Part shown: positions 1-37,331 of the stretch, piece after piece | Position numbering within the stretch: position 1 is the first letter of the stretch | How the letters are laid out: each line of letters opens with the position of its first letter | Assembly: GCF_004306155.1 (NCBI RefSeq) | Contig: NZ_BIMR01000066.1 | Span: 1-37,331 of the forward strand | DNA: 37,331 nt | Direction: 5' to 3' | Source: Cellulomonas biazotea | GTDB lineage: Bacteria > Actinomycetota > Actinomycetes > Actinomycetales > Cellulomonadaceae | The notes under the pieces: generated by a model | Told to the model about the DNA's origin: nothing | Database searches by the model: none | Seen by the model: only the letters and a program-made list of their open reading frames with translations | Made by a program: the position numbers and the translations under genes

Positions 1-1023
1 GTGCGCGCCGAGGAAGTTGACGTACCAGACGTTGAGCAGGCCCATGAGGACGGGCACGTTGCGCTCGAACGGCGTGCCGGCGACGTGCTCGTCGACCGCA
101 CGGAACCCGGCGAGGAACTCGCGGAACGCGTCGGGGCCGATCGCGATCGCGAGCGACGTGCCGATGACGGAGTCGACCGAGTAGCGGCCGCCGACCCAGT
201 CCCAGAACCCGAACGCGTTCGCGGGGTCGATGCCGAACGCCGCGACCTTGTCGAGCGCGGTCGACACCGCGACGAAGTGCTGCGCGACGGCCGCGTTGCG
301 GGCCTCGTCCGTGTCGTCGGTGCCGAGCTGCGCCCACAGCCAGTCGCGCGCCAGCCGCGCGTTCGTCAGGGTCTCCAGCGTGCCGAACGTCTTGGACGCG
401 ACGATGAACAGCGTCGTCGTGGCGTCGAGCCCCTTGACCTTCTCCGCGAGGTCGGTCGGGTCGATGTTCGACACGAAGCGAACCTCGAGGCCGTCCTGCA
501 CGTACGGCTTGAGGGCCTCGTACGCCATGACCGGGCCGAGGTCGGACCCGCCGATGCCGATGTTGACGACGGTCTTCACGCGCTCGCCCGTGACGCCCGT
601 CCACTCGCCCGAGCGCACGCGCTCCGCGAACGCCGACATCTTGGCGAGCTCGGCCTGCACGTCGGCGTCGACGTCCTGCCCGTCGACGACGAGGCGCGGC
701 TCGACGCCCGCGGGACGGCGCAGCGCGGTGTGCAGGACGGCACGGTCCTCGGTCACGTTGATGTGGTCGCCGCGCAGCTGCGCCTGCAGCCGGTCGGCCA
801 GCCCGACCTCGTCGGCGAGGCGCACGAGCAGCGCGAGGGTCTCGTCGGTGACGAGGTTCTTCGACAGGTCGACGTGCAGGTCCGCGAGCGGGAACGACAG
901 GCGCTCGGCGCGCGACGGGTCGGCGGCGAACCAGCCACGCAGGTCGGCGTGCAGCGTCGACTCGTGCGTGCTGAGGTCCTGCCACGCGCTCGTGCTGGTG
1001 GCGTCGATGGGGTGCGAGGACAC
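1..1023 (-). CDS. pgi: Glucose-6-phosphate isomerase, N-terminal 341 residues (runs off window)
   Basis: Cytosolic glycolytic/gluconeogenic enzyme interconverting glucose-6-phosphate and fructose-6-phosphate. The visible 341 residues contain the sugar-phosphate-binding SIS elements: [24 protein letters not shown] and the family signature GGRYSVDS. Full-length family members have about 550 residues, so roughly 200 C-terminal residues, including the catalytic His/Lys region, lie beyond position 1. The start is a GTG at 1023 (protein begins [10 protein letters not shown]) preceded by a GAGGGAG ribosome-binding site. A TAGGTT box on the minus strand (1080-1075) could be its -10, giving a short untranslated leader. 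It is transcribed away from the amino-sugar genes but uses the same fructose-6-phosphate that NagB makes. The frame is intact as far as it can be read; identification is firm. Confidence 0.97.
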
Positions 1024-1167
1024 GGGTCTCCCTCTCGGAGCGGATGGTGGGTGCGCGACCGCGCTGGCCGTCCCAACCTAGTGCGCGCCGTCCCGGGGTG
1101 GCACAGGACGTCCGTCCGGGCGACGGGGCGCGGGGGGCGGTGCCCGGGCCGGCCAGGGTGTCGGACG

Positions 1168-1173
1168 TAGGGT
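1168..1173 (+). promoter_or_regulatory. Candidate -10 box TAGGGT of a leaderless promoter
   Basis: TAGGGT ends 6 nt before the GTG start at 1180. No Shine-Dalgarno sequence lies in between, so transcription would begin at or next to the start codon. No clear -35 is visible. Confidence 0.5.
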
Positions 1174-1179
1174 GACCGC

Positions 1180-1500
1180 GTGCGCCGCGTCCCGACCGCC
1201 CTCATCGCCGCCCTCACGCTCGTCGTCGGCTTCGCGGTCGCGCAGGTGAGCGACGTGCGGGCGCTCGGCGGCGCCGTCCTGCTCGCCGGGGGCGCGTGGT
1301 GCGCGGTGCGCGCGTGGCGTCCCGCGGGCGCCCTGCGCACGGTCGTCGTGCTCGTCGTCGCGGCCCTGTGCTTCGTCGCGTCGCACCTGCTGGCCCCTCA
1401 CCTCGGGGCGTGGCCGTCGGTGGCGGTGGTCGCGGCGGTGCTCGCGGCGGTCACGTGGGTCCTGGTCGACCGCCCGGCCGGGGCCGCCGCACGGCGGTAG
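1180..1500 (+). CDS. Small membrane protein, unknown function
   Basis: A 106-residue protein that is almost entirely hydrophobic. Four probable transmembrane helices are visible, at about residues 5-23, 26-44, 50-70 and 76-97, separated by short Arg-containing turns (VRAWRP) and ending in an Arg-rich tail. No catalytic or binding motif is recognisable and I cannot assign a family. The GTG at 1180 is chosen because a TAGGGT box lies 6 nt upstream in the spacing seen for several other first genes here. It sits between divergent pgi and the convergent flavin oxidoreductase remnant (4 bp between the stops), so it looks like a single-gene unit. Codon use matches the neighbours, so it is likely real, but its role is unknown. 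Confidence 0.7.
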   Translation: MRRVPTALIAALTLVVGFAVAQVSDVRALGGAVLLAGGAWCAVRAWRPAGALRTVVVLVVAALCFVASHLLAPHLGAWPSVAVVAAVLAAVTWVLVDRPAGAAARR

Positions 1501-1503
1501 CGC

Positions 1504-2559
1504 TCAGGCCCCGAGCGCCTCGCGGACCAGGGGCGCGACGCGGGTCCCGAGCAGCTCGATCGCGTGCATCGACTCGCGCTGGGGCACGCCCGACAGGTCC
1601 ATCTGGAACGCCTGCCGGTCGTGGCCCAGGACGGCGTGGAGCGCGACGACGCGCTCGGCGACCTCCTCGGGGTGCCCGACGAAGAACGCGCCGCCGCGGG
1701 CGGACTGGGCCTCGAACGCGATGCGGTTCGGCTGGGCGAAGCCGCGCTCGGACGCGATGCGGCGCATCGACTCGTGCCAGTACGGGTAGAAGAGGTCGCG
1801 CGCGGCGCGGCCGTCGTCGGCGACGAACCCGATCCCGGCGACGGAGACGTGCGGCTCGGCGGGGCGGCCCGGTCGTGTGGAGGCGGCGTACGCCTCGCGG
1901 TAGAGGTCGACCAGGGGTGCGAAGGACGCGGGCTGGCCGCCGATGATCGCGTAGCTCACGGGCAGGCCGAGCGTGCCGGCGCGGGCGGACGAGCGCGGGT
2001 TGCCGCCCGTGGCGATCGCGATGCGCAGGTGCTCGCCGAGCCCTGGCTAGTCGAGCGGGCGGGGCAGGACGAGCGCGTCGTCGAGCGGGGCGCGGAACCG
2101 GCCGGACCAGGTGGTGCGCTCGGCGGCGTCGAGGCGCAGCAGCAGGTCGATCTTCTCGTCGAAGAGCGCGTCGTAGTCGTCGAGGGACGCGCCGAACAGG
2201 GGGTAGGACTCGATGAACGAGCCGCGGCCGGCGAGCAGCTCGACGCGCCCGCCCGACAGCAGGTCCATGGTCGAGAACTGCTGGTGCACGCGGACGGGGT
2301 CCTCGGTGGACAGGACGGTGACGGCGCTGCCGACGGTGATCCGCTCGGTCTGGGCGAGGGCGGCGGCGATGACGGTCGACGGCGAGGAGATCGCGTAGTC
2401 GGGCCGGTGGTGCTCGCCGATGCCGACGTAGTCGAGACCGACCTGCTCGGCGAGGCGGATCCGTTCGAGGATCTCGCGCAGGCGCTGCGCGGGGGAGACG
2501 GTCGCTCCGGTGCGCGGGTCGGGGTGAATGTCGCCGAACGTGTACAGGCCGAGCTCCAT
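1504..2559 (-). pseudogene. Luciferase-like (LLM class) flavin-dependent oxidoreductase interrupted by an in-frame TAG
   Basis: Reading from the ATG at 2559, the first 170 codons give a typical LLM-class FMN/F420-dependent monooxygenase start: [11 protein letters not shown], then [34 protein letters not shown] and [17 protein letters not shown]. Codon 171 is TAG (complement of 2047-2049). The same frame then continues without a shift through IAIATGGNPRSSARAG and SYAIIGGQPASFAPL to a natural stop at 1504. Joined, the two parts make about 351 residues, a normal family length, so the gene differs from an intact one by a single codon (CAG to TAG would suffice). The substrate is unknown. It may be a true pseudogene, a recent nonsense mutation or a base-call error. 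The second half could restart at a GTG at 1959, but it would lack the N-terminal half of the TIM barrel. Confidence 0.8.
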
Positions 2560-2723
2560 GCGTCGTGCAACGTGGCAGGGGGAGCGGGTGTTCCGCGCGC
2601 GCGTCGCCGCGGGCTGCGCGTCGTCGCACGTCAGGGGTGCTGGATGCGCTCCCACCTGCGCAGATGTCGGTCGTGTGTCGCGGTCGGAGTGCTCGCGTCG
2701 GGCGTGTGAACGGACGGTCACGA

Positions 2724-2739
2724 TGTGGTCACGGTCACA
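2724..2739. promoter_or_regulatory. CRP/GlxR-like palindrome upstream of the ROK repressor gene
   Basis: TGTGG-N6-TCACA differs at one base from the CRP/FNR-family consensus TGTGA-N6-TCACA. It lies 10 bp upstream of the candidate -35 at 2749, a position suited to an activator or co-repressor linking sugar use to cAMP. The assignment rests on the motif alone. Confidence 0.4.
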
Positions 2740-2748
2740 TCTGGACCC

Positions 2749-2784
2749 TTGACCAGGATTAGTAAGGACGCTCTACTAACAAAC
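2749..2784 (+). promoter_or_regulatory. Promoter with overlapping operator palindrome, ROK repressor gene
   Basis: TTGACC (2749-2754) is a plausible -35, and TACTAA (2774-2779) a plausible -10 lying 5 nt before the GTG at 2785. An exact inverted repeat, TTAGTA (2759-2764) and TACTAA (2774-2779) with 9 bp between, spans the spacer and the -10. A/T-rich palindromes of this kind are known operators of ROK repressors, so autoregulation is likely. The palindrome is seen directly; the protein bound is inferred. Confidence 0.6.
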
Positions 2785-3972
2785 GTGACCTCGACCACCT
2801 CCACCGGCCCGGCCGCCGCCACCGGGACCGCCCGGCGCGTGGGACGCATGCTGCGACCCACCGCCAAGGCGCTGCCCGAGCACGGCCGCGCGCACAACCG
2901 GTCGATGGTCCTCGCGCACCTGTTCCACGTCGGCCCCTCCTCGCGCGCCGACCTCGCGCGCAGCACCGGCCTCACCCGCGTCACCGTCTCCGGCCTCGTC
3001 TCCGAGCTCATCGGGGAGGGGCTCGTCGAGGAGCTCGGCATCCGTGCCGAGGGCAAGGTCGGCAAGCCCGCGACGCTCGTCGGCATGCGGACCGAGGCCT
3101 ACCAGGTCGTCGCCGTCGACCTCACCGACGACCTGCGCCTGCACGGTGCCGTCATGTCGCTCGACGGCGCCGTCGTCGCCCGCCGGTCCGTCCCGCTCGA
3201 CGGCCAGACGGGGGAGCCCGCCGTCGAGCTGCTCGACGCGCTGTGCCGCGACCTGCTCGACGCCGCGCAGCGGCCCGTCATCGGCGTCGGCATCGCGTCG
3301 CCCGGCGTCATCGACCCCGCGGGCGTCGTCGTCCAGGCCCCCAACCGCGGCTGGTACGGCCTCCCGCTCGCCGAGCGGCTCACCGCCTCGCTCGGCGTCC
3401 CCGTGCACGTCGCCAACGACGCCAACACCCGCGCGCTCGCCGAGTTCACCTACGGCGACGCGAGCGGCAAGGGCACCATCGTCGTCACCGTCGGCCAGGG
3501 CGTCGGCGCCGGGATCGTCGTCGACGGCGCCCTCGTGCTCGGCCGCCACCACGCCGCCGGCGAGATCGGCCACGTGACCGTCGTCGACGGCACCGTCCCC
3601 GGCCAGGTGCCCGCGCCCTGCGCGTGCGGCCGCGCCGGCTGCCTCGAGACGGTGCTCTCCGTCCCCGCCCTGCGGCTCGCCGTCGCCGGGGACCCCCAGG
3701 AGTCCGACGCGCACCTCGCGTCGGTCGGACGGCTGCTGGGCATCGCCCTCGCACCCGTCGTCAGCGCGCTCGACCTCGCAGACGTCCTGCTCTCCGGCCC
3801 CCCGGAGCTGCTGGACGGCCCCCTGCGCGAGTCGGCGCTCGCCACCCTCCGCGCCCGGACCATGCCCGTCATCGGCGACGGCCTGGCCCTGCGGATGGGC
3901 TCCCTCGACGAGGACGGGACCCTCGCAGGCGCGACGGTCCTCGTCCTGTCAGGTCAGCTCGGGGTCACGTGA
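2785..3972 (+). CDS. ROK-family transcriptional repressor of the amino-sugar cluster
   Basis: A 395-residue DNA-binding regulator. A winged helix-turn-helix lies at about residues 35-90 (MVLAHLFHVGPSSRADLARS then TGLTRVTVSGLVSELIGEGL), followed by a ROK domain. The zinc motif CACGRAGCLE (Cys279, 281 and 286) and GEIGH sugar-binding motif are intact, and the Asp of VANDAN is kept. The ATP-binding DxGGT motif is replaced by VDLTDD, as usual in repressors that bind sugar but do not phosphorylate it. The GTG at 2785 is chosen because it follows the -10/operator. The frame is also open upstream to 2725, but that would place coding sequence over the promoter. It is followed by a hairpin and the DasA-like transporter, so the effector is probably an amino sugar or its phosphate. 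Confidence 0.9.
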   Translation: MTSTTSTGPAAATGTARRVGRMLRPTAKALPEHGRAHNRSMVLAHLFHVGPSSRADLARSTGLTRVTVSGLVSELIGEGLVEELGIRAEGKVGKPATLVGMRTEAYQVVAVDLTDDLRLHGAVMSLDGAVVARRSVPLDGQTGEPAVELLDALCRDLLDAAQRPVIGVGIASPGVIDPAGVVVQAPNRGWYGLPLAERLTASLGVPVHVANDANTRALAEFTYGDASGKGTIVVTVGQGVGAGIVVDGALVLGRHHAAGEIGHVTVVDGTVPGQVPAPCACGRAGCLETVLSVPALRLAVAGDPQESDAHLASVGRLLGIALAPVVSALDLADVLLSGPPELLDGPLRESALATLRARTMPVIGDGLALRMGSLDEDGTLAGATVLVLSGQLGVT

Positions 3973-3983
3973 CGACCCCGAGC
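3957..3983 (+). terminator. Hairpin overlapping the ROK repressor stop codon
   Basis: A perfect 10-bp stem, GCTCGGGGTC (3957-3966) and GACCCCGAGC (3974-3983), with a 7-nt loop containing the end of the stop region. No T-tract follows. It could reduce readthrough from the repressor into the transporter genes, or protect the downstream mRNA end. Confidence 0.5.
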
Positions 3984-4058
3984 CGACCCCTTGCAGTCGG
4001 AACCACCACCCCGGCGACGCCGTACGGCGCTCGCCTCGCTCACGGGAGGAACCCCAAC

Positions 4059-5384
4059 GTGAAGATGCTACGTTTCGCGGCCGTCGGCGTGGCAGCCGCG
4101 CTCACGCTCACGGCGTGCAGCTCGGGCGACGACCCCAGCTCGGACCCGTCCGAGGCCGGCACCCCCGAGCCGGCCACGATCAAGCTCTGGCTCAACGGCA
4201 CCGACACCGGTGACGCGCTGCGCGAGTACCTCGTGACGACGTTCGAGGCCGAGAACCCCGGCTCGAAGCTCGTCATCGAGGAGCAGGACTGGAGCGGGCT
4301 CGTCCCGCGCCTGCAGACCGCGCTCGCCTCCGAGGACCAGACGCCCGACGTCGTGGAGATCGGCAACACCCAGTCCGCGACGTTCACCTACGCGGGCGCG
4401 TTCTCCGACATCAGCGACCTGTACGAGGAGGTCGGCGGGGCCAAGCTCCTGCAGGGCTTCGTCGACGCGGGCATCGCCGACGGCAAGAACTACGCGCTGC
4501 CCTACTACTCGGGCGCCCGCGCGGTCTTCTACAACAAGGACATGTTCGCCGCCGCCGGCGTCGAGGTGCCGACGACCATCGCCGAGTTCGGCGAGGCCGC
4601 CAAGAAGCTCCAGTCCGACTCGGTCTCCGGCTTCTGGTTCCCCGGCCAGGACTGGTACAACGGCGCCACCTGGCTCTACACCGCGGGCGGCGACTTCGCG
4701 GTGCAGGAGGGCGACGAGTGGAAGGGCGCCCTGTCCGAGCCGAAGTCGATCGAGGGCCTCGAGCAGGTCGCCGACCTGTTCGCGAACGCCACGAACGCGC
4801 CGGCCGACTCCGACTCGAACGAGCCGTGGGTCCCGTTCAACGCCGGCCAGGCCGCGATGTTCTCCGCCCCGACGTGGGCGCGGTGGAGCATCGACCTGCC
4901 GCAGTGCAACAAGGGCGTCGACCCGGACGACACGTCCGACGAGGCCAAGGCCCTGCGCGGCGAGCAGCAGGCCTGCAACGAGGAGCACACCGGCGTCTTC
5001 GCGATGCCGGGCAACGCCGCGGGTGACTACGCCACCGCCTTCGCGGGCGGCTCGAACATCGCCGTCGCCGCGAAGTCGAAGAACCAGGACCTCGCCAAGA
5101 GCCTGGTCCGGATCATCTACTCGCCCGAGTTCCAGCAGATGCTCGGCGAGAACGGCCTGATCCCGGGCAACACGGAGTACGCGTCGTCGATGGGTGACGA
5201 CGTCTACGCCCAGGCCGCGATCTCGGCCGCGCTCAACGCGAAGCTCACGCCGGCCGCCGAGAAGTGGGCGGACGTCGAGGGCGACCGCATCCTGGAGGAC
5301 TTCTTCCAGCAGATCGCCACGGGCGCCGACGTCGCGGAGGCTGCCGCGGCTGCGGACCAGCTCCTGGCGGACACGCTCAACTGA
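4059..5384 (+). CDS. Sugar ABC transporter substrate-binding lipoprotein, DasA-like
   Basis: A 441-residue exported binding protein of the CUT1 sugar importer family. The start is GTG 4059 with GGGAGGA 8 nt upstream. The signal peptide ends in lipobox LTAC, so Cys20 should carry the lipid anchor. The fold begins TIKLWLNGTD, followed by TPDVVEIGNTQ, YALPYYSGARAVFYNKDMF and GNAAGDYATAFAGGSNIAVA. These segments resemble the Streptomyces chitobiose-binding protein DasA more than maltose- or cellobiose-binding proteins; this is from memory of the family and not an alignment. Together with the kinase and NagB downstream it suggests an amino sugar or chitooligosaccharide as ligand. It is separated from the permeases by 109 bp holding two overlapping hairpins, a common way to express binding protein in excess. 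Confidence 0.92.
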   Translation: MKMLRFAAVGVAAALTLTACSSGDDPSSDPSEAGTPEPATIKLWLNGTDTGDALREYLVTTFEAENPGSKLVIEEQDWSGLVPRLQTALASEDQTPDVVEIGNTQSATFTYAGAFSDISDLYEEVGGAKLLQGFVDAGIADGKNYALPYYSGARAVFYNKDMFAAAGVEVPTTIAEFGEAAKKLQSDSVSGFWFPGQDWYNGATWLYTAGGDFAVQEGDEWKGALSEPKSIEGLEQVADLFANATNAPADSDSNEPWVPFNAGQAAMFSAPTWARWSIDLPQCNKGVDPDDTSDEAKALRGEQQACNEEHTGVFAMPGNAAGDYATAFAGGSNIAVAAKSKNQDLAKSLVRIIYSPEFQQMLGENGLIPGNTEYASSMGDDVYAQAAISAALNAKLTPAAEKWADVEGDRILEDFFQQIATGADVAEAAAAADQLLADTLN

Positions 5385-5390
5385 TCACCG

Positions 5391-5454
5391 ACCGGCCGGG
5401 CGCTCGCACGCGCAGCACCCGGCCGGTTCTGGTCCGGCGCGGCCGGGTGCTGCG
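5391..5454 (+). promoter_or_regulatory. Two overlapping, mutually exclusive RNA hairpins between binding protein and permease genes
   Basis: Hairpin A pairs ACCGGCCGGG (5391-5400) with CCCGGCCGGT (5418-5427), a perfect 10-bp stem. Hairpin B pairs 5411-5425 with 5440-5454, a perfect 15-bp stem containing GCAGCACCCGGCC and its complement. Both use 5418-5425, so only one can form at a time. Hairpin B ends 26 nt before the AGGAG ribosome-binding site at 5481. Confidence 0.7.
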
Positions 5455-5493
5455 ACCCGCAGCCCCGGCCGTTCCACCGAAGGAGCTCCACGC

Positions 5494-6435
5494 ATGGCAG
5501 CCACCGCCCCCGCGGTCGACGTCACCGGCGCCGCGCCGGTCACGCCCCGCCGCCGGCGCCCCCCGTTCGGCGCCTACGGCCTGCTCGTCCCCGCCGCCGT
5601 CGTCATCGGCGTCGCGCTCGGCTACCCCCTGGTCCGGCAGTTCGTCATCTCCTTCCAGGAGTACGGGCTGCGCCAGCAGTTCGGCCAGCCGGCCGAGTGG
5701 GTCGGCCTCGCGAACTACACCGACCTGCTGACCGACCCGTACGTCTGGACGGTCATCGGCCGCTCCATCCTGTTCTGCCTGCTCAACGCGGCCGTGACCA
5801 TGGTGGTCGGCGTCGCGCTCGCGGTCCTCATGTCGCGCGTCGGCAAGGTCGCCCGCACGACGCTGCAGGTCTCGCTGCTGCTCGCCTGGGGCACCCCCGT
5901 GCTCGCGTCGATGACGGTGTGGCAGTGGCTGTTCGACACCCAGTACGGCGTCATCAACTGGGTCCTGTCGGAGGTCCTCGGGATCGACTCGATGGCGGGC
6001 CACTCGTGGATCATCGAGCCGCTGTCGTTCTACTTCGTCGCGACCGTCATCGTCGTGTGGATGTCGGTGCCGTTCGTCGTGTTCTCGGTCTACGCCGGCC
6101 TGCTGCAGGTGCCCGAGGAGACGATGGAGGCCGCCCAGCTCGACGGTGCGTCCGGCTGGCAGCGGTTCTGGGGCATCACGATCCCGATGATGCGGCCCGT
6201 CCTGTCGATCGTCATGCTGCTGCAGGTCATCTGGGACCTCAAGGTGTTCACGCAGATCTACGTCCTGCAGCGCGCCGGTGCGCCCACGCGGGACACGAAC
6301 CTGCTCGGCACCCTCATCTACTCGTACGCGGGCGAGTTCTCGAAGGCCGGTGCGCTGGCCACGATCATGCTCGTCATCACGCTCGCCCTGACCGGGTTCT
6401 ACATCCGGCAGATGCTCAAGGAGGACGAGCTGTGA
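5494..6435 (+). CDS. Sugar ABC transporter permease, MalF/DasB type
   Basis: A 313-residue integral membrane subunit of the CUT1 importer. ATG 5494 follows AGGAG at 5481-5485. A Pro/Arg-rich cytoplasmic N-terminus is followed by six probable membrane spans, beginning with AYGLLVPAAVVIGVALGYPL. The cytoplasmic EAA loop that docks the ATPase reads EAAQLDGASGWQRFWGITIP, with the conserved EAA---G spacing. WQWLFDTQYGVINWVL is typical of the MalF-like subunit of actinobacterial sugar importers. The gene overlaps the next permease by 4 bp (GTGA). No ATPase is encoded in the cluster, so, as for many actinobacterial CUT1 systems, a shared MsiK-type ATPase elsewhere is probably used. Confidence 0.95.
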   Translation: MAATAPAVDVTGAAPVTPRRRRPPFGAYGLLVPAAVVIGVALGYPLVRQFVISFQEYGLRQQFGQPAEWVGLANYTDLLTDPYVWTVIGRSILFCLLNAAVTMVVGVALAVLMSRVGKVARTTLQVSLLLAWGTPVLASMTVWQWLFDTQYGVINWVLSEVLGIDSMAGHSWIIEPLSFYFVATVIVVWMSVPFVVFSVYAGLLQVPEETMEAAQLDGASGWQRFWGITIPMMRPVLSIVMLLQVIWDLKVFTQIYVLQRAGAPTRDTNLLGTLIYSYAGEFSKAGALATIMLVITLALTGFYIRQMLKEDEL

Positions 6436-7370
6436 GCGCGCTCGCCACACCCCCCGCCCCCGCGCCGCACGGCGTCCCCGAGGTCGCGTCCGCCCCGGCC
6501 CGCCCGGCCCGCCGTCGCGCGTCCGCCGAGTCGGGACGCACGGCGTCGCCGCTCGCGCGCCGCCTGCTCGGGCTCGTCGCCGTGCTCGTCGCGCTCGCGT
6601 GGGTCTTCCCGATCTACTGGATGATCAACAGCGCGTTCCTGCCGCTGAACAAGCTGCAGGCGCCCGACCCGACGTTCCTGCCGTTCGGCGGCACGCTGTC
6701 GAACTTCCGGGGCGTCGTGCAGGACCCGACGTTCTGGGCCGCGATGCGCGTGTCCCTGGCGGTCGTCGTCATCGTGCTGCTCGCCGCGCTGATGTTCGCG
6801 TTCCTCGCGGCGCTCGCCGTCAGCCGGTTCCGGTTCCGGGGGCGCAAGTCGTTCATCCTCACGATCCTGGTCGTGCAGATGATCCCCGCCGAGGGCCTGT
6901 TCATCTCGCAGTACCAGATGCTCGACGGCTGGGACCTCGTCAACAAGGTGTCGGGGCTCGCGCTCGTCTACACCGCGGCGATCCTGCCGTTCACGATCTG
7001 GATGCTGCGCGGCTTCGTCGCGGGTGTGCCGATCGAGCTCGAGGAGGCCGCGATGGTCGACGGCCTCTCGCGGGTCGGCGCCTTCTTCCGCATCACCTTC
7101 CCCCTGCTGGCCCCCGGCCTGGTCGCCTCCGGCGTCTACGGGTTCCTGCAGGCGTGGAACGAGTACACGCTCGCGCTCGTCGTCATGACGGACCCCGCCC
7201 AGCGCACCCTGCCGCTGTGGCTGCAGGGCCTCGTGGAGGCCAACCGGGCGACCGACTGGGGTGTCGTCATGGCCGGCGCGTCGGTCATCGCGATCCCCGT
7301 GATCGTGTTCTTCCTGTTCGTGCAGGGGAAGATGACGTCCGGCCTGGTGGCGGGCGCGGTGAAGGGCTGA
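6432..7370 (+). CDS. Sugar ABC transporter permease, MalG/DasC type
   Basis: A 312-residue second permease subunit. The GTG at 6432 overlaps the preceding stop (GTGA), giving translational coupling and 1:1 production with its partner. A 45-residue Ala/Pro/Arg-rich cytoplasmic leader precedes six probable spans, starting with LLGLVAVLVALAWVFPIYWM. The EAA motif is EEAAMVDGLSRVGAFFRITF, and the usual MalG C-terminal half includes FLQAWNEYTLALVV. It ends with the membrane anchor VIVFFLFVQGKM and a short cytoplasmic tail. One base separates its stop from the start of the ROK kinase, so transport and phosphorylation are co-expressed. Confidence 0.95.
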   Translation: MSALATPPAPAPHGVPEVASAPARPARRRASAESGRTASPLARRLLGLVAVLVALAWVFPIYWMINSAFLPLNKLQAPDPTFLPFGGTLSNFRGVVQDPTFWAAMRVSLAVVVIVLLAALMFAFLAALAVSRFRFRGRKSFILTILVVQMIPAEGLFISQYQMLDGWDLVNKVSGLALVYTAAILPFTIWMLRGFVAGVPIELEEAAMVDGLSRVGAFFRITFPLLAPGLVASGVYGFLQAWNEYTLALVVMTDPAQRTLPLWLQGLVEANRATDWGVVMAGASVIAIPVIVFFLFVQGKMTSGLVAGAVKG

Positions 7371-7371
7371 C

Positions 7372-8334
7372 GTGGACACGCGTGGGAACGGGACGGGCGG
7401 CTGGTCCGTCGGTCTCGACATCGGGGGCAGCAAGGTGCTCGGCGTCGCGCTCGACCCTTCGGGCGCGGTGCGCCACGAGGTGCGGGCGTCGACCGTCCGA
7501 GGTCTGGACGGCGTCGTCTCGGGTGCCGTCGCGGCGGTCGAGCGGCTCGCGGACCTGGCCGGGGTCGCCGTGGGCGACCTGTCGGGCGTCGGTCTGGGGC
7601 TGCCGGGCGTCGTGGACGTCGCGGCGGGCACGGTCGAGCACGCCGTGAACCTCGGCATCGAGGCACGGGTCGGGCTCGCGGCGCTCGTCGCGGAGCGCGT
7701 CGGCGCGGTGCCGGTGCGGCTGGAGAACGACCTCAACGCGGCGGTCGTCGGTGCGGCGCAGTTCGTCGCCCCGCACGACGCCGACGGCGGGCGCGACCTC
7801 GCGTTCCTCGCGCTCGGCACGGGCCTGGCCGCGGGCCTGCTGCTCGACGGCCGGCTGCGGCGCGGGTCCCAGGGGGCGGCCGGCGAGATCGGTCACCTGA
7901 CGTTCGTGCCCGACGGCCTGCCGTGCAAGTGCGGGCAGGCGGGCTGCCTCGAGCAGTACGCGTCCGGCTCGGCGCTCGACGCCGCGTGGCCCAGCCGCAC
8001 GGGTGCGCCCGCGCCGGCCGAGGTCTTCGCGGCGGCGGCGGCCGGCGACCCGCGGGCCGTCGACCTGCGCGACCAGTTCGCGACGGCGGTCGCGGCGGCC
8101 GTGCGCGTCCTCGTGCTCACGTGCGACGTCCGGCACGTGGTGGTCGGTGGCGGCGTGAGCGCGGTGGGGGAGCCGCTGCTCGACGCGGTGCGCGGCGTCC
8201 TGGACCGTGCGGCGCGCACGTCGGCGTTCCTCGAGTCGATGCGCCTCGCCGAGCGCGTGACCCTGGCACCCTCGGGGGTGCCGGTCGGTGCCGTCGGTGC
8301 CGCGCTCGTGGGCCGCGGGGACGTCACGGCATGA
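7372..8334 (+). CDS. ROK-family sugar kinase, probable amino-sugar kinase
   Basis: A 320-residue cytoplasmic kinase expected to phosphorylate the imported sugar at O6 with ATP. The ATP-phosphate loop LDIGGSK (from Asp16) is intact, unlike in the repressor of this cluster. The catalytic Asp lies in LENDLNAA, the sugar-binding motif is GEIGH, and the zinc site is CKCGQAGCLEQ (Cys185, 187 and 192). There is no DNA-binding domain. The start GTG 7372 follows the permease stop by one base. With nagB next, N-acetylglucosamine or glucosamine is the most likely substrate. Related ROK kinases also act on glucose or mannose, so specificity is inferred from context. Confidence 0.9.
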   Translation: MDTRGNGTGGWSVGLDIGGSKVLGVALDPSGAVRHEVRASTVRGLDGVVSGAVAAVERLADLAGVAVGDLSGVGLGLPGVVDVAAGTVEHAVNLGIEARVGLAALVAERVGAVPVRLENDLNAAVVGAAQFVAPHDADGGRDLAFLALGTGLAAGLLLDGRLRRGSQGAAGEIGHLTFVPDGLPCKCGQAGCLEQYASGSALDAAWPSRTGAPAPAEVFAAAAAGDPRAVDLRDQFATAVAAAVRVLVLTCDVRHVVVGGGVSAVGEPLLDAVRGVLDRAARTSAFLESMRLAERVTLAPSGVPVGAVGAALVGRGDVTA

Positions 8335-8350
8335 CCGTCGCCGCCCGTCA

Positions 8351-8371
8351 CCGGGGCCGTCGCGGCCCCGG
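8351..8371 (+). other. Intercistronic hairpin between sugar kinase and nagB
   Basis: A perfect 9-bp stem, CCGGGGCCG and CGGCCCCGG, with a 3-nt TCG loop in the 70-bp gap before nagB. It may act as a partial terminator or mRNA stabiliser and so set the NagB level apart from the transporter. No T-run follows. Confidence 0.5.
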
Positions 8372-8404
8372 CCACCCGCTCGACCGCTCGGAAGGGACCC
8401 GCTG

Positions 8405-9187
8405 ATGGAGGTCGTCATCGCGCCGCCGGCGCAGCTCGCCCGGCTCGCCGCGGACGCCGTCGAGGAGCTCCTGCGGTCCCGGCCGACGGCCGTCCTCGGG
8501 CTCGCGACCGGGTCCAGCCCGCTCGCCGTCTACGACGAGCTCGCGCGGCGGCACGCGCAGGACGGCCTCTCGTTCGCGCGGGCCCGCGCGTTCATGCTCG
8601 ACGAGTACGTGGGGCTCGCGGCGGACCACCCGGAGCGGTACCGCAACGTCATCGAGAAGGAGATCGCCTCGCGCGTCGACTTCGCTCCTGGCGCCGTGCA
8701 GGGGCCTGACGGCCTCGCCGACGACGTCCGCGCGGCGTGCGCGGCGTACGAGCGGGCCATCGTGGACGCCGGCGGTGTCGACCTGCAGATCCTCGGGATC
8801 GGCACCGACGGCCACGTCGCGTTCAACGAGCCAGGCTCGTCGCTCGCGTCGCGCACCCGCATCAAGACGCTCACGCGGCAGACCCGGGAGGACAACGCGC
8901 GGTTCTTCGGCGGCGACGTCGCGCAGGTGCCGACGCACTGCCTGACGCAGGGCCTCGCGACGATCATGTCCGCGCGCCACCTGGTGCTGCTGGCGACGGG
9001 GCGCGGCAAGGCCGAGGCGGTCCACCAGCTCGCCGAGGGACCGGTGTCGGCGATGTGGCCCGCCACCGTCCTGCAGCACCACCCGCACGTGACGGTCCTC
9101 GTCGACGACGCCGCCGCGTCCCGCCTGCAGCTCGCCGACTACTACCGGGAGACGTTCGCCGCGAAGCCCGGCTGGCAGGGCCTCTGA
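8405..9187 (+). CDS. nagB: Glucosamine-6-phosphate deaminase
   Basis: Cytosolic enzyme converting glucosamine-6-phosphate to fructose-6-phosphate and ammonia, the exit of amino sugars into glycolysis. At 260 residues it is close to the 266 of the E. coli enzyme. The catalytic residues align with a constant offset of six: Asp66 in MLDEYVGL, Asp135 and His137 in GIGTDGHVAFNEPGSS, and Glu142. The phosphate loop LATGSSPL is near the N-terminus. ATG 8405 follows a GGAAGGG ribosome-binding site. It is the last gene of the cluster, 70 bp after the kinase. nagA (GlcNAc-6-P deacetylase) is not in the window, so either nagA is elsewhere or the imported sugar is not acetylated. Confidence 0.96.
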   Translation: MEVVIAPPAQLARLAADAVEELLRSRPTAVLGLATGSSPLAVYDELARRHAQDGLSFARARAFMLDEYVGLAADHPERYRNVIEKEIASRVDFAPGAVQGPDGLADDVRAACAAYERAIVDAGGVDLQILGIGTDGHVAFNEPGSSLASRTRIKTLTRQTREDNARFFGGDVAQVPTHCLTQGLATIMSARHLVLLATGRGKAEAVHQLAEGPVSAMWPATVLQHHPHVTVLVDDAAASRLQLADYYRETFAAKPGWQGL

Positions 9188-9189
9188 GC

Positions 9190-9231
9190 CCCCGGCTCCC
9201 GACCGGCCCCGGCCGGGTGGGTCAGCCGGGG
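9190..9231. terminator. Possible bidirectional terminator between convergent nagB and the HAAS membrane protein gene
   Basis: CCCCGGCT (9190-9197) pairs with AGCCGGGG (9224-9231), enclosing further GGCC-rich sequence that can fold on itself. It covers the gap and the stop codon of the minus-strand gene. No T-tract is present, so this is a structural call only. Confidence 0.4.
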
Positions 9232-9989
9232 AGCGCGGCGTCGAGCGCCGTGAGCCCCGCGTACCCCACGACCGCCATGGCCGGCAGCAGCCAGGCCGCC
9301 AGCACGCCCGCGCGGACGTTGCGACGTCGGACGTCGGCGGGGTCGTCCCACGGCCGGCTCACGACGTCGGCGTCCGGGCTCCGGACGGCGGACCGTGTGG
9401 CGACGAGCGCCCCCGCGACGAGCAGCGTCCCGCCGCCGACGAGGGCGACCGTGCGGGGCAGGGTCACGAGGACACCCGGGAGCAGCAGGACCGCGGCGAG
9501 GGCGGCGACCGACGTGGCCGTGAGCAGCGCCCAGGCGACGACCAGGCCGCGCCGCGACCGGCCGGTGAGCGCGGCGTCGAGGACGACGTGCACGACGAGC
9601 GTGGCCGCGACGGGGTAGAGCGCGGCGGCGAGGAGCCACCCGACGGTGACCGGCACCGTCGTGCGGCCCGCGCAGGCCACGACGAGCAGCAGGCCGAGCA
9701 GCGACGGCAGGTGGGCGACCGCCTGGCGCACCGACGGGGAGCGGCGGGGAGACCGGTCCGACGGGTCGAGCTCGTCGACCGTCCGGGCCGCGGCGTACGC
9801 GGCGGGGTCGCCGAACGCCTCGGCGGCGTCCTCGCCGCTCGCGCGGCAGTGCTCGTCGACCTCGGCCAGGACCTCCCCGATCCGTGCGCCGTCGACGTCG
9901 CGGGCACGCAGCGCGAGCACGAGCTCCTCGCGCCAGGCGGCGTCGGACCCGGGGTGGGCGTCTCGCGTGTGCGGGCGGTCGGTCGTCAT
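9222..9989 (-). CDS. HAAS-domain integral membrane protein, partner of PadR regulator
   Basis: A 255-residue protein. Residues about 18-75 form a helical HAAS-like domain (WREELVLALRARDVDGARIG, then EAFGDPAAYAAA), the small domain commonly encoded directly after PadR regulators. The rest is membrane: about five to six helices, including LPSLLGLLLVVACA, VGWLLAAALYPVAATLVVHV, VAWALLTATSVAALAAVLLL and AGVLAAWLLPAMAVVGYAGL. Its ATG at 9989 overlaps the PadR stop (ATGA), so the two are translationally coupled. In other bacteria such PadR-HAAS pairs respond to envelope or drug stress, but the signal here is unknown. No enzymatic motif is seen. Confidence 0.85.
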   Translation of the reverse strand: MTTDRPHTRDAHPGSDAAWREELVLALRARDVDGARIGEVLAEVDEHCRASGEDAAEAFGDPAAYAAARTVDELDPSDRSPRRSPSVRQAVAHLPSLLGLLLVVACAGRTTVPVTVGWLLAAALYPVAATLVVHVVLDAALTGRSRRGLVVAWALLTATSVAALAAVLLLPGVLVTLPRTVALVGGGTLLVAGALVATRSAVRSPDADVVSRPWDDPADVRRRNVRAGVLAAWLLPAMAVVGYAGLTALDAALPG

Positions 9990-10426
9990 CTCGGCTCCTG
10001 GGGGTTCGGTGGGCGCCCGGCCGGCGCCCCGGTGGCGGGCTCCGCGGCGGCGTCGACGGCCGCGTCGACGGCCGCGTCGACCGCTGGGGGCGCCGTGGCG
10101 GCGGACGTGATCGTGGTGGTCAGGGCGGCGAAGGTCCGCCACGCGTCGGCGCGGGCGGCAAGGGCGGCACGCCCGGCGGCGGTGAGCGCGAAGTACTTGC
10201 GTCCGGGGCCGCCGTCGCCGGCCTCCCAGTGCGTCGTCACGTGCCCGGCCTCCTCGAGGCGGGCGAGCAGGGGGTAGAGCGTGCCCCCCTTGATCGTGCC
10301 CAGGCCGAGCTCGTCGAGCCGGGCGGCGACGGCGTAGCCGTACGTGCGGCCCTCGGCGAGGACGGCGAGGACGCACAGGTCGAGCACGCCGCGCATCCAC
10401 TCGCCGGGCCAGGGGTTCGTCGTCAC
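9986..10426 (-). CDS. PadR-family transcriptional regulator
   Basis: A 146-residue cytoplasmic repressor. The winged helix-turn-helix covers about residues 10-90: MRGVLDLCVLAVLAEGRTYG, the recognition region GTIKGGTLYPLLARLEEAGH, and the wing GPGRKYFALT, all typical of PadR. The last 40 residues are an unusual low-complexity tail, including AVDAAVDAAVDAA, encoded by a 12-bp tandem repeat. The GTG start at 10426 lies 7 nt from a -10 box in a promoter full of GACTA/TAGTC half-sites, which argues for autoregulation. It is co-transcribed with the HAAS membrane protein by a 4-bp overlap. Confidence 0.92.
   Translation of the reverse strand: MTTNPWPGEWMRGVLDLCVLAVLAEGRTYGYAVAARLDELGLGTIKGGTLYPLLARLEEAGHVTTHWEAGDGGPGRKYFALTAAGRAALAARADAWRTFAALTTTITSAATAPPAVDAAVDAAVDAAAEPATGAPAGRPPNPQEPR
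10050..10085. repeat. 12-bp tandem repeat in the PadR gene tail
   Basis: Three head-to-tail copies of GCGTCGACGGCC, the third imperfect, encode the repeated AVDA units near the PadR C-terminus. Copy-number change would keep the frame. Confidence 0.8.
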
Positions 10427-10470
10427 GGACTAGACAGTACGACTATCTAGTCAGGCTGTCTATCTAGTCC
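10427..10470 (-). promoter_or_regulatory. padR promoter with clustered GACTA/TAGTC operator half-sites
   Basis: On the minus strand TAGACA (complement of 10457-10462), a 17-nt spacer and TACTGT (complement of 10434-10439) form a good promoter, ending 7 nt before the GTG at 10426. Overlaid are the outer inverted repeat GGACTAGA (10427-10434) and TCTAGTCC (10463-10470), the inner palindrome GACTA-TC-TAGTC (10441-10452), and two direct copies of TATCTAGTC (10444-10452, 10461-10469). Repressor bound here would cover both promoter boxes. Confidence 0.7.
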
Positions 10471-10510
10471 GCGGGCCGGTGTCGCTCTCGGTCGCGTGGG
10501 CGCCTCGACG

Positions 10511-10516
10511 TAGACT
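10511..10516 (+). promoter_or_regulatory. Candidate -10 box TAGACT, leaderless start of DUF3039 gene
   Basis: TAGACT ends 7 nt before ATG 10524 with no ribosome-binding site between. No good -35 is visible. Confidence 0.5.
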
Positions 10517-10523
10517 CCTGCGC

Positions 10524-10895
10524 ATGAGTGAGCCCCTCCCGCCGACCGGCCCCGCCGACCCGTCCGACCCGGGCCAGGGCACGTCGACGAGCGTGCTCGA
10601 GCGTCAGGAGACGCACGAGCAGGTGGAGCCGGGCGACCACGAGCGCTTCGCGCACTACGTGCGCAAGGAGAAGATCATGGAGTCCGCGATGAGCGGCAAG
10701 CCCGTGATCGCGCTCTGCGGGAAGGTCTGGGTGCCGGGCCGCGACCCGAACAAGTTCCCCGTCTGCCCCGTGTGCAAGGAGATCTACGAGGGGCTGCGGG
10801 ACCCGCAGGACGGCGAGGGTGCGTCCGGCGAGGGCGGCGGCTCCGAGGGCTCGGGCGGGGGTCGTCGCTGGGGCTTCGGCCGCGGCGGCAAGTGA
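10524..10895 (+). CDS. DUF3039-family small zinc-ribbon-like protein
   Basis: A 123-residue protein of the actinobacterial DUF3039 family. After a Pro/Ser/Thr-rich start comes the conserved core HERFAHYVRKEKIMESAMSG, then CGKVWVPGRDPNKFPVCPVC. The first Cys and the CPVC pair could form a zinc-ribbon site. The C-terminus is a Gly/Ser/Arg-rich disordered tail (about residues 93-123). Function is unknown. Its stop overlaps the helicase start by 4 bp (GTGA), an arrangement I recall as common in actinobacteria, so a shared nucleic-acid role is plausible but not demonstrated. The ATG at 10524 fits the leaderless box. Confidence 0.88.
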   Translation: MSEPLPPTGPADPSDPGQGTSTSVLERQETHEQVEPGDHERFAHYVRKEKIMESAMSGKPVIALCGKVWVPGRDPNKFPVCPVCKEIYEGLRDPQDGEGASGEGGGSEGSGGGRRWGFGRGGK

Positions 10896-12706
10896 GCGGG
10901 GCCGCGCGCCCGTCCTCCACCTCGACCCACGCGTCCACGTCGGCGGCCTCCCACCTGCCGCCGGCGTTCCCCGGGCGTGCGCCGTGGGGGACCGCGGGCA
11001 AGCTGCGGGCGTGGCAGGCCGAGGCGCTGGAGGCGTACCGGGCGCAGTCGCCGCGTGACTTCCTGGCCGTCGCGACGCCCGGGGCGGGCAAGACGACGTT
11101 CGCCCTGCGGATCGCGACCGAGCTGCTCGAGGCGCGGGTCGTCCGGCGCGTCACGGTCGTGGCGCCGACGGAGCACCTGAAGAAGCAGTGGGCCGACGCC
11201 GCCGCTCGCGTCGGGATCCGCCTGGACCCGAACTTCTCGAACGCCCAGGGCCGGCACGGCCACGGCTTCGACGGCGTCGCGGTGACGTACGCGCAGGTCG
11301 CGTCCAAGCCCGCGCTGCACGCGGCGCGCACGACCGCCGAGCGCACGCTCGTGATCCTCGACGAGGTGCACCACGGCGGCGACGCGCTGTCGTGGGGCGA
11401 CGCGGTCCGGGAGGCGTTCGAGGACGCGACCCGACGGCTGAGCCTCACCGGGACGCCGTTCCGCTCCGACACCGCGGCGATCCCGTTCGTGCGGTACGCG
11501 CGTGACGGCGAGGGCATCCGGCGCAGCCTGGCGGACTACACGTACGGCTACGGGGACGCGCTGCGCGACCACGTCGTGCGGCCCGTGATCTTCCTGTCGT
11601 ACAGCGGCTCGATGCGCTGGCGCACGCGGGCGGGCGACGAGGTCAGCGCCCGGCTCGGCGAGCCGCTGACCAAGGACATGACGGCGCAGGCGTGGCGGAC
11701 GGCCCTCGACCCGAACGGCGAGTGGATCCCGAGCGTCCTGGCGGCCGCCGACCGGCGGCTCACCGAGGTGCGGCGCACGGTGCCGGACGCGGGCGCGATG
11801 ATCATCGCGACCGACCAGACCGACGCGCGCGCGTACGCGGGCCACCTGGCCCGGCTGACGGGGGAGTCGCCGACGGTCGTGCTGTCCGACGACGACGGCG
11901 CGAGCGACAAGATCGACGAGTTCTCCGCGAGCGAGTCGCGCTGGCTCGTGGCGGTCCGGATGGTCTCCGAGGGCGTCGACGTCCCCCGCCTCGCGGTCGG
12001 CGTGTACGCGACGAGCACCGCGACCGCGCTGTTCTTCGCGCAGGCCGTCGGCCGGTTCGTCCGGGCCCGCCGGCGGGGTGAGACGGCGTCGGTCTTCCTG
12101 CCGTCGGTGCCGCAGCTGCTCGGGCTCGCGAACAGCATGGAGCTCGAGCGGGACCACGCCCTGGACCGCCCGAAGACGGCGGAGGAGCAGGGCGCCGACT
12201 TCAACCCGGAGGACGCGCTGCTCGCGGCGGCGAACTCCGAGCGCAACGGTCCCGACGCGCTCGGGCCGGACGGCAAGCAGGGCACGTTCGAGGCGCTCGA
12301 GGCGCAGGCGTCGTTCGACCGCGTGCTGTTCGACGGCGGCGAGTTCGGCACGGAGGCCGAGGTCGGCTCGGAGGAGGAGCTCGACTTCCTCGGCCTGCCG
12401 GGGCTGCTCGACGCCGACCAGGTCTCGGCGCTGCTGCGCCAGCGGCAGGCGGACCAGCTCAAGGGCCGCCGACGGACGACGGTCGCGGAGCCGGCGCCGG
12501 AGGTGGACCACCGCAAGCAGGCGGAGCTGCGCAAGGAGCTCGCGCAGCTCGTCGGCGCGTGGTCGCGGCGCAGCGGGCAGCCGCACGGTGCGGTGCACGC
12601 GGAGCTGCGGCGGCGGTGCGGGGGTCCCGAGGTCGCGCTGGCGGACCCGGGCCAGCTGACGGCGCGGGTCGAGATGATCCGCGGGTGGTTCGTCGGCAAG
12701 CGCTGA
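10892..12706 (+). CDS. DEAD/DEAH-box superfamily 2 helicase
   Basis: A 604-residue cytoplasmic ATPase/helicase. Two RecA-like domains are clear. Motif I is ATPGAGKTT (residues 61-69), motif II DEVH (157-160), motif III LTGTPFR, and the C-terminal domain has EGVDVPRLAVGVYAT and motif VI QAVGRFVRARR (from Gln384). A Q-motif-like segment, LRAWQAEALEAY, precedes motif I. The C-terminal 150 residues are a charged, mostly helical extension (LRKELAQLVGAWSRRSGQPH) with no recognised domain. The layout resembles XPB/RecG-like or restriction-type helicases more than RNA DEAD-box proteins, but the substrate cannot be told. GTG 10892 overlaps the DUF3039 stop, so the two are coupled. Confidence 0.92.
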   Translation: MSGAARPSSTSTHASTSAASHLPPAFPGRAPWGTAGKLRAWQAEALEAYRAQSPRDFLAVATPGAGKTTFALRIATELLEARVVRRVTVVAPTEHLKKQWADAAARVGIRLDPNFSNAQGRHGHGFDGVAVTYAQVASKPALHAARTTAERTLVILDEVHHGGDALSWGDAVREAFEDATRRLSLTGTPFRSDTAAIPFVRYARDGEGIRRSLADYTYGYGDALRDHVVRPVIFLSYSGSMRWRTRAGDEVSARLGEPLTKDMTAQAWRTALDPNGEWIPSVLAAADRRLTEVRRTVPDAGAMIIATDQTDARAYAGHLARLTGESPTVVLSDDDGASDKIDEFSASESRWLVAVRMVSEGVDVPRLAVGVYATSTATALFFAQAVGRFVRARRRGETASVFLPSVPQLLGLANSMELERDHALDRPKTAEEQGADFNPEDALLAAANSERNGPDALGPDGKQGTFEALEAQASFDRVLFDGGEFGTEAEVGSEEELDFLGLPGLLDADQVSALLRQRQADQLKGRRRTTVAEPAPEVDHRKQAELRKELAQLVGAWSRRSGQPHGAVHAELRRRCGGPEVALADPGQLTARVEMIRGWFVGKR

Positions 12707-12756
12707 CGCCCTCGCTCGGTGCCCCTGGATGAGCATCGCGCGATTACTCCTCCGAA

Positions 12757-12780
12757 TGAGACGGAACAACCCCCGTCTCA
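12757..12780. terminator. Hairpin downstream of the helicase gene
   Basis: A perfect 8-bp stem, TGAGACGG (12757-12764) and CCGTCTCA (12773-12780), with loop AACAACCC, in a locally less GC-rich stretch. It fits a terminator for the helicase gene. The remaining 12781-12991 holds no gene I can support. Confidence 0.5.
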
Positions 12781-12991
12781 CATTTCGGACAACGGGTGCT
12801 GGGCGCGTCTCCGCAGGTCACAGCCCTGGACGCGTGACCACATAGCACCGGCGCGTCCCCGTGCAAGTCGGCCTCTCGACGTGCCGACCCCGCGCGGCGC
12901 TGGCAGCGTCTTCCCCGTGCTTCACGGCGCCGGGTCCCCCCGGAGCCTGTCGGTCGCCACGCAAGAGTTGCCTTCAGAAAGGGGTCAACCC

Positions 12992-13147
12992 ATGCCCAGC
13001 TGGCTCATCCTCATCCTCGTCGGTGTCGTCCTCGTCGTCCTCGGCGTCGCGACGAACATCGGCCAGTTCCTCATCTGGATCGGTGTCGTCGTCCTCGTCG
13101 TCAGCCTGGTCCTCGGGCTGGTCGGCCGCGGTCGATCCCGGGTCTGA
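12992..13147 (+). CDS. 51-residue two-helix membrane protein
   Basis: A very small protein, MPSWLILILVGVVLVVLGVA then two hydrophobic helices (about residues 3-20 and 24-43) and a short basic tail (GRGRSRV). It resembles the small DUF6131-like hydrophobic proteins of actinobacteria in size and layout, but this is not a firm family call. ATG 12992 is preceded by AAAGGGG 8 nt upstream. The frame is open back to 12719, but the hydrophilic upstream part has no ribosome-binding site and reads as non-coding, so the short form is preferred. The function is unknown. Confidence 0.7.
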   Translation: MPSWLILILVGVVLVVLGVATNIGQFLIWIGVVVLVVSLVLGLVGRGRSRV

Positions 13148-13184
13148 CCCGGCCTCGGTCCCGACCCAGGCCTGACGCGCGGCG

Positions 13185-13215
13185 GCCCGGACGGTCCCCT
13201 CAGTCCCGTCCGGGC
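13185..13215. terminator. Bidirectional terminator hairpin overlapping the pncB stop codon
   Basis: A perfect 10-bp stem, GCCCGGACGG (13185-13194) and CCGTCCGGGC (13206-13215), with an 11-nt loop holding part of the pncB stop. It lies between the convergent small membrane protein and pncB genes. Confidence 0.55.
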
Positions 13216-14579
13216 AGCCGCAGCGTCACCGTCGGCACCGCGGCCTCGTCGGCCGACAGCCTCCGCGCCCCGCGCGGGAGCTCGTCCCGCGAGGCGCGGT
13301 GCCGATCCCGTGCCCGCACCACCCCGGCCGGACCCGTCCACGACGCGTCCACCTCGCCGTCCGTCACCAGCGGCACCAGCAGCGGCCGCAGCGCCTCGTC
13401 GTCCGGGGCCCACGTCACCACCGACGCGTCGGGGCCGACGACCAGGACCTCCTCGACGGCACGGCCGTCCGGCCCCCGCCGCCGCGCCGCCTCCTTGCGG
13501 CCCCCGACGCTGATCTTCGCCGTCGAGCGCTTCTCGACCGGCGCCAGCGCGCCGTCCCGCCCCTCGCGCGCGACGAGCTTGTAGACCATCCCGCACGTCG
13601 GGGCGCCCGAGCCCGTGACCACCGACGTCCCGACGCCGTAGCTGTCGACCGGCGCCGCCGCGAGCGACGCGATCGCGTACTCGTCGAGGTCGGACGTCAC
13701 GACGATCCGCGTCCCCGTCGCCCCCAGACCGTCGAGCTGCCGGCGCACCTCGTGCGCCAGCACGCCCAGGTCACCCGAGTCGAGGCGCACCGCGCCCAGC
13801 CCCGTGCCCGCCGCGGCGACGGCCCGCTCGACGCCCCGCCGCACGTCGTACGTGTCGACGAGGAGCGTCGTGCCCGGCCCCAGCGCCGCGACCTGCGACG
13901 CGAACGCCGCCTCCTCGTCGTCGTGCAGCAGCGTGAACGCGTGCGCCGCGGTGCCGATCGTCTTCAGCCCGTAGCGCCGGCCCGCCTCCAGGTTCGACGT
14001 CGCCGCGAACCCGGCGACGACCGCCGCCCGGGCCGCCGCGACCGCCGCCTCCTCGTGCGCCCGACGCGCGCCCATCTCCAGGCACGGGCGGTCGACGGCC
14101 GCGCTCGTCATGCGCGACGCCGCCGACGCGACCGCCGAGTCGTGGTTGAGCACCGACAGCACGAGGGTCTCCAGCAGCACCGCCTCGGCGAACGTGCCCT
14201 CGACGACCAGCAGCGGGGACTGCGGGAAGAACACCTCGCCCTCCGCGTACCCGCGGACGGACCCGCCGAACCGGTAGCCCGCGAGGAACTCGAGCGTCGC
14301 GTCGTCCACGACCCGCGCGTCGGCGAGCCAGTCGAGCTCGGTCGCCGTGAACCGGAAGTCCGGCAGGGCCTCCAGCAGCCGGCCGGTGCCGGCCACGACC
14401 CCGTAGCGGCGGCCCGGGGGCAGGCGGCGCGTGAACACCTCGAACACGCAGCGGCGGTGCGCCGTGCCGTCGGCCAGCGCGGCCTGCAGCATCGTCAGCT
14501 CGTAGCGGTCGGTGAGCAGGGCCGTCGCGGTCGGCGACGGGAGACCGGCGGGGGCGGGCGCGGCCTGCGGGGGTGTCAT
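13200..14579 (-). CDS. pncB: Nicotinate phosphoribosyltransferase
   Basis: Cytosolic NAD-salvage enzyme joining nicotinate and PRPP to nicotinate mononucleotide, driven by ATP. Its 459 residues are within the normal family range. Family features in order are [15 protein letters not shown] at the N-terminus, [19 protein letters not shown], the phosphate/substrate region [14 protein letters not shown] followed by GTAAHAF, then [27 protein letters not shown] and [14 protein letters not shown] near the end of the barrel. The ATG at 14579 is chosen because TACGTT on the minus strand lies 6 nt upstream, with no ribosome-binding site. It diverges from clpS, the same neighbourhood as Rv1330c-Rv1331 in Mycobacterium tuberculosis. 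The C-terminal 60 residues are charged and variable. Confidence 0.96.
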
Positions 14580-14679
14580 GGCGCCAACGTATTGCGTGGC
14601 CGGGGCCGCGGGCGCGCGGTCCGTCCCGATGGCCGTCCCACCGCCGTGCGGCGCGTCCGGCGCCACCTACAGTGGTGGC
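14580..14679. promoter_or_regulatory. Divergent leaderless promoters of pncB and clpS
   Basis: This 100-bp region carries TACGTT on the minus strand (complement of 14586-14591), 6 nt before the pncB ATG, and TACAGT on the plus strand (14668-14673), 6 nt before the clpS GTG. No ribosome-binding site is seen on either side. About 75 bp separate the two boxes. Confidence 0.6.
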
Positions 14680-14973
14680 GTGCCCGTGCAGACAGCGCCC
14701 GACGAGCGCGTCGAGTCCGCCGAGCAGGCGGCCGTCGCGGACCCGTGGGTCACGATCGTGTGGAACGACCCCGTCAACCTCATGAGCTACGTGACGTACG
14801 TGTTCGAGACCTACTTCGGCCACCCGCACGAGAAGGCCGAGCAGCTCATGCGGCAGGTGCACGTGGAGGGCCGCGCCGTCGTCTCGACCGGGTCGCTCGA
14901 GGGCATGGAGGTGGACGTGCAGGCGATGCACGGGTTCGGCCTGTGGGCGACGCTGCAGCGCAGCGGGGTCTGA
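14680..14973 (+). CDS. clpS: ATP-dependent Clp protease adaptor ClpS
   Basis: A 97-residue adaptor that delivers N-degron substrates to the ClpAP/ClpCP protease. The core is canonical: [20 protein letters not shown] contains the N-degron pocket (NDPVN and the following Met/Tyr-Val region). [20 protein letters not shown] and [18 protein letters not shown]-like segments follow, including the usual end of the fold. Start GTG 14680 follows the TACAGT box by 6 nt; another GTG two codons later is possible. The stop overlaps the DUF2017 ATG (TGATG). The clpS-DUF2017-murI order is conserved across actinobacteria. Confidence 0.96.
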
Positions 14974-15674
14974 TGCGCGCGTTCACCGAGAAGCACGGCC
15001 TGTTCGTCGCGCGCCTGGACGCCACCGAGCGGGAGGTCGTCGCGGCGCTCGTCGCGGACGTCGCCGAGCTGCTGGGCGCGGACCGCTTCGACGACGCCCC
15101 TCGGCCGGGCGGCCAGGGCGAGCCCGCCGGGGCGTCGACCGCGCCGACCGCCCCGGTGCCCACCGGCCCGGCCGCACCCGTGCTCCGCACCGAGGACGTC
15201 CCGCCCCCCGAGGACCCCGCGGTGCGGCGCCTGCTGCCCGACGCGTCGCGCGACGACCCCGCGGTCGCGGCCGAGTTCCGCCGCCTCACCGAGGACGACC
15301 TGCGCGCGGGGAAGGTCGCCCGGCTGCGCGTGCTGTGGGGGCTGCTCACCGCGCCCGGCGGCGGCCGCCGCCACGACGGGCTGTCGGTCAGCCCTGCCCA
15401 GGCGCCCGACGTCGCCGCCGCGCTCACCGACCTGCGCCTGGTCCTGGCGGAGCGGCTCGACGTGCGCACCGACGAGGACGCCGAGCGGCTCTACGACGTC
15501 CTGGGCGACGACGATGCGCCCGGTCGCGGGCCCGGCACCGACGTGCGCCGCTACCTCGTCGCGCTCTACGGCGCGCTGAGCTGGCTGCAGGAGTCGCTCG
15601 TGGGCCTCATGCTCGACCACGCGCGCCACGCACGCGGCAGCGGGTCGTCGGGGCGGCCGACCAGCGGGGGTTAG
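14973..15674 (+). CDS. DUF2017-family protein
   Basis: A 233-residue cytoplasmic protein of unknown function, always found beside clpS in actinobacteria (Rv1332 position). It opens with [20 protein letters not shown] and has a helical C-terminal half that includes [30 protein letters not shown] and a terminal helix [17 protein letters not shown] Pro/Ala/Thr-rich linker at about residues 47-72 divides two conserved parts. ATG 14973 shares its first base with the clpS stop. Its own TAG stop forms part of the TAGGCT -10 box of murI. Constant linkage suggests a role in ClpS-dependent proteolysis, but that is only association. Confidence 0.9.
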
Positions 15675-15677
15675 GCT
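15672..15677 (+). promoter_or_regulatory. Candidate -10 box TAGGCT of murI, overlapping the DUF2017 stop codon
   Basis: TAGGCT uses the TAG stop of the preceding gene and ends 7 nt before the murI GTG at 15685, suggesting an internal leaderless promoter. Confidence 0.5.
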
Positions 15678-15684
15678 CCTTGGC

Positions 15685-16500
15685 GTGAACGACGCCCCCC
15701 TCGGCATCTTCGACTCCGGCGTCGGCGGCCTCACGGTGGCGCGATCCGTCCTCGACCAGCTGCCGCACGAGTCCACCCTCTACATCGGGGACACGCTCAA
15801 CACGCCCTACGGCCCGAAGCCGCTGGCCGCCGTGCGGGCGCACGCGCTCGAGGTCATGGACGACCTCGTCGACGCGGGCGTGAAGCTGCTGGTCATCGCG
15901 TGCAACACGGCGTCGTCGGCGATGCTGCGGGACGCCCGCGAGCGGTACACCCTGCGGCGCGGCATCCCCGTGGTCGAGGTCATCCTCCCGGCCGCGCGCC
16001 GTGCGGTCGCCGCGACCCGCACGGGCCGGATCGGGGTCATCGCGACCCGCGCGACCGTGGACTCCCGCTCGTACGACGACGCGTTCGCCGTCGCACCCGG
16101 CATCACCCTGACGACGCAGGCGTGCCCCCGGTTCGTCGAGCTCGTCGAGGCGGGCATCACGTCCGGTCCCGAGGTGCTGGCCGTCGCGCACGAGTACCTC
16201 GACCCCGTCCGCGAGGCCGGCGTCGACACCCTCGTCCTCGGGTGCACCCACTACCCGCTGCTCACGGGCGCGATCTCCTACGTCATGGGCGAGGAGGTCA
16301 CGCTCGTCTCGAGCGCCGAGGAGACCGCGAAGGACGTCTACCGGACGCTCGTCGCGCACGGCCTCGAGCGCGACCCCGCGGCCGGCCCGCCGACGCACCG
16401 CTTCCTCGCGACGGGCGACCCCGCCGCGTTCCAGTCCCTCGCCCGGCGGTTCCTCGGGCCGGAGGTCGAGGCCGTCGAGTCGAGGATGGCGCTGCGATGA
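15685..16500 (+). CDS. murI: Glutamate racemase
   Basis: Makes D-glutamate from L-glutamate for peptidoglycan stem peptides, in the cytoplasm. Its 271 residues match the family. Both catalytic cysteines are present: Cys73 in VIACNTASS and Cys187 in LGCTHYPLL. The N-terminal [12 protein letters not shown] and the phosphate-like [12 protein letters not shown] regions are canonical, and Asp10 and Ser11 of the first motif are kept. GTG 15685 follows a TAGGCT box by 7 nt. The stop overlaps the ATG of the MBL-fold gene by 4 bp. Neighbours clpS-DUF2017 upstream and MBL-rph-rdgB downstream match the block seen in mycobacteria and other actinobacteria. Confidence 0.97.
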
Positions 16501-17285
16501 GGCTCGTCGTCGTCGGCTGCTCGGGGTCGTACCCCGGGCCCGACGCGGCTGCGTCCGCGTACCTGGTGCAGGCCGACGACGCCGACGGGCGCACCTGGAC
16601 CGTCCTGCTGGACCTCGGCAACGGCGCCCTCGGGCCGCTGCAGCGCTACGGCGACCCGACGCGGCTGGACGCGATCGCGCTGTCGCACCTGCACGCCGAC
16701 CACGTCGCCGACCTCGTCGTCCTCAACGTGCTGCGCCGCTACCAGCCCGGCGGCGCGCTGCCGTCCGTCGACGTGCACGGGCCCGAGGGCACCGCGCAGC
16801 GGCTCGCCGAGATCGCCGGGAAGGACCCGGCGACCGACGTCAGCGGGCAGTTCGCGGTGCACACGTGGGACCCCGCCACGCCGGTCGTCGTCGGGCCCCT
16901 CACGCTGCGCCCCGTGCCCGTCGAGCACCCCGTGCCCGCGTTCGGCGTCCACGTCACGGGCCCGTCGGACCACGACCCCGCGCGCGCGGTCACGCTCGCC
17001 TACACGGGCGACACCGACGAGTGCGCCGGGCTCGACACGCTCGCCGCCGACGTCGACCTGCTGCTCGCCGAGGCGGCGTTCGTCGAGGGCCGCGACGACG
17101 CGGTGCGCGGCGTGCACCTCACGGGCCGGCGCGCCGCGTCGGCCGCCGCCCGCGGCCGCTCCCGGCAGCTCGTCCTCACGCACATCCCGCCGTGGAACGA
17201 CCCGCAGGCCACGCTCGTCGAGGCGCGCGCCGTCTACGACGGTCCCGTCGCGCTCGCCCGGCCGGGCGACGTGCACGTGCTCTGA
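16497..17285 (+). CDS. Metallo-beta-lactamase-fold hydrolase, Rv1339-like (candidate cAMP phosphodiesterase)
   Basis: A 262-residue cytoplasmic MBL-fold protein. The metal-binding signature HLHADH (His64, His66, Asp68 and His69) is complete. A following His in [14 protein letters not shown], Asp in YTGDTDEC and a C-terminal His in LTHIPPW complete a two-metal site. Position between murI and rph matches M. tuberculosis Rv1339, which has been reported as an atypical class II cAMP phosphodiesterase. That function is therefore likely but not shown by the sequence alone; tRNase Z-like hydrolases share the fold. ATG 16497 overlaps the murI stop. Confidence 0.88.
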
Positions 17286-17345
17286 CGCGACGCCCGCCCG
17301 GACCTCACCGGCGCGGCGGCGCCGCGCCTGGCACGCTGTGCGGTC

Positions 17346-17888
17346 ATGCGCACCCGTACCGTCCGGACCCCCGTCGGCCCGTCCTTCGACGTCGCCGTGC
17401 AGTGGGCGCCCCGCTGGGCGCGCGTGTTCCGGCGGGCCCGGCGCTGGCACCGCCGCCACCGCGACGGGGCGGACGTCGGCCTCGAGGGCGTCGGCGAGCT
17501 CGCGGGCGGTCTCGACGACCTCGGCGGGGTCGTCGTGTGGATCCTCGGGGCGCTCGCCTTCGTGCTCGGCGTCCTGCTGGTCTGGGTCTTCCTCGTGCCG
17601 CTGCTGCTCGTCGTGCTCGACCTGCTCGTGGTGGTCGTCGTCCTGGTCCTCGCGTTCGTCGGGCGCCTGCTGCTGCGCCGCCCGTGGACCGTCGCGGTAA
17701 CGCCCGCCGGCGACGACGTCGCGCCCGCCGTCGCGCTCGCCGACGTCATGGGCTGGAACCGCGCGCTGCGGGTCCGCGACGCGATCGGCGCTCGCCTGAC
17801 GGCCGGGGCCTCGCCCGAGCAGGCGGTGCTCGACGTCGCGCTGGGCGACAAGGCGGTGACGGCGCGCGTCGGCGTCCCGGTCGGCTGA
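17346..17888 (+). CDS. Membrane protein of unknown function, inserted between MBL and rph genes
   Basis: A 180-residue protein. A basic N-terminus (about residues 22-40, including RRARRWHRRHRDG) precedes one long hydrophobic region at about residues 60-110 with two helices (VVVWILGALAFVLGVLLVWV and LLLVVLDLLVVVVVLVLAFV). A soluble C-terminal part of 65 residues has WTVAVTPAG and a helical LADVMGWNRALRVRDAIGAR. No family is recognised. It is not part of the usual mycobacterial murI-MBL-rph order, so it appears to be a lineage-specific insertion. A degenerate CACGCT box lies 8 nt upstream of ATG 17346. Its frame is intact and codon use is normal. Confidence 0.75.
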   Translation: MRTRTVRTPVGPSFDVAVQWAPRWARVFRRARRWHRRHRDGADVGLEGVGELAGGLDDLGGVVVWILGALAFVLGVLLVWVFLVPLLLVVLDLLVVVVVLVLAFVGRLLLRRPWTVAVTPAGDDVAPAVALADVMGWNRALRVRDAIGARLTAGASPEQAVLDVALGDKAVTARVGVPVG

Positions 17889-17950
17889 CGCGGCGGGACG
17901 CGTCAGTGCGCGAGGGCCGGACCCCGGCCGGGGGCGTCGGGCCGCGCGGT

Positions 17951-17956
17951 TAGGCT
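17951..17956 (+). promoter_or_regulatory. Candidate -10 box TAGGCT of rph
   Basis: TAGGCT ends 7 nt before ATG 17964, without a ribosome-binding site. It is identical to the murI box in sequence and spacing. Confidence 0.55.
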
Positions 17957-17963
17957 CGTCCGC

Positions 17964-18758
17964 ATGACCGCCACGACTCCCGCGCTGCGCGCCGACGGCC
18001 GCCGCCCCGACGAGCTGCGGCCCGTCACGATCACCCGACGCTTCCTCGACGCCGGCGAGGGCAGCGTCCTCGTCGAGTTCGGCGGCACGAAGGTGCTGTG
18101 CGTCGCGTCGTTCACCGAGGGCGTGCCGCGCTGGCGCAAGGGTTCGGGCGAGGGCTGGGTCACCGCCGAGTACGCGATGCTGCCGCGCGCCACGTCGTCG
18201 CGGTCGGACCGCGAGTCGGTCAAGGGACGCGTCGGGGGCCGCACGCACGAGATCTCCCGCCTGATCGGCCGCTCGCTGCGCGCCGTGATCGACGTGTCCG
18301 CGCTCGGCGAGAACACGATCGTGCTCGACTGCGACGTCCTGCAGGCCGACGGCGGCACGCGCACCGCGGCGATCACGGGCGCCTACGTCGCGCTCGCCGA
18401 CGCGGTGGCCTGGGCGAAGAGCAAGCGCCTCGTCCCGGCGGGCAAGACCGTCCTGCGTGACTCGGTGGCCGCGGTGAGCGTCGGCATCGTCGACGGCGTC
18501 CCCGTCCTCGACCTGCCGTACGTCGAGGACGTGCGCGCGGAGACGGACATGAACGTCGTCGTCACGGGCTCCGGCACGTTCGTCGAGGTGCAGGGCACCG
18601 CCGAGCACGCGCCGTTCGACCGGCGCGAGCTCGACGACCTGCTCGACCTCGCGGTCGCGGGCACGGCGCGCCTCACGGCGATCCAGACCGAGGCCCTCGC
18701 GGCCGACCCCGGCGACGGCAGCGCGACCCGCGTCGTGCCCGCCGGGACGGGCGCGTGA
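17964..18758 (+). CDS. rph: Ribonuclease PH
   Basis: Phosphorolytic 3'-5' exoribonuclease that trims tRNA 3' ends, working as a hexamer in the cytosol. At 264 residues it is slightly longer than the 238-residue E. coli enzyme because of a C-terminal Ala/Gly-rich tail. Diagnostic segments in order are [45 protein letters not shown], the RNA-binding region [20 protein letters not shown], then [18 protein letters not shown] and [18 protein letters not shown]. These include the conserved phosphate-binding Arg and Thr positions. It leads an operon: rdgB overlaps its stop by 4 bp (GTGA). Confidence 0.97.
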
Positions 18759-19381
18759 GCGTCCCCGGCGGCGCGCGGCTCGTCCTCGCGACCCACAACG
18801 CGCACAAGGTCGGCGAGCTGCGCGCGATCCTCACGCCCGCCCTGCCGGGGCTCGACCCCGCCGCGGTCGTCGGCGCGCGGGACGTCGGCGCGCCCGAGCC
18901 GGTCGAGGACGGCGTGACGTTCGCGGAGAACGCGCTCCTGAAGGCGCGCGCGCTCGCGGCGTTCACCGGTCTGCCGGCCGTCGCGGACGACTCCGGGCTC
19001 AGCGTCGACGTGCTCGGCGGCGCCCCCGGGATCTTCTCCGCCCGCTGGGCGGGCCGGCACGGCGACGACGCCGCCAACCTCGCGCTGCTGCTCGCGCAGC
19101 TGCGCGACGTGCGGCCCGAGCACCGCGGTGCGCGGTTCGTGTGCGCGGCGGCGCTCGTGACGCCCGACGGGTTCGAGCACGTCGAGACCGGCGCGCTCGT
19201 CGGCGTCCTCGCGACCGAGCCCCGTGGGACCGGCGGCTTCGGCTACGACCCCGCGCTCGTCCCCGCCGGGGAGCAGCGCACGTGCGCCGAGCTCAGCCCG
19301 GCGGAGAAGAACGCCATCAGCCACCGCGGCCAGGCCTTCCGGGCGCTCGTGCCGACGCTGGTGCGGGTCCTGGGCGGATGA
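18755..19381 (+). CDS. rdgB: Non-canonical purine NTP pyrophosphatase (RdgB/HAM1)
   Basis: Sanitises nucleotide pools by hydrolysing ITP, dITP and XTP to monophosphates. Its 208 residues are standard. The N-terminal [14 protein letters not shown], the metal site [33 protein letters not shown] and the C-terminal [19 protein letters not shown] are all family signatures with their acidic and basic residues intact. GTG 18755 overlaps the rph stop and its own stop overlaps the ABC-F start (ATGA). The rph-rdgB pair is nearly universal in actinobacteria. Confidence 0.97.
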
Positions 19382-21075
19382 CGACGACGGCCGCCGAGGT
19401 CGTCGACCACGCGCACCTCGTCGCCGACGCGGTGACGTTCGGGTACGGCGAGCAGGTCGTGCTGGACGCCGTGGACCTCGTCGTGAGCGCGGGTGACCGC
19501 GTCGGGCTGGTGGGCGAGAACGGCGCGGGCAAGACGACGCTGCTGCGTCTGCTCGCGGGCGACCTCGTGCCGCTGTCGGGCACGGTCCGTCGTGCCGGGA
19601 CGCTCGCCATCGTCGAGCAGGAGCTCGACGAGCCCGCCGGCACGACCGTCGGCACGCTCGTCGACCGGGCGCTCGCCGCGGTGCGGGCGGCGTCCGACGA
19701 CCTGGACGCCGCGATCGCGGCCTTCGACCACGAGACCGGCGACCTCGCGCGCCTCACGGTCGCCATGGCCCGCTACGAGCACCTCGCGGCCTGGGACGCC
19801 GACCGCCGGGTCGACGAGGCGCTCGCACGGTTCGGCGCCCCCCGCGACCGGGACCGTCTGCTCGAGCACCTCAGCGTCGGCGAGCGGTACCGGGTCCGGC
19901 TCGCGTGCCGGGTGGGCGAGCGCTCCGACGTGCTGCTGCTCGACGAGCCCACGAACCACCTGGACGCCGCGGGGATCGAGTACCTCACCGACCGCCTGCA
20001 GGAGTGGCCCGGCGCGGTCGTCATCGTCACGCACGACCGGCAGCTCCTCGACGACGTCATGACGGCGATCCTCGACCTGGACCCGTCGATGGACGGCCGG
20101 CCCGCGCTGTACGGCGCGACGCGGTACGCGGACTACCGGTTCGCGAAGGACCAGATGCTGCGGCGCTGGCGGGCCCGGTTCCGGGCGGAGCGCAAGCGCG
20201 CCCTGCAGCTCGCGGAGCGCCTCGACACGGCCTACGAGGGGCTGTCGGACGAGTGGCGGCCGCCCAAGGGGTCCCAGAAGCACCGCCGCGGCACCCGCGC
20301 GCGGGTGCACGTCAAGGCCGCCGACCGGCTGATCCAGCGGCTCGAGGCCGACGCGGTCGAGGTGCCCGTGCCGCCGCTGTCGCTCGCGTTCCCCGACCTG
20401 CCGTCGCTGCCGCGGCCCGTCGCGGGCGACCGCGGTGGCGGCGGGCCGCTCGTCGAGGTGCGCGCGCCGCGGGTCGACGGGGGTCCCGGCGGGCGCCCCC
20501 GGCTCGACCTGCCCGGTCGCCGGATCGAGGTCCCGCCGTGCGGGCGCCTGCTCGTCACGGGCCCGAACGGCTCCGGCAAGTCGACCCTGCTCGCCGCCCT
20601 CGCGGGCGCGGTCGACCTCGACCGCGGGACGCGGACGGTCGCGCCCGGGGCGCGCATCGGCGTGCTCGCGCAGGAGGGGCCGACCGAGCACGCCGCACCC
20701 GCGGCCGACGACGGGCCGTCGCCGTCGGCGTTCGACGCGTACGCCCGGCACGCGCTCGACCTGCTGGCGGCGGGCCGGATCGACCCCGAGCAGCTCGTCC
20801 CCGTCGCGGCGCTCGGCCTGCTCACCGAGGAGGACCTGGACCGGCCGCTGCGCGAGCTGTCCGTGGGGCAGCGCCGCCGGTTCGACCTCGCGTGCGCGCT
20901 GCTCGCGGCCCCGCAGCTGCTCGTCCTCGACGAGCCCACGAACCACCTGTCCGTGGGTCTCGTCGACGAGCTCACCGAGGCCCTGCGGCTGACGTCGGCG
21001 GCGGTCGTCGTCGCGACGCACGACCGGCGCATGCGGGCGGACCTCGCGGACTGGCCCGAGCTCACGCTGGGCTGA
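19378..21075 (+). CDS. ABC-F family ATPase, candidate ribosome-protection protein
   Basis: A 565-residue cytosolic protein with two ABC domains and no membrane helices, the ABC-F layout. Domain 1 has Walker A GENGAGKTT (residues 46-54) and Walker B LLLDEPTNHLD (from Leu186). Domain 2 has Walker A GPNGSGKST (395-403) and Walker B VLDEPTNHL (Asp518). A basic, helical inter-domain linker (about 245-330, with RRWRARFRAERKRALQLAER) would contact the ribosome. Both signature motifs are altered: LSVGE (165-169) and LSVGQ (494-498) in place of LSGGE/Q. Antibiotic-producer ABC-Fs such as TlrC/OleB belong here, but housekeeping translation factors also do. It is coupled to rdgB by ATGA, unusual for a mobile resistance gene. 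Confidence 0.88.
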   Translation: MTTTAAEVVDHAHLVADAVTFGYGEQVVLDAVDLVVSAGDRVGLVGENGAGKTTLLRLLAGDLVPLSGTVRRAGTLAIVEQELDEPAGTTVGTLVDRALAAVRAASDDLDAAIAAFDHETGDLARLTVAMARYEHLAAWDADRRVDEALARFGAPRDRDRLLEHLSVGERYRVRLACRVGERSDVLLLDEPTNHLDAAGIEYLTDRLQEWPGAVVIVTHDRQLLDDVMTAILDLDPSMDGRPALYGATRYADYRFAKDQMLRRWRARFRAERKRALQLAERLDTAYEGLSDEWRPPKGSQKHRRGTRARVHVKAADRLIQRLEADAVEVPVPPLSLAFPDLPSLPRPVAGDRGGGGPLVEVRAPRVDGGPGGRPRLDLPGRRIEVPPCGRLLVTGPNGSGKSTLLAALAGAVDLDRGTRTVAPGARIGVLAQEGPTEHAAPAADDGPSPSAFDAYARHALDLLAAGRIDPEQLVPVAALGLLTEEDLDRPLRELSVGQRRRFDLACALLAAPQLLVLDEPTNHLSVGLVDELTEALRLTSAAVVVATHDRRMRADLADWPELTLG

Positions 21076-21144
21076 CGCGGCGCGGTCCTGTCCGTCGCGG
21101 CAGCCGGACCACGGCGCGGTCGGGACCAGGACGGCGGCGCGGGC

Positions 21145-22233
21145 TCAGGGCGAGTTCAGCGCGGTCGCGTGCGCCCGTGCGGCCCGCACCCGCCGGTCCG
21201 CGTCGCACAGCACGTCGACGTTGTCGACCCACTGCTCGACGGACCCGACGCCGGGGGGCAGCGCCCGCACGACCGGGTCGTCGACCGTGGCGAGCAGGTG
21301 CTCCGCCATGGCGTTCCGCACGCCCAGCACCGGCCGGTCGTAGAACTGCTCGGTCGGCGGCCCGTCCGGGGCGGGCAGCCCGGCGTCGCGCTGCGCCTGC
21401 GCGAGCACGTCGATCGCACCGGCGAGCGCGGCCTGCCGGTCGCGCCAGTCCGTGGCGGTGAGCACGTCCGACAGCGCCGGGACCAGGCGGGGCCCGACCG
21501 GCAGCCCGGCGAGCACCGTGCCCGCCCACTTCGGGTACGGCGACCACCGCCGCGCGAGCGTGAACGCGAGGTGCGTCGCGACGCCGACGAGCCGCGCGGC
21601 GACCACCCTGCTGCCGAGGTCGTCGCCGCGCTGCCCCGTGCGCCCGACGAACGGCGCCTCCTGCGCGAGCCGCGCCCAGTCGGCCGCGACGACGTACCGC
21701 CACACCGCGTCGGGGTACCAGGTCAGCGCCTCGCGCAGGCGCGTGAGGGCACCGTCGGTGTCCGCGAAGACGGGACCCGCCGTGACCTCGAGGACCGACT
21801 GCCCCGTGAGCGCGAGCCAGTCGGCCGCGGTGAGCCCGGGTGTCGGGTCGACCCCCAGCCGTGACCGCACGAACGTCGCAGCCGACGCGACCTCGACCCG
21901 CTGCCGGACGACCGGCTCCCACGTCGTCGCGAACCGTGTCGGCAGTCCCGCGCAGGACGGCGGTAGGTGCTGCTCGAGGTGCGCGTCGACCGCGTCGACC
22001 GCCTCGGCGTCGACCAGCAGCGTCAGCCGCAGCCCCCAGTCGTGGTCGCGCGACTGCGCGTCGTCGAGCCCGAGCACGTCCGACCCGCTGCCGAGCCGCG
22101 CGGCCGCGTGCGGCAGGCCCGGCCAGCGGTCGTGCAGGAGCGGCAGGACGACGTCGGCGTAGTAACCACGCGCGAGGGCGATGCCGCCGGTCTGGAAGGT
22201 CCCGTCGGCCGTGCCGGTCGCGCCGCCCCGCAT
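21145..22233 (-). CDS. DUF4037-domain protein with nucleotidyltransferase-like N-terminus
   Basis: A 362-residue cytoplasmic protein. The N-terminal part carries ARLGSGSDVLGLDD then SRDHDWGLRL (Gly48-Ser49 and Asp63-His64-Asp65), a GS...DxD arrangement reminiscent of the Pol-beta nucleotidyltransferase fold. The remaining residues match the helical DUF4037 region, including WRYVVAADWARLAQE, FVGRTGQRGDDLGSRVVAAR and LARRWSPYPKWAGT. I know no reaction for the family. ATG 22233 lies two bases after the DUF4916 stop, so the two genes are co-transcribed. It is convergent with the ABC-F gene. The 69-bp gap between them holds no clear terminator. Confidence 0.85.
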   Translation of the reverse strand: MRGGATGTADGTFQTGGIALARGYYADVVLPLLHDRWPGLPHAAARLGSGSDVLGLDDAQSRDHDWGLRLTLLVDAEAVDAVDAHLEQHLPPSCAGLPTRFATTWEPVVRQRVEVASAATFVRSRLGVDPTPGLTAADWLALTGQSVLEVTAGPVFADTDGALTRLREALTWYPDAVWRYVVAADWARLAQEAPFVGRTGQRGDDLGSRVVAARLVGVATHLAFTLARRWSPYPKWAGTVLAGLPVGPRLVPALSDVLTATDWRDRQAALAGAIDVLAQAQRDAGLPAPDGPPTEQFYDRPVLGVRNAMAEHLLATVDDPVVRALPPGVGSVEQWVDNVDVLCDADRRVRAARAHATALNSP

Positions 22234-22235
22234 GG

Positions 22236-22790
22236 TCAGGGCAGGCGGCCCACGTGCGCCATGGCCTGCCGCAGCAGCAGGCCCTGCCCGCCGTTCATCT
22301 CGACCTGCACCTGCTCGGCGCACGCCTCCTCGGGCGTCAGCCACGCGAGGTCGATCGCGTCGTGCTGCGGGCGGCAGTCGCCGTTCACGGGCACGACGTA
22401 CGCGAGGGACACCGCGTGCTGGCGCGGGTCGTGGTACGGCGTGACCCCCGGCGTCGGGAAGTACTCCGCGACCGTGAACGGCTGCGGCGACGCGGGGATC
22501 TGGGGGAGCGCGACGGGCCCGAGGTCCTTCTCGACGTGCCGGACGAGCGCGTCGCGCACCCGCTCGTGGTACATCACCCGGCCGCTCACGAGCGCGCGCG
22601 ACATGACGCCCTCGGGCGTCACGCGCAGCAGCAGCCCGACGGCGACGACGTCGCCCGAGTCGTCGACCCGGACGGGGACCGCGTCGACGTACAGGATCGG
22701 CAGCTGGGTGCGGACCTTCGCGATGCGCTCGGGGCTCAGCCAGCCCGCGGGGCGCTCGGGTCCGGGAGGGAACTCGGCGGTGTCGGTCAC
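22236..22790 (-). CDS. DUF4916 Nudix-like protein
   Basis: A 184-residue protein of the actinobacterial DUF4916 (Nudix-fold) family. Family segments are ILYVDAVPVRVDDSG, VGLLLRVTPEG, LVSGRVMYHERVRDALVRHV, FTVAEYFPTPG and DPRQHAVSLAYVVPV. The canonical Nudix box (GX5EX7REUXEEXGU) is not conserved: the helix carries HERVRDALVRHVEKDLG. Hydrolase activity is therefore uncertain. Start GTG 22790; the stop is two bases before the DUF4037 ATG. The pair forms its own operon, and function is unknown. Confidence 0.85.
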   Translation of the reverse strand: MTDTAEFPPGPERPAGWLSPERIAKVRTQLPILYVDAVPVRVDDSGDVVAVGLLLRVTPEGVMSRALVSGRVMYHERVRDALVRHVEKDLGPVALPQIPASPQPFTVAEYFPTPGVTPYHDPRQHAVSLAYVVPVNGDCRPQHDAIDLAWLTPEEACAEQVQVEMNGGQGLLLRQAMAHVGRLP

Positions 22791-22860
22791 GGTGCAGTTC
22801 TACCCCCTGCGCGAGCGTGCCGCGTCCAGGCGCGCACCCGTGCGGGCGTACCGGGCGACC

Positions 22861-22891
22861 GTGCCGGGCGGGTGCCGGGCGGGTGCCGGGC
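22861..22891. repeat. Short GC-rich tandem repeat upstream of thioredoxin gene
   Basis: Three near copies of GTGCCGGGCG(G) with a period of 10-11 bp in the gap between divergent DUF4916 and thioredoxin genes. Function is unknown; simple slippage is the plain explanation. Confidence 0.6.
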
Positions 22892-22959
22892 GGTACGCCG
22901 GGAATAGCCGCAGGCCCGGCGACGCTCTACCACCCGGAAGCGACCAGTGGAGGTGCGAC

Positions 22960-23331
22960 GTGGCGACGACCACGCTGACGGCCGAGACCATCGGCCAGAC
23001 CATCAACGAGAACGAGATCGTGCTCATCGACTTCTGGGCGGACTGGTGCGGCCCGTGCCAGCGGTTCGCCCCGGTGTTCGAGGCGTCCTCGGAGACCCAC
23101 CCGGACGTCGTGTTCGGCAAGGTCGACACCGAGGCGGAGCAGCTCCTCGCGGCTCAGCTGCAGATCTCGTCGATCCCGACGCTCATGGCGTTCCGGGACG
23201 GCGTGCCGGTGTTCCGCCAGGCGGGCGCGCTGCCCGGCCCGGTGCTGGAGCAGGTCCTGTCGGCCGTCAAGGGGCTCGACATGGACGAGGTCCGCGCGAA
23301 GATCGCGGAGCAGGCGCCGCAGGAGGCCTGA
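22960..23331 (+). CDS. Thioredoxin
   Basis: A 123-residue cytoplasmic thiol-disulfide reductase. The fold is complete: VLIDFWADWCGPCQRFAPVF with redox Cys30 and Cys33, then FGKVDTEAEQ and the cis-Pro loop ISSIPTLMAFRDG. A helical C-terminal extension of about 20 residues (MDEVRAKIAEQAPQEA) goes beyond E. coli TrxA (109 residues). GTG 22960 is preceded by GGAGG 6 nt upstream. It is monocistronic, ended by the strong hairpin at 23343. The symbol is left open because actinobacteria carry several thioredoxin genes. Confidence 0.95.
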   Translation: MATTTLTAETIGQTINENEIVLIDFWADWCGPCQRFAPVFEASSETHPDVVFGKVDTEAEQLLAAQLQISSIPTLMAFRDGVPVFRQAGALPGPVLEQVLSAVKGLDMDEVRAKIAEQAPQEA

Positions 23332-23342
23332 CCGACTCTCAC

Positions 23343-23377
23343 GAACGGCCCGCCGGACCCCGTCCGGCGGGCCGTTC
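23343..23377 (+). terminator. Strong terminator hairpin after thioredoxin gene
   Basis: A perfect 16-bp stem, 23343-23358 with 23362-23377, with a 3-nt CCC loop. The arms include CGGCCCGCCGG and its complement. It starts 12 bp after the stop codon. No T-tract is present, as is common in high-GC actinobacteria. Confidence 0.85.
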
Positions 23378-23422
23378 CGTGTCCCCGCGCAGGACGGCGT
23401 TGACACGTGTTCGCCTCACGAA

Positions 23423-23592
23423 TTGCCGGATCGCGGGCGGCGGTTACCGTGGGATGACGCCGCTCTCATCGGAGCACGCCAAGGGGGCCGTGCGGGGAGC
23501 CGCGGCGGTGGACGGCAACGGCGCCGCCCGCCGGTCGCGCAGGGCCAGCCGCCCGTCGTCGTGCGGCTCGCGCCTGCCTGAGAGGCACCGCC
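23423..23592 (+). promoter_or_regulatory. Promoter and long leader of the GH81 glucanase gene
   Basis: TTGCCG (23423-23428), 16 nt, TACCGT (23445-23450) is a plausible promoter; TTGACA at 23400-23405 is a second -35 candidate without a good partner. Transcription from about 23457 would leave a 135-nt leader. It can fold: AGCCGC/GCGGCT at its centre, and TGCCT-GAG-AGGCA next to the start. The last hairpin contains the AGAGG ribosome-binding site, which could restrict translation. Confidence 0.45.
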
Positions 23593-26500
23593 ATGACCGC
23601 ACCCCGCCCTGCCCATCCGTCTGCCCACCCGTCTGCGCGCACCCGTCGTCCCGGGTCGGCCTTCCTCGCGCTGCTCGTCACCGGGCTGCTCGCCGCCCCG
23701 CTCGCGGTCGCACCGCCCGCGACCGCGGCCGACGTCGTCCCCGTCGGGTCCGGGGGGTACCTCACGACCCCGCCCGGCCCGACCCCCGAGGGCTGCGACG
23801 CCCTCGAGGCGAACCCGCGCGTGTACCTCACGGACGACGCGCCGGACGAGCCGCTGCCGACCAACGACTGGTGGTCGTCGCTGCTGTTCAAGCGGTGGAG
23901 CTGCCGGGCGAGCGAGCCGCTGCACGCGCACCCCGTGTCCTACCAGCCGACGCCCGCGGGCCTCGGCCTGTCGGTCACGCGCGACCCCGTCCTGTCCGGG
24001 ACGCCCGGTGGCATCGGCGAGTTCCACTACCCGTACGCGCAGGACGTGCTCGTCGGGGTCGCGGGGCTCGACGCGCCCGTCGTCGAGGTGGCGGGCTGGA
24101 GCGACTGGACGGTCACGCCGTCGTGGTCCGACGGCACGCGCAGCCTGCGCGCGACGATCGGGCACGGCCTGCCGATCAGCTGGTACCACGTGGCCGGCGG
24201 CGACGCGGTGCTCACCGGAGCGGCCGACCTGCGGGTCTGGCTGCGCGACGGCGCGACGGTCGGCTTCACCGCCGGCGGCAGCGACTACGTCGCGTACGCG
24301 CCGACCGGGGCGACCTGGCAGGTCAGCGGCACGACGCTCACCAGCGCCCTGGCCGGCCGCGGGTTCCTGGCGGTCGCGTCGCTGACGACGGGCCCGGCGG
24401 ACGACGACGCCGCCCGCGTGGCGCAGGCGCGGGCGTTCGCGCCGTTCGCTTTCGACGAGGTCACGGGCACGCGCGTCGCGTGGTCGTACGACGAGGCCGC
24501 GGGGGCCGTCCGCACGACGTACACGCTCACGACGACCCCGCTGCAGGGCGCGTCGGCCGGCACCGTCGTGGCGCTGTACCCGCACCAGCAGCGCTACACG
24601 ACGGCCGTGACCGGCCCGGGGGCGACGTCGCGCGTCGGCACCACCTACGTCTCGCCGCGTGGCGCCATGACCGCCTACACCGGGGCCACGGCCGTCACGA
24701 CGTCCACGCCGTTCACGGGCGTCCTGCCCGAGGTCCCGGCCGTCGCGACCGCGACCGGCGACGCCCGCGCGCGGCTCGACGCGCTGCTCGACGAGGCCGC
24801 GACCGACACGCTGCCCGTGCTGCGCGCCGACACGTACTGGACCGGCAAGGCGCTCGGACGGGCCGCGCGGATCGCCGAGATCGCCGACCAGCTCGGCCGC
24901 ACCGACCTGCGCGACCGCACCCTCGGCGCGATCCGCACGACCCTCACCGACTGGTTCACCGCGACCCCCGGCAAGACCGAGCGGGTCTTCGGGTACGACG
25001 CCCGCTGGGGCACCCTCATCGGCTACCCGGCGTCCTACGGGTCCGACACCGAGCTCAACGACCACCACTTCCACTACGGGTACTTCGTCGCCGCCGCCGC
25101 GACGCTCGCCCGCTTCGACCCCGGCTGGGCCGCCGCGTACGGAGGCATGGTCGACGTCCTGGTCCGCGACGCCAACGGGTACGACCGGTCCGAGACCCGC
25201 TTCCCGTTCCTGCGCGACTTCGACATCTACGCCGGTCACGACTGGGCGTCCGGGCACGGCGCGTTCGCGGCGGGCAACAACCAGGAGTCCAGCTCCGAGG
25301 GCATGAACTTCGCGGCCGCCCTCGTCCAGTGGGGCGAGGCGACGGGCAGCACCGCGGTGCGCGACGCCGGTGCGTACCTGTACGCCACGCAGGCCGCCGC
25401 CATCCAGGACTACTGGTTCGACGGCGCCGGGGCGATCCCGACCGGCTTCGGCCACTCGACGGTCGGGATGATCTGGGGCGACGGCGGCGCCTACGCGACC
25501 TGGTTCAGCGGCGAGGCGGAGATGATCCAGGGCATCAACACCCTGCCCATCACCGGCGGGCACCTGTACCTGGGGCTGCGTCCCGACGACGTGCGCGACA
25601 ACTACGCCGAGCTCGTCCGGGTCAACGGCGGGCCGCCGACCGTGTGGCAGGACATCCTGTGGAGCTACCTCGCGCTCGGCGACGGGCCCGCTGCGCTGCA
25701 GGCCCTGCTCGCGCAGCCCGGCTACGCCGTCGAGGAGGGCGAGAGCCGCGCGCACACCTACCACTGGGTCGCGAACCTCGCGGCGCTCGGCACGCTCGAC
25801 GCGTCGGTGCGCGCCGACCACCCGCTCGCGGCGGTCTTCACCGGTCCACGTGGCCGCACGTACGTCGCGTCGAGCGTCACGGGTCAGGCCCTGACCGTCC
25901 GGTTCGGCGACGGGACGACGCTGGCCGTGCCGCCCGGGCGGACGGTGACGAGCGGGGCGTTCACGTGGAGCGGCGGCAGCGGACCGGGCGGCCCGACGCC
26001 GACCCCGACCCCGACCCCGACGCCGACGCCCACGCCCACTCCGACGCCGACGGTGTCGCCGACGCCCACTCCGACGCCGACGCCCACGCCGACCGTGTCG
26101 CCCACGCCGACACCCACGCCGACCGTGCCGCCAGGCGACGGGTTCGCGCTCTACCTCGACGGCGAGGGCGGCCTGGTCACCGAGCCGCCGACGAGCCCGG
26201 CCACCGTCACCGTGCCGCGAGCCGCGGGGATCGACACCGTGACCGAGCCGCCCGACGCGGTCGTCGCGACCGTCGAGGGCGTGAACGGCCGGCCCACGAC
26301 CGGGGCCACGCGGTTCGACCTCGCGCTCGACGCCGGGGGAGTCGTCGGCAACGGGACGCGCGTGTCGGTCTCGTACGACCTCACCGGTGACGGCGAGTGG
26401 GACCGCGTCGAGGTCTACCGGTACTTCGCGACCGACCCGCTGCCGGGTCCCGAGCGGTACACGGAGGCCGTGGGCGCCGAGCGGGTGACGGGGACGCTCG

Positions 26501-26616
26501 GGCGGATGCGGGGCGGCACGGTGCGCGTCGCGGTGTGGAACGCGATCGGGTCGGGCCCGTCGACCGTCCGGCTCGCGGACTCGGTGGTCCACCTGCCGTT
26601 GCGGGAAGCCAGCTGA
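23593..26616 (+). CDS. Secreted endo-beta-1,3-glucanase, GH81 with C-terminal CBM56-like domain
   Basis: A 1007-residue exported enzyme that cleaves beta-1,3-glucan of fungal walls, laminarin or callose. The signal peptide has an Arg-rich start and hydrophobic core AFLALLVTGLLAAPLAVA, with cleavage expected near residue 45 (ATA-A). The GH81 domain covers about residues 50-790. Diagnostic elements are PTNDWWSSLLF, LNDHHFHYGYF (Asp490, His491-492), GHDWASG and NNQESSSEGMN with Glu565 and Glu569, the catalytic base region. Residues about 801-847 are a Pro-Thr linker, followed by a domain at about 850-1007 (FALYLDGEGG to DSVVHLPLR) that I take for a CBM56-like beta-1,3-glucan-binding module. It stands alone, with no regulator beside it. 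Confidence 0.93.
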   Translation: MTAPRPAHPSAHPSARTRRPGSAFLALLVTGLLAAPLAVAPPATAADVVPVGSGGYLTTPPGPTPEGCDALEANPRVYLTDDAPDEPLPTNDWWSSLLFKRWSCRASEPLHAHPVSYQPTPAGLGLSVTRDPVLSGTPGGIGEFHYPYAQDVLVGVAGLDAPVVEVAGWSDWTVTPSWSDGTRSLRATIGHGLPISWYHVAGGDAVLTGAADLRVWLRDGATVGFTAGGSDYVAYAPTGATWQVSGTTLTSALAGRGFLAVASLTTGPADDDAARVAQARAFAPFAFDEVTGTRVAWSYDEAAGAVRTTYTLTTTPLQGASAGTVVALYPHQQRYTTAVTGPGATSRVGTTYVSPRGAMTAYTGATAVTTSTPFTGVLPEVPAVATATGDARARLDALLDEAATDTLPVLRADTYWTGKALGRAARIAEIADQLGRTDLRDRTLGAIRTTLTDWFTATPGKTERVFGYDARWGTLIGYPASYGSDTELNDHHFHYGYFVAAAATLARFDPGWAAAYGGMVDVLVRDANGYDRSETRFPFLRDFDIYAGHDWASGHGAFAAGNNQESSSEGMNFAAALVQWGEATGSTAVRDAGAYLYATQAAAIQDYWFDGAGAIPTGFGHSTVGMIWGDGGAYATWFSGEAEMIQGINTLPITGGHLYLGLRPDDVRDNYAELVRVNGGPPTVWQDILWSYLALGDGPAALQALLAQPGYAVEEGESRAHTYHWVANLAALGTLDASVRADHPLAAVFTGPRGRTYVASSVTGQALTVRFGDGTTLAVPPGRTVTSGAFTWSGGSGPGGPTPTPTPTPTPTPTPTPTPTVSPTPTPTPTPTPTVSPTPTPTPTVPPGDGFALYLDGEGGLVTEPPTSPATVTVPRAAGIDTVTEPPDAVVATVEGVNGRPTTGATRFDLALDAGGVVGNGTRVSVSYDLTGDGEWDRVEVYRYFATDPLPGPERYTEAVGAERVTGTLGRMRGGTVRVAVWNAIGSGPSTVRLADSVVHLPLREAS
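25993..26133. repeat. Pro-Thr codon repeat (CCSACS) encoding the GH81 linker
   Basis: About 140 bp of six-base CCSACS units, mainly CCGACG, CCGACC and CCCACG, encode Pro-Thr dipeptides broken by VSP spacers. Slippage in whole units would keep the frame and vary linker length. Confidence 0.85.
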
Positions 26617-26656
26617 GCGCCGGCGCCGGCTGACGGCCGCGGCGCGCCCGGGAGGG

Positions 26657-26742
26657 TGGTGCGGGAGACGGGAGTCGAACCCGCACGCCCTTCCGGGCAC
26701 CAGGACCTAAACCTGGCGTGGCTGCCGTTTCACCACTCCCGC
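26657..26742 (-). tRNA. tRNA-Leu (anticodon UAG)
   Basis: Minus strand: acceptor GCGGGAG (complement of 26736-26742) pairs with CTCCCGC near 26661. The anticodon stem CCAGG/CCTGG has loop TTTAGGT, anticodon TAG, reading CUA. The long variable arm (GCCCGGAAGGGC) is the class II Leu type. The T loop GGTTCGACTCC is present and the 3' CCA is encoded. Confidence 0.97.
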
Positions 26743-26780
26743 GCGCCCGAGTGTGGCACACCGGGCGTCCCCGGCGGACG

Positions 26781-26807
26781 GCCCGGCGCAGGGCACACGC
26801 GCCGGGC
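26781..26807 (-). terminator. Terminator hairpin downstream of the bcp gene
   Basis: A perfect 9-bp stem, GCCCGGCGC (26781-26789) and GCGCCGGGC (26799-26807), with a 9-nt loop, between the bcp stop and the tRNA-Leu 5' end. Confidence 0.5.
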
Positions 26808-26831
26808 GAGCCGTGCCGGACGGCGACGAGG

Positions 26832-27299
26832 TCAGGCGATCTTGAGGTCCCGGCGCAGCTTCGCGACGTGCCCGGTGGCCTTGACGTTGTACTGCGCGAG
26901 CTCGACGCGGCCCTCAGGGTCGACGACGACGGTCGAGCGGATCACGCCGGTGACGGTCTTGCCGTACAGCGACTTCTCGCCCCACGCGCCCCACTGCTCG
27001 AGGACGGCGTGCTCGGGGTCGGACGCCAGCGGGAACGTCAGGTGCTCCTGCTCGACGAACGCGGCGAGCTTGTCGACGGTGTCGGGGGACAGGCCGACGA
27101 CCGCGTACCCCGCGCCCTGCAGCGACGCGAGGGAGTCGCGGAAGTCGCACGCCTGCGTGGTGCACCCGGGCGTCATCGCGGCGGGGTAGAAGTACACGAC
27201 GACGTGCTGCCCGCGCAGGTCGGACAGCGTGACGCTGCCGCCGTCCGCCGTCGGGAGCGTGAAGTCAGGGGCGAGGTCGCCGACGGCGAGACGGGGCAC
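26832..27299 (-). CDS. bcp: Peroxiredoxin, Bcp/PrxQ type (thioredoxin-dependent thiol peroxidase)
   Basis: A 155-residue cytoplasmic peroxidase that reduces hydrogen and alkyl peroxides with thioredoxin. The N-terminal APDFTLPTADGG is typical. The peroxidatic Cys46 in YPAAMTPGCTTQAC is followed five residues later by resolving Cys51, the atypical two-cysteine Bcp arrangement. Arg in VIRSTVVVDPEG completes the active site. The usual PxxxTxxC has AAMTPGC here. GTG 27299 has GGAG about 7 nt upstream. Its electron donor could be the thioredoxin 4 kb away. It is transcribed away from the GroES-like gene. Confidence 0.93.
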   Translation of the reverse strand: MPRLAVGDLAPDFTLPTADGGSVTLSDLRGQHVVVYFYPAAMTPGCTTQACDFRDSLASLQGAGYAVVGLSPDTVDKLAAFVEQEHLTFPLASDPEHAVLEQWGAWGEKSLYGKTVTGVIRSTVVVDPEGRVELAQYNVKATGHVAKLRRDLKIA

Positions 27300-27404
27300 G
27301 GGACGCTCCAGGTGGTCGCGGGGTGGGGCCGCGGCACGGCCACGCGGGGGCCGCGGCGGACGCCGGCCGGTCGGCGCCGCGGAAAGCCTACGTCGCGCGC
27401 ACGG

Positions 27405-27410
27405 TAGCGT
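27405..27410 (+). promoter_or_regulatory. Candidate -10 box TAGCGT of the GroES-like gene
   Basis: TAGCGT ends 7 nt before the GTG at 27418, with no ribosome-binding site between. Confidence 0.5.
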
Positions 27411-27417
27411 CGTGCGG

Positions 27418-27759
27418 GTGACCGCCCCCGCTCCCGACGCCCGGCCCGGGCTGCCGATCCGGATGCTCAACGACCGCCTCCTCGTGTCCGTCGACGGAGA
27501 CCCGGCCGAGCGCCGCTCGTCGGCCGGCATCGTCATCCCCGCGACGGCCGCCGTCGGCAAGCGGCTCGCGTGGGCGTCGGTCGTCGCCGTCGGGCAGCAC
27601 GTACGGCAGGTCGAGCTGGGTGACCGGGTGCTGTTCGACCCGGAGGACCGCGCCGAGGTCGAGCTCGCCGGCAGCACCTACCTGCTGCTCCGCGAGAAGG
27701 ACGTGCACGCGGTCGCCGCGCCGCGCGGCACGGGTGAGGGAACCGGCCTCTACCTGTGA
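27418..27759 (+). CDS. GroES-family co-chaperonin paralogue with shortened roof loop
   Basis: A 113-residue protein of the chaperonin-10 fold. The start IRMLNDRLLVSVD, the mobile loop SSAGIVIPATA (residues 35-44, with GIVIP as the GroEL-contact tripeptide region) and the end TYLLLREKDVHAVA match GroES. Between VVAVG (residues 55-59) and LGDRVLF only about eight residues remain, whereas GroES has a roof hairpin of about 17. The Gly-rich C-terminal tail TGEGTGLYL is extra. No groEL is adjacent. It is likely a second, divergent co-chaperonin rather than the main groES. The GTG start is supported by the leaderless box. Confidence 0.85.
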   Translation: MTAPAPDARPGLPIRMLNDRLLVSVDGDPAERRSSAGIVIPATAAVGKRLAWASVVAVGQHVRQVELGDRVLFDPEDRAEVELAGSTYLLLREKDVHAVAAPRGTGEGTGLYL

Positions 27760-27854
27760 GGGTCCTGCGACGGCACCGCCATGATCTTGCGTGAGCACGC
27801 ACGGTGGTGTCACATGAGAACGGACCTCGCACGCACCAGACCCGGAGGGCACCC

Positions 27855-28076
27855 ATGCGACCCGACGACACCGCGCCCGAGCACGCCCCGGCGCAGGACG
27901 CCGCCCGTGTCCAGGAGCTGCTGGCGGCGCACGTCCCGCTCACCCTCATCGCCGACCTGACGGCCAGCACGGCGGTCGCCTCGCAGGACCTGCTGGAGAA
28001 GGAAGGCCTTCCCGAGGAGGCCTGGTGGGAGGGGTCGGACGGCCCGTCGCAGGCGTCCGGGGCCCCGCGTCCGTGA
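27855..28076 (+). CDS. Small acidic protein, unknown function
   Basis: A 73-residue soluble, acidic protein: VQELLAAHVPLTLIADLTAS then LLEKEGLPEEAWWE, predicted to be helical. I recall similar short proteins with the LPxxAWWE ending in other actinobacteria, but know no function. ATG 27855 follows GGAGGG (27844-27849) 5 nt away, one of the clearest ribosome-binding sites here. It lies 95 bp after the GroES-like gene and before tRNA-Lys. No catalytic residues are evident. Confidence 0.75.
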   Translation: MRPDDTAPEHAPAQDAARVQELLAAHVPLTLIADLTASTAVASQDLLEKEGLPEEAWWEGSDGPSQASGAPRP

Positions 28077-28101
28077 CGGTCGTCACCTGCGGGCGGATCG
28101 A

Positions 28102-28132
28102 TTGGCTTCGGCGGCCGCAGGGCTGCTAACGT
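28102..28132 (+). promoter_or_regulatory. Candidate promoter of tRNA-Lys
   Basis: TTGGCT (28102-28107) and an extended -10, TG-C-TAACGT (28124-28132), with 19 nt between hexamers. The tRNA begins 10 nt downstream. Confidence 0.5.
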
Positions 28133-28142
28133 TCTCAACCGC

Positions 28143-28218
<76 letters not shown>

Positions 28219-28220
28219 GC

Positions 28221-28257
28221 ACGAAGGCCCCTCACCGCAACGGTGAGGGGCCTTCGT
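28221..28257. terminator. Terminator hairpin of tRNA-Lys, also encoding the tail of the convergent membrane protein
   Basis: A perfect 16-bp stem (28221-28236 with 28242-28257), loop GCAAC, followed by TTGT on the plus strand. The stop codon and last codons of the minus-strand membrane protein lie inside the stem, so one element can end both transcripts. Confidence 0.85.
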
Positions 28258-29200
28258 TGTCCCGGCGGACCGTCGGTCCGGCGTGCGGCGCAGGCGAGGC
28301 CGGCTCAGGGGACGACGACCGGTCGCGCGCGGACTCCACGGGCAGCAGGACCGCGCCGACGAGGAAGCACACCGCACCCGCGAACGTCCCGGCGTTGACG
28401 AGCGCCACGTTCGCGACCTCGTCCGACCCGTGCAGGTACCGCGCTGCGACGGCCGCGACGCCGAACGCGACCGACCCCGCGAGGTTGAGCGCCCCGATCG
28501 CCCACCCGACGGACCGGTCGGACCGGGGCAGGACCCCGCGGTTGACCTCGGCGTACGCGCACCAGCTCGCGACGAGGAAGCACACCGACCCGAGGACGTC
28601 GGGCGCCCACACGAGGGTCCTGTCGCCCGCGACCGCGAGGCCGGTCCGCGTCGCCGCGAACGTGCTGATGTTGAAGAACACCGTGCCGACGAGCTGCACC
28701 GTGGACGCCCACAGGTCGATGCGGTCGGGCCGGAACCGCACGAGCGCGGCGAGCCGCCGCCGTCGCGGCACGGTCGCCAGGACGTCGGGCGGGGCGTGCG
28801 CCGCCTCGTCGTACTGCAGGTACGCGGCGGTCGTGAAGAAGACCGACCCGACGAAGAACGTCCACGCCGTCACGCCCGTCGAGACCTGGTCGAAGTACAG
28901 GGGCAGCGATCCCAGCGCGAAGCACGCCGACCCGACCGCGAACAGCGCCCCCGTCCACCAGCTCCACGCCGACGCGCCCGCGCGCCGCACCGCACCGTCG
29001 GCCGGGACGGCCGACCTGGCCGGCGGTGCGGTGCGCGGTCGCAGCCCGAGGCCCTTGCGGTGACGGCGCGACGTCCACTCGACCTCCGCCCCGTCGGGCC
29101 GGCGCAGCGTCGCGTGCGTGACGAACGGGCCCGGCCCGCGGCTGTCGACCGCGGTCCACCCGTCGGGCAGGTCCGGCAGGGGCGAGGTCCGCGTCGTCAC
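28232..29200 (-). CDS. Six-helix YrhK-like membrane protein coupled to glutamate decarboxylase
   Basis: A 322-residue protein with an 80-residue soluble N-terminus (including DLPDGWTAVDSRGPGPFVTH) and six membrane helices. Each helix carries the motif G-[STA]-[VA]-x-F: GSACF (90), GSVFF (118), GTVFF (172), GSVCF (204), GSVAF (242) and GAVCF (274). This matches the YrhK-domain style, repeated. No transporter, protease or redox signature is seen. GTG 29200 overlaps the decarboxylase stop (GTGA), so it is made with that enzyme. It may serve GABA/proton handling or an acid-stress membrane role, but this is inference from context. Its last codons lie in the tRNA-Lys terminator stem. Confidence 0.82.
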   Translation of the reverse strand: MTTRTSPLPDLPDGWTAVDSRGPGPFVTHATLRRPDGAEVEWTSRRHRKGLGLRPRTAPPARSAVPADGAVRRAGASAWSWWTGALFAVGSACFALGSLPLYFDQVSTGVTAWTFFVGSVFFTTAAYLQYDEAAHAPPDVLATVPRRRRLAALVRFRPDRIDLWASTVQLVGTVFFNISTFAATRTGLAVAGDRTLVWAPDVLGSVCFLVASWCAYAEVNRGVLPRSDRSVGWAIGALNLAGSVAFGVAAVAARYLHGSDEVANVALVNAGTFAGAVCFLVGAVLLPVESARDRSSSPEPASPAPHAGPTVRRDNEGPSPLR

Positions 29201-30618
29201 GCCCGCAGGCCGACGCGCGCCTTGCTGTGCGCGGCGGCCCGGTCGGGGGCGGTCCAGACGTCGGGCTTGGCGGCGGCGCGCTGCGGCGGCTGCTCCGCGG
29301 CGAGCGTCTCCCAGGCGTGGTCGAGGTCCCGCAGCAGGACGTCGATCATCGGCCGGCTCAGGTCGAGGCGGACGACGATGCGCAGCAGGTGCACGTCCTG
29401 CGCGTCGGGCGGCAGGCTGTACGCGGGCACGATCCAGCCGTTCTCCCGCAGCCGCGCCGACAGGTGGTAGACGTCGAACCCCGGGTCGCCCTTGATGCGG
29501 AACGTCACCACCGGCTCCGCGAGCCCCGGGTTGAGGACCTCGAAGCGTCCCGACGCCTCCAGCGCCTCGTTGAGGTGGCGGGCGTTCGCGATCATGTTCG
29601 CGACGATCCGCGTGTACCCCTCGCGGCCGAGCCGCAGGAAGTTGTACATCTGCGCCTGGATCATCGCCGACCCGCGCGAGAAGTTGAACGTGTACGTCGG
29701 CTGCGCACCGCCCAGGTAGTTCACGCTGAACACGAGGTCCTCGGGCAGGCGTGACGCGTCCCGGAAGATCAGCCACCCGACGCCCGGGTACACCAGGCCG
29801 TACTTGTGGCCCGACGCGTTGATCGACGCGACCTGCTCCAGCCGGAAGTCCCACCGCAGGTCCGGCTCGGCGAAGGGCGCGACGAACGCGCCGCTCGCCC
29901 CGTCGACGTGCAGCGGGATGTCCCAGCCGCGCTCGGCCTTGATGCGGACCAGCAGGTCGTTGAGCTCCTCGATGGGGTCGGCCTCGCCGATGTGCGTCGT
30001 GCCGAGCACCGCGCCGACGGCGATCGTGTTCTCGTCGACCTGCGCCTCGACGTCGTCCGCGGCCAGCACGTAGCGGTCCGGCTTCATCGGGATCTTGCGC
30101 ATCTCGACGTCGAAGTAGTTCGCGAACTTGTCCCACACGACGTGCGTCTCCGCGCCGAACACGACGTTCGGCCGATCGGCGGGCAGGCCGGCGGCGAGCC
30201 GCCGCTGCCGCCACGCGCGCTTGTGCGCGAGCAGGCCCAGCATGATCGCCTCCGACGAGCCGATCGTCGCGACGCCCACGACCTGCGCCGGGTCGGGCGC
30301 GTGGAACAGGTCGCCCAGCATGTGCACGCACGCCTCCTCGACGAGCGACGCCGCGGGGTACTCCTCGTGGTCGATGTGGTTCTTGCGCAGGGAGTCGTGG
30401 ATGAGCTGCTCGGCCTGCGGCTCCATCCACGTCGTGACGAACGACGCGAGGTTGAGCGTCTCGCGCCCGTCGAGCATGAGCGCGGTGTGCAGCAGCTCGT
30501 ACACCTCGTCGGACCCGAGCCCCCGGTCGGGGAACCGTGTGCGGTCGAACCGCTCGCGGAAGCTCGGCCGTCCGTGGATCGGCCCGAACCCGTCGCTGCC
30601 CAGTGCTGTCTCGCTCAC
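29197..30618 (-). CDS. gad: Glutamate decarboxylase (PLP-dependent)
   Basis: A 473-residue cytosolic enzyme converting glutamate to GABA and CO2 with consumption of a proton. The length and layout match GadA/B. PLP-binding Lys272 lies in INASGHKYGLVYPGVGW, with IGSSEAIMLGLLAHKRAWRQ for cofactor phosphate and PLHVDGASGAFVAPF holding the Asp that contacts the pyridine nitrogen. The N-terminal segment LDGRETLNLASFVTTWMEPQ is family-specific. GTG 30618 has a strong GGAGGGG ribosome-binding site. No glutamate/GABA antiporter (gadC) is adjacent. Instead a six-helix membrane protein is translationally coupled downstream. Confidence 0.95.
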   Translation of the reverse strand: MSETALGSDGFGPIHGRPSFRERFDRTRFPDRGLGSDEVYELLHTALMLDGRETLNLASFVTTWMEPQAEQLIHDSLRKNHIDHEEYPAASLVEEACVHMLGDLFHAPDPAQVVGVATIGSSEAIMLGLLAHKRAWRQRRLAAGLPADRPNVVFGAETHVVWDKFANYFDVEMRKIPMKPDRYVLAADDVEAQVDENTIAVGAVLGTTHIGEADPIEELNDLLVRIKAERGWDIPLHVDGASGAFVAPFAEPDLRWDFRLEQVASINASGHKYGLVYPGVGWLIFRDASRLPEDLVFSVNYLGGAQPTYTFNFSRGSAMIQAQMYNFLRLGREGYTRIVANMIANARHLNEALEASGRFEVLNPGLAEPVVTFRIKGDPGFDVYHLSARLRENGWIVPAYSLPPDAQDVHLLRIVVRLDLSRPMIDVLLRDLDHAWETLAAEQPPQRAAAKPDVWTAPDRAAAHSKARVGLRA

Positions 30619-30783
30619 GTCTCGCCCCTCCGTCGTCTGCTACGCCGGGAGTCGTGGCTGGCTGCCGTCTCCGGCGGACCCTCGCCTGCGAACGTAGCAG
30701 CGGAAGTCGGGACGAACCACGCAGACCGGACCCGGCCGGTCGTTCCCCCTGCGCGCGGGCGCCCCTGCCGCCACGATGGGGCG

Positions 30784-32235
30784 ATGCCAGCGGAGCAGGA
30801 GTACGACGTCGTGGTGGTCGGCGGCGGGGCCGTCGGGGAGAACGTCGCGGACCGGGCGAGCCGGACCGGGCTGAGCGTCGCGCTCGTCGAGCACGCGCTC
30901 GTCGGGGGCGAGTGCTCGTACTGGGCGTGCATGCCGTCGAAGGTGCTGCTGCGCGCCGGTGCGGTCCTCGACGCGGCGGCGGGTGTCCCCGGGGCGGCCG
31001 CCGCGGTGACGGGTGACGTCGACGTGCAGGCCGTCCTCGCGCGCCGCGACGAGGTCGTGCACGGCTGGGACGACCGCTCGCAGGTCGAGTGGGTCGACTC
31101 GGTCGGCATCGCGCTGCTGCGGGGGCACGCCCGGCTCACCGGGGAGCGCACGCTCGTGGTCAGCGGCGACGACGGGGAGACGACCGTCCGGGCGCGGCGC
31201 GCGGTCGTCGTCGCGACGGGGTCCGAGCCCGTCGTGCCGCCCGTCCCCGGGCTGGCCGAGGCCGGGTTCTGGACGAGCCGGGAGGCGACGTCGGTCCGTC
31301 AGGTGCCCGCGCGGCTCGCGGTCCTCGGCGGCGGCGTCGTGGGCGTCGAGATGGCCGTCGCGTTCACCGACCTCGGCAGCGAGGTCACGCTCGTCGTGCG
31401 CGGCGACCGGCTGCTCGCCGGTGCGGAGCCGACCGCAGGGGAGGCCGTCGCCACCGAGCTGCGCGCGATGGGTGTGCGCGTCCTGTTCGGGACGCAGGCC
31501 ACGGCCGTGCACCGCGACGACGACGGCGTGCACCTCGACCTCGGCGACGCCGGGACGGTCGACGTCACCGAGGTGCTCGTCGCCACCGGACGCCGGCCCC
31601 GCACGGGCTCGCTCGGCCTGGAGACCGTGGGCCTGGAGCCCGGGGCGCCGCTGCGGGTCGACGACGCGCTCGCGGTCACCGGCGTCGACGGCGGCTGGCT
31701 GTTCGCCGCAGGCGACGTCACGGGCCGCACCGCGACCACCCACCAGGGCAAGTACGACGCGCGCGTCGTCGGCGACGTCGTCGCGGCACGGTTCCACCCC
31801 GACGCCGACGCCGCCGACGGGCCCGTCGCCGAGCGGGACGCCGCGCCGTGGAGCCGGTACCGTGCGACCGCGGACCTCTCGGCCGTCCCGCAGGTCGTGT
31901 TCAGCCGCCCCGAGGTCGCGTGGGTCGGGCGGACCGAGGAGCAGGCGCGTCGCGACGGTCTCGACGTGCGCGTCCTCGACTACGACCTCGCGAACGTCGC
32001 GGGCGCGACGGTCGCCGCGCAGGACTACGCGGGCAGCGCGCGGCTCGTGGTCGACGACGCCCGTGGGGTGGTCGTCGGCGCGACCTTCGTCGGCCCCGAC
32101 GCGGCCGAGCTGCTGCACGCCGCGACCGTCGCGGTCGTGGGGGAGGTGCCGCTGCACCGCCTGTGGCACGCGGTGCCCGCGTACCCGACGGTGTCGGAGG
32201 TCTGGCTGCGCCTGCTGGAGTCCGCCGGCCTCTGA
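30784..32235 (+). CDS. FAD-dependent pyridine nucleotide-disulfide oxidoreductase
   Basis: A 483-residue flavoprotein related to dihydrolipoamide dehydrogenase and mercuric reductase. The FAD site is DVVVVGGGAVGENVA, and the redox disulfide is Cys44/Cys49 in GGECSYWACMPSK. NAD(P) binds at LAVLGGGVVGVEMAVAF, and LFAAGDVTGRTATTHQGKYD is the second FAD motif. In place of the usual HPTxSE at the dimer interface it has PAYPTVSEVW: the catalytic His is Tyr while Glu remains, so ordinary lipoamide reduction is unlikely. Substrate is unknown. ATG 30784; a degenerate CACGAT box lies 6 nt before it. It is monocistronic, ending at the hairpin at 32310. Confidence 0.92.
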   Translation: MPAEQEYDVVVVGGGAVGENVADRASRTGLSVALVEHALVGGECSYWACMPSKVLLRAGAVLDAAAGVPGAAAAVTGDVDVQAVLARRDEVVHGWDDRSQVEWVDSVGIALLRGHARLTGERTLVVSGDDGETTVRARRAVVVATGSEPVVPPVPGLAEAGFWTSREATSVRQVPARLAVLGGGVVGVEMAVAFTDLGSEVTLVVRGDRLLAGAEPTAGEAVATELRAMGVRVLFGTQATAVHRDDDGVHLDLGDAGTVDVTEVLVATGRRPRTGSLGLETVGLEPGAPLRVDDALAVTGVDGGWLFAAGDVTGRTATTHQGKYDARVVGDVVAARFHPDADAADGPVAERDAAPWSRYRATADLSAVPQVVFSRPEVAWVGRTEEQARRDGLDVRVLDYDLANVAGATVAAQDYAGSARLVVDDARGVVVGATFVGPDAAELLHAATVAVVGEVPLHRLWHAVPAYPTVSEVWLRLLESAGL

Positions 32236-32309
32236 CGGTCGTCGTGCGGGGGCCCGGGTCGGGCCTACCGAGCTCAGATCGCCGTCGTGTCACGAGGTCC
32301 GCGCACGCA

Positions 32310-32342
32310 GCGGCCCCGGCAGGTCCTGCCCGCCGGGGCCGC
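32310..32342. terminator. Bidirectional terminator between the flavoprotein and osmoprotectant-binding protein genes
   Basis: A perfect 11-bp stem, GCGGCCCCGGC (32310-32320) and GCCGGGGCCGC (32332-32342), with an 11-nt loop. It lies between convergent genes, 18 bp from the minus-strand stop. Confidence 0.7.
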
Positions 32343-32360
32343 CGCGTCGTCGTGCGGGTG

Positions 32361-33365
32361 TCAGTCGGTCGCGAGCGACCCGTCGCTCGACAGGACCAGG
32401 CCGATGGCCGCGTCGCCCTGGCGGACGGCGGCACCGATGAGCCCGAAGTCGTACGACTTGAACTCGCCGATCTCGAGCCCGTAGGTCTCCTCGAGGCCCG
32501 GCTGGCAGAACGGCCGCTCGGGGCACTCGGGCGGGCCGGCGAGGACGAGCCCGCCGCAGGCCTCGGCGAGCTCGGTGAGCGTCGCGACGCCGTGCTCGTC
32601 CGCGAACGCCTGGGTCACGGCGAACGCGTTCTGGTCCTGCGCGGCCGACGGCTGGCCGACGGCGAGCCCGGACTCCTCGGCGAGCGGCGTCAGCGCGGCG
32701 ACCGTCTCGTCGACGTCGTCCGTCGAGACCGACGGGGCGTCGGGCCCGTTGACGCGCGCGTTGAGGAAGTCGGCGAGCGTCGCCGCGTACTCGGGGACCG
32801 TCGAGAGGGTGCCGTCCACGAGCGCCGGGAGGTAGGTGTCGCGGTTGCCGATCGTGCGGACCTCGACCTGGTACCCGGCCGAGCGCAGCACCTCGCCGTA
32901 GATCTCCGCGAGGGTCACGGACTCGGAGAAGTTCGCCGCGCCGACGACGAGCGACGTTCCCGCGCCGGACTGCTCGGTCGCCGCGAGCCCTTCGGTCTCG
33001 ACGTACTCCTTCGCGACCTCGCTCGACGTGCGGCGGTCGATGTCGACGGCCTTGTTGAGGTCGATGAGCTTGGGCGTGTCGAGCGACGCCGAGACGGTGT
33101 CGAGCAGCTCGACGACCGCGGGGCTCTGCTGCGCGACGGCCGCGTTGACGGCCGGGATGATGTTGTCGGCGTTCTGCAGGCCGCCGTCGTCCTCGAGGAC
33201 GACGAGCTGCTCCCCGGCGACGGGGTCGCAGGTGGCCTTGCCGGACGTCCCGGAGGACGTGGGGTCGGCCTCGCCGCCGCCGGAGCCGGGGGCGCCGCAG
33301 GCCCCCAGCGCCAGCACGGCGGCGGCGGCGATGATCGTGAGTCGGGCTGGACGGGTGGCACGCAT
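32361..33365 (-). CDS. Osmoprotectant (glycine betaine/choline-type) binding lipoprotein with permuted domain order
   Basis: A 334-residue lipoprotein (lipobox LGAC, Cys23). The part at residues 137-334 reads like the beginning and middle of OpuBC/ProX-type proteins: SLVVGAANFSESVTLAEIYG, STVPEYAATLADFL, QDQNAFAVT and FKSYDFGLIGAAVRQGD, and it ends at IGLVLSSDGSLATD. In normal family members this point is followed by LVVLEDD... and a terminal helical segment. Here that segment comes first, at residues 52-127: EQLVVLEDDGGLQNADNIIP to VDIDRRTSSEVAKEYVETEG. The domain therefore looks circularly permuted. Extra cysteines at 46, 270, 281 and 287 could form disulfides. GGAGA precedes ATG 33365 by 6 nt. 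It is the last gene behind the two permeases. Confidence 0.88.
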   Translation of the reverse strand: MRATRPARLTIIAAAAVLALGACGAPGSGGGEADPTSSGTSGKATCDPVAGEQLVVLEDDGGLQNADNIIPAVNAAVAQQSPAVVELLDTVSASLDTPKLIDLNKAVDIDRRTSSEVAKEYVETEGLAATEQSGAGTSLVVGAANFSESVTLAEIYGEVLRSAGYQVEVRTIGNRDTYLPALVDGTLSTVPEYAATLADFLNARVNGPDAPSVSTDDVDETVAALTPLAEESGLAVGQPSAAQDQNAFAVTQAFADEHGVATLTELAEACGGLVLAGPPECPERPFCQPGLEETYGLEIGEFKSYDFGLIGAAVRQGDAAIGLVLSSDGSLATD

Positions 33366-33442
33366 CGGCGTCTCCTGACGTCGGCCGACGGCACGCCGGG
33401 AGGGTCCCGACGGTCGACGGCGCTCGGCGGTCGTGGGCAGGT

Positions 33443-34216
33443 TCATGCGGTCGGGGCTGGTTCATTGGACCGGGAGCCCGCGGGGTCGGCAACCGGGGAG
33501 GGACGCCGCACGCGCAGGCGCGAGGGTCGTCCGGCACGTCGTCCGGCACGGTCGCGGGACCGCAGGCCGGCGGGCGTCACGGCGCGCTGGGCGAGGGCGA
33601 GCAGGCCTTCGGCGACCAGGCACAGGGCGGCGACGAGCAGGCCGCCCGCGAGGACCTGGCCGTAGCGCTGCGTCCCGAACCCGGTCACGACGATCGTGCC
33701 GAGGCTGCGGCCGCCGACGAGCGCGGCGAGCGGGACGGTCGCGAGCACCTGCACCGCGCCGGTGCGCACGCCGGCGGCGAGCAGGGGGATCGCGAGCGGG
33801 ACCTCGACCGCCCACAGGCGGCGCGAGCCCGACATGCCGACCCCGCGGGCGGCGTCGCGGACGTGCGCGTCGACCTCGCCGAGCCCGGTGACGGCACCGG
33901 ACAGCAGGGGCGGGACGGCGAAGACCGCGCACGCGAGGACGGTCGCGGGGTTGCCGAACAGGCCGCTCGCCGCCAGCAGCGTGAGCAGCGCGAGCGTCGG
34001 GAGCGCGCGCGTGGTGTTGGCGACGACGACGCCGACGGTCGCGCCCCGGCCGCGGTGGCCGAGCCACAGCCCGACGGGCAGCGCGACGACCGCCGCGAGC
34101 AGCACCGCCTGGACGGACACCAGGACGTGCACGCCGGTCAGTGCGATGACGCCGTTGCGCCCCGTCCAGTTGAGCGGGTCGTTGAGCCAGGCGAAGGCCT
34201 CGGTGAGGACGTCCAT
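33443..34216 (-). CDS. Osmoprotectant ABC transporter permease (OpuBB/ProW type)
   Basis: A 257-residue membrane subunit. The N-terminus DVLTEAFAWLNDPLNWTG is periplasmic-like, followed by about five to six helices, for example HVLVSVQAVLLAAVVALPVG and a long C-terminal helix region VLAGGLLVAALCLVAEGLLA. The EAA-like ATPase-docking loop reads VRDAARGVGMSGSRRLWAVE then VPLAIPLL. The last 45 residues are a basic, disordered tail. ATG 34216 lies 10 bp after the stop of the other permease. It is the second gene of the minus-strand operon, 77 bp ahead of the binding-protein gene. Confidence 0.92.
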   Translation of the reverse strand: MDVLTEAFAWLNDPLNWTGRNGVIALTGVHVLVSVQAVLLAAVVALPVGLWLGHRGRGATVGVVVANTTRALPTLALLTLLAASGLFGNPATVLACAVFAVPPLLSGAVTGLGEVDAHVRDAARGVGMSGSRRLWAVEVPLAIPLLAAGVRTGAVQVLATVPLAALVGGRSLGTIVVTGFGTQRYGQVLAGGLLVAALCLVAEGLLALAQRAVTPAGLRSRDRAGRRAGRPSRLRVRRPSPVADPAGSRSNEPAPTA

Positions 34217-34226
34217 CGGTGCCCCC

Positions 34227-34901
34227 TCAGACCGGCCGCGCCGAGCGGGCCCACGGCGTCACGAGGCGCCCCACGCCCGCGAGGACGAGGTCGCACACGA
34301 GCGCGAGCAGGAGGCACAGGACCGTCGCCGTCATGATCTCGGCGTGGTAGTTGCTGCGGAAGCCGCGGAACATCAGCTGCCCGAGCCCGCCGTAGCCGAC
34401 CACGACGCCCACCGTCACGAGCGCGACGGTCGTGACGGTCGCGAGGCGCAGCCCGGCGACGATGCTCGGCAGCGCGTTCGGCAGCTCCACGGTGAGCAGC
34501 AGGCGGGCGCGCCCGTACCCCATGCCGCGGGCGGCGTCGCGGACCGCGGGGTCGACGCCCTCCAGCCCGACCAGCACGTTCCGGGTGAGCACCAGCAGCG
34601 CGTACGCGACGAGCCCGATGAGCACGGTCGTCCGTCCGATCCCGGTGTACGGGGCGAGCACGGCGAACAGCGCGAGCGACGGGATCGTGTAGAGCACGCC
34701 CGCCACGCCGAGGACGGGCCCGGCCCAGCGGCGGCGCAGGTGCGCCCACGCGCCGAGCGGGAGCGCCACGAGCGACGCGATGACGACCGCCTGGACGGTC
34801 AGCGAGGCGTGCTGGGACAGCGCGGACAGCACGTCCGCGCTGTTGCGCTGCAGGTACTCCCACGAGAACCAGGGGTTGTCGGGTTGAGCCGCGAGCAGCA
34901 T
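34227..34901 (-). CDS. Osmoprotectant ABC transporter permease (OpuBD/ProW type)
   Basis: A 224-residue membrane subunit paralogous to its neighbour. Family elements are HASLTVQAVVIASLVALPLG, VLYTIPSLALFAVLAP, VLTRNVLVGLEGVDPAVRDA, the docking loop ARGMGYGRARLLLTVELPNA, and VGYGGLGQLMFRGF. About six helices are expected. The ATG at 34901 is chosen because TACGTT on the minus strand ends 6 nt upstream. It is the first gene of the minus-strand half of the transporter. Two similar permeases indicate a heterodimeric channel, as in OpuB/OpuC systems. Confidence 0.93.
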   Translation of the reverse strand: MLLAAQPDNPWFSWEYLQRNSADVLSALSQHASLTVQAVVIASLVALPLGAWAHLRRRWAGPVLGVAGVLYTIPSLALFAVLAPYTGIGRTTVLIGLVAYALLVLTRNVLVGLEGVDPAVRDAARGMGYGRARLLLTVELPNALPSIVAGLRLATVTTVALVTVGVVVGYGGLGQLMFRGFRSNYHAEIMTATVLCLLLALVCDLVLAGVGRLVTPWARSARPV

Positions 34902-35044
34902 CCGCCGAACGTAACCGCGACCTCCGACATCCGCACCATGCGACGGCGCGCTGCCCGGTCCGTGGACGGACGGGCCGTCGCAGGCGGACGGACGGATGTG
35001 GCCGGCGGAGGCGGGCGTCGGTGGTGGGCAGTAGCGTCCGGGGG
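34902..35044. promoter_or_regulatory. Bidirectional control region of the osmoprotectant transporter
   Basis: On the minus strand TACGTT (complement of 34908-34913) lies 6 nt before the permease ATG at 34901. On the plus strand TAGCGT (35032-35037) lies 7 nt before the ATPase ATG at 35045. Both fit leaderless starts. No operator palindrome is obvious in the 118 bp between them. Confidence 0.6.
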
Positions 35045-36187
35045 ATGGTCGAGCCCGCCATCCGCTTCGAGCACGTGCGCAAGGAGTACCCCGCCGTCCG
35101 CGGTCGGGCCGGCGCCGCCGTCGACGACCTCACCCTCGAGGTCCGCCCGCACGAGGTGCTCGTGCTGGTCGGGCCCAGCGGGTGCGGCAAGTCGACGACG
35201 CTGCGCATGGCCAACCGGCTCGTGGAGCCGACGTCGGGCCGGATCCTGCTGGAGGGCGAGGACGTCACGCACGTCGACCCCGTGCAGCTGCGGCGCCGCA
35301 TCGGGTACGTGATCCAGGACGTCGGCCTGTTCCCGCACCGCACGGTCGCGCAGAACATCGCGACCGTCCCGCGGCTGCTCGGGTGGGACGCGAAGCGGAC
35401 CGCGGCACGCGTCGACGAGCTGCTCGACCTCGTCGGCCTCGACCCCGCCCGGTACGCACGGCGCTACCCGCACGAGCTGTCCGGGGGTGAGCGCCAACGC
35501 GTCGGCGTCGCGCGGGCCCTCGCGACCGACCCGCCGGTGCTGCTCATGGACGAGCCGTTCGGCGCCGTCGACCCGGTCGGGCGGCGCCGGCTGCAGACGG
35601 AGTTCGCGCGGATCCAGCGCGAGGTCGGCACCACGGTGATGCTCGTCACGCACGACATCGACGAGGCCGTCCGCATGGGCGACCGGGTGGCGGTGCTGAG
35701 CACCGGCGCGCACGTCGAGCAGCTCGCCTCGCCGCTCGACGTCGTGGCCCGCCCTGCCACCGACGCGGTCGCCGACCTCGTCGGGCGCGGCCGGCTCGCG
35801 CGCCTGCTCGCCCTCGGCCGGCTGGAGCGGACCGACGTCGACGAGGTTCCGGGACCGGGCCGGGCCGCGATCGGCACGGTCGACGTCGGTACGGAGCTCG
35901 GCGACGTCCTCGCGACGCTCCTCGCGTCCCCCGGCGACGGCGCGGACGGACGACTCGACGTCGTCGAGGCGGGCCGTGCCGTCGGGTCGGTGACCGCGGC
36001 GACCGTCCTGCGGGCGCTGCGACGGCTCACCGACGCGGCCGGCGCCGACGGGAACGAGGGCGACCCGGACGGCTCCGCGACCACCCGCGGGCCCGCCGGC
36101 AGCCCCGACCTCGACCGACGCCTCCCCGACCCGCACCGCCCGGGCCCTGACGCGGGCGCCGACCGCGTCGGTACGCTGCCGACGTGA
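35045..36187 (+). CDS. Osmoprotectant ABC transporter ATP-binding protein (OpuBA/ProV type)
   Basis: A 380-residue cytoplasmic ATPase. Walker A is GPSGCGKST (43-51), the Q-loop is VIQDVGLFPHRTV, the signature is LSGGERQR (145-152), Walker B is LLMDEPFGAVDP (Asp169-Glu170) and the H-loop is VTHDIDEAVRMGD. The length and the segment about 280-325 (VGTELGDVLATLL to RAVGSVTAATVLRALR) fit one shortened CBS-like regulatory domain, a place where ionic strength is sensed in OpuA-type systems. The last 50 residues are acidic/Pro-rich and disordered. It is on the strand opposite its permeases, sharing the divergent region. The stop overlaps the ATP-grasp start (GTGA). Confidence 0.94.
   Translation: MVEPAIRFEHVRKEYPAVRGRAGAAVDDLTLEVRPHEVLVLVGPSGCGKSTTLRMANRLVEPTSGRILLEGEDVTHVDPVQLRRRIGYVIQDVGLFPHRTVAQNIATVPRLLGWDAKRTAARVDELLDLVGLDPARYARRYPHELSGGERQRVGVARALATDPPVLLMDEPFGAVDPVGRRRLQTEFARIQREVGTTVMLVTHDIDEAVRMGDRVAVLSTGAHVEQLASPLDVVARPATDAVADLVGRGRLARLLALGRLERTDVDEVPGPGRAAIGTVDVGTELGDVLATLLASPGDGADGRLDVVEAGRAVGSVTAATVLRALRRLTDAAGADGNEGDPDGSATTRGPAGSPDLDRRLPDPHRPGPDAGADRVGTLPT
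36172..36177 (+). promoter_or_regulatory. Candidate internal -10 box TACGCT before the ATP-grasp gene
   Basis: TACGCT inside the end of the ATPase gene lies 6 nt before GTG 36184, so the ligase gene may also have its own leaderless transcript. Confidence 0.4.
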
Positions 36188-37110
36188 CCCCTACCGCCGC
36201 ACGGCTCGCTCTCGCCACCTGCGCCGAGCTCCCCGAGCTCGACCCCGACGACCAGCCGCTGCGCGACGCGCTGCTCGCGCGCGGCATCGCGACCGACCCC
36301 GTCGTGTGGGACGACCCGACCGTCGACTGGTCGACGTACCCGCACGTGCTGGTCCGCTCGACGTGGGACTACACCGACCGGCCGCGCCTGTTCGCGGACT
36401 GGGCCCGCCGCGTCGAGCGCACGAGCGCGCTGCTCAACCCGGCGGACGTCGTCGTGTGGAACATCGACAAGACGTACCTGCGCGACCTCGAGCAGCGGGG
36501 TCTGCCGATCGTCCCGACCATCTGGCTCGATCCGGAGCGCAACTTCGACGCGCGCGCGATCCACACCCGGTTCCCGGCGTTCGGCGACTTCGTCGTCAAG
36601 CCGACCGTCAGCGCGGGCTCGCGCGACACGGGCCGCTACCAGGCCGACGAGACCCCGTCGCGGGCCTTGGCGATCCGGCACGCCAAGAACCTGCTCGGCG
36701 TCGGCCGGCACGTGATGATCCAGCGCTACCTCAAGCAGGTCGACACCGTCGGCGAGACCGCGCTGGTCTACGTCGACGGCGCCTTCAGCCACGCGGTCCG
36801 CAAGGGCGCGCTGCTCGAGGGCCCGTACCGCGAGGGGGAGACCGAGGGCGTGCTCTACCGGCGTGAGGTCATGTCGGCCCGCGAGGCGAGCGACGCCGAG
36901 CGCGAGGTCGGCGACCGCGTGCTCACGGCGCTGGCGGAGATCTTCCCGCAGCACGCCGACCCCCTGCTGTACGCCCGGGTCGACCTCATCCCCGACGACG
37001 AGGGCCACCCCGTCGTCCTCGAGGTCGAGCTCACCGAGCCGTCGTTCTTCTTCGGGTACGCCCCGGGGTCGGCGGACGTCTTCGCGGACGCGCTCGCGAA
37101 GCGCCTCTGA
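36184..37110 (+). CDS. ATP-grasp ligase, RimK/DcsG-like
   Basis: A 308-residue cytoplasmic protein. The N-terminal pre-ATP-grasp part includes WDDPTVDWSTYPHVLVRSTW then DYTDRPRLFADWARRVERT and LNPADVVVWNIDKTYLRDLE. This layout resembles the DcsG (O-ureidoserine cyclase) and RimK/glutathione synthase-like ATP-grasp group. ATP-grasp elements include the Lys of FVVKPTVSAGSRDTGRY, VMIQRYLKQV and the C-terminal metal site YARVDLIPDDEG then VVLEVELTEPSFFF (Asp, Glu, Glu). These ligases join a carboxylate to an amine or thiol; substrate is unknown here. GTG 36184 overlaps the ATPase stop, so it is co-expressed with the osmoprotectant ATPase. Confidence 0.9.
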   Translation: MTPTAARLALATCAELPELDPDDQPLRDALLARGIATDPVVWDDPTVDWSTYPHVLVRSTWDYTDRPRLFADWARRVERTSALLNPADVVVWNIDKTYLRDLEQRGLPIVPTIWLDPERNFDARAIHTRFPAFGDFVVKPTVSAGSRDTGRYQADETPSRALAIRHAKNLLGVGRHVMIQRYLKQVDTVGETALVYVDGAFSHAVRKGALLEGPYREGETEGVLYRREVMSAREASDAEREVGDRVLTALAEIFPQHADPLLYARVDLIPDDEGHPVVLEVELTEPSFFFGYAPGSADVFADALAKRL

Positions 37111-37162
37111 CCGGTCCGTGCGCGGACGGCGGGCGCGTTCCGGACCACCCCGCCGCACCGGG

Positions 37163-37168
37163 TACACT
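37163..37168 (+). promoter_or_regulatory. Candidate -10 box TACACT of the tRNA-His transcript
   Basis: TACACT lies 53 nt before the tRNA, with TTCCGG at 37138-37143 as a weak -35. The 50-nt leader between them would be removed by tRNA processing. Confidence 0.4.
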
Positions 37169-37221
37169 TCTCGTCGGCCCTGGCGTTCGCGCCGGGTCGG
37201 TGCCACCTCCGGGTGGCGCGT

Positions 37222-37295
37222 GGTGGCTATAGCTCAGGTGGTAGAGCACCTGGTTGTGGTCCAGGGGGTCGCGGGTTCAAGTCCCGTTAGCCACC
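37222..37295 (+). tRNA. tRNA-His (anticodon GUG)
   Basis: Acceptor GTGGCTA (37223-37229) pairs with TAGCCAC (37288-37294). The extra G at -1 (37222) faces C73 (37295), the hallmark of tRNA-His. The anticodon stem CCTGG/CCAGG has loop TTGTGGT, anticodon GTG. T arm GCGGG-TTCAAGT-CCCGT. The 3' CCA is not encoded. Confidence 0.97.
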
Positions 37296-37305
37296 CGCTC
37301 CGAAG

Positions 37306-37331
37306 GGCGTCGACGGTCAGCCGTCGACGCC
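37306..37331 (+). terminator. Terminator hairpin after tRNA-His (reaches window end)
   Basis: A perfect 11-bp stem, GGCGTCGACGG (37306-37316) and CCGTCGACGCC (37321-37331), with a TCAG loop. Any T-tract would lie beyond the window. Confidence 0.65.

Follow-up and report, generated by a model that had tools for sequence, protein, structure and literature searches.

The closest described systems are the type II binding proteins AfProX (1sw1), E. coli OsmF (4wep) and EgtUC (9egh), which belong to the same sequence family as the protein investigated here, P0002, so that a two-lobe fold is expected for it by homology. EgtUC and AfProX are described as type II solute-binding proteins (SBPs) of subcluster F-III (PMC9732360). 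This subcluster is marked by two lobes and a long hinge of two strands. In contrast to P0002, all three proteins keep the normal order of their segments. Circular permutation has been reported among the glycine betaine-binding proteins 2b4l, 1r9l and 1sw1 (PMC2395249). B. subtilis OpuAC (2b4l) shares with P0002 a circularly permuted chain, here in comparison with E. coli ProX; OpuAC and ProX match as whole chains with an E value of 1.6e-7 and with the pieces in swapped order, the single pieces being weak (16.5, 2.3 and 13.5 bits). However, OpuAC is cut between ProX residues 121 and 154, before the first lobe-2 strand and at about the site called CP3 below, whereas the cut of P0002 lies at profile positions 241-243. 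Tp0684 (MglB-2) of Treponema pallidum is a permuted glucose-binding lipoprotein, for which the authors suggest a link to membrane tethering (PMC4990184). It resembles P0002 as a natural permutant, as the binding protein of an ABC importer and in its lipid anchor, but differs in its type I glucose-binding fold, its family and its cut. OpuAC and Tp0684 were the only clear cases of naturally permuted importer binding proteins to emerge from a literature search that was mostly outside subscription journals. Judged by sequence comparison, P0002 differs from OpuAC in its cut site; it has in addition a cysteine pair specific to its lineage, and there are signs that permutation has recurred.

The P0002 gene has been identified in a stretch of 37,331 nucleotides from Cellulomonas biazotea (contig NZ_BIMR01000066.1), the whole of which is referred to as the window. 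The features of the gene and of the adjoining transporter genes are collected in Table 1.

Table 1. Position of P0002, its parts and the neighbouring transporter genes in the window
Feature	Position	Strand	Basis
Whole SBP gene P0002, 334-aa lipoprotein	32361..33365	-	open frame; intact relatives
Signal peptide and lipobox, residues 1-23	33297..33365	-	LGAC by reading
Gly/Ser/Thr-rich tether, residues 24-45	33231..33296	-	by reading
Cys46, new N-terminal strap	33228..33230	-	110/110 distinct permuted proteins
Residues 52-127, C-terminal segment of normal members	32985..33212	-	profile, PDB and rotation alignments
Residues 128-137, linker between the former ends	32955..32984	-	sequence and profile-match borders
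Residues 138-334, N-terminal segment of normal members	32364..32954	-	profile, PDB and rotation alignments
Cys270, lobe 2	32556..32558	-	110/110 permuted (3 by eye), 0/59 normal relatives
Cys281 ... Cys287 pair, also in normal relatives	32505..32525	-	108/110 permuted, 59/59 normal
Stop codon of P0002	32361-32363	-	
Permease B (PF00528)	33443..34216	-	Pfam
Permease A (PF00528)	34227..34901	-	Pfam
ProV-like ATPase, divergent (PF00005)	35021..36187	+	Pfam and TIGR01186

On sequence evidence, P0002 is confirmed as a real natural circular permutant of the OpuAC/ProX/OsmF-type binding domain, in which the last ~75 residues precede the first ~200. The comparisons include; (i) the Pfam OpuAC profile PF04069, which is matched at 121.4 bits (gathering cut-off 21.2) in two stretches, residues 138-331 corresponding to profile positions 2-183, and of which, in the genome search, positions 187-256 lie upstream of positions 2-183 in the same orientation; (ii) the OsmF model, positions 199-281 of 283 aligning with residues 45-127; (iii) phmmer alignments against the PDB, in which residues 137-317 correspond to AfProX 6-182 and residues 53-128 to AfProX 200-274, the latter being weak alone (14.9 bits); (iv) rotation of the chain. 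In native P0002 a continuous PF04069 match in normal order, such as the single stretch 2-256 of E. coli ProX, is absent and it is present only after rotation, where one match covers positions 2-256 of 257 at 130.5 bits, against 121.4 bits over two stretches. Against a profile built from 41 relatives of normal order, native P0002 gives two domains (79.2 and 264.0 bits) and the rotated protein a single one (351.4 bits, positions 42-319 of 320), whereas none of 32 control rotations in 10-residue steps yielded one domain. By these alignments P0002 is an OpuAC member by homology and a variant by topology.

The earlier note had proposed exactly this order, with the normally final segment (52-127) ahead of the start segment, and the Pfam, PDB and rotation matches bear it out, with borders that agree within a few residues. 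The short linker that it placed between the old ends (residues 128-137) holds as well; in the permuted proteins -2 to 8 residues separate the two profile matches. The check that it suggested, joining the segments in restored order, gave the continuous full-length match described above. An assembly fault has been rejected, as the permuted order occurs intact and in one reading frame in relatives from many assemblies. The other OpuAC matches in the genome were set aside by reading as molybdate-binding-like (L002) and NMT1/ThiY-type-like (L004).

The cut of P0002 is common, within profile resolution, to 110 distinct proteins, P0002 included. The permuted order was read in one frame in all 80 of the best loci among 196 found in genome contigs; these were the best matches to a permuted query, hence no frequency can be estimated from them. 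In the order, 155 of 198 genomes, the window's own included, have a match at E <= 0.001, and at least 22 of the 198 carry the permuted order, one of them (L016) interrupted by a contig end. The permuted loci occur in Cellulomonas, Oerskovia, Actinotalea, Myceligenerans, Demequina, Micromonospora, Pengzhenrongella, Xylanimonas and Verrucosispora, as well as in MAGs. A class-wide draw returned matches at E <= 1e-30 in 260 of 394 genomes, with 17 genomes having a match that spans the permuted query among the matches listed. A phylum-wide draw returned 12 of 396 genomes at E <= 1e-60, two of them with the P0002-type permutation (one being the window's own) and one with another permutation; the order, class and phylum draws overlap. 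L027-L034 have the normal order, with identities of 43-51% in the long part and 41-46% in the short one. The suggestion that the architecture is widespread but unremarked is upheld for the actinobacterial spread. Within the family, OpuAC of B. subtilis, permuted at another site, had already been remarked upon (PMC2395249).

Cys23, the presumed lipid anchor of P0002, is invariant in all 69 rows of the P0002 alignment A1. The same alignment holds 35 invariant columns, which speaks for a functional protein.

According to the figure legend in PMC9732360, lobe 1 of EgtUC consists of residues 232-331 and 445-503 and lobe 2 of residues 341-432. The PDB alignment, numbered by F293 and agreeing at Y337, maps the cut of P0002 to EgtUC 426-429, inside lobe 2 and just before the second hinge linker (433-444). 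Residues 52-127 thereby cover the last lobe-2 strand, the second hinge linker and the last part of lobe 1, and residues 138-334 the first part of lobe 1, the first hinge linker and the rest of lobe 2. Both hinge strands are kept, residues 57-68 corresponding to the second linker and 237-245 to the first. In this alignment both chain ends lie in lobe 1 in normal members and in lobe 2 in P0002. With the cut at this place, the lipid anchor is expected to have shifted to lobe 2, away from lobe 1, and P0002 would then be tethered by lobe 2. The earlier note had located the anchored terminus at the inter-lobe region; the new ends do lie beside the second hinge linker, yet within lobe 2 and not between the lobes as such. 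The tether from the lipid cysteine to the strap cysteine has a median of ~23 residues among the permuted proteins, the maximum of 225 being an artefact of wrongly assigned lipoboxes.

Two pairs of cysteines occur in P0002. A strap cysteine before the first core strand was recovered by pattern in every one of the 110 permuted proteins. Cys270 was found in 103 of them by profile column, in 107 by pattern and in the remaining 3 by eye in the sequences, and the corresponding profile column held no cysteine in the 59 normal relatives. Cys281 and Cys287 are each missing in two of the 110 permuted proteins, and both occur in every normal relative. L026 and L108 are without Cys281 and Cys287 and yet keep Cys46 and Cys270; the loss of one pair with retention of the other suggests the pairings 46-270 and 281-287, and we infer disulfides accordingly placed. 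In the usual type II strand order, the first and the last strand of lobe 2 both start at the pole away from the cleft. With the two starts at the same pole, a seven-residue strap could carry Cys46 to Cys270, and the putative Cys46-Cys270 disulfide would fasten the strand at the new, tethered N-terminus to lobe 2. Reading of four normal-order relatives (L136, L138, L139 and L142) showed an additional cysteine directly behind the tether and a second one where the first helix ends; perhaps these form a parallel staple near the anchored end.

The genes next to P0002 encode an ATPase and two permeases, and ATPase, permeases and SBP thus lie together, as in OpuB/OsmF-type ABC importers. The ATPase scores 282.9 bits against the TIGR01186 proV model, under its cut-off of 326.6. 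Further out in the window, a glutamate decarboxylase-like gene (29197-30618, minus strand) and an ATP-grasp-like gene (36184-37110, plus strand), which begins before the ATPase gene has ended, have been recognized by reading. The context was compared for 28 loci, 16 permuted and 12 normal, and the arrangement of an ATPase divergent from permease A, permease B and SBP is complete in 14 of the permuted and 11 of the normal contexts. The locus of L154 (normal order) is incomplete at a contig end, the SBP of L146 (permuted) adjoins the ATPase and not the permeases, and no ATPase or permease match was found in 16 kb of sequence at L145, a divergent permuted gene (7856-8728, the same gene as L026). 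Since the same divergent locus surrounds permuted and normal genes, the rearrangement most likely took place inside the transporter locus.

The label "osmoprotectant-binding" given in the earlier note is poorly supported by the binding residues. Six ligand residues of AfProX are listed in PMC10087775, five of which are covered by the P0002 alignment, Y190 lying outside. Y63, D109 and R149 are kept as Y193, D244 and R284, whereas Y111 is replaced by N246 and Y214 by D67; EgtUC Y419 aligns with L325. SBPs for quaternary ammonium compounds are described as having three or four aromatic residues arranged as a cage (PMC10087775), and no such cage is seen in P0002 in the alignment to this one homologue. 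The AfProX betaine cage thus appears mostly not conserved, and the replacement of the two tyrosines makes a simple betaine doubtful as the ligand of P0002. The score of P0002 against the NCBIfam OsmF equivalog NF049931 is 69.4 bits, under the curated cut-off of 400 bits.

Other permutations of the domain have been identified in Actinomycetota. By the position of the cut, the P0002 type (profile ~241-243) is designated CP1, and two further types CP2 (profile 209) and CP3 (profile 176-177). CP2 was found in L177 (G905; the same as L172), in L178 (G898) and in four relatives, the loci labelled CP2 being L177, L178 and L219-L224; a search through the 24 genomes of one family recovered full-length copies in 6. 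CP3 is represented by L179 (G836) and L212; L179 has a 78% relative in G1080, and in the family concerned the type occurs in 2 of 14 genomes. These proteins are, like P0002, permuted, apparently anchored, of OpuAC type, from the same phylum and cut in lobe 2, their cuts corresponding to P0002 residues about 301 (CP2) and 268-269 (CP3); they differ in the cut position itself. Counterparts of Cys46 and Cys270 are absent from L177, L178 and L179, the three other-cut proteins examined. The genes L207 (4927-7005, plus strand) and L208 (5070-7352, minus strand) encode lipoprotein-like chains with a permuted OpuAC part, cut near 171-179, followed by PG_binding_1 and a polysaccharide deacetylase; in these chains, which come from two families of the phylum, the binding domain seems to belong to an enzyme of the cell wall. 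CP2, CP3 and these fusions were spotted through matches spanning both parts of a query, so the search depended on cut position.

The number of origins was approached with a quick SBP tree of 82 chosen rows, with SH-aLRT as its only support. In this tree all CP1 rows but one, 28 of 29, group in a single clade (SH-aLRT 99). The remaining row, L131, falls among normal-order rows in the free tree with weak support, its nearest rows by path being normal, and L026, L207 and L208 have long branches. A single clade of all 29 CP1 rows is not rejected (AU p 0.54), whereas single clades of CP1, CP2 and CP3 together (AU p 0.0001) and of CP2 with CP3 (AU p 0.038) are. The cut-type labels were set from the cut sites before the tree, while the unions for the AU test were picked after it had been seen and left aside CP1 with CP2 alone, CP1 with CP3 alone and the fusions. 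A tree of the transporter genes from 29 loci has a branch (67/96; 62% of bootstrap trees) that keeps the 15 CP1 loci together on the same side. One origin of CP1 is therefore likely, as far as these trees reach.

P0002 is, with high probability, a working type II solute-binding lipoprotein that serves an ABC importer of the OsmF/OpuB type and whose gene was permuted in its own locus. The permutation probably took place once, in the ancestor of a group of Actinomycetes and within the transporter locus. A short linker would have joined the old ends, and the new ends would have been placed in a lobe-2 loop just before the last strand, leaving the fold unchanged. With the anchor acting via lobe 2 instead of lobe 1, the Cys46-Cys270 disulfide would hold the new N-terminal strand on lobe 2, standing in for the loop that was lost, and the protein would still close on its ligand and dock on the two permeases.

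The permutation itself may have been selectively neutral, a possibility to which we give slightly less than even weight. Nearby ends would allow duplication and truncation to re-cut the fold at harmless loops, and the cysteine pair would be a repair of stability only. Such a history agrees with how briefly the former ends are joined and with the several cut sites, and tethers of the median length given above would blunt any effect of the anchor position. Against it stand the invariance of the Cys46/Cys270 pair in all 110 proteins and the location of all three cut sites found here in lobe 2, which makes up roughly one third of the domain (~92 of 272 residues), a location for which a rough post hoc estimate gives a chance of ~4% in a search that was not blind to the cut. 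A domain-swapped dimer, in which residues 52-127 pack into a partner chain and complete its fold, is compatible with the sequence, but nothing in it calls for such an exchange and we consider it very improbable. A two-domain protein, with 138-334 as a complete binding domain and 52-127 as an extra one, deserves hardly any credence, as no supporting point was found for it, the profile section contributed by 52-127 is missing from 138-334, rotation yields a single full-length match and normal relatives bear the same segment at the C-terminal end.

Beyond the permutation of P0002 in its own locus, it is conceivable, though we would sooner doubt than assert it, that permutation arose at least three times in the lipid-anchored OsmF/ProX-type SBPs of Actinomycetota, each time shifting the ends and the anchor from lobe 1 to lobe 2, with the largest lineage adding an invariant disulfide. 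If this were true, the tether position of the binding protein would itself be under selection, and natural permutation would be a recurrent way to change it. The standard annotation, two partial OpuAC matches, conceals such rearrangements, and the permuted proteins offer natural scaffolds for biosensor design. Permuted and normal forms in the same locus of related bacteria make a matched comparison possible and raise the question of whether an anchor on lobe 1 or on lobe 2 affects docking and transport.
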